Positions 1 through 64,000 of a stretch of DNA of 64,000 nt are shown piece by piece. The notes below the pieces were generated by a model. The model worked only from the letters and a program-made list of their open reading frames with translations. It had not been told where the DNA came from and ran no database searches. How positions within the stretch are numbered: position 1 is the stretch's first letter; each line of letters opens with the position of its first letter. Origin of the DNA: Thauera sp. GDN1 (GTDB taxonomy: Bacteria > Pseudomonadota > Gammaproteobacteria > Burkholderiales > Rhodocyclaceae); NCBI RefSeq assembly GCF_029223545.1, contig NZ_CP097870.1, positions 3,534,001 to 3,598,000 on the forward strand, given 5' to 3'. A program made the translations under genes and the position numbers.

Positions 1-1
1 C

Positions 2-475
2 GACCACGGCTTCACGGTGTGGGACTCGCTGGCGATCGGCGAATACCTCGCCGAGAAGAATCCGGAACTGCTGCCCGCCGACCCCGCGGCACGCGCCATC
101 GCCCGCGCGGTGACCGCAGAGATGCATTCGGGTTTCCAGAACCTGCGCAGCCGCATGCCGATGAACGTCCGCAAGGACTACACCGGCTTCGGCCACAGCC
201 CGGAGGTGGACGCCGACATCGCGCGCATCGTCGGGATCTGGAACGACTGCCGGGCGCGCTTCGGCGCCGAAGGTCCGTATCTGTTCGGCCGCTTCAGCCT
301 CGCCGACGCCGCCTTCGCGCCGGTCGCCTTCCGCTTCCAGACCTACGCCGTGAAGCCCGAGGGCGCCGCCGGTGCCTACCTCGCCACCCTGCTCGCCAAC
401 CCGCACATGCAGGACTGGGCAGCGGCCGCGCGCACCGAGACCGAGTCGATCCCGGAAGAGGACCTCTACGGCTGA
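2..475 (+). CDS. glutathione S-transferase family protein, 5'-truncated by the window edge
   Basis: The reading frame is open from base 2, so the true start lies before the window. The visible 157 residues open with the end of the thioredoxin-like N-terminal domain ([14 protein letters not shown], a typical GST stretch that contacts the gamma-glutamyl part of glutathione). They continue through the all-helical C-terminal domain. GSTs are usually 200-230 residues, so about 60 N-terminal residues, including the catalytic Ser/Cys/Tyr region, are missing here. The expected role is cytosolic glutathione conjugation or reduction; the substrate cannot be told. The stop codon overlaps the cca start by one base (TGATG), so the two genes are probably cotranscribed and coupled. 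Confidence 0.85.
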
Positions 476-1701
476 TGCAGGCTTACGTCGTCGGCGGGGC
501 GGTTCGCGACGCCCTGCTCGGACTGCCGGTCAAGGACCGCGACTGGGTCGTGGTCGGCAGCACCGCCGAGGAGATGCTCGCACGTGGTTTCCGTCCGGTC
601 GGGCGCGACTTCCCGGTCTTCCTCCATCCGCAGACCGGCGAGGAGTACGCGCTCGCGCGCACCGAACGCAAGTCGGGCCGCGGCTACACCGGCTTCGTCT
701 GTCACGCCTCGCCCGCGGTCACGCTGGAGGAGGACCTGCTGCGCCGTGACCTCACCATCAACGCGATCGCGCGTGCCGAGGACGGCACGCTGATCGACCC
801 CTACGGCGGCCGGCGCGACCTCGACGCGCGCGTGTTCCGCCACGTTTCCCAAGCCTTCGCCGAGGATCCGCTGCGCATCCTGCGCGTGGCGCGCTTCGCC
901 GCGCGCTTCACCGACTTCACGGTGGCGCCGGAGACCCTGGCGCTGATGCGGCAGATGGTCGCGGCCGGCGAGGTCGACCACCTGGTCGCCGAACGCGTGT
1001 GGCAGGAGCTCGCCCGCGGGCTGATGGAAGCGCGCCCTTCGCGCATGATCCGGGTGCTGCGCGACTGCGGCGCGCTGGCGGTGATCCTGCCCGAGGTGGA
1101 CCGCCTGTTCGGCGTGCCCCAGCCCGAGAAGCACCACCCCGAGATCGACACCGGCGCGCACGTGCTGCTCGTCGTCGATCACGCCGCCGCCACCGCCCAG
1201 CCGCTGGCGGTGCGCTGGGCCTGCCTGATGCACGACCTCGGCAAGGCCGACACCCCCGCCCATGCGCTGCCGCACCACCACGGCCACGAGGCGGCCAGCG
1301 CGCAGCGCGCACGCGAGGTCTCCGAACGCCTGAAAGCGCCCACCGACTGCCGCGACCTCGCCGAGATGGTGGCGCGCGAGCACGGCATCCTCGCCCGCGC
1401 CGACGAGCTGCGCGCGGAGACCATGGTCGGGCTGATCGAACGCTGCGACGGCCTGCGCCGGCCGGAGCGCTTCGCGCTGATGCTGGCCGCTGCCGCCTGT
1501 GACCAGGCCGGTCGCGGCGCCCGCGGCGAAGATGCGCCGGCCGCGAGGCCTTTGACACGCTGGCACGCCGCACTGACGGCGGTGCGCAGCGTCGATGCCG
1601 GTACAATTGCGCAAAACTGCAAAGACAAATCACTGATTCCGCAGGCTTTGCACGCGGCCCGCGTGGCCGCGGTGAAGGCGCTGGACAAGGAAACCCCATG
1701 A
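475..1701 (+). CDS. cca: multifunctional CCA tRNA nucleotidyltransferase
   Basis: Adds and repairs the 3'-CCA end of tRNAs. The 408 residues match the length of the E. coli enzyme and follow it closely: GGAVRD at residues 7-12 and the metal-binding DRD at 21-23 of the nucleotidyltransferase domain, then the RRDLTINA and [12 protein letters not shown] segments. An HD phosphohydrolase domain follows, with MHDLGK near residue 253, as in the multifunctional enzymes of beta- and gammaproteobacteria (phosphatase and 2',3'-cyclic phosphodiesterase activities). The ATG at 475 is chosen because it starts the conserved [12 protein letters not shown] sequence and overlaps the previous stop. The last four bases overlap the next gene (ATGA). 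Confidence 0.95.
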
Positions 1702-2501
1702 ACGCCACCCGCTTCGGCGAACTCGAGGTGCTGTGCCATGCACCCGAGCGCGTCACCCATGAACATCCGCTGCTCTTCGTCCACGGCGCCTACGTCGCGG
1801 CCTGGTGCTGGGAAGAGCACTTCCAGCCCTGGTTCGCCCGCCACGGCTGGGCGACCTACGCCGTGTCGCTGTCCGGCCACGGCAACAGCCGCCGACGCGA
1901 GCACCTCGACTCCTACTCGCTCGACGACTACGTGCGCGACGTCGCCGAGGTCGCCGCCAAGCTGCCGGCGCCGCCGATCCTGGTCGGCCACTCGATGGGC
2001 GGCATGGTGGTGCAGAAGTACCTCGAACAGTACGACGCGCCGGCCACCGTGCTGATGTCGGCGGTGCCGCCGCAGGGCCTGATGGGCTCGGCCTTCGGCC
2101 TGATGCTGAAGCGCCCCAACCTGCTCGCCGATCTCAACAACATCATGACCGGCAACGACGTCAACATCGACAGCCTGCGCGAGGCGCTCTTCCACCAGCC
2201 GGTGGCTGCCGGCGACCTGCTGCGCTACTACCATCTCAGCCAGCCGGAATCGCACCGCGCGATCTGGGACATGTCGCTGTTCAACCTGCCGCAGCCGGCA
2301 CGCATGCACCGTGCGCCGATGCTGATCCTCGGCGCCGAGCACGACAGCCTGATCCCCCCCGACCAGGTGCACATGACCGCGCTGACCTACGGCCGCCAGG
2401 CCGAGATCGTCCCCGGCATCGGCCACGGCATGATGCTCGAGCGCGACTGGGAGAAGGTCGCGATCCGCATCGCCGACTGGCTCGCCGAGCGTCGGCTCTG
2501 A
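1698..2501 (+). CDS. alpha/beta hydrolase
   Basis: A 267-residue protein with the alpha/beta hydrolase fold. Visible elements are an oxyanion-hole region ([14 protein letters not shown]), the nucleophile elbow GHSMGG with the catalytic Ser near residue 98, an acid in AEHDSLIPP, and the catalytic His in GIGHGMMLE close to the C-terminus. No signal peptide is seen, so it is probably cytosolic. The substrate is unknown; family members include esterases, lipases and C-C hydrolases. The ATG overlaps the cca stop (ATGA), which suggests translational coupling with cca, although the functions are not obviously linked. Confidence 0.85.
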
Positions 2502-2519
2502 GGTTGGCGGGGCGACCGC

Positions 2520-3695
2520 CTACAGCGCGTGCAGGCGGTCGCCGCGGACGAAGCCCAGCAGCGGCGCCTCGATGCCGCGCGATAGCGCCAGCACCTTGAA
2601 CAGCTCGCCCATCTCCTGCGGCGCGGTCAGGCGCTGCACCGCGCGCGCGGCGCGGATGTAGTCGGCGCTCTCCTGCGCGCCGCGGCGGGCGAGGCAGTCG
2701 AGCACGCCGCAGTTGAACAGGAACTGCGCCTGCGTGGTGTAGCCCTGCACGTCCAGCCCGGCCTCGAAGCCGGCCTCGGCCACCGCGGTGAAGTCCACGA
2801 AGGCGGTGATGTCGTTGAGCCCCGGCCACAGGAAGGGGTCGCCGTGGGCGTGGTGGCGGTAGTAGCACAGCAGGGTGCCGGTCGAGCGCGAAGGCAGGTA
2901 GTACTCGGCGCGCGGGTAGCCGTAGTCGATCAGCAGCAGCGCGCCCGCCTGCAGGCAGGCCGCCCACGCCGCCACCCAGGCGCGGCCGGCGAGGTTCAGC
3001 TCGGTGACGTACTCGCCGCCTGCCGGCGCCGGCAGCTCCAGCGCGAGCGCGGCCTCGCACACCGCACCCTGGGCAGCCACGTCGGCCCAGCACAGCCGGC
3101 GCACGCCATGGTCGTCGGCCTCGAAGGCGACTCCGCGCTCGGCCAGCCCCTCGGCGCGCGACACCAGCAGATGCACCGGCATCACGTCGAGCACCTCGTT
3201 GGCCACCATCGCGCCGGCAAAGCGCTCCGGCAGTGCGTCCAGCCACTGCACGCGGGCGGCCAGGTGCGGCGCCTTGTGCGCCAGGGTGTCGAACTGGCGC
3301 GCGCGCAACTCGCCCGACAGCTCGAGGATGCGGTAGCGCTCCGGCACGCAGCCGCGGCGCTCGAGTTCGAGCAGCAGGTCGGCGGCGAGCAGGCCGGTGC
3401 CGGCGCCGACCTCGATCACCTCGGGTGCGCTCGCGCGCATCACCTGCTCGACCTGGGCGGCGAGCGCCTGGCCGAAAAGCGGGGTAAGCTCGGGCGCGGT
3501 GATGAAATCGCCGCCGGGGCCGAACTTTCTTGCGCCGCCGCTGTAATAGCCGAGTCCCGGCTCGTAGAGCGCGAGCTCCATGTAGCGGGCGAACGAAATC
3601 CAGCCGCCGGCAGCGGCGATCTCGGCCTCGATGCGTTCGAGCAGGCGGGCGCTCTGGGCGAGCGCATCGGCGGACGGCTGGGGTAGTTCAGACAT
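2520..3695 (-). CDS. MidA/NDUFAF7-type SAM-dependent methyltransferase (COG1565)
   Basis: A 391-residue class I methyltransferase. Near the N-terminus it has the family segments ISFARYMELALYEPGLGYY and KFGPGGDFITAPELTPLFG, followed by the SAM-binding glycine motif EVGAGTGLL near residue 90. This order is typical of COG1565, whose eukaryotic members (NDUFAF7/MidA) methylate an arginine of the complex I subunit NDUFS2. The bacterial substrate is not settled. The ATG at 3695 gives the conserved N-terminus MSELPQPSADAL; the frame stays open further upstream but that part has no family similarity. It is convergent with the hydrolase gene, 18 bp away. Confidence 0.85.
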   Translation of the reverse strand: MSELPQPSADALAQSARLLERIEAEIAAAGGWISFARYMELALYEPGLGYYSGGARKFGPGGDFITAPELTPLFGQALAAQVEQVMRASAPEVIEVGAGTGLLAADLLLELERRGCVPERYRILELSGELRARQFDTLAHKAPHLAARVQWLDALPERFAGAMVANEVLDVMPVHLLVSRAEGLAERGVAFEADDHGVRRLCWADVAAQGAVCEAALALELPAPAGGEYVTELNLAGRAWVAAWAACLQAGALLLIDYGYPRAEYYLPSRSTGTLLCYYRHHAHGDPFLWPGLNDITAFVDFTAVAEAGFEAGLDVQGYTTQAQFLFNCGVLDCLARRGAQESADYIRAARAVQRLTAPQEMGELFKVLALSRGIEAPLLGFVRGDRLHAL

Positions 3696-3856
3696 GAATG
3701 TTCGATCCGACAGAGACACGAGCCCGCGATTGTAGCGGCAGGCCCGCACCGGGGCCGGGCGAAAACGCCACGCCCGCGCCGCAACCGGCTGTCCCGCGCA
3801 CCGAGCGGTAAGGCCACGATCGCCCCCTGCCCTTGATTCATTTACAGACGTTCCCG

Positions 3857-4633
3857 ATGAACCCGATGACGACGCCCTCCTCCGCCTCCCCACCGAACGC
3901 GGCTCCGCTGATCCTGGTGACCGGCGCCGCCCGCCGCGTCGGCGCCGAGATCGCCCGCGAACTCCACGCCGCCGGCGCGTGCGTCGCCCTGCACTACCGC
4001 CACAGCGCCGACGAGGCCGAGACCCTGGCCGCGACACTCAACGCTGTGCGCGCCGATTCCGCGTTCACCGTGGGCGGCGACCTGGCGCGCTTCGGCGCCG
4101 CCGAGGAGATCGCCGCCGCGGTGCTGGCACGCGCGGGGCGGCTCGACGGCCTGGTCAACAACGCGTCGAGCTTCTTCGCGAGCCCCCTCGGTCGCATCGA
4201 CCGCGCCGCCTGGGACGAACTGATCGGCTCCAACCTGATGGGGCCGCTGTTCCTGTCGCAGGCCCTGGCGCCGGCCCTGCAGGCGAGCGGCGGCGCGATC
4301 GTCAACATCGTGGATATCCACGCCGAGCGCCCGCTCGCACGCTATCCGCTGTATTGCGCCGCCAAGGCCGGGCTCGCCGGGCTCACGCGCGCGCTGGCGA
4401 TCGAGCTCGCGCCCGCGGTTCGGGTCAATGGCGTCTCACCGGGCCCGATCGACTGGCCCGAGGACGGACAGTTTCCGCCCGCCGAGCGCGCACGCATCAT
4501 CGACCACACCCTGCTCAAGCGCACCGGCAGCGCCGCCGACATCGCGCGCACCGTGCGCTTCCTGATGTTCGACGCCCCCTACGTCACCGGCCAGATCATC
4601 GCGGTGGATGGCGGACGCAGCGCGCACCTGTAA
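3857..4633 (+). CDS. pteridine reductase-like short-chain dehydrogenase
   Basis: A 258-residue short-chain dehydrogenase/reductase. It shows the nucleotide-binding TGAARRVG motif, whose Arg is typical of PTR1/FolM pteridine reductases that prefer NADPH. It also has NNAS, the active-site YCAAK (Tyr-x-x-x-Lys), and a C-terminal VTGQIIAVDGGRS. The likely role is NADPH-dependent reduction of dihydropterins in tetrahydrofolate or tetrahydromonapterin metabolism; a general SDR of other function cannot be excluded. Start choice: ATG at 3857 or 3866; a TTG at 3833 in the same frame is less likely. It sits about 80 bp before ttcA on the same strand. Confidence 0.8.
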   Translation: MNPMTTPSSASPPNAAPLILVTGAARRVGAEIARELHAAGACVALHYRHSADEAETLAATLNAVRADSAFTVGGDLARFGAAEEIAAAVLARAGRLDGLVNNASSFFASPLGRIDRAAWDELIGSNLMGPLFLSQALAPALQASGGAIVNIVDIHAERPLARYPLYCAAKAGLAGLTRALAIELAPAVRVNGVSPGPIDWPEDGQFPPAERARIIDHTLLKRTGSAADIARTVRFLMFDAPYVTGQIIAVDGGRSAHL

Positions 4634-4709
4634 GCGTGCTCACTGCAACAAATGGGGGCGCCGGTTTCTGGGATAATCACGGCTTGATCCTTTCCGACGA
4701 GTCCCGACC

Positions 4710-5663
4710 GTGAGCGCAGTTTCCGCACCCGCCGACACCCTTTCGCCCGCCGAGGCCGCCGGCGACGCCCGCTTCTCGAACACCTTCCTGCGCCTGAAGA
4801 AGAAGCTCGAGCGCGGCGTCGGCGAGGCCATCGGCGACTACAACATGATCGGCGACGGCGACACCGTGATGGTGTGCGTCTCCGGCGGCAAGGACTCCTA
4901 CACCCTGCTGTCCTGCCTGCTCGCGCTGCGCGAGCGCGCGCCGGTGGACTTCCGCATCGTGGCGATGAACCTCGACCAGAAGCAGCCCGGCTTCCCCGAC
5001 CACGTGCTGCCGGCCTACTTCGAATCCATCGGCGTCGAGTACCGCATCGTCACCGAGGACACCTACTCGATCGTCAAGGACAAGATCCCCGAGGGCAAGA
5101 CCACCTGCTCGCTGTGCTCGCGCCTGCGCCGCGGCATCATCTACCGCACCGCGACGGAGCTCGGCGCCACCCGCATCGCGCTCGGCCACCACCGCGACGA
5201 CATGCTCGAGACCCTGTTCCTGAACATGTTCTTCGGCGGCAAGATCAAGGCCATGCCGCCCAAGCTGGTCAGCGACGACGGCAAGCACGTGGTGATCCGC
5301 CCGCTCGCCTACTGCACCGAGGCCGACATCGCCCGCTTCGCGCGCACGATGGACTTCCCCATCATCCCGTGCAACCTGTGCGGCTCGCAGGAGAACGCCC
5401 AGCGCAAGCAGATCAAGGCCATGCTGCAGGGTTGGGCGCGCGACTACCCGGGCCGCATCGAATCGCTCGCGACCGCGCTGAAGAACGTGGTGCCCTCGCA
5501 TCTGGCCGATGCGCGCCTGTTCGACTTCGTCGGCCTGACGCAGCACACCGTGGTCGAGGAAGGCGACACCGCCTTCGACCCGGTCGAGCTGCCGGCCGCG
5601 CCGCGCGCCGAGACCGTACGCCTGATCCGACCGGGCGCGCTCGAGGACGAAGCGCGCGACTGA
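4710..5663 (+). CDS. ttcA: tRNA 2-thiocytidine(32) synthetase TtcA
   Basis: Thiolates cytidine 32 of tRNA using ATP and a 4Fe-4S cluster. The 317 residues contain the PP-loop SGGKDS near residue 59 that binds ATP. Two cysteine pairs, CSLC near residue 134 and CNLC near residue 225, hold the cluster in the TtcA group, and [17 protein letters not shown] is a signature of the family. The start is GTG at 4710, the only reasonable one before the conserved [23 protein letters not shown] -10-like hexamer lies upstream near 4672. Confidence 0.95.
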
Positions 5664-5731
5664 GGCCGGTGCCCCGCGCACCATGCGCGCCCTCCGCCAC
5701 AACCACCACTGCGAAAACGGAACTGCCGTCG

Positions 5732-6613
5732 ATGTCCGAGCGAAAGAATCTGTGCGTCCTCGTCGCCTTCCACCACGGGGACCAGCCCCTTGCCGACCGT
5801 ATCGGTGAGGACGAGGCACGACATGCGGCGGAACGCTGCGCGAACCGGCTCGAGCGCGCGGTCGCCGCGCACGGCGGACGGATCCTGAGCGTCGACGCCG
5901 GCCGCACCGTGGCCGTGTTCGACAGCACCGACGCCGGCGTGCAGGCCGCGAGCGATGCCCTGCAGCGCATTCGCAACCTGCCCCCCTTGCGCGGCACACG
6001 CCAGCCGATTCGCCTCGGCCTGCACCACGGCACGGTGGAAAACCTGGAAACGGACGTCGCCGAAGCGACCGGCGAAGGCATCGACGTCGCCCGCCAGCTC
6101 GCCGGGCTGTGCGAGGACGAACGGGCCCTCGTCTCCGGTACGGTCGCGATGCTTGCCGGCAGTGCGAGCCGCGCGCAGATCAGCGCGCAAGCGCTGAGCG
6201 GCCCGAGCTGGACGAACCTCGGCTGGCTGGTGTTCGGGATCGGCCATCGCACCGACGGCGCAGCCTCGGCTCCACCCACGGCGCACCTGAGCCAGCGGCT
6301 GCGCGTCCGTCACCAGCAGGGCGTGCTGTTCGTCGACGAGTCGCGTCCGGTCGTGCTGCTCGGGCGCGAACGCGCCAATGACGTGACCATCATGGATCCG
6401 CGCGCATCACGCCAGCACGCCCGCATCGAATGCCGGCACGAGGGTTTCGTGCTGTTCGACCAGAGCACGAATGGCACCTATGTCGCGCTCGACGGCCAGG
6501 GCGAACACCACGTCAAGCAGGATCACCTGCTGCTGAGCGCCCCCGGCCGCATCGGCTGCGGCTTCTCGGCGGACGAGGTCGAACGCGACCTGGTGTTCTT
6601 CGACATCGTCTGA
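5732..6613 (+). CDS. FHA-domain protein with a degenerate nucleotide-cyclase-like domain
   Basis: A 293-residue cytosolic protein. The first about 170 residues resemble a class III adenylate/guanylate cyclase fold (segments GGRILSVDAGRTVAVFDS, RLGLHHGTVE and GEGIDVARQLAGL). The usual metal-binding Asp motif at the N-terminal strand is absent, so catalysis is unlikely. The C-terminal part, from about residue 205, is a forkhead-associated domain with LLGRERANDVTI, SRQHARIE and STNGTYV, which binds phosphothreonine peptides. The likely role is a phospho-dependent signalling scaffold; the partner is unknown. The ATG at 5732 begins MSERKNLCVLVAFHH, which resembles the start of other such proteins. 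Confidence 0.8.
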   Translation: MSERKNLCVLVAFHHGDQPLADRIGEDEARHAAERCANRLERAVAAHGGRILSVDAGRTVAVFDSTDAGVQAASDALQRIRNLPPLRGTRQPIRLGLHHGTVENLETDVAEATGEGIDVARQLAGLCEDERALVSGTVAMLAGSASRAQISAQALSGPSWTNLGWLVFGIGHRTDGAASAPPTAHLSQRLRVRHQQGVLFVDESRPVVLLGRERANDVTIMDPRASRQHARIECRHEGFVLFDQSTNGTYVALDGQGEHHVKQDHLLLSAPGRIGCGFSADEVERDLVFFDIV

Positions 6614-6649
6614 GCCCGCCAGCCGCCGTCGCCGACGGCCAGCGGGACA

Positions 6650-6679
6650 ACCGGCGCCGGGCCCTGCGCCGGCGCCGGT
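6650..6679. terminator. perfect 11-bp inverted repeat between convergent genes
   Basis: Arms 6650-6660 and 6669-6679 (ACCGGCGCCGG and its complement) with an 8-base loop lie between the FHA gene and the convergent psiF-like gene. There is no T-run on either side, so this is a strong hairpin that may stop or stabilise both transcripts rather than a textbook intrinsic terminator. Confidence 0.45.
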
Positions 6680-6685
6680 CCTACC

Positions 6686-7135
6686 TCATCCCTTCAGACA
6701 CTCGGCGATGAAGGCCTTGCGCTTGGCGCCGCGCAACGACTGCTCGGTCGCCGACTGGTTGCAGGCCTTCTCGCGCGTCTTGTCGCCCGATCCCTCCGCA
6801 ACGGCGAGCTTGTCCGCCACGACCGCAGCCGCCGGCGCCACGCTGCCCGCAGTCGCCTTCGGCGCATCGCCGGCGGCGGCTGCAGGCGACGCGACCGCGG
6901 GTACGGGAACGGCCGCAGCCGATGCGCCCGCGGCGTCCTTCGCCGCGCCGCCATCGTGGCGGCCGCGCAGGCAGGTGCTCATGAACGCCTTGCGCTCATC
7001 CCCCTTCAGTGCCTGCTCCCTGGCCTCGGCATTGCAGCGCTTCATGCGTTCGTGCTGCGGATTGGCCCACGCCTGCGCGGGGCTGAGCGCGATCAGTGCA
7101 AGGGCGGCGGACATCGCGCCGATAATGGTCTTCAT
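6686..7135 (-). CDS. PsiF-repeat exported protein
   Basis: A 149-residue protein with an N-terminal signal peptide (MKTIIGAMSAALALIALSPAQAWA, cleavage after AWA) and two PsiF-type repeats. The first repeat is CNAEAREQALKGDERKAFMS plus TCL, and the second runs from CNQSATEQSLRGAKRKAF to ECLKG at the C-terminus. An Ala/Pro-rich linker of about 60 residues separates them. PsiF of E. coli is a phosphate-starvation-induced protein of unknown function, so the role here is open; it is probably periplasmic. The ATG at 7135 directly starts the signal sequence. Confidence 0.8.
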   Translation of the reverse strand: MKTIIGAMSAALALIALSPAQAWANPQHERMKRCNAEAREQALKGDERKAFMSTCLRGRHDGGAAKDAAGASAAAVPVPAVASPAAAAGDAPKATAGSVAPAAAVVADKLAVAEGSGDKTREKACNQSATEQSLRGAKRKAFIAECLKG

Positions 7136-7261
7136 CGGAAATTCCCTCCATTCGTTTTTACGCAAAATGCGTACGACGATTTTCCATATGGCATTTGCAC
7201 GCGTCAATCCTTTTGTCATTTCCAGAAATCCGGGAAAGAGCCCCGGCGGACGGCGAAGCGC

Positions 7262-7663
7262 ATGCTGAACGACGATCTCTTCGCCCTCGGCGGCCTGGCG
7301 CTGTCCGCGTTCCTTGCCGCGACCGTGCTCCCCGGCGGCTCCGAAGCGGTGTTCGCCGGCCTGCTCGCACTGCGTCCGGAGCTCGGTCCGGCCGCGCTGG
7401 TGACGGCGACGGTGGCGAACACGGCCGGCGGCATGAGCACCTGGCTGCTCGGCCGCCTGCTGCCGCGCAAGGAGGCGACGCCGCGCCTGGCCACGGTGCA
7501 GCGCTGGGGCAGCGTCGCGCTGCTGCTGTCCTGGGTACCGGTGCTCGGCGATGCCCTGTGCGCGGCCGCCGGCGTGCTGCGCCTGAACTGGGCGGCCTGC
7601 CTGCTGTGGATGGCGGTCGGCAAGGGCCTGCGCTATGCCGCCATCGCCTGGGCCATGCACTGA
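7262..7663 (+). CDS. YqaA/DedA-like small membrane protein
   Basis: A 133-residue membrane protein with three to four hydrophobic segments. It carries the features of the YqaA branch of the DedA/SNARE-associated family: FLAATVLPGGSEAVFAGLL near the start and an Asn-Thr-x-Gly motif (VANTAGGMSTWLLGRLLP). It is at the short end of the family. The molecular function is unknown; DedA proteins are linked to lipid carrier translocation and membrane energetics. The ATG at 7262 is chosen because it gives the complete first helix. Confidence 0.8.
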   Translation: MLNDDLFALGGLALSAFLAATVLPGGSEAVFAGLLALRPELGPAALVTATVANTAGGMSTWLLGRLLPRKEATPRLATVQRWGSVALLLSWVPVLGDALCAAAGVLRLNWAACLLWMAVGKGLRYAAIAWAMH

Positions 7664-7728
7664 GCCCCGCTGGACGCCGGGCGGCTGGCCTATACTCGCG
7701 CCCTCCCCGACCCTGCGCAGGAGCGCCC

Positions 7729-8079
7729 ATGTCCGCAATCGAACGCCTCGGCGTCACCGCCCGCTACGCCGACGCCGTCATCCACAACGACGTGATCCAC
7801 CTGGTCGAGGTCCCCGCCAGCAGCGGTGCCGACATCGGCGTGCAGACCCGGGAAGTGCTCGACAGCATCGAGCGCCAGCTGCGCGCGCTGGGCAGCGATC
7901 CCGCGCGCATCCTGATGGCCACCATCTACCTCACGGATCTCGCCGACTGCGCGGCGATGAACATGGTGTGGGACGCGTGGGTGCCGGCCGGGAGCGCGCC
8001 GGCGCGCGCCTGCGTGAAGGTCGCCGGCCTGGTCGATCCCGGCTGGCGGATCGAGATCGCGCTCACCGCGGCGCGCTGA
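7729..8079 (+). CDS. RidA/YjgF family protein
   Basis: A 116-residue member of the RidA/YjgF/YER057c family, small trimeric cytosolic proteins. Typical members hydrolyse reactive enamine or imine intermediates released by PLP enzymes. The family pattern is visible as GVQTREVLDSIERQL, LMATIYLTDLADCAAMN, VWDAWVPAGSAPARACVKVAGL and a final IEIALTAAR. The arginine in APARACVKV matches the position of the substrate-carboxylate-binding Arg of RidA. An intrinsic terminator follows at 8147. Confidence 0.85.
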   Translation: MSAIERLGVTARYADAVIHNDVIHLVEVPASSGADIGVQTREVLDSIERQLRALGSDPARILMATIYLTDLADCAAMNMVWDAWVPAGSAPARACVKVAGLVDPGWRIEIALTAAR

Positions 8080-8146
8080 AGCGCGCCGCCCACGGTCGCC
8101 GCAGCACCTGTGAACGCTCGTCCGAAGTGCGTTCCGCACGAATCCA

Positions 8147-8171
8147 CAAGAACCTTAAGGTCTTGTTTTTT
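8147..8171 (+). terminator. intrinsic terminator after the RidA gene
   Basis: CAAGA and TCTTG arms (with one bulged A and an inner CC/GG pair) close a short hairpin that is followed directly by six T residues. It lies between the RidA gene and the large dehydrogenase gene. Confidence 0.6.
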
Positions 8172-8236
8172 GCTGCATGGTGCACTGCGGTTCGCTAGAA
8201 TGGACCTCTTCCCTGCAGCCGCTTCCCGGTAGTCCA

Positions 8237-11200
8237 ATGAGCCAACGCCTGCGCGAGATCCCGTACAACTACACCTCGTTCTCCGACCGCGAGATCATCA
8301 TCCGCCTGCTCGGAGCCGACGCCTGGGCGGTGCTCGACGAGCTGCGCACCGAGCGCGTCACCGGCCGCTCCGCGCGCATGCTGTACGAGGTGCTGGGCGA
8401 CATCTGGGTGGTGCGCCGCAACCCCTACCTGGAAGACGACCTGCTCACCAGCCGCGAGCGCCGCGAGGCGCTGATCGGCGCGCTGCACCACCGCCTCAAC
8501 GAGGTCGACAAGCGCCGCCAGGGCAACGACCGCGTCGCCATGCTGATCGCCCGCGGCCGCGAGGCGGTGTCGGATTTCGAGCGCTGGTTCGACGACACCG
8601 GGCGCCGGCGCAAGGCGGTGCTGAAGGCGCTGGCGAAACACACCCGCCGCGACAACGTCTGCTTCGACGGCCACGCCCGCGTCTCCCACGTCACCGACGC
8701 CACCGACTGGCGCGTCGAGTACCCCTTCGTCGTGCTCTACCCGGACACCGAGGACGAGATGGCGCCGCTGGTGCGCGAGTGCATCGCGCTCGGCCTGACC
8801 ATCATCCCGCGCGGCGGCGGCACCGGCTACACCGGCGGCGCGGTACCGCTGGACGCCAATTCGGTGGTCATCAACACCGAGAAGCTGATCTCGATCGGCG
8901 CGGTCGAACCCATCGTACTGCCCGGCAGCGACGGCCCGATGGCCGCGCCCTACCCCACCATCCGCACCGGCGCCGGCGTGGTCACCGAGCGCGTGTCGGA
9001 AGCCGCGGCGCTCGCCGGCCGCGTGTTCGCGGTCGACCCGACCTCGGCCAGCGCGTCCTGCATCGGCGGCAACATCGCGATGAACGCCGGCGGCAAGAAG
9101 GCCGTGCTGTGGGGCACCGCGCTCGACAACCTGGCGTGGTGGAAGATGGTGACGCCCGACGGCAACTGGCTGGAAGTCGAGCGCCTCGACCACAACTTCG
9201 GCAAGATCCACGAGCAGGAGACGGTGCGCTTCCGCCTGCGCCGCTTCGACGGCCTCACCAACGCACCGCTCGGCGAGGAGGTCCTCGCCATGCCGGGCGC
9301 GGCCTGCCGCAAGGTCGGGCTGGGCAAGGACGTCACCGACAAGTTCCTCGGCGGCGTGCCGGGCGTGCAGAAGGAAGGCACCGACGGCCTGATCGTGGCC
9401 GCGCGCTGGGTGCTGCACAAGATGCCGCCGGTCACGCGCACGGTGTGCCTGGAGTTCTTCGGCCAGGTGCGCGAGGCGGTGCCGGCGATCGTCGAGATCA
9501 CCGACTTCTTCAAGCCCGGCGGCGCCGGCCATGCCGCGGGCGTGCAGCTCGCCGGCCTCGAGCACCTCGACGAGCGCTACGTGAAGGCGGTCGGCTACGC
9601 TACCAAGGCGCGCCGCCACGGCCGTCCCAAGATGGTGCTGATCGGCGACATCGTCGGCCACGACGAGGACGCGGTGATGAAGGCCGCCTCCGAGGTCGTG
9701 CGCATGACCAACGCGCGCGGCTCCGAAGGCTTCATCGCGGTCAGCCCCGAGCAGAGGAAGCGCTTCTGGCTGGAGCGCTCGCGCACCGCGGCGATCTCGC
9801 GCCACACCAACGCGTTCAAGATCAACGAGGACGTGGTCATCCCGCTGCCGCGCATGGGCGAGTACTGCGACGGCATCGAGCGCATCAACATCGAGCTCTC
9901 GCTGCAGAACAAGATCGCGCTGTGCGACGCGCTGTGCGAGTTCCTGCAGGGCGAGCTGCCGCTCGACGTCAAGGACGAGGTGGTCGACCGCGACGCCCTG
10001 CTCGCCGACCACCGCGCCCAGGCCCTGGAACAAGTCGCCGGCGTGCGCCGGCGCTGGCAGTGGCTGCTCGACCATCTCGACCTGCCGCTGGCCGCGGCCG
10101 AGGCGCAGTTCGCCGACTACGGCGTCCGTGCCGGCGAGCTCTCCAACCGCACCGTCGATCCGACCCTGTTCCACCGCCTGCAGGACTACTCGATCCGGGT
10201 GTCGTGGAAGGAGGAGCTGCGCCCGCTGCTCGAGCAGACCTTCGACGGCGCGCTGTTCGCCCGCATCCTCGCGCGCATCGCCGAGATCCACCGCGAGGTG
10301 CTGCGCGGGCGCGTGTTCGTCGCCCTGCACATGCACGCCGGCGACGGCAACGTGCACACCAACCTGCCGGTCAACTCCGACCACTACGAGATGCTGCAGA
10401 CCGCCAACCGCGCGGTCGACCGCATCATGGCGCTGGCGCGCAGCCTGGACGGCGTGATCTCCGGCGAGCACGGCATCGGCATCACCAAGCTCGACTATCT
10501 CACCGACGACGAGATGGCCAACTTCTGGGCCTACAAGGAGAAGGTCGACCCCGAAGGCCGCTTCAACCGCGGCAAGCTGATGCGCAAGGGCCCGATCCGC
10601 GGCAACCTCGACAACGCCTACACCCCCAGCTTCAACCTGATGGGCCACGAGTCCATCATCATGGAGCAGACCGACGTCGGCGACATCGCCCACGACATCA
10701 AGGACTGCCTGCGCTGCGGCAAGTGCAAGCCGGTGTGCTCGACCCACGTGCCGCGCGCCAACCTGCTGTACAGCCCGCGCAACAAGATCCTCAGCACCTC
10801 GCTGCTGATCGAGGCCTTCCTGTACGAGGAGCAGACCCGGCGCGGCGTTTCACTGGCGCACTGGGCCGAGTTCGAGGACGTGGCCGACCACTGCACGATC
10901 TGCCACAAGTGCGAGAAGCCCTGTCCGGTGGACATCGACTTCGGCGACGTGTCGATCAAGATGCGCAACCTGCTGCGCAAGCAGGGCAAGAAGTCGTTCA
11001 ACCCGGGCAAGGCCGCGGCGATGGCCTTCCTGACCGTCAAGGATCCGGCAACCATCAAGGCGATGCGGGTCGGCATGATGGACTGGGGCTACAAGGCCCA
11101 GCGCTGGGCGCACGAGATGGGCAAGAAGTTCGGCCTCATCCAGCCGCAGGTGAAGGCGCCGCCGGCCACGCTCGGCAAGGCGCCGATCAAGGCCCAGGTG

Positions 11201-12115
11201 ATCCACTTCATCAACAAGCCGATGCCCGGCAACCTGCCCAAGAAGACCAGCCGCGCCCTGCTCGACATCGAGGACGACAAGGTCATCCCGGTGATCCGCG
11301 ACCCGCAGAAGGCCAACGGCGATTCGGAGGCGGTGTTCTACTTCCCGGGCTGCGGCTCGGAGCGCCTGTTCAGCCAGGTCGGCCTGGCCACTCAGGCCAT
11401 GCTCTACCACGTCGGCGCGCAGACCGTGCTGCCGCCGGGCTACCTGTGCTGCGGCTATCCGCAGACCGCCGCCGGCGAGGAGGACAAGGGCCAGAAGATC
11501 ACCACCGACAACCGCGTGCTCTTCCACCGCGTCGCCAACACGCTGAACTATCTCGACATCAAGACCGTGATCGTGTCCTGCGGCACCTGCATGGACCAGC
11601 TGCAGAAGTACGAATTCGAGAAGATCTTCCCCGGCTGCCGCCTGCTCGACATCCACGAGTACCTGATGGAGAAGGGCGTGAAGCTGGAGGGCGTCGGCGG
11701 CGTCAAGTACATGTACCACGAACCCTGCCACACGCCGATGAAGCAGTACCAGGGCATCAAGGTGGCCAACGAGCTGATGGGCACGCGCGTCGACCTGTCG
11801 GAGCGCTGCTGCGGCGAATCGGGCACGCTCGCGGTCGCGCGCCCCGACATCTCCACCCAGGTGCGCTTCCGCAAGCAGGAAGAGATCGAGAAGGGTGCAG
11901 CGGCCTTGCGCGAGGGCGACGCCAGCGTCAAGGTGAAGATGCTGACCTCCTGCCCGAGCTGCCTGCAGGGCATGCACCGCTACGCCAACGACGCCGGCGG
12001 CGTGGAGCCCGACTACATCGTGGTCGAGCTGGCGAGGCACCTGCTGGGCGAGAACTGGCTGCCGGACTACGTCGCCAAGGCCAACAGCGGCGGCATCGAG
12101 CGCGTGCTGCTGTAA
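8237..12115 (+). CDS. DUF3683 FAD-linked dehydrogenase fused to 4Fe-4S and CCG domains
   Basis: A 1292-residue fusion protein. Order of parts: an N-terminal DUF3683-like region; a PCMH-type FAD-binding domain with [14 protein letters not shown] near residue 192; a FAD-oxidase C-terminal domain with [12 protein letters not shown] near 698; two 4Fe-4S motifs, [11 protein letters not shown] near 825 and [14 protein letters not shown] near 886; and two CCG-type cysteine-rich domains (PGCGSERLF near 1037 with LCCGYPQ, then EPCHTP with CCGESG near 1190). This equals GlcD/Dld plus GlcF in one chain, so it probably oxidises a 2-hydroxy acid (glycolate or D-lactate type) and passes electrons towards quinone. 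The substrate is not known. The ATG at 8237 starts [15 protein letters not shown]; upstream codons lack similarity. The protein has no signal peptide. Confidence 0.88.
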
Positions 12116-12136
12116 GCGCGGCGACGCGCACGAACG

Positions 12137-12176
12137 ACGGGCCGGGGCGCGCTGCGCCTGCGGCCCGTTTTCCTTT
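12137..12176 (+). terminator. intrinsic terminator after the FAD/Fe-S dehydrogenase
   Basis: Outer arms ACGGGCCG (12137-12144) and CGGCCCGT (12161-12168), with an inner GGCGC/GCGCC pairing, are followed by a T-rich tail (TTTTCCTTT). It separates the gene from the convergent sirtuin operon. Confidence 0.6.
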
Positions 12177-12201
12177 CCGGCGCCCGGAGGCGGGCGCGCC
12201 C

Positions 12202-12984
12202 TCAGTCCTCGGCCGGGTCGCGCGGATGCATGCGCTGCCACAGCTCCGGCAGCGCCTCTGCGGCACACATGCGCAGGCGCCAGTCGACGAGGCCGCTCAC
12301 CATGGTGTCGCCCGGGTTGATCTCCACCGTCGACAGCCCCTGGCGCGCGGCCCACACCACCGGCCCGGCGATGTAGGGAAACACGCTGGTGGTGCCGATC
12401 GACACCACCGCATCCACCCCGCGCTCGAGCACGGCCTCGAGGCGCTCGAGCGCATGCTCCGGCAGCGCCTCGCCGAACAGCACCACCTCCGGACGCATGA
12501 TGCCGCCGCACTGCGGACACTCGGGCGGGATCTGGAGGCCGGCGTAGTCGTGCACCTTGCGCCCGTGATGGCAGGCCATGCAGTGCAGGCGATGCACGGT
12601 GCCATGGATCTCGATGACGTTGCGCGAGCCGGCCGCGCGATGCAGGCCGTCGACGTTCTGCGTCAGCACGCAGACCATCTCCTTCTCCTGCTCGAGCGCG
12701 GCAATCAGCCGATGCGCGGCGTTCGGCCGCGCGCCGCGGCAGCTTGCCTCGATCTCGGCGATGTAGCGCCAGGCGATCTCGGGCCGGGTCGCCATCATCT
12801 CGCCGGACAGCGCCTCCTCGATCGACAGGCCGTCCTCGGTCAGGCGCTCGTGATAGAGGCCGCCGATGCCGCGGTAGGTCGGCAGGCCGGAGTCGACCGA
12901 GATGCCCGCCCCGGTCACGAACAGGATGCGCTGCGCGCGCGCGAGGATGGCCGCCACCGCGTCCAGCGCCTGGGCTTGCGTCAT
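12202..12984 (-). CDS. Sir2-family NAD-dependent protein deacylase
   Basis: A 260-residue sirtuin. The NAD-binding GAGIS is at residues 25-29, TQNVDGLH at 108-115 and the catalytic His at 127 (EIHG). The structural zinc site is complete: C135 and C138, then C156 and C159. The proteins it removes acyl groups from are unknown. It is the second gene of an operon: its ATG overlaps the stop of the molybdopterin oxidoreductase gene by four bases (ATGA), so the two are translationally coupled. Confidence 0.9.
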   Translation of the reverse strand: MTQAQALDAVAAILARAQRILFVTGAGISVDSGLPTYRGIGGLYHERLTEDGLSIEEALSGEMMATRPEIAWRYIAEIEASCRGARPNAAHRLIAALEQEKEMVCVLTQNVDGLHRAAGSRNVIEIHGTVHRLHCMACHHGRKVHDYAGLQIPPECPQCGGIMRPEVVLFGEALPEHALERLEAVLERGVDAVVSIGTTSVFPYIAGPVVWAARQGLSTVEINPGDTMVSGLVDWRLRMCAAEALPELWQRMHPRDPAED

Positions 12985-15077
12985 GCTGCGCCGACCTCGA
13001 CCAGGCAGTCGTAGAAGATCGGTCCGCCGCCCATGTCGGTGGCCGCGGGCGAGGTCACCGCGTTGGCGTTGCGGCCGCCCTCGCACAGCTTGGGCCACCA
13101 CACCGAGGGCGCGCACACCACGCCGGGGCGCACGTCCCGGGTCACCACCGCGCGCGCGATGAATTCGCCGCGATCGTTGTGGATGCGCAGGCGCGCGCCC
13201 TCGACGATGCCACGCGTCGCGGCGTCGTCGGGATGGATCTGCAGCGTCGGCCCGCCTTCTGCGTCCACGAAGCGCGGCAGGTTTGCGAAGCTGGAATTGA
13301 GGAAATTGCGCGCCGGCGGGCTGATCAGCGCCAGCGGGTAGCGCGCCGCCAGCGTGAGGTTGCTGACCACCGACTCGGCCGGCGGATGCCAGGCGGGCAG
13401 CGGATCGTGGCCCTCGCGGGCGAGCGACTCGGAGAAGAACTCGCACTTGCCCGAGGGCGTGCGGAAGCCGCCTTCGGCGAAGGGCGCGAACGGCTGCGGC
13501 AGCGCGAGCCGCGCCCAGCCCTGCGCCTGCAGCCCGGCAGCGAGCCCTTCGGCACGCGCATCGCCGGCACGGAAGGCCGCGGCGGCGATCGCCTCGTCGG
13601 ACTCGTACAGCGCCGGATGCCCGAAGCCGAGCCGGCGCGCGAGCGCGCGGAACACCTCGGTGTTCGATCGCGCCTCGCCGAGCGGCGCGATTGCCGGACG
13701 GTTGTCCACCGCGTAGACATGGCCGTAGGTGGTGTGCACGTCGCGGTGCTCGAGCTGGCTGGTCGCCGGCAGCAGGATGTCGGCGTAGTCGGCGGTATCG
13801 GTCTGGAACTGCTCGTGCACCACGCAGAACAGGTCCTCGCGCGCGAAGCCGGCGCGCACCCGGTTGCCGTCCGGCGCCACCGCGACCGGGTTGGAGTTGT
13901 AGACGTGGATGGCGCGCACCGGCGGGTCGCGGGTCTCCAGCAGCACCTCGCCGATGAAGGCCATGTTGAGCGTGCGCGGCGGAAAGCGCCCGGCGTCGGG
14001 ATAGAGGTCGGGGCGCTGCAGCGTCCGGCCATCCACCGGGAAGTTGCCCGAGGTGGACAGCAGTGCGCCGCAGCCCGCGTACCGCCAGGCGCCGGTGAGC
14101 GCCGGCAGGCAGGCGACGTTGCGCACCGCCATGCCGCCACCGGCACAGCGGTTGAGGCCGTAGTTGAGGCGGATCAGGCTGTGCGGCCTGCGCCCGTATT
14201 CGAGCGCCAGCGCGCGGATCTGCGCCGCGTCCAGCCCGGTTAGCGGCGCCGCCCATTCCGGCGTGAAGCCGCGCACATGTTCCGCGAGCGCCTCGAAGCC
14301 CAGGGTGTGGCGGGCGATGTAGTCGTGGTCGAGCAGCTGGTGCTCGATCAGCACCTGCATCATCGCCAGCGCCAGCGCGCCGTCGGTGCCGGGCAGCGGG
14401 GCGAGGTGCTGGTCGCATTTCGCCGCGGTCTCGCTGCGCCGCGGGTCGATGCACACCAGCTTCGCGCCACGGCGCTTCGCCTCCTGCAGGTAGCGCCAGC
14501 CGTGCAGGTTGGACACCACCGGGTTGCCGCCCCAGACCAGGATCAGGCGCGCCGCGGCCACCGCCTCCGGATCGGCGCCGACCATCGCCCCCACGGTGGC
14601 CTTCCAGCCGTGCGCACCGGCCGCGGCGCAGATCGTGCGATCGAGCAGCGAGGCGCCAAGACGATGGAAGAAGCGCCGGTCCAGGCTCTCGCCCTGCACC
14701 AGACCCATGGTCCCGGCGTAGCTGTAGGGCAGGATCGCGCGCGGATCCTCGGCGGCGATCTCGCGGTACTTCGCGGCGATGGTGTCGAGCGCCTCGTCCC
14801 AGGAGATGCGCTCGAAACGCCCCTCGCCCTTGCGGCCGACGCGCTTCATCGGATGGAGCAGGCGCTGGTCGGAATAGACGCGCTCGAGGTAGTGCGCGAC
14901 CTTGGTGCACAGCGCACCCTTGGTGAAGGGCATGTCGGCGGCGCCGCGGATCTTCACCGCGCGCCCGCCGGCGACGGTGACCTCCATCGCGCAGGTGTCG
15001 GGGCAGTCGTGCGGGCAGGCGGCGCGCACGCGCGTTTCGGCACGGCCGCGGGCGATCGTCGGGTCCTGGTCGCTCAT
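12981..15077 (-). CDS. molybdopterin oxidoreductase (DMSO reductase superfamily) with an N-terminal 4Fe-4S site
   Basis: A 698-residue cytosolic-looking protein (no Tat motif). The N-terminal Cys motif is CPHDCPDTC at residues 21-29, completed by C57, as in formate dehydrogenase-like members. SLLDRTICAAAG puts a Cys at 150 where a molybdenum ligand is expected; this assignment is inferred by position. Then come GGNPVVSNLHGW, a CIDPRR dinucleotide-binding segment and a C-terminal molydopterin-dinucleotide binding domain (SPPARNFLNSSFANLP onwards). Substrate unknown: related proteins include formate dehydrogenase, acetylene hydratase and assimilatory enzymes. No partner subunit or chaperone is adjacent. 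It overlaps the sirtuin gene downstream. Confidence 0.85.
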   Translation of the reverse strand: MSDQDPTIARGRAETRVRAACPHDCPDTCAMEVTVAGGRAVKIRGAADMPFTKGALCTKVAHYLERVYSDQRLLHPMKRVGRKGEGRFERISWDEALDTIAAKYREIAAEDPRAILPYSYAGTMGLVQGESLDRRFFHRLGASLLDRTICAAAGAHGWKATVGAMVGADPEAVAAARLILVWGGNPVVSNLHGWRYLQEAKRRGAKLVCIDPRRSETAAKCDQHLAPLPGTDGALALAMMQVLIEHQLLDHDYIARHTLGFEALAEHVRGFTPEWAAPLTGLDAAQIRALALEYGRRPHSLIRLNYGLNRCAGGGMAVRNVACLPALTGAWRYAGCGALLSTSGNFPVDGRTLQRPDLYPDAGRFPPRTLNMAFIGEVLLETRDPPVRAIHVYNSNPVAVAPDGNRVRAGFAREDLFCVVHEQFQTDTADYADILLPATSQLEHRDVHTTYGHVYAVDNRPAIAPLGEARSNTEVFRALARRLGFGHPALYESDEAIAAAAFRAGDARAEGLAAGLQAQGWARLALPQPFAPFAEGGFRTPSGKCEFFSESLAREGHDPLPAWHPPAESVVSNLTLAARYPLALISPPARNFLNSSFANLPRFVDAEGGPTLQIHPDDAATRGIVEGARLRIHNDRGEFIARAVVTRDVRPGVVCAPSVWWPKLCEGGRNANAVTSPAATDMGGGPIFYDCLVEVGAA

Positions 15078-15117
15078 CGTGCGGAGAGGGGGCGCCGGTT
15101 ACCGGGAGCGCCCCGGT

Positions 15118-15798
15118 TCAGCGCCGCTCCGGTGCCGCGCCGGCCGCCTCGGCCCTGCCGCCCGCGGTGAGTTCCTGGTAGCGGCGACGGTGCTCCTGGA
15201 AGCGCTCGACCACCGCGCCGCGTTCGCGCAGCTTGGCAGCGATGATCGACGACTGCGCGGCGATCTCGCTGTCGAGCACGCCGATGTCGGCCTCGAGGCT
15301 GGCGGCCACTTCGCTGTTGTCGGTATGCGTGGCCTCGGAGATCAGCGCCTGCTGGCGCTCGATCAGCTCGCTTTCGCGTCCGCGCAGCACGCGGATGCTG
15401 CGGTCGAGTTCGCGCAGCTCGCGGTCTCGACGGGCGTCGAGATCTTCCAGGCTGCGGTAGGTCTCGAGCAGGGCCTGATCGAGGCGCTGCTGGCGGGCGC
15501 GATCCGCTTCCGCCGCGCGCCGCTCGCGCTCGACGGCGGCGCGCTCGGCAATCTCTTCCGGCGTGAGCGGGGCCGCCACCGTACGACGCAGCACGCCCGA
15601 GGGACTCATCTCGCGGTAGGCGCGGCCGTAGCAGGCCGCCGGCAGGATGTCGCCGCATACCGGCTGGCCGCCGACGTCACAGCAGTAGATCGCGCGGCTA
15701 CCGCCCTGTGCCTGCGCGTGCGCGACAAGGGGCAGTACGCCGAGCACGGCCGCGCAGGCGAGCGCGGCGAGACCGGATTCAGCTTGCGGAAATCCCAT
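15118..15798 (-). CDS. exported coiled-coil protein of unknown function
   Basis: A 226-residue protein. A signal peptide (hydrophobic [19 protein letters not shown]) is followed by a short Cys-containing region ([20 protein letters not shown]) that resembles the DUF4124-type heads of exported betaproteobacterial proteins. The rest, from about residue 75, is strongly charged and heptad-like (Glu/Arg/Leu-rich), so a long coiled coil is likely. The function is unknown. Its start lies 20 bases inside the end of pyrE, so it is read from the same transcript. Confidence 0.65.
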
Positions 15799-16447
15799 AC
15801 TGCTCCCGATAGGCCCTGACCGCGTCGAGGTTGGCGGCCAGCTCCGGACTGTCGGCGAGGTAGCCGATCAGATCCTCGAGCGTGGCGACCGCGATCACCG
15901 GGATGCCGAAGCTCTCCCTCACCTCCTGCACCGCCGACAGCGCGCCCTTGCCTCGCTCCATGCGGTCCAGCGCGATGACGACGCCGGCCGGCGTGGCGCC
16001 CGCGGCACGGATCAGCTCGACCGATTCGCGCACCGAGGTGCCGGCGGAGATGACGTCGTCGAGGATCAGCACCCGGCCCTCGAGCGGCGCGCCGATCAGC
16101 GTGCCGCCCTCGCCGTGGTCCTTGGCTTCCTTGCGGTTGAAGGCGAAGGGCAGGTCCACGCCGTCCTCGGCGAGGCGGATCGCGGTGCCGGCGACGAGCG
16201 GGATGCCCTTGTAGGCCGGCCCGAACAGCATGTCGCAGGCCACGCCCGAGGCGCGGATCGCGCGCGCGTAGTAGCCGCACAGCTCGCGGAAGGATGCGCC
16301 GTCGTCGAACAGGCCGGCATTGAAGAAGTACGGGGAATTGCGCCCCGCCTTGGTCACGAACGCGCCGAAGCGCAGTACGCCCTTGCGGCACGCGAGGGCG
16401 ATGAAATCCCGGCTAAAATCCACGGCTTTTGGGCTGCCTGGCAGCAT
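15779..16447 (-). CDS. pyrE: orotate phosphoribosyltransferase
   Basis: Converts orotate and PRPP to orotidine 5'-phosphate in pyrimidine synthesis. The 222 residues align well with E. coli Pyr[40 protein letters not shown] (the catalytic loop) and the PRPP-binding [13 protein letters not shown]. Start: ATG at 16447 ([15 protein letters not shown]) is chosen because the more upstream in-frame ATG at 16465 would overlap the start codon of the divergent exoA gene. The 3' end overlaps the next gene by 20 bases. Confidence 0.93.
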
Positions 16448-16463
16448 AATCTGGAAGCCGTCC

Positions 16464-17246
16464 ATGTTACGCATCATCTCCCTCAACCTCAACGGCATCC
16501 GCTCGGCCTGCCGCAAGGGCCTGCTCGACTGGCTGCCCGCCCAGAACGCGGATTTCGTCTGCGTGCAGGAGCTCAAGGCCCAGGCCGGCGACCTCGACGA
16601 GGCCATGCGCGCGCCGGCCGGCCTGCAGGGCTGGTTCCATCATGCCGAGAAGAAGGGCTACAGCGGGGTCGGCATCTACAGCCGGCATGCGCCCGACCGC
16701 GTGGTCGAGGGCCTGGGCATCGCCGACATCGACGCCGAGGGGCGCTTCCTGCAACTCGACTTCGGCAGGCTGTCGGTGGTGTCGCTGTACCTGCCCTCCG
16801 GCTCCAGTTCGGAAGAGCGCCAGCAGGTGAAGTTCGAGTTCATGGACCGCTTCCTGCCCCACATGGACCAGCTCTACCAGAGCGGCCAGGAGGTAGTGGT
16901 GTGCGGCGACTGGAACATCGCCCATCGCGAGGCCGACCTCAAGAACTGGAAGTCGAACCAGAAGAACTCCGGCTTCCTGCCCGAGGAACGCGCCTGGCTC
17001 AGCCGCCTGTTCGACGAGCAGGGCTGGATCGACGTCTATCGCCGACTGCACCCGGAGGCCACCGACGCCTGCTACACATGGTGGTCGAACCGCGGCCAGG
17101 CATGGGCGAAGAACGTGGGCTGGCGGCTCGACTACCAGATCGCCACGCCGGGGCTGGCGGACGCGGCGCGCGCCGCGGCGGTGTACAAGGAACAGCGCTT
17201 CTCCGATCACGCGCCGCTGACGGTGGATTACGACTGGACGCCGTGA
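16464..17246 (+). CDS. xthA: exodeoxyribonuclease III
   Basis: A 260-residue endonuclease/exonuclease/phosphatase-fold enzyme for AP-site cleavage and 3' repair. It has the start [15 protein letters not shown] with the metal-binding Asn, CVQELKAQ with the catalytic Glu, [16 protein letters not shown], and the C-terminal [11 protein letters not shown] and [12 protein letters not shown] motifs. A GGAAG sequence 6-10 bases upstream can serve as ribosome binding site, and a TAAAAT -10-like hexamer lies at 16414-16419 inside the opposite-strand pyrE coding region. It is divergent from pyrE with only 16 bp between the chosen starts. Confidence 0.93.
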
Positions 17247-17285
17247 GCAGCGGAGAGGGGCAGGCCGCCGCAGCGCGTGCGCCGT

Positions 17286-17780
17286 TCACTTCAGCAGGGT
17301 CTGCGTCGCCGCCGCCAGGTCGTCGGCGCGCACGATCCCGAGCTTGCTGCCCACCGCCTTGCCGTCGCGACCGATATAGACCGTGAACGGCACGCCGCCC
17401 TGCGCGTTGCCCAGCGCCTTCATCAGCGGAATGCCCTGCTTCGCCGCCAGCACCACCGGATAGCGCATGTCCTGGGCGGTGGCGAACTCGCGCACGCCCT
17501 CGACCTGGCTCTCCAGCGCGACGCCGACCACCTCGATCCCGCCCTCGCCCTGGGCATCGCGCAGGCGCACGAGCTCGGGGATCTCCTCACGGCAGGGGGC
17601 GCACCAGCGCGCCCAGAAGTTCACGATGAGCGGACGGCCGCGGAACTGCGCCATCGCCACCGGCTCGCCGTCCAGGCCGGTGAGCTGCGCGGCGAAGAAG
17701 GCTTCGGTGTCGATGCCCCCGGCGGCCTGCGAACTCATTGCGAAACCGAGGCCGAGCACGGCAACGAGCTTCCTGATCAT
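17286..17780 (-). CDS. TlpA-type periplasmic thiol-disulfide protein
   Basis: A 164-residue protein with an N-terminal signal sequence (LVAVLGLGFAMSSQA) and a thioredoxin fold carrying WCAPC at residues 59-63. Segments GRPLIVNFWARWCAPC, VVGVALES and GVPFTVYIGRDG fit the TlpA/ResA group that keeps periplasmic cysteines reduced, for example in cytochrome c maturation or copper-site assembly. The exact partner is unknown. It is encoded convergently to xthA, 39 bp away. Confidence 0.85.
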   Translation of the reverse strand: MIRKLVAVLGLGFAMSSQAAGGIDTEAFFAAQLTGLDGEPVAMAQFRGRPLIVNFWARWCAPCREEIPELVRLRDAQGEGGIEVVGVALESQVEGVREFATAQDMRYPVVLAAKQGIPLMKALGNAQGGVPFTVYIGRDGKAVGSKLGIVRADDLAAATQTLLK

Positions 17781-17981
17781 GACGACGGCTCCTTGAATGC
17801 GATGGGCGGGATTGTGCCAAGCATTGCGACAGACCACATCGACCGCGATCAATTCAACGCGTGACCGAAAAGGCCGCGGGATCGCATCTGCTTACGCCGC
17901 GTGAATTGCCATCCCCCGGCACTGGGGGTAGCCTTTGCCGTGGATCGCATCCGTTTTCCGCCAACCAACCGGAGAAGAACC

Positions 17982-18293
17982 ATGAGCACGACCACCCACC
18001 CGTCCAAGGACAAGCTCGTCGACGACCTCAAGCTGCTGATCTCGGACGCGGAAGAGCTGCTCAAGCTCACCGCCGACCAGCAGGGCGGCAAGCTCGACGA
18101 CCTGCGCGCGCGCATCAACAGCCGCGTGGCCGTGGCCAAGGATCGCCTCGCCGACGCCGAGGCGGCGATCGTCGACAGCGGCAAGAAGGCCGTGCGCGCC
18201 ACCGACGACTACGTGCACGAGAATCCCTGGCAGTCGGTCGGCGTCGCCGCCGGTGTGGCCTTCCTGCTCGGCCTGCTGGTCAGCCGCCGCTGA
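17982..18293 (+). CDS. DUF883/ElaB-YqjD family membrane-anchored protein
   Basis: A 103-residue protein: a charged, helical N-terminal part (KDKLVDDLKLLISDAEELLKL) followed by the family signature DDYVHENPWQSVGVAAG and one C-terminal transmembrane helix ending in SRR. ElaB/YqjD proteins of E. coli are tail-anchored inner membrane proteins that bind ribosomes in stationary phase. It is the first gene of a yqjDEK-like set of three; the next gene starts 5 bp downstream. Confidence 0.85.
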   Translation: MSTTTHPSKDKLVDDLKLLISDAEELLKLTADQQGGKLDDLRARINSRVAVAKDRLADAEAAIVDSGKKAVRATDDYVHENPWQSVGVAAGVAFLLGLLVSRR

Positions 18294-18297
18294 TTCG

Positions 18298-18690
18298 ATG
18301 AGCGAGGAATCCGGGACGCCCAGGCCGCGTCTGGCCGAAAGCCTGCACGGCATCGTCGATGCCGGACTGCAGACGGTGCAGACGCGGCTGGAACTGCTGG
18401 CGGTAGAGCTCCAGGAGGAAAAGCTCCGCCTCAGCGGCCTCGCGCTCAACACCGTGCTGGCCGGGCTGCTGCTCGGCTTCGGCCTGGTGTTCCTGATGGT
18501 GTTCCTGACCGTGCTGTTCTGGGACGAGCACCGTCTGCTCGCGCTCGGGATTTCCACTGCGGTCTGCCTGGTCGGCGGGCTGCTCGCGGCGAGCAACGCC
18601 GCGCGCGCGTTCCGCAGCGGCACCAGGCTGTTCTCCGCCAGCCTCGCCGAACTCGCACGCGACCGCGCAGCGCTGCGCAAGCCCGACTGA
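18298..18690 (+). CDS. YqjE-like (phage holin superfamily III) membrane protein
   Basis: A 130-residue protein with an amphipathic N-terminal helix (AGLQTVQTRLELLAVELQEEK) and two transmembrane segments (LNTVLAGLLLGFGLVFLMVF and LLALGISTAVCLVGGLLA). This is the YqjE/holin-superfamily-III pattern. It is commonly found behind DUF883 genes, as here, and is thought to belong to a membrane stress response; no direct function is known. Confidence 0.8.
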   Translation: MSEESGTPRPRLAESLHGIVDAGLQTVQTRLELLAVELQEEKLRLSGLALNTVLAGLLLGFGLVFLMVFLTVLFWDEHRLLALGISTAVCLVGGLLAASNAARAFRSGTRLFSASLAELARDRAALRKPD

Positions 18691-18706
18691 AGGCGGCGAC
18701 ACCGGC

Positions 18707-19108
18707 ATGGATTCCCGCCAGATCGATCTCGCGCTGCGCAAGCAGAAGCTGCAACTGCGCGCCGAAGCCCAGCGCGCCGACATGACGCGACGACTCTCGG
18801 GCATCGACGGCGCGCTCGACCGCGTCGATACGCTGCGCGAGCACCTGGCGTGGGCGAAGGACAAGATTCCGCTGCTGTCGGTCGCGCTGCTCGCCGTGGT
18901 GGCCGCCAGGCCGCGGTTCGCACTGCGCCTCGCCAAGCGCGCCTGGGTGGGCTGGCTGCTGGTCCGCCAGGCACGCGGCGGCAGGTTGTCTGCGCTGCTG
19001 CCCACCGCCATCCCGCTGCTGCGCGGGCTGCTCGCGCTGGTCAGGCGCCGGCTCGAGTCTTCGGCAGGATCAGGTTCAGCAGCACCGCGACGACGGCGCA
19101 CAGGCTGA
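18707..19108 (+). CDS. YqjK-like protein
   Basis: A 133-residue basic protein, third in the yqjDEK-like set. The N-terminal part is a charged helix (QIDLALRKQKLQLRAEAQRA) and the middle holds a hydrophobic stretch (IPLLSVALLAVVAA). Position and composition support a YqjK-type assignment, but sequence similarity in this group is weak. Its last 68 bases overlap the end of the convergent uracil transporter gene on the other strand. Confidence 0.65.
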   Translation: MDSRQIDLALRKQKLQLRAEAQRADMTRRLSGIDGALDRVDTLREHLAWAKDKIPLLSVALLAVVAARPRFALRLAKRAWVGWLLVRQARGGRLSALLPTAIPLLRGLLALVRRRLESSAGSGSAAPRRRRTG

Positions 19109-20288
19109 CGCCCTGCAGGGTCAGGCCGTCGAAGTTCAGCGCCAGGCCGCCGATCCCCATCACCAGCACCGAGGACACGATCACCAGGTTGCGCGGCTCT
19201 TCCAGATCGACGCGCGCCTTGATCAGCGTGTTCATGCCCACGCTCGCCACCGAGCCGAACATCAGCATCATGATGCCGCCCATCACCGGCACCGGGATCG
19301 ACGCCAGCAGCGCATTGAACTTGCCGAAGAAGGCGAGGATCACCGCCAGCACCGCCGCCCAGGTCATGATCGCCGGGTTGTAGTTCTTCGTCAGCGTGAC
19401 CGCGCCGGTCACTTCCGAATAGGTGGTGATCGGCGGGCCGCCGACCAGGCCGGCGAACAACACCCCGGCCCCGTCGCCAACGAGCGTGCGGTGCAGGCCG
19501 GGCTTCTCGGTGTAGTCCTTGCCGGTCACCCCGCCGATCGCCAGCACGTCGCCGACGTGCTCGATCACCGGCGCCAGCGCCACCGGCAGCATGAACAGCA
19601 CGGCCGCGAGCTCGAAGCTCGGGGTCACGAACTGCGGCAGCACGAACCACGGCGCGGCGCCCACCGCGGCGAAATCCACCAGCCCGAACAGGATCGCCGC
19701 CAGGTAGCCGGCCGCCACCCCGCACAGGATCGGCACCAGCTTCAGAAAGCCGCGCGCGAACACCGCGACCAGCACCGTGGTGCCGAAGGCGATGGCGGCG
19801 ACGGTCAGCGCGGTGGCGTAGGGCACGAGCTCGATCTTGCCGTCGCCGCTGCGTCCCATCGCCATGTTCACGCCCACCGCGGCCAGCGAAAGGCCGATGA
19901 TCATGATGATCGGCCCCACCACCACCGGCGGCATGTAGCGGTGCACGATCTCGGCGCCGTGCTTCCACACCAGGCCGGCAAAGGCGAAGTACATCAGCGA
20001 CACGCAGGCGAGCGCGCCCATCGTGGCCGGCACGCCCCAGGTCTGGATGCTGAAGATGATCGGCGCGATGAAGGCGAAGCTGGAGCCGAGGAAGATCGGC
20101 ACCTGGCGTCCGGTGACGAGCTGGAACAGCAGCGTGCCGACCCCGGCACCGAGCAGCGCGAGCGCGGGGTTCAGCCCGGTGAGCAGCGGCACCAGCACTA
20201 GCGCGCCGAAGGCGACGAACAGGATCTGGGCGCCGGAGATCGCCTGCCGCCACATGGGCTCGGCAGACTGGATGGGGATTTCACGCAT
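19041..20288 (-). CDS. uraA: uracil/xanthine permease (UraA-type, NCS2 family)
   Basis: A 415-residue nucleobase:cation symporter with about 14 membrane segments. Family motifs are FLGSSFAFIAPI near residue 66, the substrate-site Glu in APVIEHVGDVLAIGG and the second site in GGPPITTYSEVTGAVTLTKN. The presence of upp directly upstream on the same strand (120 bp gap) supports uracil as substrate. The gene is transcribed after upp, probably in one operon. Confidence 0.9.
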   Translation of the reverse strand: MREIPIQSAEPMWRQAISGAQILFVAFGALVLVPLLTGLNPALALLGAGVGTLLFQLVTGRQVPIFLGSSFAFIAPIIFSIQTWGVPATMGALACVSLMYFAFAGLVWKHGAEIVHRYMPPVVVGPIIMIIGLSLAAVGVNMAMGRSGDGKIELVPYATALTVAAIAFGTTVLVAVFARGFLKLVPILCGVAAGYLAAILFGLVDFAAVGAAPWFVLPQFVTPSFELAAVLFMLPVALAPVIEHVGDVLAIGGVTGKDYTEKPGLHRTLVGDGAGVLFAGLVGGPPITTYSEVTGAVTLTKNYNPAIMTWAAVLAVILAFFGKFNALLASIPVPVMGGIMMLMFGSVASVGMNTLIKARVDLEEPRNLVIVSSVLVMGIGGLALNFDGLTLQGVSLCAVVAVLLNLILPKTRAGA

Positions 20289-20408
20289 GAAGGCTCTCCG
20301 CCGGAGGTTCGCGGTCGCAGCACCGCGCAGCCGGCATGGTTGTCATTATCGATGAAGCGGTGATGACGCGACGGCGGCAGCGGGCACGCACCCGCCGTCG
20401 CCGCGCGA

Positions 20409-21041
20409 TCAGTTGTGGCGGGTGCCGAAGATCTTGTCGCCGGCGTCGCCCAGGCCGGGGATGATGTAGCCGTGCTCGTTGAGGTGGCTGTCGATGCTCG
20501 CGGTGTAGATGTCGACGTCGGGGTGCTTGTCGTTCATCAGCGCGATGCCCTCGGGCGCTGCCACCAGCACCAGCGCGCGCACGTGGGCGCAGCCCTTGCG
20601 CTTGAGCATGTCCACGGTGGCGACCATCGAGCCGCCGGTGGCCAGCATCGGATCGATGATCAGCGCCATGCGCTCCTCGAGCTGGCCGACGAACTTCTCG
20701 AAGTACGGCACCGGCTGCAGCGTCTCCTCGTCGCGGGCGATGCCGACCACGCTGACCTTGGCGCTCGGCACCATGTCGAGCACGCCGTCGAGCATGCCCA
20801 GCCCGGCGCGCAGGATCGGCACCACGGTGACCTTCTTGCCCTTGATCTGCTCGATCTCGACCGGCCCCGCCCAGCCCCGGATCTCGACCGTCTCGAGCGG
20901 GAAGTCCTTGCACGCCTCGTAGGCCAGCAGGCGGGCGATCTCGGCGGTGAGCTCGCGGAATTTCTTGGTGCTGATGTCGCCCTCGCGCATCAGGCCGATC
21001 TTGTGGCGGACGAGCGGGTGGCGGATCTCATGGATGGGCAT
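20409..21041 (-). CDS. upp: uracil phosphoribosyltransferase
   Basis: A 210-residue enzyme that makes UMP from uracil and PRPP. Signatures are [12 protein letters not shown] at the N-terminus, [13 protein letters not shown], the PRPP loop [12 protein letters not shown], and the uracil-binding [16 protein letters not shown] at the C-terminus. The ATG at 21041 gives the usual length. Together with uraA downstream it forms a uracil salvage unit. Confidence 0.95.
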
Positions 21042-21283
21042 GGCGGTTTCCGGGCGGCGGGACGAAGACCCGCCTCTTTTACCGCGCCGCCGGTCCGCAC
21101 ACAAGCGCACAAACCACAGCCCGCGGCATCGCGGCGACGCACACGTGCGCATTCGCGGGCGAGTCTGCGCCCACGGCGCCTTCGTGCAATTGTCGCGCTC
21201 CCGCGATGTCGGCGCCCGCCAGGGATCGGCGCTAGAATGTCGCGTCCGAAAACGCACCGGGCCCGTGCCCGCAGCCCATCGAC

Positions 21284-21841
21284 ATGTCCCTGAACCTGGA
21301 AGAAATCAAGCGCGCTCGCGACGAGGCGGACTGCCTCGCCGACGCCTCCACCGTGGAAGCGGCGCTCGACCGCATGGCGGCCGAGATCACCGCCCGCCTC
21401 GCCGACGCCAACCCGCTGGTCTATGCGGTGATGAACGGCGGTCTGATCCTCGCCGGCCGCATCCTGCCGCGCCTGCCCTTCCCGCTGGAGGTCGCCTACC
21501 TGCACGCCAGCCGCTACGGCCACGCGCTGCAGGGCACCCTGCTCGACTGGCGGGTTCGTCCCACCCAGGACCTGCGCGGACGCACGGTGCTGGTGCTCGA
21601 CGACATCCTCGACGAGGGCCACACCCTGAAGGCGATCATCGAGCACCTGAAGGAAGAAGGCGCCGCCGAGGTGCTGTCCGCGGTGCTGGTGCACAAGCTG
21701 CACGAGCGCAAGGCCGAACCCGGCATGCGCGCCGACTTCTCCGGCCTCGACATCCCCGACCGCTTCCTGTTCGGCTGCGGCATGGACTACAAGGGCTACT
21801 GGCGCAACGCGCCCGGCATCTACGCGGTCAAGGGACTCTAA
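21284..21841 (+). CDS. hypoxanthine-guanine phosphoribosyltransferase
   Basis: A 185-residue purine salvage enzyme that makes IMP or GMP from the base and PRPP. It shows the family active-site loop [14 protein letters not shown], the [13 protein letters not shown] segment, LHASRYG and a C-terminal [15 protein letters not shown] that closes over the purine. It lacks the long N-terminus of eukaryotic HPRT. It is divergent from upp, with about 240 bp of promoter region between them; a TAGAAT hexamer at 21233 may be its -10 element. A DUF1840 gene follows 17 bp later. Confidence 0.88.
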
Positions 21842-21858
21842 GCACAGGAGGCATCGCC

Positions 21859-22206
21859 ATGCTCGTCACCTTCAAATCCCACGCCAGCGCGGACGTCATC
21901 ATGCTCGGCGACGCCGCCAAGAAGCTGATCGCCATCCTCGGCAAGGACCCGCACGGCGCCCAGGGCATCATCACCGCCCAGCAGTTGCCCGAGGCGATCG
22001 CCCGCCTGAAGGCTGCCATCGAGGAAGACCGCGCCCGCCAGGCCGAGCTCGAGCGCCGGCGTACCGAGGCCGACGAGGCCGCCGACAAGGAAGCCGGTCG
22101 CACCGGGATGGCCGCTCCGGTCAGCCTCGCCCAGCGCGCCTGGCCGCTGCTGAACATGCTGGAGGAGTCGCTGCGCGAGGAAACACCGGTGGTCTGGGGC
22201 GTCTGA
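21859..22206 (+). CDS. DUF1840 domain protein
   Basis: A 115-residue protein of a family common in betaproteobacteria and without known function. Recognised by the start MLVTFKSHASADVIMLGDAAKKL, a charged middle (Glu/Arg/Ala-rich) and the end PLLNMLEESLREETPVVWGV. Soluble, no signal peptide. It has a good ribosome binding site (ACAGGAGG, 21843-21850) and probably forms an operon with the upstream HPRT gene. Confidence 0.85.
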   Translation: MLVTFKSHASADVIMLGDAAKKLIAILGKDPHGAQGIITAQQLPEAIARLKAAIEEDRARQAELERRRTEADEAADKEAGRTGMAAPVSLAQRAWPLLNMLEESLREETPVVWGV

Positions 22207-22230
22207 GCGCCGCCTCCCCGGCACCGTCCT

Positions 22231-23406
22231 TCAGCCGCGACCGACGAAGCGGTCGTCGACCTCCGCCATGCGCACGCAGCCGATCAGGCCCAGCGTGCGC
22301 TCCATCTCGCTGCGCAAAATCTCCAGCGCGCGCGCCGCGCCGGCCGCACCGGCCGCGGCCAGCCCGTACAGCGTCGCCCGCCCCGACATCGCCGCGTCCG
22401 CACCGAGCGCGCGCGCCTTGACGAAATCGCTGCCGCGACGAAAGCCGCTGTCGACGATCACCGTCATCTCGGCCCCCACCGCCTGGCGCACCGCGGCCAG
22501 GGTCTCGATCGGCGCCGGCGCGCCGTCGAGCTGGCGCCCGCCGTGGTTGCTCACCACCACGCCGTCGGCCCCCGCCTCCCGCGCGCGCAGCGCATCCTCG
22601 GGCAGCAGCACGCCCTTCACCAGCAGCTTGCGCGGCCACAGCTCGCGCAGGCGGCGCAGGTCGTCCCAGGTGAGCGAGGTGTCCATCTGCGCGGCGAGGA
22701 AGGCCGCGGCGTTCCTCGCGCTGTCCATGCCCGGCGGCAGGAAGTCGCCGAGGTTGCGGAAGCGCGGCATGCCGTGCGGCACCAGCACGTCGAGGATCCA
22801 GCGCGGATGCAAGGCGAGGTCGAACAGGTTGCGCGCGGTGAGCTTCATCGGCGCGCGGTAGTTGCGGCGGTCCCACTCGCGGTTGCCGAACACCGAGGCG
22901 TCGGTGGTCAGCACGATCGCCTCGCAGCCGGCGCGCTCGGCGCGCTTCACCACCGCGGCGAGGTTGTCGCGGTCCTTGAAGGGATAGATCTGCATCCAGT
23001 GGCGCACGCCGGTGGCGGCGATCTCCTCAAGCGCCACCGTAGACACCATGCTCTGGCAGAACGGGATGCCGGCGGCGCGCGCGGCCTCGGCGAGCACGCG
23101 GTCGCCCTCGTGGCTCAGCAGGCCGTTGAAGCCGGTGGGCGCGATGATCGCCGGCAGCGCGCTGTCCTGCCCGAACAGCGGCACGGCGAGCTCGCGCCGC
23201 GACACGTCCACCAGGGTGCGCGGCAGCAGCAGGATGTCGTCGAGCGCGCGGCGGTTGCGCGCCAGGCTCAGCTCGTCGTCGGCGCCGCCTTCGAGGTATT
23301 CGAGGCAGAAATTCGGCAGGCGCCGCGCCGCCATGCTGCGCAGCTCGGCGATGCTGTGGGCGCGCGCGGGGTCGCGGCCGCGGTAATGCTGTCGTCGGGG
23401 AAACAC
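22231..23406 (-). CDS. FMN-dependent alpha-hydroxy acid dehydrogenase (LldD family)
   Basis: A 391-residue TIM-barrel flavoprotein. Visible are YLEGGADDELSLARNR, the FMN-binding APTGFNGLLSHEGD, LLVKGVL with the FMN Lys, the active-site SNHGGRQLDGAPAP (catalytic His and substrate Arg) and VIVDSGFRRGSDFVKA. Family members oxidise L-lactate, mandelate or glycolate; which one applies here is open. Start: GTG at 23406 (giving VFPRRQHYRGRDPARAHSI) is my choice; the frame continues upstream without similarity. The gene is divergent from the DGC-domain gene. Confidence 0.85.
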   Translation of the reverse strand: MFPRRQHYRGRDPARAHSIAELRSMAARRLPNFCLEYLEGGADDELSLARNRRALDDILLLPRTLVDVSRRELAVPLFGQDSALPAIIAPTGFNGLLSHEGDRVLAEAARAAGIPFCQSMVSTVALEEIAATGVRHWMQIYPFKDRDNLAAVVKRAERAGCEAIVLTTDASVFGNREWDRRNYRAPMKLTARNLFDLALHPRWILDVLVPHGMPRFRNLGDFLPPGMDSARNAAAFLAAQMDTSLTWDDLRRLRELWPRKLLVKGVLLPEDALRAREAGADGVVVSNHGGRQLDGAPAPIETLAAVRQAVGAEMTVIVDSGFRRGSDFVKARALGADAAMSGRATLYGLAAAGAAGAARALEILRSEMERTLGLIGCVRMAEVDDRFVGRG

Positions 23407-23605
23407 GGTCGATTCTTCAAGCCGGAGTGGCGATCGGGCATCCGCGGCGGGATCGGCCGCCGCGCCCGGATCGGAAGCGGGATTGTACCCGCCGCCCCGC
23501 AGCCGTCTGCAGATCGAACTCGAAACGGCGCCCCGTCGCTTCCTGCACGCGGCGGGCGGGCGTAGACTGTTCGGCCCAATGCAAGGACACATCGAGGACC
23601 CCGCC

Positions 23606-24016
23606 ATGGCCGGCCGCAAGAAGAACCTGCCGCTCGTCTATTCCTGTTCGGGCTGCTCGAGCGCGGCGCAGATGGCCAACCATGTCGCGCTGCGCCTGGA
23701 CCGCGAGGGCGAGGCGGAGATGTCATGCATCGCCGGCGTGGGCGGCAACGTGCCCCATCTGGTGAAGATCGCGCGCTCCGGCCGCCCCATCCTCGCCCTC
23801 GACGGCTGCGCGCTCGAATGCACGCGCAGCAGCCTCGCCCAGCGCGGGGTCGCACCCGCCGTTCACCTGCTGCTCAGCGAGCAGGGGGTCAGGAAGCGCT
23901 ATGCGAGCGACTTCGATCCCGCGGAGGCCGAACAGGTGCTCGCCCAGGCGCGCACGGAAGTCCGCAGGCTGCAGCAGGCGATGCAACGCACCGAACCTCC
24001 CGCCGCAGCGGACTGA
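23606..24016 (+). CDS. DGC-domain putative zinc-binding protein
   Basis: A 136-residue cysteine-rich protein of the DGC family, named after its conserved Asp-Gly-Cys. Conserved cysteines sit in VYSCSGCSSAAQMAN, MSCIAGVGG and ALDGCALECTR. The family is proposed to bind zinc, but no activity is known. Start: ATG at 23606 with GAGGACC eight to ten bases before; an alternative ATG lies at 23579. It converges with the NADPH-dependent FMN reductase gene. Confidence 0.75.
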   Translation: MAGRKKNLPLVYSCSGCSSAAQMANHVALRLDREGEAEMSCIAGVGGNVPHLVKIARSGRPILALDGCALECTRSSLAQRGVAPAVHLLLSEQGVRKRYASDFDPAEAEQVLAQARTEVRRLQQAMQRTEPPAAAD

Positions 24017-24052
24017 TCGCCCCGCTCCACCGCCGCGGGAAGCCGCGCCCGC

Positions 24053-24640
24053 TCAGCTGCGCAGCCTGCGCGCACTGTCGACCAGCGCGGCCGCGAGCTT
24101 GTCGAGCATGTCCTGCTGCGCGGCATCGCGCAGGCGCGCATCCTCGCCCACCGCCTCGCCCGACTTCGCCACCGCGAGCTGCTGCGGAATGACGTGCATG
24201 CCCAGATAGCCGAGGATGTCGCGTACATGGAACAGCACGCGCATGCCGCCCAGCGCACCCGGCGAGCTCCCCACCACCGCCGCCGCGCGGCCGGCATAGA
24301 CCGCGCCGCCCGAGCGCGCACGGTCGGCCGGATTCGGCCGCGAGCACCAGTCGAGCGTGTTCTTGAGCAGGGGCGTGATCGATCCGTTGTACTCGGGATT
24401 CACCACCAGCAGGCCGTCGCTGGCGTGCAGGCGCTGCTGCAGGCGCACGATGCTCTCGGGCAGGCCGGAGGCGGCCTCCAGGTCGCCGTCGTAGAGCGGC
24501 GCCGGGTAGTCGTCGAGGTCGATCAGCTCGACCTCCGCGCCCGCATTGCGCACGGCCAGCGCACAGGCGTCGGCCACCCGCCGCGACAAGGCCTCGCGCC
24601 GGCGGCTGCCGGCCATCACCACGATTCGGGGCTGCTTCAT
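24053..24640 (-). CDS. NAD(P)H-dependent FMN reductase-like protein
   Basis: A 195-residue flavodoxin-like protein of the NADPH-dependent FMN reductase family (SsuE/ChrR/azoreductase type). It shows the phosphate loop VMAGSRRREALSRRVAD near the N-terminus, LLVVNPEYNGSITPLLKNTLDW and SPGALGGMRV. It probably reduces flavin, quinone or metal oxyanions using NAD(P)H; the physiological acceptor is unknown. It is cytosolic and divergent from trxC. Confidence 0.82.
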   Translation of the reverse strand: MKQPRIVVMAGSRRREALSRRVADACALAVRNAGAEVELIDLDDYPAPLYDGDLEAASGLPESIVRLQQRLHASDGLLVVNPEYNGSITPLLKNTLDWCSRPNPADRARSGGAVYAGRAAAVVGSSPGALGGMRVLFHVRDILGYLGMHVIPQQLAVAKSGEAVGEDARLRDAAQQDMLDKLAAALVDSARRLRS

Positions 24641-24789
24641 TCGCGCTGCTCCTTCGCATTGAGAGGACCGCCATTATCCGCCGGCGCGGCGCGCCGTTGG
24701 CACTCGCCCGACATCCGGCCGCATGCAGCCCTTGAAACCCTCGCACGCGCCTCGATATCAGGGAAATCTGAAATACCCCGGAGCCCACC

Positions 24790-25227
24790 ATGTCCGACGC
24801 CCTGCACCTGGTCTGCCCGCACTGCAATGCGGTGAATCGCGTCCCCGCCGCCCGCCTCGCCGACGCGCCGAATTGCGGCCAGTGCGGCAAGGCGCTGTTC
24901 ACCGGCCACCCGGTGGAGCTCGACGCCGCCAGTTTCGACCGCCACATCGGCCGCAGCGACATCCCGGTGCTGGTCGATTTCTGGGCGCCCTGGTGCGGCC
25001 CCTGCCGGATGATGGCGCCCGCCTACGCCCAGGCCGCCGGCATGCTCGAGCCGCAGGTGCGCCTCGCCAAGCTCGACACCGAGGCCCACCCGGCACTGGC
25101 CGCCCGCTTCGGCATCCGCAGCATCCCCACCCTGGCGTTGTTCCGCGGCGGCCGCGAGATCGCCCGCCAGGCGGGCGCGATGGGCGCGGCCGACATCGTG
25201 CGCTGGGTACGCGGCCAGCTCGGCTGA
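24790..25227 (+). CDS. trxC: thioredoxin 2 with N-terminal zinc ribbon
   Basis: A 145-residue thioredoxin of the TrxC type. The N-terminal zinc site is formed by C9/C12 and C29/C32, and the redox-active WCGPC is at residues 68-72, with the cis-Pro in SIPTLALF. TrxC reduces protein disulfides and is usually induced by oxidative stress. A TTGAAA hexamer at 24732 and a TATCAG about 18 bases later could be its promoter. Confidence 0.93.
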   Translation: MSDALHLVCPHCNAVNRVPAARLADAPNCGQCGKALFTGHPVELDAASFDRHIGRSDIPVLVDFWAPWCGPCRMMAPAYAQAAGMLEPQVRLAKLDTEAHPALAARFGIRSIPTLALFRGGREIARQAGAMGAADIVRWVRGQLG

Positions 25228-25243
25228 GCGACCGGCCTCGCGC

Positions 25244-25786
25244 TCAAGCCGCCGAGGGCGGGCGCGCCAGCTTGCGCTGCAGGGTGCGGCGGTGCATCTG
25301 CAGCGCGCGCGCGGTCGCCGAGATGTTGCCCTCGTGCTCGGCGAGCACGCGCTGGATGTGCTCCCACTCGAGGCGATCGACCGACATCGGGGCGTCGGGC
25401 ACGTGATCCTCGAGCACGACCTCCTCGGCACGCAGGGCGCGCACGATGCTGTCGACGTCGGCCGGCTTGGCCAGGTACTGGATCGCCCCGAGCTTAACCG
25501 CATCGACCGCGGTGGCGATGCTGGCATAGCCGGTCAGCACCAGGATGCGCGCGCCGGGACTGGCATCGAGCAGCGGGCGGATCAGCTTCAGCCCCGACTC
25601 GCCGCCGATGTTGAGGTCGAGCACGATGAACTCGGGCTCGTGATCGCGCGCGAGCTCGAGCGCGCCCTCGCTGTCGGTGGCGCCGTAGGTGTCGAAGCCG
25701 CGCTGGCCGAGCGCGCGCACCAGCACCTTGTTGAAGGCGGGATCGTCATCGACGACGAGCAGGCAGGGGGCGTTGTCCGCGGTCAT
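25244..25786 (-). CDS. regA: RegA/PrrA/ActR-type response regulator
   Basis: A 180-residue two-component regulator. Receiver domain: acidic pocket DDD near residues 13-15, phosphoacceptor D57 in IVLDLNIGGESG and conserved Lys in YLAKPAD. The C-terminal Fis-type helix-turn-helix is the hallmark of the RegA family: WEHIQRVLAEHEGNIS and TARALQMHRRTLQRKL. RegA homologues control energy-related genes (respiration, denitrification, nitrogen fixation, photosynthesis) according to redox state. Its start overlaps the end of the sensor gene (ATGA), so the pair is coupled. The operon is divergent from nosZ, and sequences resembling RegA/RegR sites occur in the nos promoters. Confidence 0.9.
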   Translation of the reverse strand: MTADNAPCLLVVDDDPAFNKVLVRALGQRGFDTYGATDSEGALELARDHEPEFIVLDLNIGGESGLKLIRPLLDASPGARILVLTGYASIATAVDAVKLGAIQYLAKPADVDSIVRALRAEEVVLEDHVPDAPMSVDRLEWEHIQRVLAEHEGNISATARALQMHRRTLQRKLARPPSAA

Positions 25787-27120
25787 CGGCAAACCTGTTC
25801 GGGAATCAGCATGCGCGCAATCGTGCCACCACCGGGCCGGGAACGGAATTCCAGGCGACCGCCGTGGTGCTCGATCGCGGCATGCGCCAGCATCAGGCCG
25901 ACCCCCATGCCCTGGGCGTGGGCGCCGAGCGGCGCGTGGCGGGCGGCGTCCACCCGCGCCGGGTCGAGGCCCGGGCCGCGGTCGAGCACCTCGACGAGGA
26001 CCAGGTCGTCCTCGCGGCCCATGGCCAGCTCCACCGCCACGTCGTCCTTGCCGGCGCGTGCGTTCGCGTTGGCGGCGTTGTCGATCAGGTTGTGCAGCGC
26101 CTCGCCGAGCGAGGCATCGGCGACGATGACCGCCGCGGGATCGGCGGCATTCGCCCGCATCTCCAGCGCGGCGCCCGGACGCAGCCGCTGCCAGCGCGCC
26201 GCCACCTCGCGCGCCCAGGCCAGCGCGTCGACCGCGCCGCCGCCCTCCGCGCGCTGCTGGCCGGCCTCTCGCGTCAGGCCGTTGAGGATGTCGCGGCAAT
26301 GGTCGATCTGCTCGCGCATCAGCTCCACGTCCTCGCGCAGCTCGACAGCGAGCTCGGGCCTGGTCACGAGGTCGTCGGCGACGATGCGCAGGGTGCCGAG
26401 CGGCGTGCCCAGCCGGTGCGCCGCGCCGGCGGCGAGCTTTCCGAGGCCGACCACGTAGGCGTCGCGCGCGCGCGCGGCATCGACCGCGGCCAGCTCGTCG
26501 TCGCGGCGCGCGAGCTCCGCGTTCAGGCGCACGATGAACCACACGACCGTCACCGCCGACAGCGCGAAGCTGATCCACATACCGGCCAGATGCCAGTACA
26601 TGGCCTGGTCGGCGTCGGCCAGATGGACCGGCTGGTGGTACTGCCACAGCAGCGAATAGACGGTGACCGCGAGCGCCGCCAGCAGCCAGGCCTGCAGCGC
26701 CGGCAGGATCGAGGCGCCGACCGCGACCACCGGCAGCAGCAACGAGATCGCCGGATTGGTGACACCGCCGGTGAAGTACAGGAAGGCCGCCCAGGCCACC
26801 AGGTCCACGATCAGCTGCAGCAGGGCGCCCCAGCGTCCGACCAGCCATTCGGCGACGCCGCCGAGCAGGGCGAGGTTCACCGCCAGCAGGCACAGGGTGA
26901 CGCCGGCCAGCGGCGCCACCGGCTGCGCGGGCGCCAGCCAGGGGAAGACCACCAGGCTCATCAGCGCCATCGCCACCAGCGACACCCAGCGCAGCTGCAG
27001 CAGGCGGCCGCGGTCGGTGCGCACCGCGCTCAGCACCCGGGTCGGCGTCAGCGCGGACGGGGGACGCTCCAGCATCCGGTCATCGACATCCGCCACGGTC
27101 TCGTTGCTCTTCACCTGCAT
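25783..27120 (-). CDS. regB: RegB/PrrB-type redox-sensing histidine kinase
   Basis: A 445-residue sensor with about six N-terminal membrane helices, then a cytoplasmic kinase. GGVTNPA at residues 118-124 resembles the GGxxNPF quinone-sensing motif of RegB, with Ala in place of Phe. The H-box is AAHRLGTPL with phospho-accepting H235 (RegB usually has HELGTPL). A Cys lies exactly 40 residues later (C275), the same spacing as H225 and redox-active C265 of Rhodobacter RegB as I recall it. N-box HNLIDNAANAN and a glycine-rich GMGVGLMLAHA ATP lid follow. It senses aerobic electron flow and phosphorylates RegA. Divergent from nosZ, 215 bp away. Confidence 0.9.
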   Translation of the reverse strand: MQVKSNETVADVDDRMLERPPSALTPTRVLSAVRTDRGRLLQLRWVSLVAMALMSLVVFPWLAPAQPVAPLAGVTLCLLAVNLALLGGVAEWLVGRWGALLQLIVDLVAWAAFLYFTGGVTNPAISLLLPVVAVGASILPALQAWLLAALAVTVYSLLWQYHQPVHLADADQAMYWHLAGMWISFALSAVTVVWFIVRLNAELARRDDELAAVDAARARDAYVVGLGKLAAGAAHRLGTPLGTLRIVADDLVTRPELAVELREDVELMREQIDHCRDILNGLTREAGQQRAEGGGAVDALAWAREVAARWQRLRPGAALEMRANAADPAAVIVADASLGEALHNLIDNAANANARAGKDDVAVELAMGREDDLVLVEVLDRGPGLDPARVDAARHAPLGAHAQGMGVGLMLAHAAIEHHGGRLEFRSRPGGGTIARMLIPEQVCR

Positions 27121-27159
27121 CCAACTCCCTGCGCATCTTGCCGGCCAAGCGACCCTTCT

Positions 27160-27201
27160 TTGTTTTATATCAAGGTTTACTGATTTCCGTCTTCATAGAA
27201 T
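27160..27201 (+). promoter_or_regulatory. nosZ promoter: FNR/DNR-type box plus -10
   Basis: TTGTT-TTAT-ATCAA at 27160-27173 matches the FNR/DNR box TTGAT-N4-ATCAA in nine of ten positions. A TAGAAT hexamer at 27196-27201 predicts a start near 27208, which places the box centre at about -41.5, the class II activation position. This fits anaerobic, possibly NO-dependent, induction of nosZ and gives a leader of about 128 bases. The start site is predicted, not measured. Confidence 0.7.
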
Positions 27202-27207
27202 TCAGGT

Positions 27208-27239
27208 GCGACAAAACGTCACAGGACAAATTGTCACAG
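27208..27239 (+). promoter_or_regulatory. tandem 15-bp repeats in the nosZ leader (possible RegA site)
   Basis: Two adjacent copies of GACAAAnnGTCACAG (27210-27224 and 27225-27239) differ only at the two n positions. The first lies within GCGACAAAACGTCAC (27208-27222), which fits the RegR box consensus GNGRCRTTNNGNCGC in 8 of 11 informative positions. The second contains the palindrome GACAA-A-TTGTC. The same GACAA-N10-GACAAAT spacing recurs before nosR at 29414. Binding by RegA or another regulator is inferred. Confidence 0.45.
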
Positions 27240-27252
27240 GTCGCCGGAACGC

Positions 27253-27339
27253 ATGAACAGCCAGCGCGAGGGGCGCAGCGGCGTGGTACCCGGCCTGTGG
27301 GAATCGATCACACCTGCCTACGGGAGCAAGAAACCATGA
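27253..27339 (+). CDS. possible 28-codon leader ORF ending on the nosZ start codon
   Basis: An ATG at 27253 opens a 28-residue frame (MNSQREGRSGVVPGLW and 12 more residues) whose TGA overlaps the nosZ ATG as ATGA. It lies inside the predicted nosZ leader transcript. Its own ribosome site is weak (GGAAC), and short frames like this are common by chance in GC-rich DNA. If translated, it would couple or attenuate nosZ translation. No similarity is recognised. Confidence 0.25.
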   Translation: MNSQREGRSGVVPGLWESITPAYGSKKP

Positions 27340-29294
27340 ACGACGCAAAAATGAACCAGGTCGACGCCATGCCCGACCCGAGCCGCCGCAAGTTCCTGAA
27401 CACCGCGGCGCTTGCCGGCCTTGCCGGCGCCGGCCTGTCGGTCGGCCTGTCCGCGTGCAACAAGGAATCCGCTCCCGCTCCGGCCGCTGCACCGGCTGCC
27501 GCGCCCGCTCCGGCACCCGCCGCGGCGCACGCCGCCTCCGACCTCAAGCTGCACATGGCACCGGGCGAACTCGACACCTACTACGGCGTGTGGTCCGGCG
27601 GCCACTCCGGTGAATGCCGCGTGCTCGGCCTGCCCTCCGGCCGCGAGATCAAGCGCATCCCGACCTTCAACATCGACTGCATGAGCGGCTGGGGCATCAC
27701 CAACGAGTCGAAGAAGATCATCGGCACCCGCCCCGACGGTCAGCTCAAGTACAAGACCGGCGACACCCACCACGTCCACGGTTCGTACACCGACGGCACC
27801 TACGACGGCAAGTACTTCTGGGTCAACGACAAGATCCACGGCCGCCTCGCCCGCATCCGCGGCGACATCTTCGAGTGCGATGCGATCACCGAGCTGCCCA
27901 ACATCCAGGGCTTCCACGGCATCTTCTCGGACAAGCGCGACCCGGTCGACAAGGCGATCAACCACACCACGCGCGTGTTCTGCGGCAACGAGTTCCACAT
28001 CCCGCAGCCCAACGACGGCCACGACCTGGACGACCCGAGCAAGTACTACTGCCTGTTCACCTGCGTCGACGCCGAGACCATGGAAGTGCGCTGGCAGTGC
28101 AAGGTCGACGGCAACATGGACCTCGTCGCCACCTCGTACGACGGCCGCTTCGCCTGCTCCAACCAGTACAACGTGGAAGGTGGCGCGCGCTACGAGGACA
28201 TGATGTCGGCCGAGATGGACGCCTGCGTGTTCTTCGACGTCGCCCGCATCGAGAAGGCGATCAAGGACGGCAAGTCCTTCACCGTCGGCAACTCCAAGGT
28301 CCCGGTGGTCGACGGCACCAAGGCCGCCAACCCCGATCCGAAGACCGCACTGACCGCCTACGTGCCGGTGCCCAAGAACCCGCACGGCGTCAACGCCAGC
28401 CCGGACGGCAAGTACATGATCTGCTCGGGCAAGCTGTCGCCCACCTGCACGGTCATCGAGGTCGCCAAGGTCGCCGACTTCTTCGACGGCAAGCTCGACG
28501 ACGTCCGCAAGGCGGTGGTCGCCGAAGTCGAAGTCGGCCTCGGCCCCCTGCACACCACCTACGACGGCCGCGGCAACGCCTTCACGACGCTGTTCCTGGA
28601 CAGCCAGATCGTCAAGTGGAACATCGACGCCGCGATCAAGTTCCACAATGGCGACAAGGCCGTGCAGTACGTGGTCGACCGCATCGACGTGCATTACCAG
28701 CCGGGCCACATCAGCGCCAACATGGGCGAAACCAAGGAAGCCAGCGGCCAGTTCCTGGCGGTGGGCTGCAAGTTCTCGAAGGACCGCTTCCTGCCGGTCG
28801 GCCCGATGCACCCGGAAAACGAGCAGCTGATCGACATCCGCGGCGAGAAGATGGTGCTGCTGGCCGACCACCCGGTGCATCCGGAGCCGCACGACTTCAT
28901 CATCGTCAACCGCGACATCATCAAGACCAAGCAGGTCGGCACGCTCGACGCCCACCCGCTCGCGGTCAAGGATGCCAAGGAATCGGGCGTGTTCCGCGAC
29001 GGCAACAAGGTCACGGTGAAGATCGCTTCCCTGGCGCCGGCCTACACCCTGCGCGAGTTCGAGCTCAAGGTCGGCGACGAGGTCACGCTGATCCTGACCA
29101 ACCTCGACAAGGTGGAAGACCTGTCGCACGGCTTCGCGATTCCGAAGTACGACATCAACTTCGTGGTGAACCCGCAGGAGACCAAGTCGGTCACCTTCAA
29201 GGCCGACAAGCCGGGCGTGTTCTGGTGCTACTGCACGCACTTCTGCCACGCGCTGCACCTGGAGATGCGTTCGCGCATGATCGTGCGCCCGTAA
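27336..29294 (+). CDS. nosZ: nitrous oxide reductase, atypical Tat/lipobox form
   Basis: Reduces N2O to N2 in the periplasm, the last step of denitrification. The 652 residues start with a Tat motif (SRRKFLN, 16-22). Unlike the usual signal it ends in a lipobox (LSAC, C41), followed by an Ala/Pro linker to about residue 68. All seven CuZ histidines are present: H145, H146, H194, H350, H406, H458 and H519. CuA ligands are H598, C633, C637, H641 and M644. The CuA loop reads CTHFCHALHLEM, so the usual Trp (carbonyl ligand) is His635, and an extra Cys (C631) is adjacent. Sixteen Cys in total is high for NosZ. The ATG at 27336 has GGGAG about 10 bases before it. A terminator follows at 29338, so it is a single-gene unit. 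Confidence 0.95.
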   Translation: MNDAKMNQVDAMPDPSRRKFLNTAALAGLAGAGLSVGLSACNKESAPAPAAAPAAAPAPAPAAAHAASDLKLHMAPGELDTYYGVWSGGHSGECRVLGLPSGREIKRIPTFNIDCMSGWGITNESKKIIGTRPDGQLKYKTGDTHHVHGSYTDGTYDGKYFWVNDKIHGRLARIRGDIFECDAITELPNIQGFHGIFSDKRDPVDKAINHTTRVFCGNEFHIPQPNDGHDLDDPSKYYCLFTCVDAETMEVRWQCKVDGNMDLVATSYDGRFACSNQYNVEGGARYEDMMSAEMDACVFFDVARIEKAIKDGKSFTVGNSKVPVVDGTKAANPDPKTALTAYVPVPKNPHGVNASPDGKYMICSGKLSPTCTVIEVAKVADFFDGKLDDVRKAVVAEVEVGLGPLHTTYDGRGNAFTTLFLDSQIVKWNIDAAIKFHNGDKAVQYVVDRIDVHYQPGHISANMGETKEASGQFLAVGCKFSKDRFLPVGPMHPENEQLIDIRGEKMVLLADHPVHPEPHDFIIVNRDIIKTKQVGTLDAHPLAVKDAKESGVFRDGNKVTVKIASLAPAYTLREFELKVGDEVTLILTNLDKVEDLSHGFAIPKYDINFVVNPQETKSVTFKADKPGVFWCYCTHFCHALHLEMRSRMIVRP

Positions 29295-29337
29295 CGCGGC
29301 ACCGCATCGCGCCAGCAGAAAGCGGCGTCGTCTGAAG

Positions 29338-29370
29338 ATCGAGGGGCGCAAGCCCCTCGATTGCTTTTTT
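29338..29370 (+). terminator. strong intrinsic terminator after nosZ
   Basis: Perfect 10-bp stem ATCGAGGGGC/GCCCCTCGAT with a GCAA tetraloop (29348-29351), followed by TGCTTTTTT. It isolates the nosZ transcript from nosR. Confidence 0.9.
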
Positions 29371-29411
29371 CCGCCGGCGATGCCCGGTCACCGGATGCGG
29401 GCCTTCACCCC

Positions 29412-29461
29412 GCGACAATTTGACGCTGGACAAATACACGTCGGCCGTCGCCGCCTAAACT
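29412..29461 (+). promoter_or_regulatory. nosR promoter region: RegR-like box, weak FNR-like box, -10
   Basis: GCGACAATTTGACGC at 29412-29426 fits the RegR box GNGRCRTTNNGNCGC in 10 of 11 informative positions. It overlaps a weak FNR-like sequence, TTGAC-GCTG-GACAA (29420-29433, 7 of 10). A TAAACT hexamer at 29456-29461 would put the start near 29468 and the FNR-like centre near -41.5. GACAA at 29414 and GACAAAT at 29429 repeat the 15-base spacing seen before nosZ. Function is inferred from pattern and position only. Confidence 0.5.
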
Positions 29462-29489
29462 CCATCGTGATTTACTAATGGAGCGCCTC

Positions 29490-31667
29490 ATGAAGCCCCT
29501 CTCCGCCCTGCGGGGCATTGCGATGGCGGCGATCCTCGCCACCGCTTCCCTGCTGTCCCCGGTCGCCTCGGCACAAACCGCCTACGAGGCCCCGCTGCCA
29601 GCGGACATCAACACCAACCCCGATCTCTGTGCCAACCTCCCCTGCAAGGAGGTGCTGCCGGGTGCCGACAGCTTCTCCGAACGCAAGGGGAAGCCCACCT
29701 ACGTCGAGGCCTACCGCAACGAAGGCGGCCAGAAGTCGCTCGCCGGCTACGTCTTCCTGTCCACCGACATCGTCGACATCCCCGCCTATTCGGGCAAGCC
29801 GGTGATCACGCTGATCGGCATGGACACCAAGGGCATCATCACCGGCACCAAGATCCTGCGTCACAGCGAACCGATCCTGCTGCTCGGCATCCCCGAGAGC
29901 GTGCTGACCAAGTTCGTGAACCAGTATCTCGGCAAGTTCGTCGGCGACAAGATCGAGATCGGCAAGTCGCGCGAGGGCGAGGGCGTCATCGGCCTGGACG
30001 CGATCACCGGTGCCACCGTCACCGTGATCGCGCAGAACCAGGTGATCATGCGTTCGGGCGTGGCGATCGCCCGCCAGGTCGGCATCCTCAAGGTGGAACC
30101 CAAGCCGGCGATCAAGTTCTCCGCGGTCGATGAAAAGCTGAGCTGGGAGCAGCTGGTCAAGGAAGGCAGCGTGCGCCGCCTGACCGTGAAGCCCGAGCAG
30201 CTGGGCATGCCGCGCGGGCCGCAGCCCTACGTCGACATGTACTACGGCTACCTGAACACGCCGACGGTGGGCCGCAGCATCCTCGGCGACAACGGCTACA
30301 GGAGCCTGATGTCCTCGCTCAAGCCGCACGAGAACGCGATCTTCATCGTCTCCAACGGTACCGACTCGTTCAAGGGCTCGGGCTTCGTGCGCGGCGGCAT
30401 CTACGACCGCGTGCAGGTCGGCCAGGACATGGACGCCTACACCTTCCGCGACCTCGACTACCTCAACCTGTGGGGCGTGAAGGCCGAAGGCGCGCCGAGC
30501 TACAAGGAATCGGCGATCTTCATCATCCGCGACGCCGGCTTCAGCGCGGCCTACCCGTGGAACCTGGTGTTCCTGGCGAACAAGCTCGACCGCGAGACCG
30601 GCCACCGCGACTTCGTCAGCTTCAGCGACGAGTACTGGGTGCTCGACCGCTACATGGAAGGCGGGCGGCCGAAGGTGGTCAAGCCCGACGCGCCGTGGGT
30701 GAAGGTGTGGAAGTCGCGCGTGCTCGAGATCGTGCTGTTCTCCGCGCTGCTGATCGCCGTGGCGGTCGTCTATGCCAATCGCGACGCGCTGACCCGGCGC
30801 TCGACGCGCAAGAACAAGTGGCCGGTCAACGCCTTCAAATACACCTTCTGGGTCATCAGCATCGGCTTTGTCGGCTTTGGCCTGCTCGCCCAGCCCTCGA
30901 TCACCCAGGTGCTGACCTGGTTCCATTCGCTGCTGTTCCAGTGGCAGTGGGAACTCTTCCTCACCGACCCCTTCATCTTCCTGTTCTGGATCTTCATCAT
31001 CCTGACCACCTTCGTGTGGGGCCGCGGCCTGTTCTGCGGCTGGATGTGCCCCTTCGGCTCGCTCTCCGAGCTGATCTACAAGGTGGCCGGCGCCATCGGC
31101 CTCAAGCGCTTCCAGTTCGCCCTGCCGATGAAGTGGCACAACCGCCTGAAGTGGGTGAAGTACGCGGTGTTCTTCGGCCTGCTCGCGGTGTCGGTGTTCT
31201 CGATGGGCCTGGCGGAGATGCTCGCCGAGGTGGAGCCGTTCAAGACCACCTTCCTCGTCGGCATGTTCAACCGCGCCTGGCCCTACACCCTGTTCGTCGC
31301 GGTGCTGCTCGGCCTGTCGATCTTCATCGAGCGGCCGTTCTGCAAGTACCTGTGTCCGCTCGGCGCCTCGCTCGCGATGCCGTCGACCTTCCGCTGGTTC
31401 GGCCTCAAGCGCAAGCAGGAATGCAACAGCTGCAAGGCCTGCGCGGTGGGTTGTGGTTCGCTCGCGATCGACGAGCATGGCCGCATCGACCATCGCGAGT
31501 GCATGCACTGCCTCGACTGCATGGTGCTCTACACCGACGAGCACGCCTGCCCGCCGCTGGCGCAGGAGCGCAAGCGGCGCACCAAGGCCGGCCTGCCGCT
31601 GACCCCGATCGGCGCGGACGGCTACTACATTCCGATCAAGCCGATGCCGGCCGCACCCCGGACCTGA
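29490..31667 (+). CDS. nosR: NosR membrane iron-sulfur flavoprotein
   Basis: A 725-residue polytopic protein needed for nos expression and for electron supply to NosZ. In order: a signal sequence (to about residue 28); a periplasmic FMN-binding domain with covalent-flavin motif DAITGATVT at 170-178; then membrane helices from about 413 on. CGWMCP (516-521) and CKYLCP (618-623) are the NapH-like motifs. A C-terminal ferredoxin domain holds C645, C648, C651, C655, then C671, C674, C677 and C687. The length equals that of Pseudomonas NosR. Start: ATG at 29490 has GGAG at a good distance; the ATG at 29478 has none. Here nosR follows nosZ instead of preceding it. Confidence 0.95.
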   Translation: MKPLSALRGIAMAAILATASLLSPVASAQTAYEAPLPADINTNPDLCANLPCKEVLPGADSFSERKGKPTYVEAYRNEGGQKSLAGYVFLSTDIVDIPAYSGKPVITLIGMDTKGIITGTKILRHSEPILLLGIPESVLTKFVNQYLGKFVGDKIEIGKSREGEGVIGLDAITGATVTVIAQNQVIMRSGVAIARQVGILKVEPKPAIKFSAVDEKLSWEQLVKEGSVRRLTVKPEQLGMPRGPQPYVDMYYGYLNTPTVGRSILGDNGYRSLMSSLKPHENAIFIVSNGTDSFKGSGFVRGGIYDRVQVGQDMDAYTFRDLDYLNLWGVKAEGAPSYKESAIFIIRDAGFSAAYPWNLVFLANKLDRETGHRDFVSFSDEYWVLDRYMEGGRPKVVKPDAPWVKVWKSRVLEIVLFSALLIAVAVVYANRDALTRRSTRKNKWPVNAFKYTFWVISIGFVGFGLLAQPSITQVLTWFHSLLFQWQWELFLTDPFIFLFWIFIILTTFVWGRGLFCGWMCPFGSLSELIYKVAGAIGLKRFQFALPMKWHNRLKWVKYAVFFGLLAVSVFSMGLAEMLAEVEPFKTTFLVGMFNRAWPYTLFVAVLLGLSIFIERPFCKYLCPLGASLAMPSTFRWFGLKRKQECNSCKACAVGCGSLAIDEHGRIDHRECMHCLDCMVLYTDEHACPPLAQERKRRTKAGLPLTPIGADGYYIPIKPMPAAPRT

Positions 31668-31695
31668 GCACCGACTTTCCGCAGAGGAGCGCATC

Positions 31696-32118
31696 ATGAT
31701 CGACCCCCGCAGCATGACCGAACCGGTGACCCCGCCCTATGCTGGCGGCGGCGTGGCGCGAATCGGCGCCGAGATCTGGGATCACCTGTGGCCCTGGAGC
31801 CGCAGCGGCTTCCAGCGCCAGCGCGCGATCCAGGCCGCCGGCCTGGCGCTCGCGCTCGCCGCCACCGTGGCCTGGGTGCTGGCGGCGATGGGCAACCTGA
31901 CCCCGGCTGCGATCATCGGCTGGTGGTTCGGCTGGAGCGTGTTCGAGGTCGTGGTGCGTCTCGGCTCCAAGCCCTACGTCAAGGAGGGCCCGTGGTGGGG
32001 CCAGCGCTATCGCCGGGCGAGCGTGATGGACATGATCTGCTACGTCGGCTTCAAGAACCTGCTGATCGGCGCCGCGCTGTTCCTCGGCCTCAAGAGCCTC
32101 GGTATGCTTGTCGTCTGA
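31696..32118 (+). CDS. uncharacterised membrane protein in the nosR transcript
   Basis: A 140-residue protein that I do not recognise. It has three hydrophobic segments: AAGLALALAATVAWVLAAMG, IIGWWFGWSVFEVVV and YVGFKNLLIGAALFLGLKSL. Between them are Trp-rich and basic stretches (WDHLWPWSR, GPWWGQRYRR). It starts 28 bp after nosR with a strong GAGGAG ribosome site, and a terminator follows at once. It therefore belongs to a nosR operon and may assist NosR or electron input, but this is inferred only from position. Confidence 0.75.
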   Translation: MIDPRSMTEPVTPPYAGGGVARIGAEIWDHLWPWSRSGFQRQRAIQAAGLALALAATVAWVLAAMGNLTPAAIIGWWFGWSVFEVVVRLGSKPYVKEGPWWGQRYRRASVMDMICYVGFKNLLIGAALFLGLKSLGMLVV

Positions 32119-32142
32119 CCACGCCGGCAGCACCCGCCAGAG

Positions 32143-32174
32143 GACGCGCCGCCCACCGGGCGGCGCGTCGTTTT
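32143..32174 (+). terminator. intrinsic terminator ending the nosR transcript
   Basis: Perfect 12-bp stem GACGCGCCGCCC/GGGCGGCGCGTC with an ACC loop, followed by GTTTT. It lies between the nosR-linked membrane protein gene and the nosD promoter. Confidence 0.85.
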
Positions 32175-32198
32175 GAGCGCCCGTGCCGCCGCCCCTGC

Positions 32199-32240
32199 TT
32201 CACCTAAATCAAGTCGTACTGCGGCATTCGGCCGCATACT
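32199..32240 (+). promoter_or_regulatory. nosD promoter: FNR-like box, RegR/RegA-like box and -10
   Basis: TTCAC-CTAA-ATCAA (32199-32212) matches the FNR/DNR box in 8 of 10 positions. GCGGCATTCGGCCGC (32221-32235) fits the RegR box GNGRCRTTNNGNCGC at every informative position and also resembles the RegA pattern GCGGC-N5-GTCGC. CATACT (32235-32240) can be the -10 and puts the start near 32247, with the FNR centre at about -41.5. The two box centres are 22.5 bases apart. The cytochrome c promoter at 37777-37818 repeats this layout. Confidence 0.6.
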
Positions 32241-32269
32241 TCGGGCTACCCTCAACTGCGACCGAATCG

Positions 32270-33556
32270 ATGTCCTTCATACACACGTTCTGCCGACTGA
32301 CCGCTGCACTCGCGCTGGGAGCGGGACTGGCGGCGCCGGCCGGAGCAGCGACGTGGCGTGTGCAGCCCGGCGAATCCATCCAGGCCACCATCGACCGCGC
32401 GGCCCCCGGCGACGTGATCGAGATCGAGCGCGCGCGCTATTTCGGCCACCTGCTGGTCGACAAGCCGCTGACCCTGCGCGGCCTCGACCGCCCGACGATC
32501 GACGGCGAGCTGAAGGAAAACACCATCAGCGTGAAGGCCGAGAACGTCACGATCGAGGGCCTGATCGTCACCAACTCGGGCGGCGACACGCTGTACCAGC
32601 ACGCCGGCGTCTATATCTACCCCGGCTCGCACAAGGCGGTGGTGCGCAACTGCGACTTCTCCTACACCCTGTTCGGGCTGTGGATCGAGAAGGCCAACGA
32701 CGTGCTGATCGAGAACAACCTCATCACCGGCAAGCGCGACTTCGACTCGCCCAAGCGCGGCAACGGCATCCAGCTCTACAACACCCAGCGCGCGCGCATC
32801 ATCGGCAACAACGTCAGCTTCGTGCGCGACGCGATCTACGTCGACGTCTCCCACGACGCGATCTTCCGCGGCAACAAGCTGCACCACAGCCGCTACGGCA
32901 CGCACTACATGACCTCCTACCGCAACGTCTGGGAGGACAACGAGACCTGGTACAACCGCGGCGGCCTGGCGCTGATGGAAGTGCGCGACCAGGTCGTGCG
33001 CAACAACCGCGCGTGGGGCAACTCCGATCACGGCATCATGCTGCGCACGATCCAGGACGCGGTGATCGAGAACAACATCGTCGCCGGCAACCAGCGCGGC
33101 TTCTTCATCTATGACGCCGAATACAACGAGCTGCGCGGTAACCGGATCATCGACAACGTCGTCGGCATCCACCTGTGGGCGGGCTCGAAGAACAACAAGG
33201 TCGAGCGCAACGACTTCATCGCCAACCGCGAGCAGATCCGCTACGTCGCCGCGCGCGACATGATCTGGGGCGAGCAGGAAGGCAACCACTGGAGCAACTA
33301 CCTGGGCTGGGATCGCAACGGCGACGGCATCGGCGACGTCCAGTACGAGGCCAACGACCTCGTCGACCGCCTGACCTGGCGCCATCCGATGATGAAGCTG
33401 CTGCTCGGCAGCCCGGCCATCCAGACCCTGCGCATGGTGGCCCAGCAGTTCCCGCTGCTGCGTGCGCCCAGCATCGTGGACCCCAACCCGCGCATGGAAC
33501 CGAACAACCCTGACTGGAGCCAATGGCGTGGCAGATATTTCCCCCGCTCAGAATGA
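32270..33556 (+). CDS. nosD: NosD, periplasmic copper-site maturation protein
   Basis: A 428-residue exported protein with a cleavable signal (LTAALALGAGLAAPAGAA) and a right-handed beta-helix built from CASH/PbH1-type repeats (for example GVYIYPGSHKAVVRNCDF, NDVLIENNLITGKRDF and NRIIDNVVGIHLWAG). NosD works with the NosFY ABC transporter to deliver sulfide and copper for CuZ assembly. It contains the family Trp/Asn-rich NHWSNYLGWDRNGDG segment near residue 345. The end overlaps the nosF start by 29 bases. Confidence 0.95.
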   Translation: MSFIHTFCRLTAALALGAGLAAPAGAATWRVQPGESIQATIDRAAPGDVIEIERARYFGHLLVDKPLTLRGLDRPTIDGELKENTISVKAENVTIEGLIVTNSGGDTLYQHAGVYIYPGSHKAVVRNCDFSYTLFGLWIEKANDVLIENNLITGKRDFDSPKRGNGIQLYNTQRARIIGNNVSFVRDAIYVDVSHDAIFRGNKLHHSRYGTHYMTSYRNVWEDNETWYNRGGLALMEVRDQVVRNNRAWGNSDHGIMLRTIQDAVIENNIVAGNQRGFFIYDAEYNELRGNRIIDNVVGIHLWAGSKNNKVERNDFIANREQIRYVAARDMIWGEQEGNHWSNYLGWDRNGDGIGDVQYEANDLVDRLTWRHPMMKLLLGSPAIQTLRMVAQQFPLLRAPSIVDPNPRMEPNNPDWSQWRGRYFPRSE

Positions 33557-34469
33557 CGCCGGCGCACCGGTGATCGTCGCCCGCGGCGTTCGCAAGCACT
33601 ACGGCCCCATCCACGCCGTCGATGGCGTGGACCTCGAGGTCCGCAGCGGCGAACTGTTCGGCCTCATCGGCCACAACGGCGCGGGCAAGAGCACCATGTT
33701 CAAGATGATGCTGGGGCTGATCCCGCAGACCGCTGGCGAGATCCGCATCGACGGCGCCCCGGTGCCGGGCAGCGACTTCCGCACGGTACGGCGCAAGGTC
33801 GGCTACCTGCCCGAGAACGTCGTGCTCTACGACAACCTCACCGGCGCCGAGACGCTGGACTTCTTCGCCCGCCTGAAGGGCGTGTCGCCGGCGAACAACG
33901 CCGCGCTGCTCGAGCGCGTCGGCCTGATGCACGCGGCCCGGCGCCGCGTGCGCGAATACTCCAAGGGCATGCGCCAGCGCCTCGGCTTCGCCCAGGCCCT
34001 GCTCGGCAAGCCGCGCATCCTGTTTCTCGACGAGCCCACCACCGGCCTCGACCCGGAGGCGATCCGCGGCTTCTACGCCATCCTGCGGCAGTTGAAGAGC
34101 GAGGGCGTGACCATGGTGATCACCTCGCACATCCTGGCCGAGATCCAGGAGCGGGTGGACCGGCTGGCGATCATGGCCGCCGGCAAGGTGCAGGCCACCG
34201 GCACGGTGCAGGCCCTGCGCGAGCAGATGGACCTGCCGCTGTGGTTCGACGTCCGCGTCGCGCCGGAGGACTTCGAGTCGGTGCGCAACGTGCTCGCCGA
34301 CCTGCCGGTGGGCGCGGTCGAGGCCCGCGACGGCCACATCGCGGTGCAGTGCGCGCGCGACGCCAAGATGACGGTGATCGCCGCGCTCGCCACCCTCAAC
34401 GGCAAGGTGCGCGACCTCACGGTGCGCGAGCCTTCCCTCGAAGACGTGTTCTTCGGCTTTTCCGACTGA
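33528..34469 (+). CDS. nosF: NosF, ABC transporter ATPase
   Basis: A 313-residue ATPase that pairs with NosY to energise NosD for NosZ maturation. Walker A is GHNGAGKS at residues 48-55, the signature is YSKGMRQRLG, Walker B is ILFLDEPTTGLD and the switch His is in ITSHIL. Start: GTG at 33528, eight bases after GGAG (33516-33519), is chosen because the conserved sequence begins shortly after and no ATG lies between. The start falls inside the end of nosD, so translation is coupled. Confidence 0.93.
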   Translation: MADISPAQNDAGAPVIVARGVRKHYGPIHAVDGVDLEVRSGELFGLIGHNGAGKSTMFKMMLGLIPQTAGEIRIDGAPVPGSDFRTVRRKVGYLPENVVLYDNLTGAETLDFFARLKGVSPANNAALLERVGLMHAARRRVREYSKGMRQRLGFAQALLGKPRILFLDEPTTGLDPEAIRGFYAILRQLKSEGVTMVITSHILAEIQERVDRLAIMAAGKVQATGTVQALREQMDLPLWFDVRVAPEDFESVRNVLADLPVGAVEARDGHIAVQCARDAKMTVIAALATLNGKVRDLTVREPSLEDVFFGFSD

Positions 34470-34479
34470 GAGGCGGACC

Positions 34480-35295
34480 ATGGAGTTTTCGCAAGTCGCC
34501 ACCATCGCCGGCAAGGAGTTCTGGGACCGCATCCGCAACCGCTGGGTGCTGGCCGTGGCGCTGGTGTTCACCGTGTTCGCGCTGTCGATCGCCTACTTCG
34601 GCTCGGCGCAGCAGGGCGCGGTGGGTTTCCGCTCGATCGAGGTCACCATCGCCAGCCTGGTCAGCCTGGTCATCTACCTGATCCCGCTGATCGCGCTGGT
34701 GCTGGGCTTCGACGCCATCGTCGGCGAGCGCGAGCGCGGCTCGCTCGACCTGCTGCTGTCGATGCCGATCACCCGCCTCGAGCTGCTGCTCGGCAAGTAC
34801 CTGGGCCTGGCCGGCGCACTCACCTTCTCCACCGTCGCCGGCTTCGGCCTGGTGGGCGTGGTGCTGGCGTCCCAGCTCGACCTCTCCGCGCTGTTCCACT
34901 ACTTCGGCTTCATGCTCAGCTCGGTGCTGCTCGGCTGCGCCTTCCTCAGCCTGGCGGTGATGCTGTCGGTGTTTGCCGCCGACCGCACCCGCGCCTCCGG
35001 ACTGGCGATCGCGATGTGGTTCTTCTTCGTGCTGATCTTCGACCTGCTGGTGCTCGGCGTGCTGGTCGTGACCGCCGGCCAGTGGGGCGGCGAAGCCCTG
35101 CCCTACGCGCTGCTGCTGAATCCGGCCGACGTCTTCCGCATCCTGAACATCTTCTCGATGGACGATGTCCGCACCCTGTACGGCCTGTCGACCGTGTTCC
35201 CGCCCGCGCTGGCGCAGCCCTGGCTGCTCGGCCTGGTGATGGCGGCATGGATCGCCGGCCCGCTGGCGATCGCGGCGTGGCGCTTCCGCCGCTGA
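34480..35295 (+). CDS. nosY: NosY, ABC transporter permease
   Basis: A 271-residue inner-membrane permease with six predicted helices. The N-terminal VATIAGKEFWDRIRNRWVL and the conserved GERERGSLDLLLSMPITRLELLLGKY coupling segment (about residues 85-110) are typical of NosY. It begins 10 bp after nosF. With NosF and NosD it forms the complex that supplies the CuZ site. Confidence 0.93.
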   Translation: MEFSQVATIAGKEFWDRIRNRWVLAVALVFTVFALSIAYFGSAQQGAVGFRSIEVTIASLVSLVIYLIPLIALVLGFDAIVGERERGSLDLLLSMPITRLELLLGKYLGLAGALTFSTVAGFGLVGVVLASQLDLSALFHYFGFMLSSVLLGCAFLSLAVMLSVFAADRTRASGLAIAMWFFFVLIFDLLVLGVLVVTAGQWGGEALPYALLLNPADVFRILNIFSMDDVRTLYGLSTVFPPALAQPWLLGLVMAAWIAGPLAIAAWRFRR

Positions 35296-35334
35296 TCGCG
35301 CCCACACACTGAACCGGATGGAGTGAGTTTCCCC

Positions 35335-35877
35335 ATGTGCACACATCACGCCTGCCTGAGCCGTCGCCGCTTCCTGATCGCCGGCGCCGCAGCCGGACTG
35401 CTCGCCGCCTGCGGCAGCGGTAACGACAGCGGCGGCGGCGCCATCGCGCCGCTCGAGTTCGACCGCAGCACCAGTTGCGCGCTCGACGGCATGCTGCTCG
35501 CCGACTATCCCGGCCCCAAGGTGCAGATGCACTACGCCGGCGTCCCGCGCCCGGACTGGTTCTGCGACACCATCGAGATGTTCAACGTCTATCTGAACCC
35601 GGAGCAGGCCCGCCTGGTCACCGCGCTCTACGTCCAGGACATGGGCAAGGCCGAGTGGGACAAGCCGGTCGGCCACTGGATCGACGCGAAAAAGGCCTTC
35701 TACGTGTTCGGCTCCAAGCGCCTGGGCGCGATGGGCCCGACCGCCGCCTCCTTCGCCAGCGAGGCCGACGCCAAGGCCTTCGCCGCCGAGCACGGCGGCA
35801 AGATGCTGCGCTTCGACGAGGTCACGCCCGACATGGCGATCCTCGACGGCGGCGCCCTGCACGACCAGTCGATGTAA
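35335..35877 (+). CDS. nosL: NosL copper chaperone lipoprotein
   Basis: A 180-residue lipoprotein. The signal combines a twin-arginine-like SRRRFLI (9-15) with a lipobox LAAC (C26). The mature part has CALDGMLL, which matches the Cys-x-x-x-Gly-Met copper(I) site of NosL. Conserved YVFGSKRLGAMGPTAASFASE and AKAFAAEHGGKMLRFDEVT follow. NosL delivers Cu(I) to NosD/NosZ. The start is ATG 35335; a GTG at 35323 is also possible. A second NosL-like protein is encoded at 36529. Confidence 0.9.
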   Translation: MCTHHACLSRRRFLIAGAAAGLLAACGSGNDSGGGAIAPLEFDRSTSCALDGMLLADYPGPKVQMHYAGVPRPDWFCDTIEMFNVYLNPEQARLVTALYVQDMGKAEWDKPVGHWIDAKKAFYVFGSKRLGAMGPTAASFASEADAKAFAAEHGGKMLRFDEVTPDMAILDGGALHDQSM

Positions 35878-35891
35878 GCAGGAGGACGACG

Positions 35892-36161
35892 ATGAACCCG
35901 ATCTTCGATGCCATCCCCCCCGAGGACGCGCTCGAGCTCGAGCAGATCACCCGCCTGATCTACGAGTCGCGCGAGAACCGCCGCAAGGTGCTGGACGCCG
36001 TCGGCGCCAGCGACGAGGCTGCGCTGCTCGCCCGCATCGCCGCCGGCGAGATCGACGAGCACCCGGCCTACGAGCACTATCTCGCCGCCCGCATCCTGGC
36101 CGACACCCACGCGGCCGCCCGCGAGGTGGTCGGCAAGCGCCTGCAGGAGATCAACCGCTGA
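35892..36161 (+). CDS. small uncharacterised protein in the nosL operon
   Basis: An 89-residue soluble, acidic, mostly helical protein (DALELEQITRLIYESRENRRKV, in part). It has no signal peptide, no cysteines and no family that I recognise. It starts 15 bp after nosL with an AGGAGG ribosome site and overlaps the next gene by one base (TGATG). Its position between two NosL-type genes suggests a part in nos maturation or regulation, but nothing in the sequence shows it. Confidence 0.7.
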   Translation: MNPIFDAIPPEDALELEQITRLIYESRENRRKVLDAVGASDEAALLARIAAGEIDEHPAYEHYLAARILADTHAAAREVVGKRLQEINR

Positions 36162-36532
36162 TGAGCCTGCACACCGCACTGCTCGAATACGTCGAGCGCG
36201 AACATGGGGATGCCCTGCTCACCCCGCCGCAACTGGCGCAGGACGCGCTGACCGTGGTGCTGACGAACGGCGTGGTGCTCACCGTGCGCTACGCTGCGAC
36301 GGACGCCTACTCCCTGCGCTGGCGCAGCAGCCTGCATGCCGACGGTGTCGAGCTCGGCATCGACACCGCACCCACCCACCCGCAGCTCGCCACCACGCCG
36401 AACCACCTGCACCTTGCCGACGGCACGGTCGTCGCCGATCCGCTGACGCAGCCCGGTGGCGCCCCCGAGCACAACCTCGCGCGCGTGATCGAGGCCCTGC
36501 TGCGTGATCCACAGCTGAAGGATTGCGCATGA
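36161..36532 (+). CDS. uncharacterised protein in the nosL operon
   Basis: A 123-residue soluble protein of unknown family. It contains beta-rich stretches (ALTVVLTNGVVLTVRYA and HLHLADGTVVADPLTQPGG) and several histidines. No signal peptide is visible. It is coupled to both neighbours: its ATG overlaps the previous stop (TGATG) and its stop overlaps the next start (ATGA). Such tight packing argues for a real gene that works with the NosL-type proteins. Function unknown. Confidence 0.7.
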   Translation: MSLHTALLEYVEREHGDALLTPPQLAQDALTVVLTNGVVLTVRYAATDAYSLRWRSSLHADGVELGIDTAPTHPQLATTPNHLHLADGTVVADPLTQPGGAPEHNLARVIEALLRDPQLKDCA

Positions 36533-37161
36533 CGAGCCCGGTATGGCGCCGCCGGCTGCTGCTCGCCGGCGCGGCGAGCGCACTCGCTGCGGGCAGCGCG
36601 CTGTTCCTGGATTACGGCAGCCGGCCGGGACTCGGCTTCGAGCCACCGGCCGAGGACGTATGCGTCGTCGCACCCGCGCGGGTGACCGAACCCCATGCCT
36701 ACGATCCGGCGAGCGGGCTTGCGATGTACGAGGCCCGCCCGGTGCCTGCGGATGCGCGCTGCCCGATCTGCGGCATGTATCCGGCGCGCTTCCCGCGCTG
36801 GGCGGCGCAGCTCATCTTCAAGGACGGCGCCGCCCACTTCTTCGACTCCCCGGTCGACCTGTTCATGTACCTGGAGACGCCCGAACGCTTCGGCTCCGAG
36901 CGCAAGCCTGCGGACGTGGCGGCGGTCTACGTCGCCGACTTCCGCAACGGCGCCTGGCTGCCCGCGCGGCAGGCGGTGTTCGTGCGCGACTCCAGGGCGC
37001 GCGGCCCGATGCGCGGCCCCGACCTGCCCGCCTTCGCCGACGCGGCCACCGCCCAGGCCTTCATCGCCGAACAGGGCGGTCGCGCGCTGTCCTTCGAGCA
37101 GATCGACGCCAGCGTCGTCAGCGGCCTGCGCGACGCCAACCACGCCCAGCACATGCACTGA
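36529..37161 (+). CDS. second NosL-like protein with a CPICGM copper motif
   Basis: A 210-residue protein with a twin-arginine-type N-terminus (WRRRLLLAGAASALAAGSALF) that may be a Tat signal or an uncleaved anchor. The mature part carries CPICGMYPARFPRWAAQLIF, the classical NosL motif, followed by HFFDSPVDLFMYL, VYVADFRNGAWLPARQAVFV and FIAEQGGRALSFEQI. It lacks the lipobox of nosL. The role is probably copper handling for NosZ, either redundant with nosL or specialised. It is the last gene of the nosDFYL transcript, and a bidirectional terminator follows. Confidence 0.85.
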   Translation: MTSPVWRRRLLLAGAASALAAGSALFLDYGSRPGLGFEPPAEDVCVVAPARVTEPHAYDPASGLAMYEARPVPADARCPICGMYPARFPRWAAQLIFKDGAAHFFDSPVDLFMYLETPERFGSERKPADVAAVYVADFRNGAWLPARQAVFVRDSRARGPMRGPDLPAFADAATAQAFIAEQGGRALSFEQIDASVVSGLRDANHAQHMH

Positions 37162-37187
37162 ACACGCCTGGGCGCGCACCATAATGC

Positions 37188-37211
37188 AAACGGGGCCCGC
37201 AGGCCCCGTTT
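37188..37211. terminator. bidirectional terminator between the nos operon and the cytochrome c gene
   Basis: Perfect 10-bp stem AAACGGGGCC/GGCCCCGTTT with a CGCA loop. The A-run before and T-run after let it act on both strands, ending the nosD-to-nosL2 transcript and the convergent cytochrome c transcript. Confidence 0.8.
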
Positions 37212-37255
37212 CTCGCTCGGTGCGACCCGCTTACCGCGGGCCGCAGCGTCTCGCC

Positions 37256-37720
37256 TTACTTCGACTTGCCGACCATGAAGTCGACCGCCGCCTTCACGTC
37301 GGCGTCGCTCAGCGAGGCACCGCCGCCGCGCGGGGGCATCATGCCCTTGGAGCCGGTGAAGCCTTCGATCGCATGCTTGTACAGGATGTCGTTGCCCTGG
37401 GCGATACGCGGACCCCAGTCGTCCTTGTTGCCCGGGATCGGGGCACCGGCGACGCCAGAGGCGTGGCACAGCGCGCAGACCTTCTTGTACGTGCTCTCGC
37501 CGGCGGCATTGGCCGGCGCCGCGGCCGCGGCCGGGGCGGCAGCCGGTGCAGGCGCAGCCGCAGGCGCGGCGGCGGGGGCCGGAGCAGCGGCCGGAGCGGC
37601 AGCGGCGGGGGCCTGTGCCGGCGCGGCCGCGGGCTTGGCCGCGCTGCCGCTGTCGGAACCGCCACAGGCAGCGAGCAGGACAGATGCCGCGGCGGCGATC
37701 AGGAAGGGAAACTTGTTCAT
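37256..37720 (-). CDS. lipoprotein c-type cytochrome (cytochrome c5-like) with Ala/Pro linker
   Basis: A 154-residue monohaem cytochrome. The N-terminus is a lipoprotein signal (lipobox LAAC, Cys19), followed by an Ala/Pro-rich linker of about 55 residues. The haem domain has CALCH near residue 83, SGVAGAPIPGNKDDWGPRI and the distal Met in GSKGMMPPRGG, as in cytochrome c5. It probably carries electrons in the periplasm while tethered to the membrane; the nos context and its FNR-type promoter point to a donor for N2O reduction. The linker resembles the one in NosZ. It converges on the NosL-like gene. Confidence 0.88.
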   Translation of the reverse strand: MNKFPFLIAAAASVLLAACGGSDSGSAAKPAAAPAQAPAAAAPAAAPAPAAAPAAAPAPAAAPAAAAAPANAAGESTYKKVCALCHASGVAGAPIPGNKDDWGPRIAQGNDILYKHAIEGFTGSKGMMPPRGGGASLSDADVKAAVDFMVGKSK

Positions 37721-37776
37721 GCGCTTTCTCCGTTTTGTCATGGTCTGTGTCGCAGCGATGCCCTGCGAATGCCCGA

Positions 37777-37818
37777 ACACTAGCGTCAAAATCTCACGAG
37801 GTGATTGATAGCCGTCAA
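37777..37818 (-). promoter_or_regulatory. cytochrome c promoter: FNR box and RegR/RegA-like box
   Basis: Read on the minus strand: TTGAC-GGCT-ATCAA (37818-37805), nine of ten positions of the FNR box, then GTGAGATTTTGACGC (37797-37783), 10 of 11 informative positions of the RegR box GNGRCRTTNNGNCGC. A weak -10 (TAGTGT) lies at 37782-37777. The box centres are 21.5 bases apart, against 22.5 in the nosD promoter, and the order and orientation are the same. Start site near 37770 predicted. Confidence 0.6.
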
Positions 37819-37883
37819 TTCCACCCGGGCGGCGCCCAATATAACCGACCCGCGCATCCGGCCGGCAGCCGCCCGGACGAGTG

Positions 37884-38684
37884 TCACGCCGCGCCGATCG
37901 GGCGCTTGGCGCGGAATTCATCGACCGCGACGTAGGTCAGCTTGGCCTCGGTCACCTTCACCACCACCGGATGCTCCGGGTTGCGCTCGGCGAAGACCTC
38001 GACATCGACGGTCACCGAGGTCTTGCCGACATGCACGATCTCGGCATGGAAGCTCAGGATGTCGCCCACCGAGACGGGCTGCTTGAACAGGAAGGAGTCC
38101 ACCGCGACCGTGGCCACCTTGGAGCGTGCCCGCCGCGTCGCCGGGACCGCGCCGGCGATGTCGACCATGGCCATGATCCAGCCCCCGAACACGTCGCCCG
38201 CGGGGTTGAGGTCGGCGGGCATCGGCACCACCCGCAGCACGAGTTCCTTGCGCGAGGGCGGCATCAGGCACAGCGGCGCCGAGTCGCCGATCACGCGCTT
38301 GCCGCCCTGCGCATCGATCGCGACATAGGTCAGGCGCGCCTCGGTGACCTTGACCACCACCGGGTCGGCGGGATTGCGCTCGGCGAAGACATGCACGTCG
38401 ACCGTGATCGACGACTTGCCCACCGCGGCGACGTCGGCGTGGAAGCTGACGATGTCGCCGACCGACACCGGCTGCTTGAAGACGAAGGAGTTCACCGCCA
38501 CCGTCACCACCCGCGAGCGCGCCTGGCGGATCGCGGGCAGGGCGCCGGCGACGTCCACCATCGCCATGATCCAGCCGCCGAACACGTCGCCCGCAGGGTT
38601 GAGATCGGCCGGCATCGGCATCACGCGCAGGGCCGGCAGCGTATGCGGAGGCGCGTCTGCACCGGGGCTTGGGTTAGCGACCAT
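37884..38684 (-). CDS. acyl-CoA thioesterase with two tandem hotdog domains
   Basis: A 266-residue protein made of two YciA-type hotdog thioesterase domains. Each has the block PMPADLNPAGDVFGGWIMAM followed by a VDFAG-like motif (VDVAGA and VDIAGA), FKQPVSVGDI, VFAERNP and VVVKVTEA. The Asn/Asp residues of the usual active site (NPAGDVFGG) are present in both copies. YciA-type enzymes hydrolyse acyl-CoA esters and work as oligomers of single domains, so this is a covalent double. Start: ATG at 38684 with GGAG upstream; ATG 38696 is an alternative. Confidence 0.85.
   Translation of the reverse strand: MVANPSPGADAPPHTLPALRVMPMPADLNPAGDVFGGWIMAMVDVAGALPAIRQARSRVVTVAVNSFVFKQPVSVGDIVSFHADVAAVGKSSITVDVHVFAERNPADPVVVKVTEARLTYVAIDAQGGKRVIGDSAPLCLMPPSRKELVLRVVPMPADLNPAGDVFGGWIMAMVDIAGAVPATRRARSKVATVAVDSFLFKQPVSVGDILSFHAEIVHVGKTSVTVDVEVFAERNPEHPVVVKVTEAKLTYVAVDEFRAKRPIGAA
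37905..38635 (-). repeat. in-gene tandem duplication of the thioesterase domain
   Basis: Two units, about 38298-38635 and 37905-38242, are offset by 393 bp (131 codons) and remain very similar at DNA and protein level. For example AACACGTCGCCCGC occurs at 38188 and at 38581 with matching flanks. The high identity points to a fairly recent duplication or continuing gene conversion between the copies. Confidence 0.85.
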
Positions 38685-38910
38685 GAGGCACTCCATCGGG
38701 CGGAAAACCGGACCAGCCGGCGGAAAGAAACAGCCCCGATCATGCCAAGAAACGCCTGCGCCATGTTGTGCGCGTGCTGCGTTCACCGCCCGCCAGCATC
38801 GTGAAACACATGCGCGTGCCTGCAATGCCGCCTGCGTGATACTCTGGATTTGTGCATTGCAACATAACGCCCGTGACGCCCGCCAGGGCCGGGCGAATGC
38901 GAGGATCACC

Positions 38911-39963
38911 ATGCTCAAACTACGATGGCCGCGCCAGCGCGCGCAAGAACAGGCCCCCATCCTCAGCCTCGCGCTCCAGGGCGGGGGCGCGCACGGCGCC
39001 TACACCTGGGGCGTGCTCGACCGCCTGCTCGAGGCCGGCATCCGCATCGACGGCATCAGCGGCACCAGCGCCGGCGCGATGAACGCGGTCGCCCTCGCCC
39101 ACGGGTGGACGGTCGGCGGTGCGGACGGCGCACGTGCCGCGCTCGCCGCCTTCTGGCAGGCGGTGGGCGACAGCGTGCCCTTCCACCTCGAGCTGCTGCA
39201 CAGCCTGAACCCGGCTGCCGACGGCGCGCTGCCGGCGCCGATGAACATGATGCTGGGCTTCACCCGGCTGTTCTCGCCCTACCAGTTCAACCCCTTCGAG
39301 CTCAACCCCCTGCGCGACGTGGTGAGCGCCCAGTTCGACTTCGAGCGCCTGCGTCGCGACTGCCCGCTCAAGCTCTTCATCGCCGCCACCGCGGTGCGCA
39401 CCGGCAAGGTCCGCCTGTTCCATACCGCCGAAATCAGCGCGTCGGCGCTGCTGGCCTCGGCCTGCCTGCCGACCCTGCACCACGCGGTGGAGATCGACGG
39501 CGAGCATTACTGGGACGGCGGCTTCACCGCCAACCCGGCGATCTACCCGCTGCTCTACGAGTGCAGCACGCCCGACATCCTGATGGTGCTGCTCAATCCG
39601 CTGCAGCGCGATGACGCGCCCCGCAGCGCCGACGACATCGCGGCACGCAGCATGGAACTGGGCTTCTCCACCACCTTCCTGCGCGAGATGCGGATGATCG
39701 CCCACGCCCGCCGCCACATCGCCGAGACCGCGGGCTGGATGCCGCTCGGCCGCCTGGAGCGCAAGCTCGTGCACCAGCGCTTCCACCTCATCGAAGCCGA
39801 GGAACTCGCCGACGCCGACCAGGCCAGCAAGCTCAACGCTGCCAGCGGCTTCCTCACGCAACTCCACGAGCTCGGCCGCACACGCGCCGCGAAGTGGCTG
39901 CGCAGGCACCAGCGCCAGGTCGGCCAGCGCGAGACGGTGGATGTCGCGCGCCTGTTCCTGTAG
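38911..39963 (+). CDS. patatin-like phospholipase family protein
   Basis: A 350-residue lipid acyl hydrolase. The oxyanion loop is LQGGGAHGAYTWGVL (GGGAHG at 24-29), the nucleophile is Ser53 in GTSAG and the catalytic Asp is D202 in YWDGGF, the usual Ser-Asp dyad. No signal peptide is visible. It probably hydrolyses phospholipids or other acyl esters in the cytosol; some relatives are linked to polyhydroxybutyrate or membrane turnover. Its end lies 9 bp from the convergent deaminase gene. Confidence 0.88.
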   Translation: MLKLRWPRQRAQEQAPILSLALQGGGAHGAYTWGVLDRLLEAGIRIDGISGTSAGAMNAVALAHGWTVGGADGARAALAAFWQAVGDSVPFHLELLHSLNPAADGALPAPMNMMLGFTRLFSPYQFNPFELNPLRDVVSAQFDFERLRRDCPLKLFIAATAVRTGKVRLFHTAEISASALLASACLPTLHHAVEIDGEHYWDGGFTANPAIYPLLYECSTPDILMVLLNPLQRDDAPRSADDIAARSMELGFSTTFLREMRMIAHARRHIAETAGWMPLGRLERKLVHQRFHLIEAEELADADQASKLNAASGFLTQLHELGRTRAAKWLRRHQRQVGQRETVDVARLFL

Positions 39964-39972
39964 CGCGCCGCT

Positions 39973-40977
39973 TCAGTCGGGCAGCGCCTCCAGACGCGCC
40001 AGCCAGGGCGCACGCAGCGACTCGGGCACGAAGCTCGCCTCCAGGCTGTTGCGCGCCACGCGCTTGAGCTCGGCGCGCGTCAGGCCGAGCGCCTGCGCGG
40101 TCTGCAGATAGTTCTGCGCGATGTAGCCGCCGAAGTAGGCGGGATCGTCGGAGTTGATCGTGAGCCTGAGCCCGGCGTCGAGCAGGCGCTTGAAGTTGTG
40201 CTGCGCCAGCGTGGGGAACACGCACAGCTTCACGTTCGACAGCGGACACACGGTCAGCGCCACCTGCGCGCGCGCCAGGCGCTCGACCAGGGCCGGATCT
40301 TCCTCGCAGCGCACGCCGTGGTCGATGCGCTCGACCTCGAGCACGTCGAGGGCCTCGACGATGTAGGCCGGCGGCCCCTCCTCGCCGGCGTGGGCGACGA
40401 CGTGCAGGCCGAGCTCGCGGCAGCGCGCGAACAAGCGCGCGAACTTGCCCGGCGGGTGGCCCTTCTCGGACGAGTCCAGGCCGACGCCGTGGATGCGCGC
40501 GAGGTGCGGCAGCGCCTGCTGCAGCGTGGCGAAGCCCTCGTCCTCGCTCAGGTGGCGCAGGAAGCACAGGATCAGCCGCGAGCTGATGCCCCAGCGCGCC
40601 TGGGCCTCGGCGCAGGCGCGCTCGAGCCCGTCGAGCACGGTCGCGAAGGCGACGCCGCGCGCGGTATGGGTCTGCGGATCGAAGAAGAGCTCGGCATGCA
40701 CCACGCCGTCGGCATGGGCGCGCTCGAAGTAGGCGATGGCGAGATCGAAGAAGTCCTGCTCATGGATCAGCGCCGCCGCCCCGGCGTAGTAGAGGTCGAG
40801 GAAACTCTGCAGGTCGGTGAAGGCATAGGCCGCGCGCGTGGCCTCCACGCTGTCCCAGGGCAGCGCGACGCCGTTGCGGCGCGCGAGCTCGAACATCATC
40901 TCCGGCTCCAGCGTGCCTTCGATGTGCAGGTGCAGCTCGGCCTTGGGCAGGGCGCGGACATAGGTCTCGAGGTCCAT
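39973..40977 (-). CDS. adenine/adenosine deaminase
   Basis: A 334-residue zinc-dependent deaminase of the adenosine deaminase fold. Zinc ligands H16 and H18 are in ELHLHIEG, then come VVAHAGEEGPPAYIVEAL, ERIDHGVR, and the terminal zinc Asp region TINSDDPAYFGGY. FFDPQTHTARG and GLDSSEKGHPP are shared with bacterial proteins shown to act on adenine (Pseudomonas type), so adenine is the likelier substrate, giving hypoxanthine for the HPRT encoded at 21284. Adenosine cannot be excluded. Confidence 0.85.
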   Translation of the reverse strand: MDLETYVRALPKAELHLHIEGTLEPEMMFELARRNGVALPWDSVEATRAAYAFTDLQSFLDLYYAGAAALIHEQDFFDLAIAYFERAHADGVVHAELFFDPQTHTARGVAFATVLDGLERACAEAQARWGISSRLILCFLRHLSEDEGFATLQQALPHLARIHGVGLDSSEKGHPPGKFARLFARCRELGLHVVAHAGEEGPPAYIVEALDVLEVERIDHGVRCEEDPALVERLARAQVALTVCPLSNVKLCVFPTLAQHNFKRLLDAGLRLTINSDDPAYFGGYIAQNYLQTAQALGLTRAELKRVARNSLEASFVPESLRAPWLARLEALPD

Positions 40978-41194
40978 GGCGGTCTCCTTGCAGATGAATG
41001 CATCCTAGCGCCAAACGCCGCGGGCGGCCTCCCCGCCTGCGCCCCGATCGGGGCGGTGTTTTCTTGTAGCGGCCACGGACCGGCGTTAGCATGACGGCCC
41101 GCTGCCCTGCAACGCGGCCTGCGCCCTCTCGCTTGCGCGCCGGCAGCGTGCGCGCGAACCCGCTGAATCCACCCCTGCTCCGGAGACCGACCCG

Positions 41195-42181
41195 ATGCGC
41201 AAAACCTGGCTTGCCCCGCTGTTCGCCGCCTTCACCGCCGCCGCCGGCCTCGCCCTGGCGACGCCCGCCGCCGCCCAGACGACCCTGAAGATGGCCTATG
41301 CGCTGTCGGCCAACTCGCATTACGGCGCGGGCGGCGAGGCGTTCTCGAAGTCGCTCGATGCCGGCACCGGCGGCCGCTACAAGGTGCAGCAGTTCCCCAG
41401 CAGCGCGCTCGGCGGCGAGCGCGAGGTCATCGAGGGCCTGCAGCTGGGCACCATCGACCTCGCCATCCTGTCGACCGGCGCCACGCTGAACTTCGTGCCG
41501 CAGACCGGCGTGTTCGACATCCCCTTCCTGATGCGCGACCTCGCCCACGCCCGCCAGGTGCTGGACGGCCCGATCGGCCAGGACATGCTGAAGGCCTTCT
41601 CCGCACGCGGCCTCGAGGCGCTGGCCTGGGGCGAGCAGGGCTTCCGCCACCTGACCAACAGCAAGCGCGCGGTCACCACCGCCGCGGACGCCAAGGGCCT
41701 GAAGATCCGCACCACCGAGAACCCGGTGCACATCACCGCCTTCCGCCAGATCGGCATCCTGCCCACGCCGATGGCCTGGCCGGAGGTCGCCACCGCGCTG
41801 CAGCAGGGCACCATCGACGGCCAGGAGAACCCGCTGTCGGTGATCACCTCGGCCAAGCTGTCGCAACTGCAGAAGCACCTGTCGCTGACCGGCCACGTCT
41901 ATGCGCCGGCGGTGATCATGGTGTCGCCTACCGTGTACGGCAGCCTGTCCGATGCCGACAAGAAGGTGTTCATGGAAGCCGCGAAGCAGGCCGCGCAGGC
42001 GATGCGCAACTTCGTCGACAACATCGAGAAGACCGGCGTCGAGCAGCTCAAGGCGGAGGGCATGGAAGTCGTCACCAGCGTGGACCGCAAGTCCTTCGAG
42101 GACGCGGTGGCGCCGGTGTACGAGGAGTACTACAAGCGCTTCGACAAGAAGCTGATCGACGACATCCGCAACACCCGCTGA
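41195..42181 (+). CDS. dctP: TRAP transporter solute-binding protein (DctP family)
   Basis: A 328-residue periplasmic binding protein with a cleavable signal (LAPLFAAFTAAAGLALATPAAAQ). The family elements are LGGEREVIEGLQLGTIDLAI, GQDMLKAF, LKIRTTENPVHI (with the ligand-carboxylate Arg) and ALQQGTIDGQENPL. TRAP systems take up dicarboxylates and other organic acids with a sodium gradient; the ligand here is unknown. It is the first gene of a complete dctPQM operon. Confidence 0.9.
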   Translation: MRKTWLAPLFAAFTAAAGLALATPAAAQTTLKMAYALSANSHYGAGGEAFSKSLDAGTGGRYKVQQFPSSALGGEREVIEGLQLGTIDLAILSTGATLNFVPQTGVFDIPFLMRDLAHARQVLDGPIGQDMLKAFSARGLEALAWGEQGFRHLTNSKRAVTTAADAKGLKIRTTENPVHITAFRQIGILPTPMAWPEVATALQQGTIDGQENPLSVITSAKLSQLQKHLSLTGHVYAPAVIMVSPTVYGSLSDADKKVFMEAAKQAAQAMRNFVDNIEKTGVEQLKAEGMEVVTSVDRKSFEDAVAPVYEEYYKRFDKKLIDDIRNTR

Positions 42182-42267
42182 AAACCCGCGCACGCCGGCC
42201 ACGACACCGGCCCGGCGCCCTCACCGCCCCCGCCCCGTGCGGGGGCTTGACCGTCTACGCAAGCGCA

Positions 42268-42765
42268 ATGACTCTCCTTCGCCGCATCGACCACTGGCTG
42301 TTCAAGGGCGTGTCCGTGCTCGCCCAGCTCTTCCTGATCGGCGCGGTGGCGACCGGCTTCTGGCAGGTCGTCGCCCGCTTCGTGCTGTCCTCGCCGCTCG
42401 ACTGGAGCGAGGTGCTGACACGCGCGCTGCTGATCTGGGCGGTGCTGCTGGGCGTGGCGCTCGCCTTCCGCCACGGCGCGATGCTCGGCGTCGAGATCCT
42501 GCGCAGCGTGCTGCGCGGGGCCCAGCGCCGCGCGCTGGAATGGCTGGTGGCGCTGGTGTGCGCCGGCTTCCTCGGCTTCCTGGCCTGGATCGGCGGGCAG
42601 ATGACCTGGCGCGTGCGCTTCCAGACCGTGCCCAGCCTCGACGTCTCGATCTCGTGGATCTACCTGGCGATTCCCGTCGGCGCCGCGCTGGCGGCGATCG
42701 CGGTGCTGCTGCGCGTGGCCGCCGCGTCCGACGCCGAACCCGTGCCGCTCGACGGCCAGGGCTGA
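42268..42765 (+). CDS. dctQ: TRAP transporter small permease (DctQ family)
   Basis: A 165-residue inner membrane protein with four helices. The typical pattern is seen: a WQVVARFVLSSPLDWSEVLTRALLIWAVLLG stretch (in parts) around residues 35-65, RHGAMLGVEIL and a last helix before a short hydrophilic tail. It pairs with the large permease encoded 73 bp downstream. Start: ATG 42268 rather than the TTG 21 bases earlier. Confidence 0.88.
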   Translation: MTLLRRIDHWLFKGVSVLAQLFLIGAVATGFWQVVARFVLSSPLDWSEVLTRALLIWAVLLGVALAFRHGAMLGVEILRSVLRGAQRRALEWLVALVCAGFLGFLAWIGGQMTWRVRFQTVPSLDVSISWIYLAIPVGAALAAIAVLLRVAAASDAEPVPLDGQG

Positions 42766-42838
42766 ACGCCGCCCCGACCACAAGCGCCGAACGCCCCACT
42801 CCACCCGCCCCCCTCGCCCACCTTCCCCGCCTGCCGCC

Positions 42839-44113
42839 ATGTCCCAGTTGATGATCCTCACCATGCTGATCTTCTTCGGCCTCACCGTGCCGGTGGCGGT
42901 ATCGATCGGCCTGGCGGCGATGAGCGGGGTGGCGGCGGCGAACCTGCCCTGGCTGGTGGTGGCGCAGCAGATCTACGCCGCGCTCGACAAATACCCGCTG
43001 GTGGCGATCCCCTTCTTCATCCTCGCCGGCAACCTGATGGAGGCCGGCGGCATCTCCGAGCGCCTGGTCGAGTTCGCCAAGAGCCTGGTCGGCGGCGTGC
43101 AGGGCGGGCTCGCGATGGCCTGCGTCATCACCTGCATGATCTTCGCCGCGGTGGCGGGCTCGAGCGTCGCCACCACCTTCGCGGTGGGCGCGATCCTGAT
43201 CCCGGCCATGGTGCGCCACGGCTACCCGGCGCCCTTCGCCGCCTCGCTGCAGGCCACCGCCGCCGAACTGGGCGTGATCATCCCGCCCTCGGTTCCGATG
43301 ATCCTGTTCGCGGTATCCACCGACACCTCGACCGGCGAGCTCTTCATCGCCGGCGTGCTGCCCGGCCTGCTGATCGCGGTGGCGCTGATGGCCTACGTAT
43401 GGCTCTACGCGCGCCGCAAGCACCTCGGCCTGCAGGACGGCGACGGTCGCCTGCCGCTGTGGCCGGCGCTGCGCCGCGCCTGGCTGGCGCTGCTGATGCC
43501 GGTGATCATCCTCGGCGGCATCTATGGCGGCGTGTTCACGCCGACCGAGGCCTCGGTGGTGGCGGTGGTGTATGCGCTGGTGGTGGGCATGCTGGTGTAT
43601 CGGCGCATCCGCCTCGCCGACCTGTCGACGACCCTGCACCGTTCGGTGGTGGGCACCGCCAGCATCATGTTCATCATCGCCAACGCCGGCGTGTTCGGCT
43701 TCCTGCTCAACCGCGCCGGCGTGCCGGATGCGCTCGGGCAGTGGCTCGGCCAGCTCTTCAGCGACAAGTACACCTTCCTGCTCGGGGTGAATGCGGCGCT
43801 GTTCCTGATCGGCATGGTGATCGAGACCTCGGCCTCGATCGTCGTGCTCGCGCCGCTGCTGCTGCCGGTGGCGGTGGGCTTCGGCGTCGATCCGGTGCAT
43901 TTCGGCATCATCATGGTGATCAACCTCGCGCTCGGCATGATCACCCCGCCCTTCGGCGTGAACCTGTTCGCCGCCAGCTCGATCTCGGGCGTGCCGCTCG
44001 AGCGCATGGTACGTCCGCTGCTGCCCTTCGTCGCCACCGTGATCGCCTGCCTGATGATCGTCACCTACGTGCCGCAGATCAGCCTGGTGCTGCGCGACCT
44101 CGTCTATCGCTGA
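42839..44113 (+). CDS. dctM: TRAP transporter large permease (DctM family)
   Basis: A 424-residue membrane protein with about 12 helices. Family motifs include PFFILAGNLMEAGGISERLVEFA, GGVQGGLAMACVITCMIFAAVAGSS (in parts), ATAAELGVIIPPSVPMILF and the late HFGIIMVINLALGMITPPFGVNLF. It forms the transport channel for the solute captured by DctP. The three genes appear complete. Confidence 0.92.
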   Translation: MSQLMILTMLIFFGLTVPVAVSIGLAAMSGVAAANLPWLVVAQQIYAALDKYPLVAIPFFILAGNLMEAGGISERLVEFAKSLVGGVQGGLAMACVITCMIFAAVAGSSVATTFAVGAILIPAMVRHGYPAPFAASLQATAAELGVIIPPSVPMILFAVSTDTSTGELFIAGVLPGLLIAVALMAYVWLYARRKHLGLQDGDGRLPLWPALRRAWLALLMPVIILGGIYGGVFTPTEASVVAVVYALVVGMLVYRRIRLADLSTTLHRSVVGTASIMFIIANAGVFGFLLNRAGVPDALGQWLGQLFSDKYTFLLGVNAALFLIGMVIETSASIVVLAPLLLPVAVGFGVDPVHFGIIMVINLALGMITPPFGVNLFAASSISGVPLERMVRPLLPFVATVIACLMIVTYVPQISLVLRDLVYR

Positions 44114-44135
44114 GCACGCACGGCGCACGAAGCGA

Positions 44136-44345
44136 CTAGTCGGGCCGACGTGCCGCCCGCCACGCCAGCCAGGCCCCGACCGCGATCAGCGGCAGCAGCA
44201 CAGCGGGATCGGTGAAGGCATGGACGAGGGCGCCGAGGAAACCCTCCGTGCCGTGGGTGTGCCCGGGATGGGCGAAGGCGGCGCCCGATGCGCCGGCAAG
44301 GGCGAGGACGAAGGCGGACGGGATGGGCAGGCGGACGGTCTTCAT
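44136..44345 (-). CDS. mini HupE/UreJ-like exported membrane protein
   Basis: A 69-residue protein: a signal or first helix (SAFVLALAGASGAAFA), then the His-containing HPGHTHGTEGFLGALVHAFTD and one transmembrane helix (AVLLPLIAVGAWLAWRAA). The AHPGHTH...GF..G..H pattern resembles the N-terminus of HupE/UreJ metal transporters, which are about 190 residues, so this may be a reduced relative or an unrelated accessory. It lies 82 bp after ureG on the same strand, so a role in nickel handling is possible. Confidence 0.6.
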   Translation of the reverse strand: MKTVRLPIPSAFVLALAGASGAAFAHPGHTHGTEGFLGALVHAFTDPAVLLPLIAVGAWLAWRAARRPD

Positions 44346-44427
44346 GATGGCTACTCCTGTGGTCTCGATGATGTGCTGATCTGCGCGGCGGCGCCTCGCC
44401 GTCCGCTCGGTGACGGGAACCGGGCAC

Positions 44428-45108
44428 TCACCTCGCCGCGGCGGCGAGCAGGCCCTGGCGTTCGATGAAGTCGATGATATCGGCAAGCCCCTGGCCGGTC
44501 TTCTGGTTGGAGAACACGAAGGGCCGCGCACCGCGCATCCGGCGCGCATCGCGGTCCATGACCTCGAGCGAGGCGCCGACCAGCGGCGCAAGATCGATCT
44601 TGTTGATCACCAGCAGGTCGCTGCGGGTGATGCCGGGGCCGCCCTTGCGCGGGATCTTGTCGCCGGCGGAGACGTCGATGACGTAGAGCGTCAGGTCGGA
44701 GAGCTCGGGCGAGAAGGTGGCGGCGAGGTTGTCGCCGCCGGACTCGACGAAGATGATGTCCAGCCCGGGAAAGCGCGCATTCAGGCGGTCCACCGCCTCG
44801 AGGTTGATCGACGCATCCTCGCGGATCGCGGTGTGCGGACAACCACCGGTCTCCACCCCGATGATGCGCTCCGGCGCCAGCGCCTGGTTGCGCACCAGGA
44901 ACTGGGCGTCCTCGGCGGTGTAGATGTCGTTGGTGACCACGGCGATGTCGTACTTGTCGCGCAGCGCCAGGCACAGCGCCAGGGTCAGCGCGGTCTTGCC
45001 GGAGCCGACCGGGCCGCCGATGCCGACCCGCAGCGGGCCGCGCGCGGCGGACGGGGAGACGGAGGGGGCGTCGGCCGGGCCGCCGAAGGAGACGGGAAGC
45101 GGGGTCAT
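44428..45108 (-). CDS. ureG: urease accessory GTPase UreG
   Basis: A 226-residue GTPase for nickel insertion into urease. P-loop [12 protein letters not shown] near residue 33, [12 protein letters not shown], the nickel-site [17 protein letters not shown] (Cys-Pro-His), [15 protein letters not shown], and base-recognition [10 protein letters not shown]. It is somewhat longer than usual because of a Pro/Ser-rich N-terminal tail before the GTPase core. Its start overlaps the ureF stop (ATGA). Confidence 0.95.
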
Positions 45109-45875
45109 GATCTGAACAGCCTCGTGTATTGGGTTTCGTGCCGGCTGCTGGCGATCGCCAGGCCGGGGGTGTAGTTGCTCCAGCGCGCCTCGGGCAGATG
45201 CAGTGCGGTCTCGACCAGGGGCGGGATGCGCCGACCCAGCGTCGCCAGCAGGCGCTGACCAGCGCTCTGGCCGAGCGGCACCGCCTTCACCGCCGCCATC
45301 ACCTGGTTCTCCGCCCAGGCCCACAGGTAGGCGGCGAGCGCCTGCTCGGCCGGCACCTGCCAGGCCGCGGCGGCGGCGGACCATGCGCTCGGGAAGCAGG
45401 GCGCCTCGATCGCCAGCAGGCGCGCGCGCCATCCGGGCAGCGCGGCGAAGGCATCGAGCTCGGCGAGCAGCTTCACCAGCGACCAGCCCATCTGCGCGGT
45501 CTCGGCGCGCAGCTCCGCGGTCTCGCGGCTGGCGAGGAAGTCGTCGTTGAGCCGCGCCACCTCGCCATCGTCACCCGCGCGCCAGGCGTCGAGCTGACGC
45601 GCCAGCAGCGGCGCCTCGAAGCGCGCCAGGCTCCACTCCAGCAGGTCGCCGATCCACGCCGCGGCATCGGCTTCGCCGCGGATCGCGCCGCTCTCCACCG
45701 CCCACTCCAGGCCCTGCGAGTAGGTATAGGCGCCCACCGGCAGCGCCGGGCTGGCCAGTTGCAGCAGGCGGACCAGGGGCAGCAGGCCCGGGCCGGCCGG
45801 CCCTGCACGCGCATCATTCGCCGGCAAGCCCGAACGTACGGACGCCGGGTGTGCGGCCGGCCGCTCCATGCTCAC
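45105..45875 (-). CDS. ureF: urease accessory protein UreF
   Basis: A 256-residue helical protein that joins UreD and UreG in the nickel-loading complex. Recognised by [27 protein letters not shown] (in parts) near residue 38, [18 protein letters not shown] and [13 protein letters not shown], and a C-terminal [20 protein letters not shown]. Start: GTG 45875 overlaps the ureE stop as GTGA; ATG 45869 is possible. Confidence 0.93.
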
Positions 45876-46420
45876 TGCCCGGCCATCAAGTGGATGCGTG
45901 CGCCGCTGCCGTCGCCCGGGTGCTGGTGGCCCGGTGCGTAGGCGCCGGCCTCGGGTTCGAAGGGCGCACGCAGCGAACTCACCAGCGCGCCGAGGCCGAC
46001 GAGCATGCCCTCGAGCACGTGGTCGGCCTGGATGCGCAGCCAGTCGCCGCCCGCGTCCCGCCCCACCTGCACGGCGACGTGGCGGTTGCCGAGGTGGAAG
46101 GCCGCGCGCGCGAGCTCGGTCGCGGTGGCACAGCGCGCCTCGAGCAGGTCCTCTGGCGCGGAGACGACGGCGACGACGCGCCCGTCGCTTGCGAACAGGC
46201 GGTCGCCGCCGCGCAGGATGGTGCCACGCGGCAGGAACAGGCCGACCTCGGCGCCGGAGACGAGCCGCGTGCGCAGCCGGCTTTTGGTGCGTGCGCCGAA
46301 ATCGAGTTCGAGCACATCGCTCGCCGGCACGTCGCCGGCGTACAGGTTCTCGATCAGCAGCACCGCGGGCGCTGCGGTGGGCATCACGAAGTCGGCAAGG
46401 ACGTCGTTGGTCATCGGCAT
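45872..46420 (-). CDS. ureE: urease nickel metallochaperone UreE
   Basis: A 182-residue protein with the UreE fold: N-terminal peptide-binding domain ([33 protein letters not shown]) and the metal-binding domain ([13 protein letters not shown] with the conserved His, then DHVLEGML). The tail is only mildly His-containing ([15 protein letters not shown]), without the long His stretch of the Klebsiella protein. Start ATG 46420 with GGAG upstream. It overlaps ureF. Confidence 0.92.
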
Positions 46421-46467
46421 GAGGTTGGACTCCAGAGGGATACGGACAAGGACGGCTCGCCCTCGCC

Positions 46468-48218
<1,751 letters not shown>

Positions 48219-48222
<4 letters not shown>

Positions 48223-48524
48223 AGTGCTCCCATGACCAGGCCGTTGAACCCATACACCTCGCGCTCCCCGTCCAGTGCCACCAGCTCGACGGTGCGCGAC
48301 TGCCCGGGTTCGAAGCGCACCGCGGTCCCGGCCGCGATGTTGAGCCGGAAGCCGCGCGCCGCAGCGCGCTCGAAGTCGAGCGCGGTATTGGTCTCGGCGA
48401 AGTGGTAGTGCGAGCCAACCTGGATCGGCCGGTCCCCGGTATTGGTCACCACCACCGTCAGCGTGGCGCGGCCGGCGTTGAGCTCGATGTCGCCGTCAGC
48501 GACGAAATACTCTCCGGGAATCAT
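48219..48524 (-). CDS. ureB: urease beta subunit
   Basis: A 101-residue structural subunit. It shows [19 protein letters not shown] at the N-terminus, [19 protein letters not shown], and [15 protein letters not shown] with the C-terminal [10 protein letters not shown]. It lies 183 bp after ureA, a longer gap than elsewhere in the operon, and overlaps ureC by four bases. Confidence 0.96.
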
Positions 48525-48707
48525 CTCTTCTCCCCCAGTTTCACGCCGCGCATTGCAGACGCGACAAAGTAGCGATCGTCATGTCGGGTATTTGCGGCGC
48601 AGGCGAGGACTGTCCGAGCCCGAAGGGCGAGTTCCGCAGCCTGCAGAGCAAATACCCGGCGTGGCGGTCGCGGGCAGCACCGGAAAACGCAGCCCCCGCC
48701 CGCGAAC

Positions 48708-49010
48708 TCAAACGATCGGCTCATGCACGGTCACCAGCTTCGTCCCATCCGGAAACGTCGCCTCCACCTGGATGTCCGGAATCATCTCCGCCACCCCCTC
48801 CATCACCTCTTCCCGCGTCAGCAGCGTCGCCCCGAAGCTCATCAGCTCCGCCACCGTGCGTCCGTCGCGCGCACCTTCCAGGATCGCGCAGGTGATCAGC
48901 GCCACCGCCTCCGGGTAGTTCAGCCTCAGCCCGCGCGCGCGCCGGCGCTCGGCCAGCAGGCCGGCGGTGAAGATCAGCAGCTTGTCCTTCTCGCGTGGTG
49001 TCAGTTCCAT
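48708..49010 (-). CDS. ureA: urease gamma subunit
   Basis: A 100-residue structural subunit with [48 protein letters not shown] and [19 protein letters not shown], the standard UreA sequence. A strong AGGAGAGGAA ribosome site precedes the ATG at 49010. It follows ureD by 92 bp. Confidence 0.96.
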
Positions 49011-49102
49011 TTCCTCTCCTTCCGCTGCGGCCGGCCTCGATGCCACCGCCCTCCGCCACCCCGCACGCACCGGCCAGCCGGCACCACGGGATGCACTCGT
49101 CC

Positions 49103-49966
49103 TCAGGTGTTCCAGATCCGCGGCAACTGCATCGCCCGCCCCGCCACCGCCGGACGCGCCGCGCCCCACAGCCGCGCCAGCCACGCCCGCCCCGGCTCGC
49201 ACGCCGACCCCAGCCAGCGCGCCACCAGCAGGCCCGGCAGCAGGGTCACCGCCCCGCGGCCGGCGGCAGGTTCGATCGCCCGCCAGGCCTCCAGCAGCCC
49301 CGCGCCGCAGCCCGGCGCCGCAACCAGCAGGCTCGCGCTCACCGGCGCGCCGTCCAGGCCCGCCGCCGCATCCAGCAGCGCGCTGCCGCCGCCGAGCACG
49401 CCGCGCTCCAGCCACAGCGGCCTGCCGTCGCGGCGGATGCGCGTGCGCAGCGCGAGCTCGCCGCAGGTGAAGCGCTCGCCCGAGCCGGTGCGGCCCAGGC
49501 ACAGCATTTCCGCGCCGATGAAGACCGCGTCGCCTTCGAGATCGACCTCGGTGGCGAGGGTGCCGAGCGCGCCGTCATAGACCAGGCTTTCCTGCGGCAG
49601 GAACTCGCATACCCCGCCGGCGGCGACGCGGATGCGCTGTACCAGTTCGCCACGCGCGCCGGCGCTGCGGTACCACTTGCCCGCACCCGGGGTGGTCAGC
49701 AGCACGTGCGCCTGCGCGCCCAGTTCCAGCGTCAGCGCCAGGCGGTCGCCGCCGGCGATGCCGGCGGGGGGATGCACGAGGATGGTGTGGCACACCACCT
49801 CGCCTTCCGGATACAGCGCGCGCTGCACGACCAGCGGGCCGCGATGCGCGCGCTCGGCGAGCACGGTGCGCCCACCACGGCGCTGGAAGCCGAGACGAAG
49901 CTCGGCACGCCAGCCGGCGGCGTCGGTGAGGAAGGCAGGGAGACGGGCTTCGGCGACCACATTCAT
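49103..49966 (-). CDS. ureD: urease accessory protein UreD
   Basis: A 287-residue scaffold protein for nickel insertion and the first gene of the operon. Motifs: [25 protein letters not shown] (in parts), [32 protein letters not shown] and [14 protein letters not shown]. About 250 bp without a gene lie upstream (49967-50213) and must hold the operon promoter; I see no clear NtrC or sigma-54 site there. Confidence 0.94.
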
Positions 49967-50213
49967 GGGTCACCCTTAGCAAGCCGCAGGCCAGGTCACG
50001 CGCGGATGCGCCAAGCCCATGAACGGACGTGATTTTCCAGCGCCGGGCGGATCCAGGCTGGGCCTATGCGAAGGACGCAGCCCGGCGCCTGGCGACGGCG
50101 CACGCACCAGGACGGGGCGCGCGCCGCCACGCGCACCATCACGGTGCCCGGCGATGGAAACGTGCTATGGGACGTGCTGCGGGAACAAGCGATGAGCGCA
50201 CGCGGCCCGCGAC

Positions 50214-51839
50214 TCAACGCACCAGCGGCGTGGCCTCGGGCGCGGAGCCAGGGGGCGGCGGGGTCATGGGCACGGCCGGGGTGACAGGGCGCGGCGCGGG
50301 CTCGTCGGCAGGCGGCTCCGGCAGCGGCTCGGGCAACGGCTCCCACAGCGCGCGGTAGGTGGCACTGTAGTCGAGCAGCTTCTCCGCCATGCGGTCGACG
50401 TGATCCGGCGGACGCTGCGCGCGCACCGGACCGATCGCCGAATAGCCGAGCCCGGCGCGACCGCCCTTCACCTGCAGGCCGATGAGGTCGAGCATGGTCG
50501 GCAGCATGTCGAAGTGGGTCACTTCGCGGGTGTTGGCCTGAAGCTTCGGGTTGTCATTGATCAGCAGGTTGAAGACCCGGCGCTCGGGGTTGGTCACCAG
50601 CTTGCCGTAGGAGGTGTTGCCCATCGCCAGGTGGTCCCCCTGGACCACGATCGCGACGCGGTTCAGCCAGCCACGGGCGATGATGTACTCGACGAACTCC
50701 GCCACCAGGTCCGCCGTGCATTCGACGATGCCCTCGAAATCCTGATGGCCGCGGCGCGCGCATTCGGGCGACAGGTGGCCGTAGGGGTGGTGGGTGTCGA
50801 TGGTGAGCACGGTCAGGTTGAAGGGCTTGCGCGACTTCATCAGCTGGTCGAGCTCGCCGCGCGCGCGCCGGAACAGCGCGTCGTCGCGCAGGCCCCAGCC
50901 GCTCATGCCCCCGGGAGGCTCGCCCGCGGCGATCCACTCCTCGCGCCCCATCACCCGGTCGTAGCGGTGGTCGCTGAAGAACTTGCCGACGCCGGCGAAG
51001 GCCAGGCTGGAGCCGTTGAGGAACACGTTGCGATAGCCGCGCGCGGCGAGGATGTCGCCCAGGCAGCTCGCGCGCGGCAGGTAGCGCTCCACCTTCTCGC
51101 CGACGTCGTTGCCGCTGAACATCGCCACCGACTTCAGCGGCACGCCGCACTGGGTGGACACCAGGCTGGCGATCGTGAAGTGCGCGCCCATGAGCTCGCG
51201 GTAGCTGTCGAAGGACACCACGCCGGGCAGCGCCTTCAGCGCATTCAGGCGCTGCAGCAGGTCGCGGCCGAACAGCGCCGGGTCGGAGTAGGTGTTCTCC
51301 AGGCTCTCGACGTAGATCAGCACCAGGCTCTTGGGCGGCTTGCGCCCGCGCTCGAAGGTGATCCGCGCCGGATCCACATACGCGTCGGCGAAGTAGTCCT
51401 CGCCGAAATGACCGCGCACGTAGCGCGCCACCGAGAAGCTGTCGACGAAGAAGGCGACGCCGGCGCCGAGCACGACCAGCGGCACGATCCGCGGCAGGGT
51501 GTGATGGGCGGCGTGGCGCAGCATCGCCAGCAGCCGCTGCCAGGCGAGGCGCAGCCACGGTCGCGGCCAGGCCTCGGGGTGGGCGCGCAGGTAGCGCACC
51601 CAGGCGTCCAGCCCCCACAGCAGCAGGGCGAGTCCGAGCGGCAGCGCCAGCCCGCTCCACAGGAAGCGGTGGATGATCTCGGGGTCGCTGCTGAGCACCC
51701 CTTCCGAACCGAAGCGCAGGTGGTAGAGGACCTGGTCGATGCTGACTCGGCCGAACTCCTCGTGCAGCCAGCGGGGAATCGCGTACAGCAGACAACCGGC
51801 CAGGATGGCCAGGAATCTGATCGGTTTTCCTACGCGCAT
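50214..51839 (-). CDS. OpgB/LtaS-like phosphoglycerol transferase, membrane sulfatase-fold
   Basis: A 541-residue protein. The N-terminal part holds about four membrane helices (FLAILAGCLLYAIPRW, LWSGLALPLGLALLLWGLD and further on VPLVVLGAGVAFFVDSF). From about residue 165 a sulfatase-type domain begins: VLIYVESLENTYSDPALFG with the metal-binding Glu, GAHFTIASLVSTQCGVPL with the nucleophilic Thr/Ser region, and VVQGDHLAMGN with metal-binding Asp-His. This matches phosphoglycerol transferases such as OpgB, which decorate periplasmic glucans, and LtaS. The acceptor is unknown. A Pro-rich tail ends the protein. ATG at 51839; the frame continues upstream without similarity. Confidence 0.82.
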   Translation of the reverse strand: MRVGKPIRFLAILAGCLLYAIPRWLHEEFGRVSIDQVLYHLRFGSEGVLSSDPEIIHRFLWSGLALPLGLALLLWGLDAWVRYLRAHPEAWPRPWLRLAWQRLLAMLRHAAHHTLPRIVPLVVLGAGVAFFVDSFSVARYVRGHFGEDYFADAYVDPARITFERGRKPPKSLVLIYVESLENTYSDPALFGRDLLQRLNALKALPGVVSFDSYRELMGAHFTIASLVSTQCGVPLKSVAMFSGNDVGEKVERYLPRASCLGDILAARGYRNVFLNGSSLAFAGVGKFFSDHRYDRVMGREEWIAAGEPPGGMSGWGLRDDALFRRARGELDQLMKSRKPFNLTVLTIDTHHPYGHLSPECARRGHQDFEGIVECTADLVAEFVEYIIARGWLNRVAIVVQGDHLAMGNTSYGKLVTNPERRVFNLLINDNPKLQANTREVTHFDMLPTMLDLIGLQVKGGRAGLGYSAIGPVRAQRPPDHVDRMAEKLLDYSATYRALWEPLPEPLPEPPADEPAPRPVTPAVPMTPPPPGSAPEATPLVR

Positions 51840-51981
51840 GCAGTCCCCACGGAAGCAATCCCCGGAGCGATCCGCGGCTGGACGCTCGCAAAGGGTGCGC
51901 AATGGTACTGCAACGCCCTCGCAACAGAGGCGGCATTTGTCACCGCTTGTCGCAAGGCACCGCGGGCCGCGCCGCGTGCGC

Positions 51982-52021
51982 AAAAAAACACCCGCCCCGA
52001 CCGTGAGGATCGGGGCGGGTG
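51982..52021 (-). terminator. intrinsic terminator of the aromatic acid transporter gene
   Basis: Perfect 12-bp stem CACCCGCCCCGA (51989-52000)/TCGGGGCGGGTG (52010-52021) with a nine-base loop; seven A residues at 51982-51988 form a U-tract on the minus strand. It lies directly after the transporter stop codon. Confidence 0.9.
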
Positions 52022-52040
52022 CGGTGATGCGGCAGCAGTC

Positions 52041-53930
52041 TTACTGCGTCGAGCGTGCGATCAGCACCGCCATCTTCGGGTTCTGGCTGGCCACCTCCTG
52101 CGCGAGCTCGGCCTTGGCCCGCTGGCCGCCTTCCTCGGTGTTGAGGATGATCAGGTCGCAGCGCAGCTGCTCGGCCAGGTCGACCACCGCCCGACCGCGA
52201 CCGAACAGCGTGGCGGTCAGGATCTGGCCTTCGGCCGGGACGCCCTGGGCGTTGACCTCGTTCACATACTCCTGCAGGTTCGCCACGTGCTTCGGATCGA
52301 CGGCCTTGTCGGTCTCGCTCACCTCGGCGGACAGGACGTGCTCGGGCGCCAGATACACGAGGTGGACCTTCGCACCGGTCAGCGACACGAACTCCGAGAC
52401 GCGGGCGCGGGTCAGCTTGTTACCGGTGTGATCGACCACGGCCATGATGGTGCCGTAGAGGCGGGACTTGCCGGCGGACACCGCCGCGGCCGGTGCGGTG
52501 GTCGGAGCCACCGCCTGGGCGACCGCTGCGGCCTTGCTCTTCGGAATGATCAGGGTGAGGACCAGGCCGATGAGGCTGATGCCACCTAGCACGTAGAAGA
52601 TGCTGTGCAGTTCGCCCGCGAACTTGACTGCCAGGAAGGCACCGAAGATCGGGCCGAAGATACCGCCGATACGGCCGAAGGCAGCGGTCCAGGCGACACC
52701 CGCGCCACGCACGTTGGTGCGGTAATAGTTGGCGGCGAGGCCGTAGATCAGCGTCTGCGTCCCCGAGGTGCCCAGACCGGTGATCGCGATCGTGAGCAGC
52801 AGCAGCGCCACGATGAGCCCGCTGACGTCGGCAAGTTGCTGCACCTCACCGGCCTTGGCAACCGCCGGGACGTCGATGGTGGCGGCGAGCAGACCGATGG
52901 CCCCCATGGCCAGCGCGCCGACCAGGAAACCGAGCGCCACGATGCGCTGCGGGCTGTGCTTGTCGGCCAGGGTGGAGCCGTACAGGGTGCCCACCATCGC
53001 GCCGGCGTTGAGCACCAGCAGCAATGCCAGCGATCCGTTCTGGCCCATGATCGGCAGCATGATCTTCGGCAGCCAGGTGTTCAGCGAATAGACCAGCAGC
53101 AGGCAGAACGCCGAAACGAAGCCGATGACGATGGCCGGGACGAGATACACGGTGAACAGGCCCGCCCAGCCCGCACGCGCGTCGGCGGCATTGGCCGCCG
53201 CGCTCTGCTGCGGCTTGATCTCGGCCTCGGGGATGGGCACACCGGTGCGCTCGGACACCTTGCGCGCTTCATCCAGGCGGCCGCGAGCGGCCAGCCAGGC
53301 GACCGACTCGGGCAGCTTCCAGATCGCCAGCGGCAGCAGGGTCACCAGCGGCAGCGCGCCGAGCAGGAACATGCCGCGCCAGCCGATCACCGGCAGCAGG
53401 AAGATCGCCAGCAGGGCCGACAGCAGCGAGCCCAGCGGAATGCCCGCATAGGTGAAGGCGGTGGCCAGGTTCTTCTTCCCCGGAGGCGCGAATTCGGCCG
53501 CCATCGCGCCCGTGGTGCCGGCCAGCGCGCCGACGCCCAGACCGGTGATGAAGCGCCACAGGCCGAAGGCGGTGACCGTCTCGGTCATGGACGACACCGC
53601 CATGCCGATCGAGAACCAGGCGATGGAGGCGATCATGACCTTGCGGCGGCCGATCAGGTCGCCCAGGGTGCCGGCGACCAGGGCGCCGAGCATCATGCCG
53701 ATCATCGCGTAGGAGCCGAGCATCCCGGCCTCTTGCGGCGTCAGCGCACGGTCGCCGATCCACTTGGCTGCGTCCGGACCCATGAAGCCGGGCAGGACGG
53801 CGCCGTAGACGACGAGGTCATAACCGTCGAAAACCAGGCCGACGAAGGCCAGGGCGATCACCCAGAAAATGGTGGTGCGCCGCTTGCGCGCCATTTCCGG
53901 GCTTTCCATTGGAACGTTCGATTTCAACAT
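52041..53930 (-). CDS. AAHS-family aromatic acid transporter fused to a Usp-like domain
   Basis: A 629-residue protein. Residues 1-470 form a 12-helix MFS transporter with the AAHS features: FDGYDLVVYGAVLPGFM in helix 1, GDLIGRRKVMI after helix 2, RFITGLGVGALAGTTGAMAAEF (in parts) and ADKHSPQRIV in the middle. Relatives (BenK, PcaK) import benzoate-type acids with protons. A linker rich in Ala/Pro leads to a C-terminal domain (from about 490) with a universal-stress-protein pattern: YGTIMAVVDHTGNKLTRARVSEF (in parts), VHLVYLAPEHV and AVVDLAEQLRCDLIILNTEEGG. The ATP-loop glycines of Usp are degenerate. It is divergent from the meta-cleavage operon, which suggests import of its aromatic substrate. 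Confidence 0.87.
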   Translation of the reverse strand: MLKSNVPMESPEMARKRRTTIFWVIALAFVGLVFDGYDLVVYGAVLPGFMGPDAAKWIGDRALTPQEAGMLGSYAMIGMMLGALVAGTLGDLIGRRKVMIASIAWFSIGMAVSSMTETVTAFGLWRFITGLGVGALAGTTGAMAAEFAPPGKKNLATAFTYAGIPLGSLLSALLAIFLLPVIGWRGMFLLGALPLVTLLPLAIWKLPESVAWLAARGRLDEARKVSERTGVPIPEAEIKPQQSAAANAADARAGWAGLFTVYLVPAIVIGFVSAFCLLLVYSLNTWLPKIMLPIMGQNGSLALLLVLNAGAMVGTLYGSTLADKHSPQRIVALGFLVGALAMGAIGLLAATIDVPAVAKAGEVQQLADVSGLIVALLLLTIAITGLGTSGTQTLIYGLAANYYRTNVRGAGVAWTAAFGRIGGIFGPIFGAFLAVKFAGELHSIFYVLGGISLIGLVLTLIIPKSKAAAVAQAVAPTTAPAAAVSAGKSRLYGTIMAVVDHTGNKLTRARVSEFVSLTGAKVHLVYLAPEHVLSAEVSETDKAVDPKHVANLQEYVNEVNAQGVPAEGQILTATLFGRGRAVVDLAEQLRCDLIILNTEEGGQRAKAELAQEVASQNPKMAVLIARSTQ

Positions 53931-54355
53931 CGTGCCTCTTTAGTGAAGGTGTTGCTGCAGTGGTGACGGTCATCGAGCACTGGCACTGCGAGCCTCGTTG
54001 CAGGGGAGGCCGTCAGGTTATGGCGCGATCAGATCAATCAATATCCAGTTTCTGCACCATCGATATCCGCTGCATGCAAGGCGCGCTCAAGCACCGAAAA
54101 AGTCGGCTAAGGTTGGTTTGCGAACTCGGCGCAGGTAGCCGAAGGCAGGGATGAATGCATCGATCGACGCTCGGCCGGCAGCGATCGATGGATGAAATTT
54201 TTGTATCGAACTTGCGGAGCTCGAGAATCTCGCGTATAAAATCTCGAGATTCAGATTTAATTTCGCGACTCAAGCTCATGGGCGAGTCGCACACGCGAGG
54301 GCGGCATCGGTCCCGCAGCTCGCAGTCTCATCCATCACCTGAGGACGCATCGAAC
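53931..54355. promoter_or_regulatory. 425-bp divergent promoter region with several palindromes
   Basis: The longest gene-free stretch of the window, and relatively AT-rich. Seen on the plus strand: the 9-bp inverted repeat CATCGATCG/CGATCGATG (54158-54166 and 54182-54190); a sigma70-type promoter TTGCGG (54212-54217), 17 bases, TATAAA (54235-54240); the palindrome CGAGA-A-TCTCG (54222-54232) inside the spacer; and the 12-bp palindrome AATCTCGAGATT (54240-54251) at the predicted start. AATCTCG is thus repeated at 14-base distance around the -10. This looks like a repressor operator for the dehydrogenase operon. The regulator gene is not in the window. Confidence 0.6.
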
Positions 54356-55816
54356 ATGAAAGAAATCAAGAACTTCATCAACGGCGAGTACGTCACCAAC
54401 GTCAGCGGCAAGACCTACGAGAACCGCAACCCGGTCGACAACTCGCTGATCGGCATGGTGTACGAAGCCGGCAAGCCGGAAGTCGACGCCGCCGTCGCCG
54501 CCGCCAAGGCCGCGCTCAAGGGCCCCTGGGGCAAGCTCTCGGTGGTCGAGCGCTGCAACATGCTCGACGCCGTGGTCGATGAGATCAACCGCCGCTTCGA
54601 CGACTTCCTGCAGGCCGAGATCGCCGACACCGGCAAGCCGGCCCACCTCGCCTCGCACATCGACATCCCGCGCGGCGCGGCGAACTTCAAGATCTTCACC
54701 GACACCATCAAGAACGTGTCGACCGAGTCCTTCGAGATGCGCACCCCGGACGGCAAGACCGCGCGCAGCTACGGCGTGCGCACCCCGCGCGGCGTGATCG
54801 CGATCGTCTGCCCGTGGAACCTGCCGCTGCTGCTGATGACCTGGAAGGCCGGCCCGGCGCTCGCCTGCGGCAACACCGTGGTCGTCAAGCCCTCCGAAGC
54901 CACGCCGCTCACCGCGACCCTGCTGGGCGAGGTGATGAACAAGGTCGGCCTGCCCAAGGGCGTGTACAACGTGGTCAACGGCTTCGGCGTGGATTCGGCC
55001 GGCGCCTTCCTGACCGCCCACCCCGACGTCAACGGCATCACCTTCACCGGCGAGACCAAGACCGGCACCGCGATCATGAAGGCCGGCGCCGACGGCATCC
55101 GCCCGGTGTCGCTGGAACTCGGCGGCAAGAACGCCGCGGTCGTCTTCGCCGACTGCGACTTCGACAACACCATCGCCACGCTGACCCGCTCCTGCTTCGA
55201 GAACGCCGGCCAGGTCTGCCTGGGCACCGAGCGCGTGTACGTCCAGCGCCCGATCTTCGACAAGGTCGTCGCCGCGATGAAGGAACAGGCCGAGAAGATG
55301 AAGCCGGGCCGCCCCTTCGACCCCGACACCAGGATCGGCCCGCTGGTCAGCAAGATTCACCAGAAGAAAGTGCTGGGCATGTACGCCAAGGCCAAGGAAG
55401 AAGGCGCCAACATCGTCTTCGGCGGCGGCATCCCCGACATGCCGGAAGAGCTGAAGGACGGCTGCTGGGTGCAGCCCACGATCTGGACCGGCCTGCCCGA
55501 GACCGCGACCGTCGTGACCGAGGAAATCTTCGGGCCCTGCTGCCACATCCAGCCCTTCGACACCGAAGAGGAAGTGCTGAACATGGTCAACGCCAACCGC
55601 TACGGCCTGGCCACCTCGGTGCACACCCAGGACATCAGCCGCGCCATGCGCATGGCCAATTCGATCGAAGTCGGCCTGTGCTGGATCAACAGCTGGTTCC
55701 TGCGCGACCTGCGCACCCCGTTCGGCGGCTCCAAGCAGTCGGGCATCGGCCGCGAGGGCGGTGTGCACTCGCTCGAGTTCTACACCGAACTCCGCAACGT
55801 GATGATCAAGTACTAA
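54356..55816 (+). CDS. dmpC: 2-hydroxymuconic semialdehyde dehydrogenase
   Basis: A 486-residue aldehyde dehydrogenase, the exact length of DmpC/XylG. It oxidises the ring-cleavage product of catechol to 4-oxalocrotonate in the meta-cleavage pathway. Catalytic Cys288 (NAGQVCLGTE) and Glu254 (LELGGKN) are visible, as is the DmpC-like C-terminus INSWFLRDLRTPFGGSKQSG followed by VHSLEFYTELRN. 2-aminomuconic semialdehyde dehydrogenases are close relatives, so the substrate could be the amino analogue. First gene of a three-gene operon. Confidence 0.88.
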   Translation: MKEIKNFINGEYVTNVSGKTYENRNPVDNSLIGMVYEAGKPEVDAAVAAAKAALKGPWGKLSVVERCNMLDAVVDEINRRFDDFLQAEIADTGKPAHLASHIDIPRGAANFKIFTDTIKNVSTESFEMRTPDGKTARSYGVRTPRGVIAIVCPWNLPLLLMTWKAGPALACGNTVVVKPSEATPLTATLLGEVMNKVGLPKGVYNVVNGFGVDSAGAFLTAHPDVNGITFTGETKTGTAIMKAGADGIRPVSLELGGKNAAVVFADCDFDNTIATLTRSCFENAGQVCLGTERVYVQRPIFDKVVAAMKEQAEKMKPGRPFDPDTRIGPLVSKIHQKKVLGMYAKAKEEGANIVFGGGIPDMPEELKDGCWVQPTIWTGLPETATVVTEEIFGPCCHIQPFDTEEEVLNMVNANRYGLATSVHTQDISRAMRMANSIEVGLCWINSWFLRDLRTPFGGSKQSGIGREGGVHSLEFYTELRNVMIKY

Positions 55817-55881
55817 GACGCGCCGCCGGCCGGGCCCTGCGCCCGGCCCTCCCGACAACCGAATCCTGTAGAGAGCCCCAC

Positions 55882-56664
55882 ATGGACCAGAACAAGATCA
55901 ACCACTACGGCGACGAGCTGTACACCGCGCTCAAGACCCTGACCCCGGTCGCGCCGCTGACCGACCGCGAAAGCGACATCACCATCGAGGATGCGTACGC
56001 CATCCAGCTGCGCATGATCCAGCGCCAGCTCGACGACGGCCACACCGTGGTCGGCAAGAAGATCGGCGTCACCAGCAAGGTCGTCATGGACATGCTGAAG
56101 GTGAACCAGCCCGACTTCGGCCAGCTGCTGTCGAACATGGTCTACAACGAAGGCGAGCCGATCGTCGCCTCGTCGATGATCGCCCCCAAGGCCGAAGCCG
56201 AAGTCGCCTTCATCCTCAAGAACGACCTGATGGGGCCGGGCGTGACCGCGGCCGACGTGCTGCGCGCCACCGATTGCGTGGTGCCCTGCTTCGAAATCGT
56301 CGATTCGCGCATCAAGGATTGGAAGATCAAGATCCAGGACACCGTGGCCGACAACGCCTCGTGCGGCGTGCTGGTGCTCGGCGGCGTGCGCAAGAGCCCG
56401 CGCCAGCTCGACCTCGCGCTCGCCGGCATGGTGCTGTCCAAGAACGGCGACATCATCAGCACCTCCACCGGCGCCGCCGTCCAGGGCTCGCCGGTCAACG
56501 CCATCGCCTGGCTGGCCAACACCCTCGGCCGCCTCGGCATCGGCCTCAAGGCCGGCGAGATCATCCTCTCCGGCTCGCAATCCCCGCTCGTCCCGGTCGT
56601 CGCCGGCGACAGCCTCACCTGCAACGTCGGCGGCCTGGGCGGCACGTCGGTCCGTTTCATCTGA
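55882..56664 (+). CDS. dmpE: 2-oxopent-4-enoate hydratase
   Basis: A 260-residue enzyme that hydrates 2-hydroxypenta-2,4-dienoate to 4-hydroxy-2-oxovalerate, the step after 4-oxalocrotonate decarboxylation. Family motifs: VGKKIGVTSKVVMDML, QPDFGQLLSNMVY, KAEAEVAFILKNDLMGPGVT (metal-binding Glu) and ADNASCGVLVLGG. It forms a complex with the paralogous decarboxylase DmpH encoded 16 bp downstream; the two proteins share the FAH-like fold. Confidence 0.9.
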   Translation: MDQNKINHYGDELYTALKTLTPVAPLTDRESDITIEDAYAIQLRMIQRQLDDGHTVVGKKIGVTSKVVMDMLKVNQPDFGQLLSNMVYNEGEPIVASSMIAPKAEAEVAFILKNDLMGPGVTAADVLRATDCVVPCFEIVDSRIKDWKIKIQDTVADNASCGVLVLGGVRKSPRQLDLALAGMVLSKNGDIISTSTGAAVQGSPVNAIAWLANTLGRLGIGLKAGEIILSGSQSPLVPVVAGDSLTCNVGGLGGTSVRFI

Positions 56665-56680
56665 CAAGGAATCCGTACTC

Positions 56681-57475
56681 ATGGCACTCACCCTCGACCA
56701 GGCGACCATCGCCAAGCTCGCCGAGCACCTCGAAAACGCCGAGCTGCAGGCGTACGACGTCACCAAGATCACCGACGACTACCCCAACATGGACTGGGAT
56801 GACGCCTACGCCATCCAGGACGAGATCAAGCGCCGCAAGGAAGCCCGCGGCAACAAGGTCGCCGGCCTCAAGGCGGGCCTGACCTCGCGCGCCAAGATGA
56901 AGCAGATGGGCGTCGAGACCCCGGTGTTCGGTTTCATCGCCGACTACATGTCGGTGCCGGACGGCGGCGAAGTGAAGTTCGACGAGCTGATCCACCCCAA
57001 GGTCGAAGCCGAGATCTGCGTCGTCACCAAGGCCCCGCTGCGCGGCCCCGGCTGCCACATCGGCAACGTCATGGCGGCGATCGACTTCGTGCTGCCGGCC
57101 GTCGAAGTGATCGACTCGCGCTATCGCGACTTCAAGTTCGACCTCAAGAGCGTGATCGCCGACAACACCTCGTCGGCCCGCTTCGTGATCGGCGGCAACA
57201 TGCGCGACCTCGGCGAGCTCGACCTGCCGACGCTGGGCGTGGTGCTCGAGATCAACGGCGAAGTCGTGTCGATGGCCGCCGGCGCCGCCGTGCTCGGCAA
57301 CCCGCTGGTCGCGATCGCGATGATGGCCAACGAACTCGGCAAGCGCGGCCAGGAAATCCCGGCCGGCACCTTCATCATGACCGGCGGCGTCACCGAAGCC
57401 ATCCCGGTCAAGAAGGGTGACAACGTCAACGTCCGCTTCCAGGACCTCGGCAACGTGTCGTTCCGCTTCGTCTGA
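56681..57475 (+). CDS. dmpH: 4-oxalocrotonate decarboxylase
   Basis: A 264-residue enzyme that decarboxylates 2-oxo-3-hexenedioate (from 4-oxalocrotonate). It has RRKEARGNKVAGLKAGLTS, MGVETPVFGFIADY, HPKVEAEICVVTKAPLRGPG and EVIDSRYRDFKFDL, all as in DmpH/XylI. The ring-cleavage dioxygenase, tautomerase, aldolase and acetaldehyde dehydrogenase of the full pathway are not in this window. A strong terminator follows. Confidence 0.92.
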   Translation: MALTLDQATIAKLAEHLENAELQAYDVTKITDDYPNMDWDDAYAIQDEIKRRKEARGNKVAGLKAGLTSRAKMKQMGVETPVFGFIADYMSVPDGGEVKFDELIHPKVEAEICVVTKAPLRGPGCHIGNVMAAIDFVLPAVEVIDSRYRDFKFDLKSVIADNTSSARFVIGGNMRDLGELDLPTLGVVLEINGEVVSMAAGAAVLGNPLVAIAMMANELGKRGQEIPAGTFIMTGGVTEAIPVKKGDNVNVRFQDLGNVSFRFV

Positions 57476-57495
57476 TCGAAGCCCGCGCCGTAGCG

Positions 57496-57537
57496 ACGCC
57501 CCGGCCCCCGCGTTGATGCGGGCGCCGGGGCGTTTTT
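57496..57537 (+). terminator. intrinsic terminator of the meta-cleavage operon
   Basis: Long stem ACGCCCCGGC-C-CCCGC (57496-57511) with GCGGG-C-GCCGGGGCGT (57518-57533), one C/C mismatch and a six-base loop, followed by TTTTT. It ends the dmpCEH-like transcript. Confidence 0.9.
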
Positions 57538-57588
57538 CGTTGCTGCGGCGCCAAGCGACCGGCGCCCCGCCGGCCGCCCTGATTCAAC

Positions 57589-59787
57589 TCAGAGGTTCAC
57601 CATGGCCCGATTGGTGATCACGCGCGCATCCACCACCGCATATCCGTCCGGATAGGCGATCACCGGATTCAGGTCGAGCTCGGACAGCTGCGGATACGCG
57701 CTGACGATGCTCGACACCTTGAGCAGCAGGTCGACCAGGGCCGCTTTGTCCACCGGGCGCTCGCCGCGCACGCCGGCGAGGATCTTGCGGCCCTTGAGCT
57801 GATCGACCATCAGCTCGGCGTCGTGGCGCGACAGCGGGATGGCGCGGAAGGCGACGTCTTCCAGGATCTCGACGAAGATGCCGCCCAGGCCGAACATCAG
57901 CACCGGGCCGAAGATCGGGTCGCGCACCACGCCGATGATGGCCTCGGTGCCCTTTTTCGCCATCGGCGTCACCAGCACGCCGCGGATGTCGGCCTTGGCG
58001 TCGTAGGCGCGGCAGCTCGTCATGATCTGGTCGTAGGCGGTACGCAGTGCCGCCTCGCCCACCAGGTTGAGCTTGACCCCGCCGGCGTCCGACTTGTGCA
58101 GGATGTCCTTCGACACCACCTTCATCGCCAGCGGCTGCTGGCCGAACCTGTCGATCGCCGCGCCGAGCTCGTCGACGTGGTGGGCGACGAGCTCCTCGGC
58201 CACCGCGATGCCATGCTCGCGCAACAGCGTCTTGGCCTCGAATTCGTACAGGTCGCGGCCCTCGTTCTGCGCGCGCGCGAACATGGCCTGCATGCTGTCG
58301 AGCGGGGTGACGCTCGCCTGCAGCGGCTGGCCGTGCTGGTGCTGCAGGTAGATGCCGCGCTCGGCCAGCGCCTCCAGCACCCGCACCGCATGTTCGATGG
58401 AGGCGTACACCGGCAGCCCGGCCTCGTGCAGGCGGCGCAGCGCGGGCGGCTTGACCGGCGCGTACAGGCTGTAGATGACCAGCGGCTTGCCGCAGGCGCG
58501 CGCGAGTTCGATCATCGATTCGGCCGCGCGCATCTCGCCGCCGAGCAGGGACTCGGCGAAGCGGGTGTGATAGCCGCCGAACATGCCGACCAGGAAGACC
58601 GCATCCACGTTGTCGTCGTCGGCGACGATCTCCATGCAGCGCGCGAGCACCTCGGGGTCGGCGTCCGAGCTGCCGGCGACGTCGATCGGGTTGGCGAGCG
58701 AGGCCTGCGGGAACAGGATCGCAGCCAGGCGCTTGCGCGTGGCTTCGGACAGCTCGGCCAGTTCCAGCCCGGCGTCCGACAGGCGGTCGGAGGTGATCGT
58801 GGCCTGGCCGCCGCCATCGGCGATCACCGCCACCCGCCGGCCGCGCGCCTGCTGCAGCAGCGCCAGGCCCTCGGCCACCGGCAGGATGCGGTCGGAGTTG
58901 CGCACCACGGTCACCCCGACCTGGCGCAGCAGGTCGACCGTCATCTCGTAGCTGCCGGCCAGCGCGCCGGTGTGCGAGCTGGCGGCCTTCTTGCCGAGCT
59001 CGGTGGCGCCCGACTTGTACACCACCACCGGCTTCACCGGCGTGATCTCGCGCGCCGCCTGCAGGAAGCGCTGGCCGTCGCGGAAGCCTTCCACGTACAG
59101 GGTGGCGACGCGGGTGTTCTCGTCCTCGCCGAGGTAGCGCAGGTAGTCGTTGAAGCCGATGTCGGTCTGGTTGCCCGGGCCGACGTAGGTCGAGAAGCCG
59201 ACGTGGCCGTTGTGCTCGGCTTCCAGCACCAGCGCCAGCAGCATGTTGCCCGACTGCGAGATGAAGCCGATGTCGCCCGCCTTCACGTTGCGCAGGTCGA
59301 GCAGGTTCACGTTCTTGTGCAGGTTGAACATGCCCGAGGTGTTGGGACCGATGATGCGCACACCGCCGGCGCGCGCGGCGTCCAGCACCTGCTGCTCGAG
59401 CTTCGCGCCCTCGGGGCCGGTCTCGCGGAAGCCGCTGGCGAGGATCACCGCGCCCTTCACGCCCTTGCGTCCGCACTCGGCCAGCAGCCCGGGCAGGGTC
59501 GCGGCCGGGGTGCAGATCAGCGCCAGATCGACCGGGCCGGGAATGTCGTCGAGCGAGGCGTAGGTCGGCACGCCGAGGATCTCGGGCACCTTGGGGTTGA
59601 GCGGATAGATACGGCCGCGGTAGTTGCCCTTGATCAGGCCGACCATGGCCTTGTAGCCGCGCTTGGTGGGGTCGGCCGAAGCGCCGACGATGGCGATCGA
59701 GTCCGGTGCGAGGAAGTCGTGCAGCGGGCTCTTGTGGGCGGTCGCGGAGGTGGACTGCGTCGGGGCCTGGGTCGTGGTCTCGGTCAT
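57589..59787 (-). CDS. ADP-forming acyl-CoA synthetase (acetate-CoA ligase family)
   Basis: A 732-residue fused alpha/beta NDP-forming acyl-CoA synthetase. The order is a CoA-binding domain (IAIVGASADPTKRGYKAMVG near residue 31), the succinyl-CoA-ligase-like flavodoxin domains with the phospho-accepting His272 in SSHTGALAGS, then the ATP-grasp part (MKVVSKDILHKSDAGGVKLN and VFGPVLMFGLGGIFVE-like segment). No acetyltransferase domain is attached, so it is not a PatZ protein. It interconverts an acyl-CoA and an acid with ATP; the acid is unknown. Its stop is close to the terminator of the meta operon, and the hydratase gene lies 4 bp upstream in the same operon. Confidence 0.87.
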   Translation of the reverse strand: MTETTTQAPTQSTSATAHKSPLHDFLAPDSIAIVGASADPTKRGYKAMVGLIKGNYRGRIYPLNPKVPEILGVPTYASLDDIPGPVDLALICTPAATLPGLLAECGRKGVKGAVILASGFRETGPEGAKLEQQVLDAARAGGVRIIGPNTSGMFNLHKNVNLLDLRNVKAGDIGFISQSGNMLLALVLEAEHNGHVGFSTYVGPGNQTDIGFNDYLRYLGEDENTRVATLYVEGFRDGQRFLQAAREITPVKPVVVYKSGATELGKKAASSHTGALAGSYEMTVDLLRQVGVTVVRNSDRILPVAEGLALLQQARGRRVAVIADGGGQATITSDRLSDAGLELAELSEATRKRLAAILFPQASLANPIDVAGSSDADPEVLARCMEIVADDDNVDAVFLVGMFGGYHTRFAESLLGGEMRAAESMIELARACGKPLVIYSLYAPVKPPALRRLHEAGLPVYASIEHAVRVLEALAERGIYLQHQHGQPLQASVTPLDSMQAMFARAQNEGRDLYEFEAKTLLREHGIAVAEELVAHHVDELGAAIDRFGQQPLAMKVVSKDILHKSDAGGVKLNLVGEAALRTAYDQIMTSCRAYDAKADIRGVLVTPMAKKGTEAIIGVVRDPIFGPVLMFGLGGIFVEILEDVAFRAIPLSRHDAELMVDQLKGRKILAGVRGERPVDKAALVDLLLKVSSIVSAYPQLSELDLNPVIAYPDGYAVVDARVITNRAMVNL

Positions 59788-59791
59788 CGTG

Positions 59792-60574
59792 TCATTCCCC
59801 CTTGAAGACGGGTGCGCGTTTCTCGGCGAAGGCATCCACGCCTTCCTGCCAGTCCTTGGTCGTGCCGACGAACATCATGCCTTCCAGCTCGGCGGTGAGG
59901 CAGGCGTCCAGCGTGCGCTCGGCCGACAGATTGAGCTGCTCCTTGGCGAGCTGCATCGAGAACGGCGCCTTGCTCGCCACCTTGAGCGCGAACTCGCGCG
60001 CCGCATCGAGGAAGCCCTCGTCGGGGAACACACGGTTGGCCAGGCCGATGCGCACCGCCTCCTCGCCCTTGATGCGCTCGCCGAGGAAGACCAGCTCGCG
60101 CGCCTTGGCCAGCCCGACCAGGCGCGGCAGCAGCCAGGTCACGCCGCCGCCGAGGAAGTTGCCGATCGAGATCTCGGGCAGGCCGATCTGCGCGCTCTCG
60201 GCCATGAGCATGAAGTCGGAGGCGATCGCGATCTCGGCGCCAGCGCCAAGCGCATAGCCATTGACCGCGGCGATCACCGGCGTCTTCATGTGCAGCAGGC
60301 GGTGGCAGGCATCCTGCTCGCCCTTGAGGTACTGGCGGCGGTCGAAGGCGGTGCGCCCGACCTTGTGCGCCTTGAGGTCGGCGCCGACGCAGAAGGCACG
60401 GCCCTCGCCGGTGATCAGCACGACGCGCGCGTCGCGATCGGCCTCGGCGCGGGTGAGCGCGTCATTGAGCTCGTCGTAGAGCTGCCGGGTGACGGCATTG
60501 AGGCGCTGCGGACGGTTGAGGCGGATCTCGGCGATGCCGTCGCGCAGGTCGTAGAGGATGGTTTCGTAGCTCAT
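59792..60574 (-). CDS. enoyl-CoA hydratase/isomerase family protein
   Basis: A 260-residue crotonase-fold protein. Oxyanion-hole segments are GRAFCVGADLKAH and NGYALGAGAEIAIASDFML; the catalytic Glu positions are in GLPEISIGNFLGGG. The C-terminus is EGVDAFAEKRAPVFKG. It probably hydrates an enoyl-CoA in fatty or aromatic acid breakdown. It is directly upstream of the ADP-forming acyl-CoA synthetase (4-bp gap), so the pair may act on the same acyl chain. Confidence 0.88.
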   Translation of the reverse strand: MSYETILYDLRDGIAEIRLNRPQRLNAVTRQLYDELNDALTRAEADRDARVVLITGEGRAFCVGADLKAHKVGRTAFDRRQYLKGEQDACHRLLHMKTPVIAAVNGYALGAGAEIAIASDFMLMAESAQIGLPEISIGNFLGGGVTWLLPRLVGLAKARELVFLGERIKGEEAVRIGLANRVFPDEGFLDAAREFALKVASKAPFSMQLAKEQLNLSAERTLDACLTAELEGMMFVGTTKDWQEGVDAFAEKRAPVFKGE

Positions 60575-60633
60575 GTGGGCTTCCCGTTGGGGTTGGGGGG
60601 CGGGGGGAAAAGGGCCGGAGCGGAGAGGGCGAA

Positions 60634-61326
60634 TCAGGGCCCGCACGGACGGCAGTCGTGCGCGGGGGGCGGCTTGTGCATCAGCACCACGTCCTTGCAC
60701 GGCACCTCGCAATGCCAGCCGAAACGCTGCGCGATGTGCCGGAACGTGCGCTCGCGATAGAACACCACGTGGGTGGGATCGCGGCGGTAGTGCCAGCCGG
60801 CGAAGCGCGCGTCCTCGGTCTGGAAGCAGGTCATCACGCCCAGCCAGCCACCGGGACGCAGCAGGGCGTCGAGGCGGACGAACTCGGCGGCGGGATCGTG
60901 GAAATGCTCGACGACCTCGGTGCAGGTGACGAAGTCGTAGCTGCGCGCGAGCGCCGCGGTGTCGGGCGCGAACAGGGGGTCGTAGAGCGCGACCCGGTGG
61001 CCGGCCGCGCGCAGCACCGCGGCCAGCGCCGGGCCGGGGCCGCAGCCGTAGTCCAGCCCTTCGGCCGCCGGGGGCAGGCGCTGCAGCAGCGGATCGGCCA
61101 GGCGGGCCAGGAAGCGCAGGTAGCCGGGGTCGTCGGGAGCGTTGCGATGGAGCAGGTATTCCGCGCGCTCGACGGCCACCGTCGGCCGCTGCGCGGGCGG
61201 CACGAAGGTGGCTTCGCAGGCATCGCAGCGCCAGTAGTCCCGCCCATCCACATGCATGAAAGGGCGCGGCGCCGCGTCGAGGCAGACCGGACAGGCAGGC
61301 ACCGGTCCGGGAGCATGCAGACTCAT
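60634..61326 (-). CDS. class I SAM-dependent methyltransferase with N-terminal zinc ribbon
   Basis: A 230-residue protein. The start shows two Cys pairs (CPVC and CDAC, about residues 12-40) typical of a small zinc ribbon. Then comes a Rossmann methyltransferase with EGLDYGCGPGPAL as SAM loop, VTCTEVVEHFHDP and LLRPGGWLGVMTCF. Such zinc-ribbon methyltransferases act on varied substrates, often in cell-surface sugar or antibiotic pathways, so the target is open. Start: ATG 61326; ATG 61335 is equally possible. Confidence 0.75.
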   Translation of the reverse strand: MSLHAPGPVPACPVCLDAAPRPFMHVDGRDYWRCDACEATFVPPAQRPTVAVERAEYLLHRNAPDDPGYLRFLARLADPLLQRLPPAAEGLDYGCGPGPALAAVLRAAGHRVALYDPLFAPDTAALARSYDFVTCTEVVEHFHDPAAEFVRLDALLRPGGWLGVMTCFQTEDARFAGWHYRRDPTHVVFYRERTFRHIAQRFGWHCEVPCKDVVLMHKPPPAHDCRPCGP

Positions 61327-61586
61327 GAGCGCCATTGTACGCAGCGCCGTCGCGACTGCCCACGCCGAAACATCCGGACGCAGATCGCGCGCGGACGGCA
61401 GCGCCGGCTTCACCGCCACGCCGGATTGACCGACAATGCGCGCCGGACACGCGTGCCGATCCTTTGCATCGGCCGTCCACGGCGCGGGTTCCGCCCGCTC
61501 CGCCGCCGGCGGCACGACCCGCCGGCCACCCCTTAAGCCCCGGCGGCATCCCGCACCGGGGCGGCTTTGTTGATCGGGAGATCCCT

Positions 61587-62723
61587 GTGAACCGCCGCAA
61601 CTTCATCCGCACCGGCGTGGCCGCGGCCAGCCTCGCGCTGCCCGCATTCGCCCGCGCCAATTCCCCCGCGCCCCTCGCCACGCCCGCCCCCACGGCGGCC
61701 GGCCCCGTCGAGTTCGCCCCCACGCCGGACTCCGGCTGGCGCCGCTTCGAGGTCAAGACCCGCATCGAGCCCCTCGCCGGCGACGGCGCGACCCGCGTCT
61801 GGGTGCCGCTGCCGTCCATGAACGAGGCCGACTGGCAGCGCCCGATGGGCAACCTGTGGCAGGGCAACGCCGACTTCATGACCCTGGTGCGCGACGCCTC
61901 GGGCGCCGAGATGCTGTACGCGGAGTGGGCGCCGGGCGGCGCGCTGCCTGAGCTGGAAGTGGTCAGCCGCTTCGCCACCCGCGACCGCGCCACCGACTTC
62001 GCCAGCCCGAGCGCCGAGCGCCTGAGCCTGCCGCGCGAGCAGCGCGCGCTCTACACCCGCGCCACCGCGCTGCTGCCCACCGACGGCATCGTGCGCGACA
62101 CCGCGCGCGACATCGTGCGCGGCGCGAAGACCGACGAGGACAAGGCACGCGCGATCTACGAGTGGATCGTGGACAACACCTTCCGCGACCCCAAGGTGCG
62201 CGGCTGCGGCAACGGCGACATCCGCACGATGATCGAGACCGGCAACCTGTCGGGCAAGTGCGCCGACCTCAACGCGCTCTACGTCGGCCTGGCGCGCGCC
62301 GCCGGCTTGCCGGCGCGCGACGTGTACGGCATCCGCGTCGCCGATTCGCGCTTCGGCTACAAGAGCCTGGGCAAGAGCGGCACCATCTCCAAGGCCCAGC
62401 ACTGCCGCGCCGAGGTCTTCCTCGAGCGCTTCGGCTGGGTGCCGGTGGATCCGGCCGACGTGCGCAAGGTCGTGCTCGAGGAGCCCCCCGGCAATCTGTC
62501 GATGATCGACCCCAAGGTGGTCGCCGCGCGCAAGCGCCTGTTCGGCGCCTGGGAGATGAACTGGCTGGCCTACAACGACGCCCACGACCTCAGGCTGCCC
62601 AACAGCAGCGGCGGCGAGATCCCGTTCCTGATGTACCCGCAGGGCGAGGCCAACGGCGAGCGCTTCGACAGCCTCGATCCGGACGCCTTCCGCTACACGC
62701 TGACCGCGACCGAGCTCGGCTGA
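61587..62723 (+). CDS. Tat-exported transglutaminase-like protein
   Basis: A 378-residue periplasmic protein. A Tat signal ([23 protein letters not shown]) is followed by an N-terminal beta domain and a transglutaminase/protease-like core: catalytic Cys in [20 protein letters not shown], His in [10 protein letters not shown] and Asp in [11 protein letters not shown]. It may act as a cysteine protease or amidase on cell envelope material; real crosslinking is less likely. Start: GTG 61587, six bases after GGGAG; no ATG is available near the signal sequence. Confidence 0.8.
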
Positions 62724-62736
62724 ACGCGATCGCGGA

Positions 62737-62775
62737 CCGGGCCGGCCGCCGCCCTGCGCGCACGGGCCGGCCCGG
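62737..62775. terminator. GC-rich hairpin after the transglutaminase-like gene
   Basis: Perfect 11-bp arms CCGGGCCGGCC (62737-62747) and GGCCGGCCCGG (62765-62775), with a 17-base loop and no T-run. It could be a Rho-independent pause or simply an RNA-stabilising hairpin. Confidence 0.35.
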
Positions 62776-62869
62776 CGCCCGTCATCGCCGCGTGGTGGAC
62801 ATCCTGCGCACCGATGGCCAAGAATCGGGGCCCCTCCCCTTTTTCCCTCCCCGAACCGGAGACGACAAG

Positions 62870-64000
62870 ATGAGTTACCCCGACACCCGGTTGCTGATCG
62901 ACGGCCAGTGGCGCGACGCGCTCGACGGCCGCACCCTGCCCGTCTACAACCCCGCCACCGACGCCGAGATCGGCCGCGTCGCCCACGCCGGCATCGCCGA
63001 CCTCGACCTCGCCCTCGCCGCCGCGCAGAAGGGCTTCGAGACCTGGCGCAAGACCCCGGCGATCGAGCGCGCGAAGATCATGCGCCGCGCCGCCGCGCTG
63101 ATGCGCGAGCGCGCCGCCGAGATCGCGCCGCTGCTCACCCAGGAGCAGGGCAAGCCGCTGCCCGAGGCGAAGATGGAGACCCTGGCCGCGGCCGACATCA
63201 TCGAGTGGTTCGCCGACGAGGGCCTGCGCGTGTATGGCCGCATCGTCCCCGGGCGCAACCTCGCCGCCACGCAGATGGTGCTCAAGGACCCGGTGGGCCC
63301 GGTGGCCGCGTTCACGCCGTGGAACTTCCCGATCAACCAGGTGGTGCGCAAGGCCGCTGCGGCGCTCGCCACCGGCTGCTCGATCCTGGTCAAGGCCGCC
63401 GAGGAAACCCCGGCCGCTCCCGCCGCGCTGGTGCGCGCCTTCGTCGACGCCGGCGTGCCGGCGGGCGTCATCGGCCTGGTCTATGGCACGCCGGCGGAGA
63501 TCTCCAGCTACCTGATCGCCCATCCGGTGATCCGCAAGATCACCTTCACCGGCTCGACCCCGGTGGGCAAGCAGCTGGCCGCGCTCGCCGGCCAGCACAT
63601 GAAGCGGGTGACGATGGAGCTCGGCGGCCACGCCCCGGTGATCGTGTGCGAGGACGCGGACCTCGCGCTCGCGGTCAAGGTCTCGGCCGCCTCCAAGTTC
63701 CGCAACGCCGGCCAGGTGTGCATCTCGCCCACCCGCTTCCTGGTGCATGAGAGCGTGCGCGCCGAGTTCGCCGCCGCGATGGCGCGCCACGCCGCCGGCA
63801 TGAAGGTCGGCGACGGCCTGGCCGAGGGCACGCAGATGGGCCCGCTCGCCAACCCGCGCCGGGTGGCGGCGCTGAACGACTTCCTCGCCGACGCGGTGGC
63901 GCGCGGCGCAACGGTGGCGGCCGGCGGCGAACGCATCGGCAGCACCGGCAACTTCTTCGCGCCCACGGTGCTGACCGACGTGCCGGTGGACGCGAAGGTG
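62870..64000 (+). CDS. NAD(P)-dependent aldehyde dehydrogenase (succinate-semialdehyde type), 3'-truncated
   Basis: The frame starts at ATG 62870 ([17 protein letters not shown]) and stays open to the window end; 377 residues are visible of the usual 480 or so. Features: [15 protein letters not shown] (typical of succinate-semialdehyde dehydrogenases), cofactor motif [16 protein letters not shown], catalytic Glu250 (MELGGH) and catalytic Cys284 (NAGQVCIS). It probably oxidises a short-chain semialdehyde to the acid. The C-terminal oligomerisation part and the end of the catalytic domain lie outside the window. Confidence 0.85.

Follow-up and report, generated by a model that had tools for sequence, protein, structure and literature searches.

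Conserved FNR-type and RegR/RegA-type boxes at the Thauera nosD promoter suggest an accelerator and a brake on N2O-reductase genes

Two-regulator promoters of nos and nor genes

The closest described counterparts of the locus analysed here are the norC and nosR promoters of Bradyrhizobium (PMC4064962, PMC5582078), where FixK2 and RegR likewise control N2O reductase genes. The nosR promoter is alike in having an FNR-family box near -40.5 of TSS1 and putative RegR boxes 3' of the FixK2 box. Bradyrhizobium RegR is a global regulator, mostly activating under anoxia, and its putative boxes are imperfect and differ in the spacing of their half-sites, whereas the Thauera box conforms to the consensus, keeps a fixed gap of 8 bp and is accompanied by regBA beside nosZ. 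In R. capsulatus (PMC5359404, in excerpt) nosR and nosXLYFDZ are likewise under RegA control, being repressed by it in aerobic cultures on minimal medium, and nosYFDZ was also altered under photosynthetic growth; in Thauera the putative sites lie at nosD and between regB and nosZ, and the RegA- and RegB-like proteins score under the family cut-offs. The beta-proteobacterial DNR/NsrR promoters (PMC1274295, in excerpt) are alike in carrying an FNR-family activator site followed by the site of a second regulator nearer the gene, but there it is NsrR at norB, nirK and nnrS2, and here a RegA-type palindrome at nosD/nosZ. In B. pseudomallei, also a beta-proteobacterium, both RegAB and FNR affect nosZ (PMC8191878, in excerpt), and both are positive, unlike the brake proposed below for Thauera. 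Among the matches listed in our literature search, no description of the present promoter architecture in Thauera or its relatives was found.

Thauera is a common wastewater denitrifier. When N2O reductase is late or scarce relative to the earlier denitrification enzymes, N2O escapes. In our study, a window of 64,000 nucleotides from Thauera sp. GDN1 was analysed (Table 1). If the reading given below is true, a conserved two-input nosD promoter, a related nosZ promoter and an adjacent sensor pair would offer a direct handle on N2O-reductase timing. The box positions lead to a sharp prediction on the sign of the RegA effect.

Table 1. Features of the nos region and the cytochrome c locus (positions in the window)
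Feature	Position	Strand	Remarks
regA-like response regulator gene	25247..25786	-	ActR/PrrA/RegA best NCBIfam match
regB-like histidine kinase gene, divergent from nosZ	25783..27120	-	ActS/PrrB/RegB best NCBIfam match
nosZ degenerate FNR-type box TTGTTTTATATCAA	27160..27173	+	-41.5 of implied start 27208
nosZ -10 hexamer TAGAAT	27196-27201	+	for implied start 27208
Putative double RegA-type operator (TGCGACAAAACGTCACA + GACAAATTGTC), regB-nosZ intergenic	27207..27240	.	about -1..+33 of implied nosZ start
nosZ, TAT-type N2O reductase	27336..29294	+	TIGR04244 1034.8 bits (cut-off 625)
nosR degenerate FNR-type box TTGACGCTGGACAA	29420..29433	+	-41.5 of implied start 29468; -10 TAAACT
nosR-like gene	29490..31667	+	NF046105 622.2 bits, below cut-off 1000
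nosD FNR/DNR-type box TTCACCTAAATCAA	32199..32212	+	exact match; centre -41.5 of implied start 32247
nosD RegR/RegA-type palindrome TGCGGC-N5-GCCGCA	32220..32236	+	about -27..-11
nosD -10 hexamer CATACT	32235..32240	+	exactly -12..-7 of implied start 32247
nosD gene	32270..33556	+	PF05048 193.6 bits; TIGR04247 443.5 bits (cut-off 300)
Small cytochrome c gene	37256..37720	-	PF13442 and PF00034
Cytochrome c RegR-like match GTGAGATTTTGACGC	37783..37797	-	1 mismatch; probably no conserved site
Cytochrome c FNR/DNR-type box TTGACGGCTATCAA	37805..37818	-	exact match; -41.5 of implied start 37770

The nosD promoter and its conservation

A preliminary description of this DNA had reported an FNR-type box followed by a RegR/RegA-type box at both the nosD and the cytochrome c promoters. 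Its strings and coordinates were all found to be correct, as were the centre-to-centre distances of 22.5 bp (nosD) and 21.5 bp (cytochrome c) and the placement of the FNR-type boxes at -41.5, with CATACT and TAGTGT occupying precisely -12..-7 relative to the starts implied at 32247 and 37770. By sequence, the same combination of an FNR-type box at -41.5 and a -10 at -12..-7 is present at nosZ, nosR, nosD and cytochrome c. The RegR consensus used there, GNGRCRTTNNGNCGC, is the one in print (PMC5506826, in excerpt), and the two boxes depart from it by 0 and 1 mismatch respectively. The mismatch-free 15-bp box of nosD, GCGGCATTCGGCCGC (32221-32235, +), spans -26..-12 of the implied start. The product of nosD is required for building N2O reductase. 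With a putative activator-type site followed by a redox-regulator-type site where RNA polymerase lands, its promoter may work as an accelerator joined to a brake. A sigma-70 and terminator scan around nosD gave no match.

The conservation of this arrangement was scored at 48 nosD loci, comprising 22 Thauera rows and 26 other rows of the family; a nosD match was present in 91 of 150 family genomes, from which the 26 non-Thauera loci were scored, leaving out loci at contig ends (L022, L023, L029, L030) and distant homologues of about 28% (L025-L027, L031). The FNR-type box, 8-bp gap, RegR-type box and -10 were found together in 13/22 Thauera loci (window counted) and in 13 of the 15 in which nosD stands apart from the ORF before it; at all 15 of these the FNR-type box has 0-2 mismatches. 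Outside Thauera the pair occurs at 3/26 family loci, all from one genus, giving 16 of the 48 scored loci in two genera, and the gap measures 8 bp in 16/16. Fourteen of these 16 RegR-type boxes are exact to the published consensus and two carry one mismatch. Mean column information amounts to 1.63 bits over the palindrome, 1.02 over the 8-bp gap and 0.29 downstream, and bases 2, 4 and 6 of the -10 (A, A, T) are invariant in 16/16. Variation in the box is confined to degenerate positions of the consensus (2, 4, 9, 10, 12); the exceptions are two rows, which deviate at position 1 and position 7, respectively. Its symmetric pair of variable positions is Watson-Crick symmetric in only 9/16 sites, and therefore shows no covariation. 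Since the pair is conserved at these 16 nosD loci, it is, by this comparison, real and beyond chance.

The cytochrome c promoter and the wider occurrence of the pair

The matching architecture claimed for both promoters is borne out at nosD (16 loci) and not at cytochrome c. Among 18 cytochrome c loci, window counted, TTGA-N6-TCAA is present in all, whereas the RegR-like box has at most one mismatch in 1/18 (the window) and at most two in 2/18; loci at contig ends (L047, L050, L052, L053) and distant ones (L054-L061) were omitted from this count. Because a box with at most one mismatch is confined to the window, against 18/18 for the FNR-type box, it appears to be a product of chance or recent gain, and the promoter would be a plain FNR-type one. 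A genuine, recently gained site is very improbable: a match with at most one mismatch at two adjacent offsets does have a frequency of only 1.3e-4 across those loci, and the locus of G027 carries a related version with 2 mismatches, but the box has three or more mismatches in 16/18 loci, is weakly symmetric and was chosen by eye.

In the window, the FNR-type pattern with at most one mismatch occurs 17 times against 5.0 expected, and the RegR pattern with at most two mismatches is not enriched (137 vs 206.8 expected). The strict paired pattern has a single match in its own genome, at nosD, which does not fit the earlier idea of the paired spacing as a wider denitrification code; the TTGA-limited version has cytochrome c as its sole match there. 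Across 399 genomes of the order (13 from the same family, own genome counted among them), the paired pattern gave 15 matches vs 3 in a reversed control and was mismatch-free in the window only. Across 29 Thauera genomes, the strict pair was found at 26 places in 16 genomes vs 10 in the control; 8 of these places are nosD, 5 are copies of another sequence across five genomes and two are overlapping readings of a single place. A genome-wide paired code was rejected, as the 18 non-nosD places (13 minus copies) make a mild excess over the 10 of the control at most. By these counts the pair is all but restricted to nosD.

Taken by itself, the strict 15-bp box occurs at 67 places in 25/29 Thauera genomes, and its reversed control at 24 (3 vs 1 in the own genome); nosD explains 10 of the 67 and not the rest of the excess. 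Of 30 places judged by eye, 5 are nosD and the other recurring groups look coding. Four singletons (L147, L151, L157, L166) appear intergenic by eye. For the 17-bp palindrome, the own genome shows no enrichment (8 places vs 15 in the reversed control); six of the eight lie outside the nos cluster.

The RegB/RegA-like pair, the nosZ operator and a proposed brake

The regB/regA pair reported beside nosZ is present as RegB/RegA-like genes. Against the RegB/PrrB/ActS equivalog NF033792 the RegB-like protein scores 183.5 bits (best of 45 families, below the cut-off of 350), and against the RegA/PrrA/ActR equivalog NF033791 the RegA-like protein scores 185.8 bits (best of 81 families, below the cut-off of 250). 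Its recognition helix, MHRRTLQR, is identical in chains 1umq, which we take to be R. sphaeroides PrrA, and 3rqi, and in 24/24 Thauera RegA rows. A RegA orthologue of at least 79% identity is found in 24/29 Thauera genomes, and the five genomes without it also lack typical NosZ. The quinone heptad of the RegB-like protein reads GGVTNPA in the window in place of the expected GGXXNPF, and ends in NPA in 42/42 readable rows out of 44, many genes being counted twice and one row being Parazoarcus. Quinone sensing by this protein is uncertain, because the heptad deviates and both proteins score under the NCBIfam cut-offs.

These data also bear on whether the nosD palindrome may be a real operator of some regulator other than the nos-linked RegA, which we consider improbable. 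In two Thauera genomes (G025, G026) the palindrome is missing although RegA and the FNR box of nosD are both retained, and RegA-type sites have been called degenerate (PMC5506826, in excerpt); however, the palindrome agrees with the RegR consensus in print down to the asymmetric RTT core, the RegA helix is that of 1umq, and a related palindrome adjoins regB itself.

A putative double operator lies between regB and nosZ, and within it 27208-27222 (-) is an exact match to the RegR consensus. The operator is retained with 0-6 mismatches of 34 in 23/23 nosZ loci with regB adjacent and is absent from 3/3 without it (18-21 mismatches of 34), two of which still keep the FNR-type box; TT-N7-ATCAA lies 45-48 bp upstream of the operator in 24/26 nosZ loci, the distant NosZ relatives L214-L216 and L220 being left out. 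Judged from its sequence, the operator, which was outside the earlier claim, is a stronger partner to the nosD pair than cytochrome c. It could also serve regBA autoregulation with no direct effect on nosZ, a possibility that falls somewhat short of an even chance: the operator is missing in exactly the three nosZ copies without regB alongside, and toward regB it sits about 87-120 bp upstream of the start codon, but the start implied for nosZ falls within it, and nosD, 5 kb away from regB, has a similar palindrome. A RegR-like match at nosR (29412-29426, 1 mismatch) was rejected, as it overlaps the FNR-type box and is lost in most aligned relatives.

We propose, with about even confidence, that nosD has its own class-II-type promoter, where activation by FNR/DNR is combined with a RegA-type brake acting through the nosD palindrome and the nosZ operator. 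An FNR/DNR-family activator at -41.5 of nosD would contact RNA polymerase at low oxygen and/or with NO. The RegB/RegA-like pair would supply a second input through the palindrome filling the gap between the activator site and the -10, and also through the double operator located where nosZ transcription is implied to begin. A RegA-type protein bound at these positions (nosD box -26..-12, nosZ operator -1..+33) would obstruct RNA polymerase and most likely act as a brake, keeping N2O-reductase assembly and synthesis low until its redox state shifts. The boxes, their spacing, the -10, the conservation and the regB linkage are features of the sequence itself; which proteins bind, and whether RegA raises or lowers transcription, we infer. 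The DNR/NsrR promoters, with a repressor site downstream of the DNR site, are a precedent for this logic, and the aerobic repression by R. capsulatus RegA has the same sign. Weighing against the proposal are the activating RegR/RegA effects in other bacteria described below, the loss of the nosD palindrome in G025 and G026, the non-enrichment of that palindrome in the own genome, the excess of strict boxes beyond those at nosD, the missing covariation and the sub-cut-off scores of both proteins.

The preliminary description had favoured joint activation, in which RegA and an FNR-type protein would both raise nosD/nosZ transcription. This could run, for example, via a second start further downstream, to which the RegA box would be an upstream site. 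A brake is predicted rather than this, since the RegA-type sites lie in or just past the core promoter, and we regard joint activation as unlikely. Published RegA/RegR effects on nos genes are of both signs, and positive ones are known from B. japonicum, where RegR has a net activating effect on nos and nor genes under anoxia (PMC4064962), and B. pseudomallei, where RegA activates nosZ (PMC8191878, in excerpt). For norC of B. japonicum, we compute from published coordinates that a putative RegR box is situated at about -29..-17 relative to P1, the start that depends on FixK2; in the regR mutant P1 shows no significant change, and another start, 14 bp further downstream, is about 40% lower. At nosD, however, such a second start, 37-40 bp past the centre of the box, would have to lie at 32265-32268, close by the ATG at 32270, and the five columns past the -10 are unconserved (0.29 bits).

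If the brake is taken further, Thauera may possess a nos-dedicated, divergent RegB/RegA branch (GGVTNPA) whose operators in the nosD and nosZ core promoters form a redox brake over FNR/DNR, timing the onset of N2O reduction against the earlier denitrification steps; this wider reading is tentative. Eight CRP/FNR-type HTH domains score above cut-off in the own genome.

The nosD promoter pair and its geometry

In the preliminary description, an FNR-type box followed by a RegR/RegA-type box was proposed as a matching architecture of the nosD and cytochrome c promoters. The strings, strands and coordinates of both promoters were rechecked in the window and found to be correct, and the RegR consensus given there matches GNGRCRTTNNGNCGC, as printed in PMC5506826. 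The proposed placing of the FNR-box centre at -41.5 was also borne out by the sequence: when the start is predicted by arithmetic as lying 41.5 bp from that centre, CATACT (nosD) and TAGTGT (cytochrome c) fall exactly at -12 to -7. By identical arithmetic, TAGAAT of nosZ and TAAACT of nosR are placed at -12 to -7; at these two genes the FNR-type box is degenerate. With the hexamer so located in each, a class-II geometry with predicted starts is common by sequence to these four promoters of the cluster. FNR-type matches with up to one mismatch are enriched in the window (17 vs 5.0 expected), and RegR-type matches with up to two mismatches are not (137 vs 206.8 expected). The window's own genome (3.87 Mb, single contig) encodes eight CRP/FNR-type HTH domains over cut-off, which are candidate binders of the FNR-type boxes.

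The nosD upstream regions of 22 Thauera loci (window included) and of 26 from other genera of the family were scored for an FNR-type box and then for a RegR-type box 5-11 bp further on. nosD is set off from the preceding ORF by 128-167 bp in 15 of the 22 Thauera loci, and 13 of these 15 carry the pair, always with a gap of 8 bp and with 0-2 mismatches in the FNR box and 0-1 in the RegR box; the other two (genomes G025 and G026) have kept the FNR box and have no RegR-type match. The pair is absent in six Thauera loci where nosD lies 14-41 bp behind the preceding ORF, one locus is a chimeric gene of the kind described below for the second nosZ, and in the rest of the family it was found in 3/26 loci, all of one genus. 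Over the 16 nosD sites, which are related sequences and not independent counts, the FNR box and the RegR box average 1.69 and 1.63 bits per column, and the gap that separates them 1.02; the five -10 columns that follow reach 1.65 and the five beyond those 0.29. The nosD boxes are conserved while the gap and the downstream sequence have diverged. RegR-box variation is located at the degenerate consensus positions 2, 4, 9, 10 and 12, with positions 1 and 7 varying in a single row each, and these sites give no covariation, because positions 4 (R) and 12 (Y) are Watson-Crick symmetric in just 9/16.

Neither Pfam nor NCBIfam gave a match for an ORF of 140 amino acids that separates nosR from nosD. 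Many loci have it beside nosD, with 50-100% identity, and others do not (e.g. loci L096, L098, L104 and L130). A GC-rich hairpin followed by TTTT, noticed by eye between the preceding ORF and nosD, is a possible terminator on which the scanner made no call.

Coordinates of the features discussed (window positions unless a numbered locus, L, is named)
Feature	Position	Strand	Remark
FNR-type box, nosD	32199-32212	+	
RegR/RegA-type box, nosD	32221-32235	+	
FNR-type box, cytochrome c	37805-37818	-	
RegR-like box, cytochrome c	37783-37797	-	
Double RegA-type operator, 34 bp	27207-27240		TGCGACAAAACGTCACAGGACAAATTGTCACAGG; between divergent regB and nosZ; two RegA-type palindromes
First operator palindrome	27208-27222	-	RegR consensus match
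RegB-like kinase gene	25783-27120	-	
nosZ	27336-29294	+	
140-aa ORF	31696-32118		
Hairpin	32144-32168		
NosR-leader-like gene, Thauera sp. Sel9	L132:5893-6557		
NosR-leader-like gene, T. butanivorans	L133:5893-6463		
Symmetric 17-bp palindrome	L252:1501-1517		TGCGACAAGTTGTCGCA; own genome

Genome scans and the cytochrome c promoter

The preliminary description asked whether the paired spacing is enriched at denitrification promoters. In the window's own genome the strict paired pattern had a single match, at nosD; a version that accepted TTGA boxes alone and loosened the RegR part again had one, at cytochrome c. In 29 Thauera genomes the strict pair with gaps of 0-20 occurs at 26 places vs 10 for the reversed pattern, of which nosD makes up eight, and the remaining 18 include five copies of one sequence. 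Across 399 genomes of the order (13 from the window's own family), 15 places with up to two mismatches were found vs 3 in the control, the window's being the only one free of mismatches. By these scans of genome, genus and order, the pair belongs to the nosD promoter and does not form a code for denitrification promoters. The strict 15-bp box GCGRCATTNNGYCGC, in contrast, is in excess over its reversed control in the 29 Thauera genomes (67 vs 24); nosD accounts for 10 of the 67 places, and among the 30 judged by eye it was the only recurring promoter. By itself the box may mark a wider regulon. The 17-bp palindrome is not in excess in the own genome (8 places vs 15 in the control). A symmetric 17-bp palindrome elsewhere in that genome closely resembles the regB-nosZ half-sites.

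At the cytochrome c promoter, the FNR part of the proposed architecture stood, TTGA-N6-TCAA being present in 18/18 loci (window included), and the RegR part did not. With gaps of 7-8, the window alone (1/18) has a RegR-type match with no more than one mismatch, and the window and G027 (2/18) have one with no more than two, the other 16 loci having 3-8 mismatches. Across the same 18 loci, the frequency with which either of two adjacent offsets gives a match of one mismatch or fewer is 1.3e-4. By that figure alone the window's match stands out, but it was chosen by eye and is unconserved, and it is treated as a chance occurrence or a recent gain.

The regB-nosZ operator and the RegB/RegA-like pair

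Among 26 Thauera nosZ loci scored, the operator block is near-invariant (0-6 mismatches) in 23/23 with regB next door and absent (18-21 mismatches) in the three copies whose examined flank shows no regB match, which are one of two nosZ copies each in G003, G024 and G002. This distribution links the block to regB. A TT-N7-ATCAA box is located 45-48 bp before the block in 24/26 loci. The block overlaps the implied nosZ start and may serve regBA autoregulation, nosZ control or both. A second nosZ, present in both T. butanivorans and Thauera sp. Sel9, has behind it a gene that opens like the NosR leader (MERIMKPLTALR) and continues as NosD; in each of the two, the contig stops within this gene.

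The pair described beside nosZ is regB/regA-like, the best NCBIfam families being RegA (185.8 bits) and RegB (183.5 bits), both under the curated cut-offs (250 and 350, respectively). The two genes share a 4-bp overlap and are read away from nosZ. One and the same RegA helix, MHRRTLQR, is present in 3rqi, in 1umq, which we take to be PrrA, and in 24/24 Thauera RegA rows. The heptad of the RegB-like kinase is GGVTNPA in place of the GGXXNPF given for RegB in PMC8191878. It ends in NPA in 42/42 readable rows, of 44. The cysteine before ILN (HCRDILNGL) is kept; it may be the redox cysteine of RegB.

A RegA orthologue is present in 24/29 Thauera genomes, and the five without it (G009, G012, G013, G014 and G017, of which G013 is 68% and G017 77% complete) are also without typical NosZ. 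In G022 (77% complete), RegA and nosD are present and a NosZ match is absent. Among the matches listed for the own genome, the RegA-like ones next in rank span the receiver, with identities no higher than 38%. Of the five genomes without the RegA orthologue, G012, G014 and G009 (loci L214, L215 and L216) have only distant NosZ relatives of about 40% identity.

Possible direction of control

Control of nos genes by FNR-family and RegA-family proteins is already known. Judged by literature listings, what is new is a nosD pair with a fixed gap, shared by Thauera and one other genus, together with a double operator that goes with regB and the linkage of a divergent RegBA pair to the nos cluster. 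Relative to the implied starts, the nosD palindrome spans about -27 to -11 and the nosZ block about -1 to +33. A brake, in which a RegA-type protein obstructs RNA polymerase, is favoured at roughly even confidence over joint activation with an FNR/DNR-family activator, the sign being one that sequence cannot fix. In At. ferrooxidans, RegA binding is mostly upstream of -35, the exceptions being tet and a rus fragment, and the authors judge repression by whether RegA binds across the polymerase site (PMC5506826). nosR and nosXLYFDZ of R. capsulatus are described as repressed by RegA aerobically in minimal medium (PMC5359404), and norC-lacZ is higher in a B. japonicum regR mutant at 2% oxygen (PMC4064962). 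Against a brake, activation is reported for anoxic B. japonicum, where RegR raises nos and nor expression (PMC4064962), and for B. pseudomallei, where RegA is positive for nosZ (PMC8191878). By our own arithmetic on PMC4064962 and PMC5582078, putative RegR boxes of B. japonicum lie near -29 to -17 of the FixK2-dependent norC start and near +11 to +25 of nosR TSS1, and this similar placing is a likely precedent for the Thauera box geometry.
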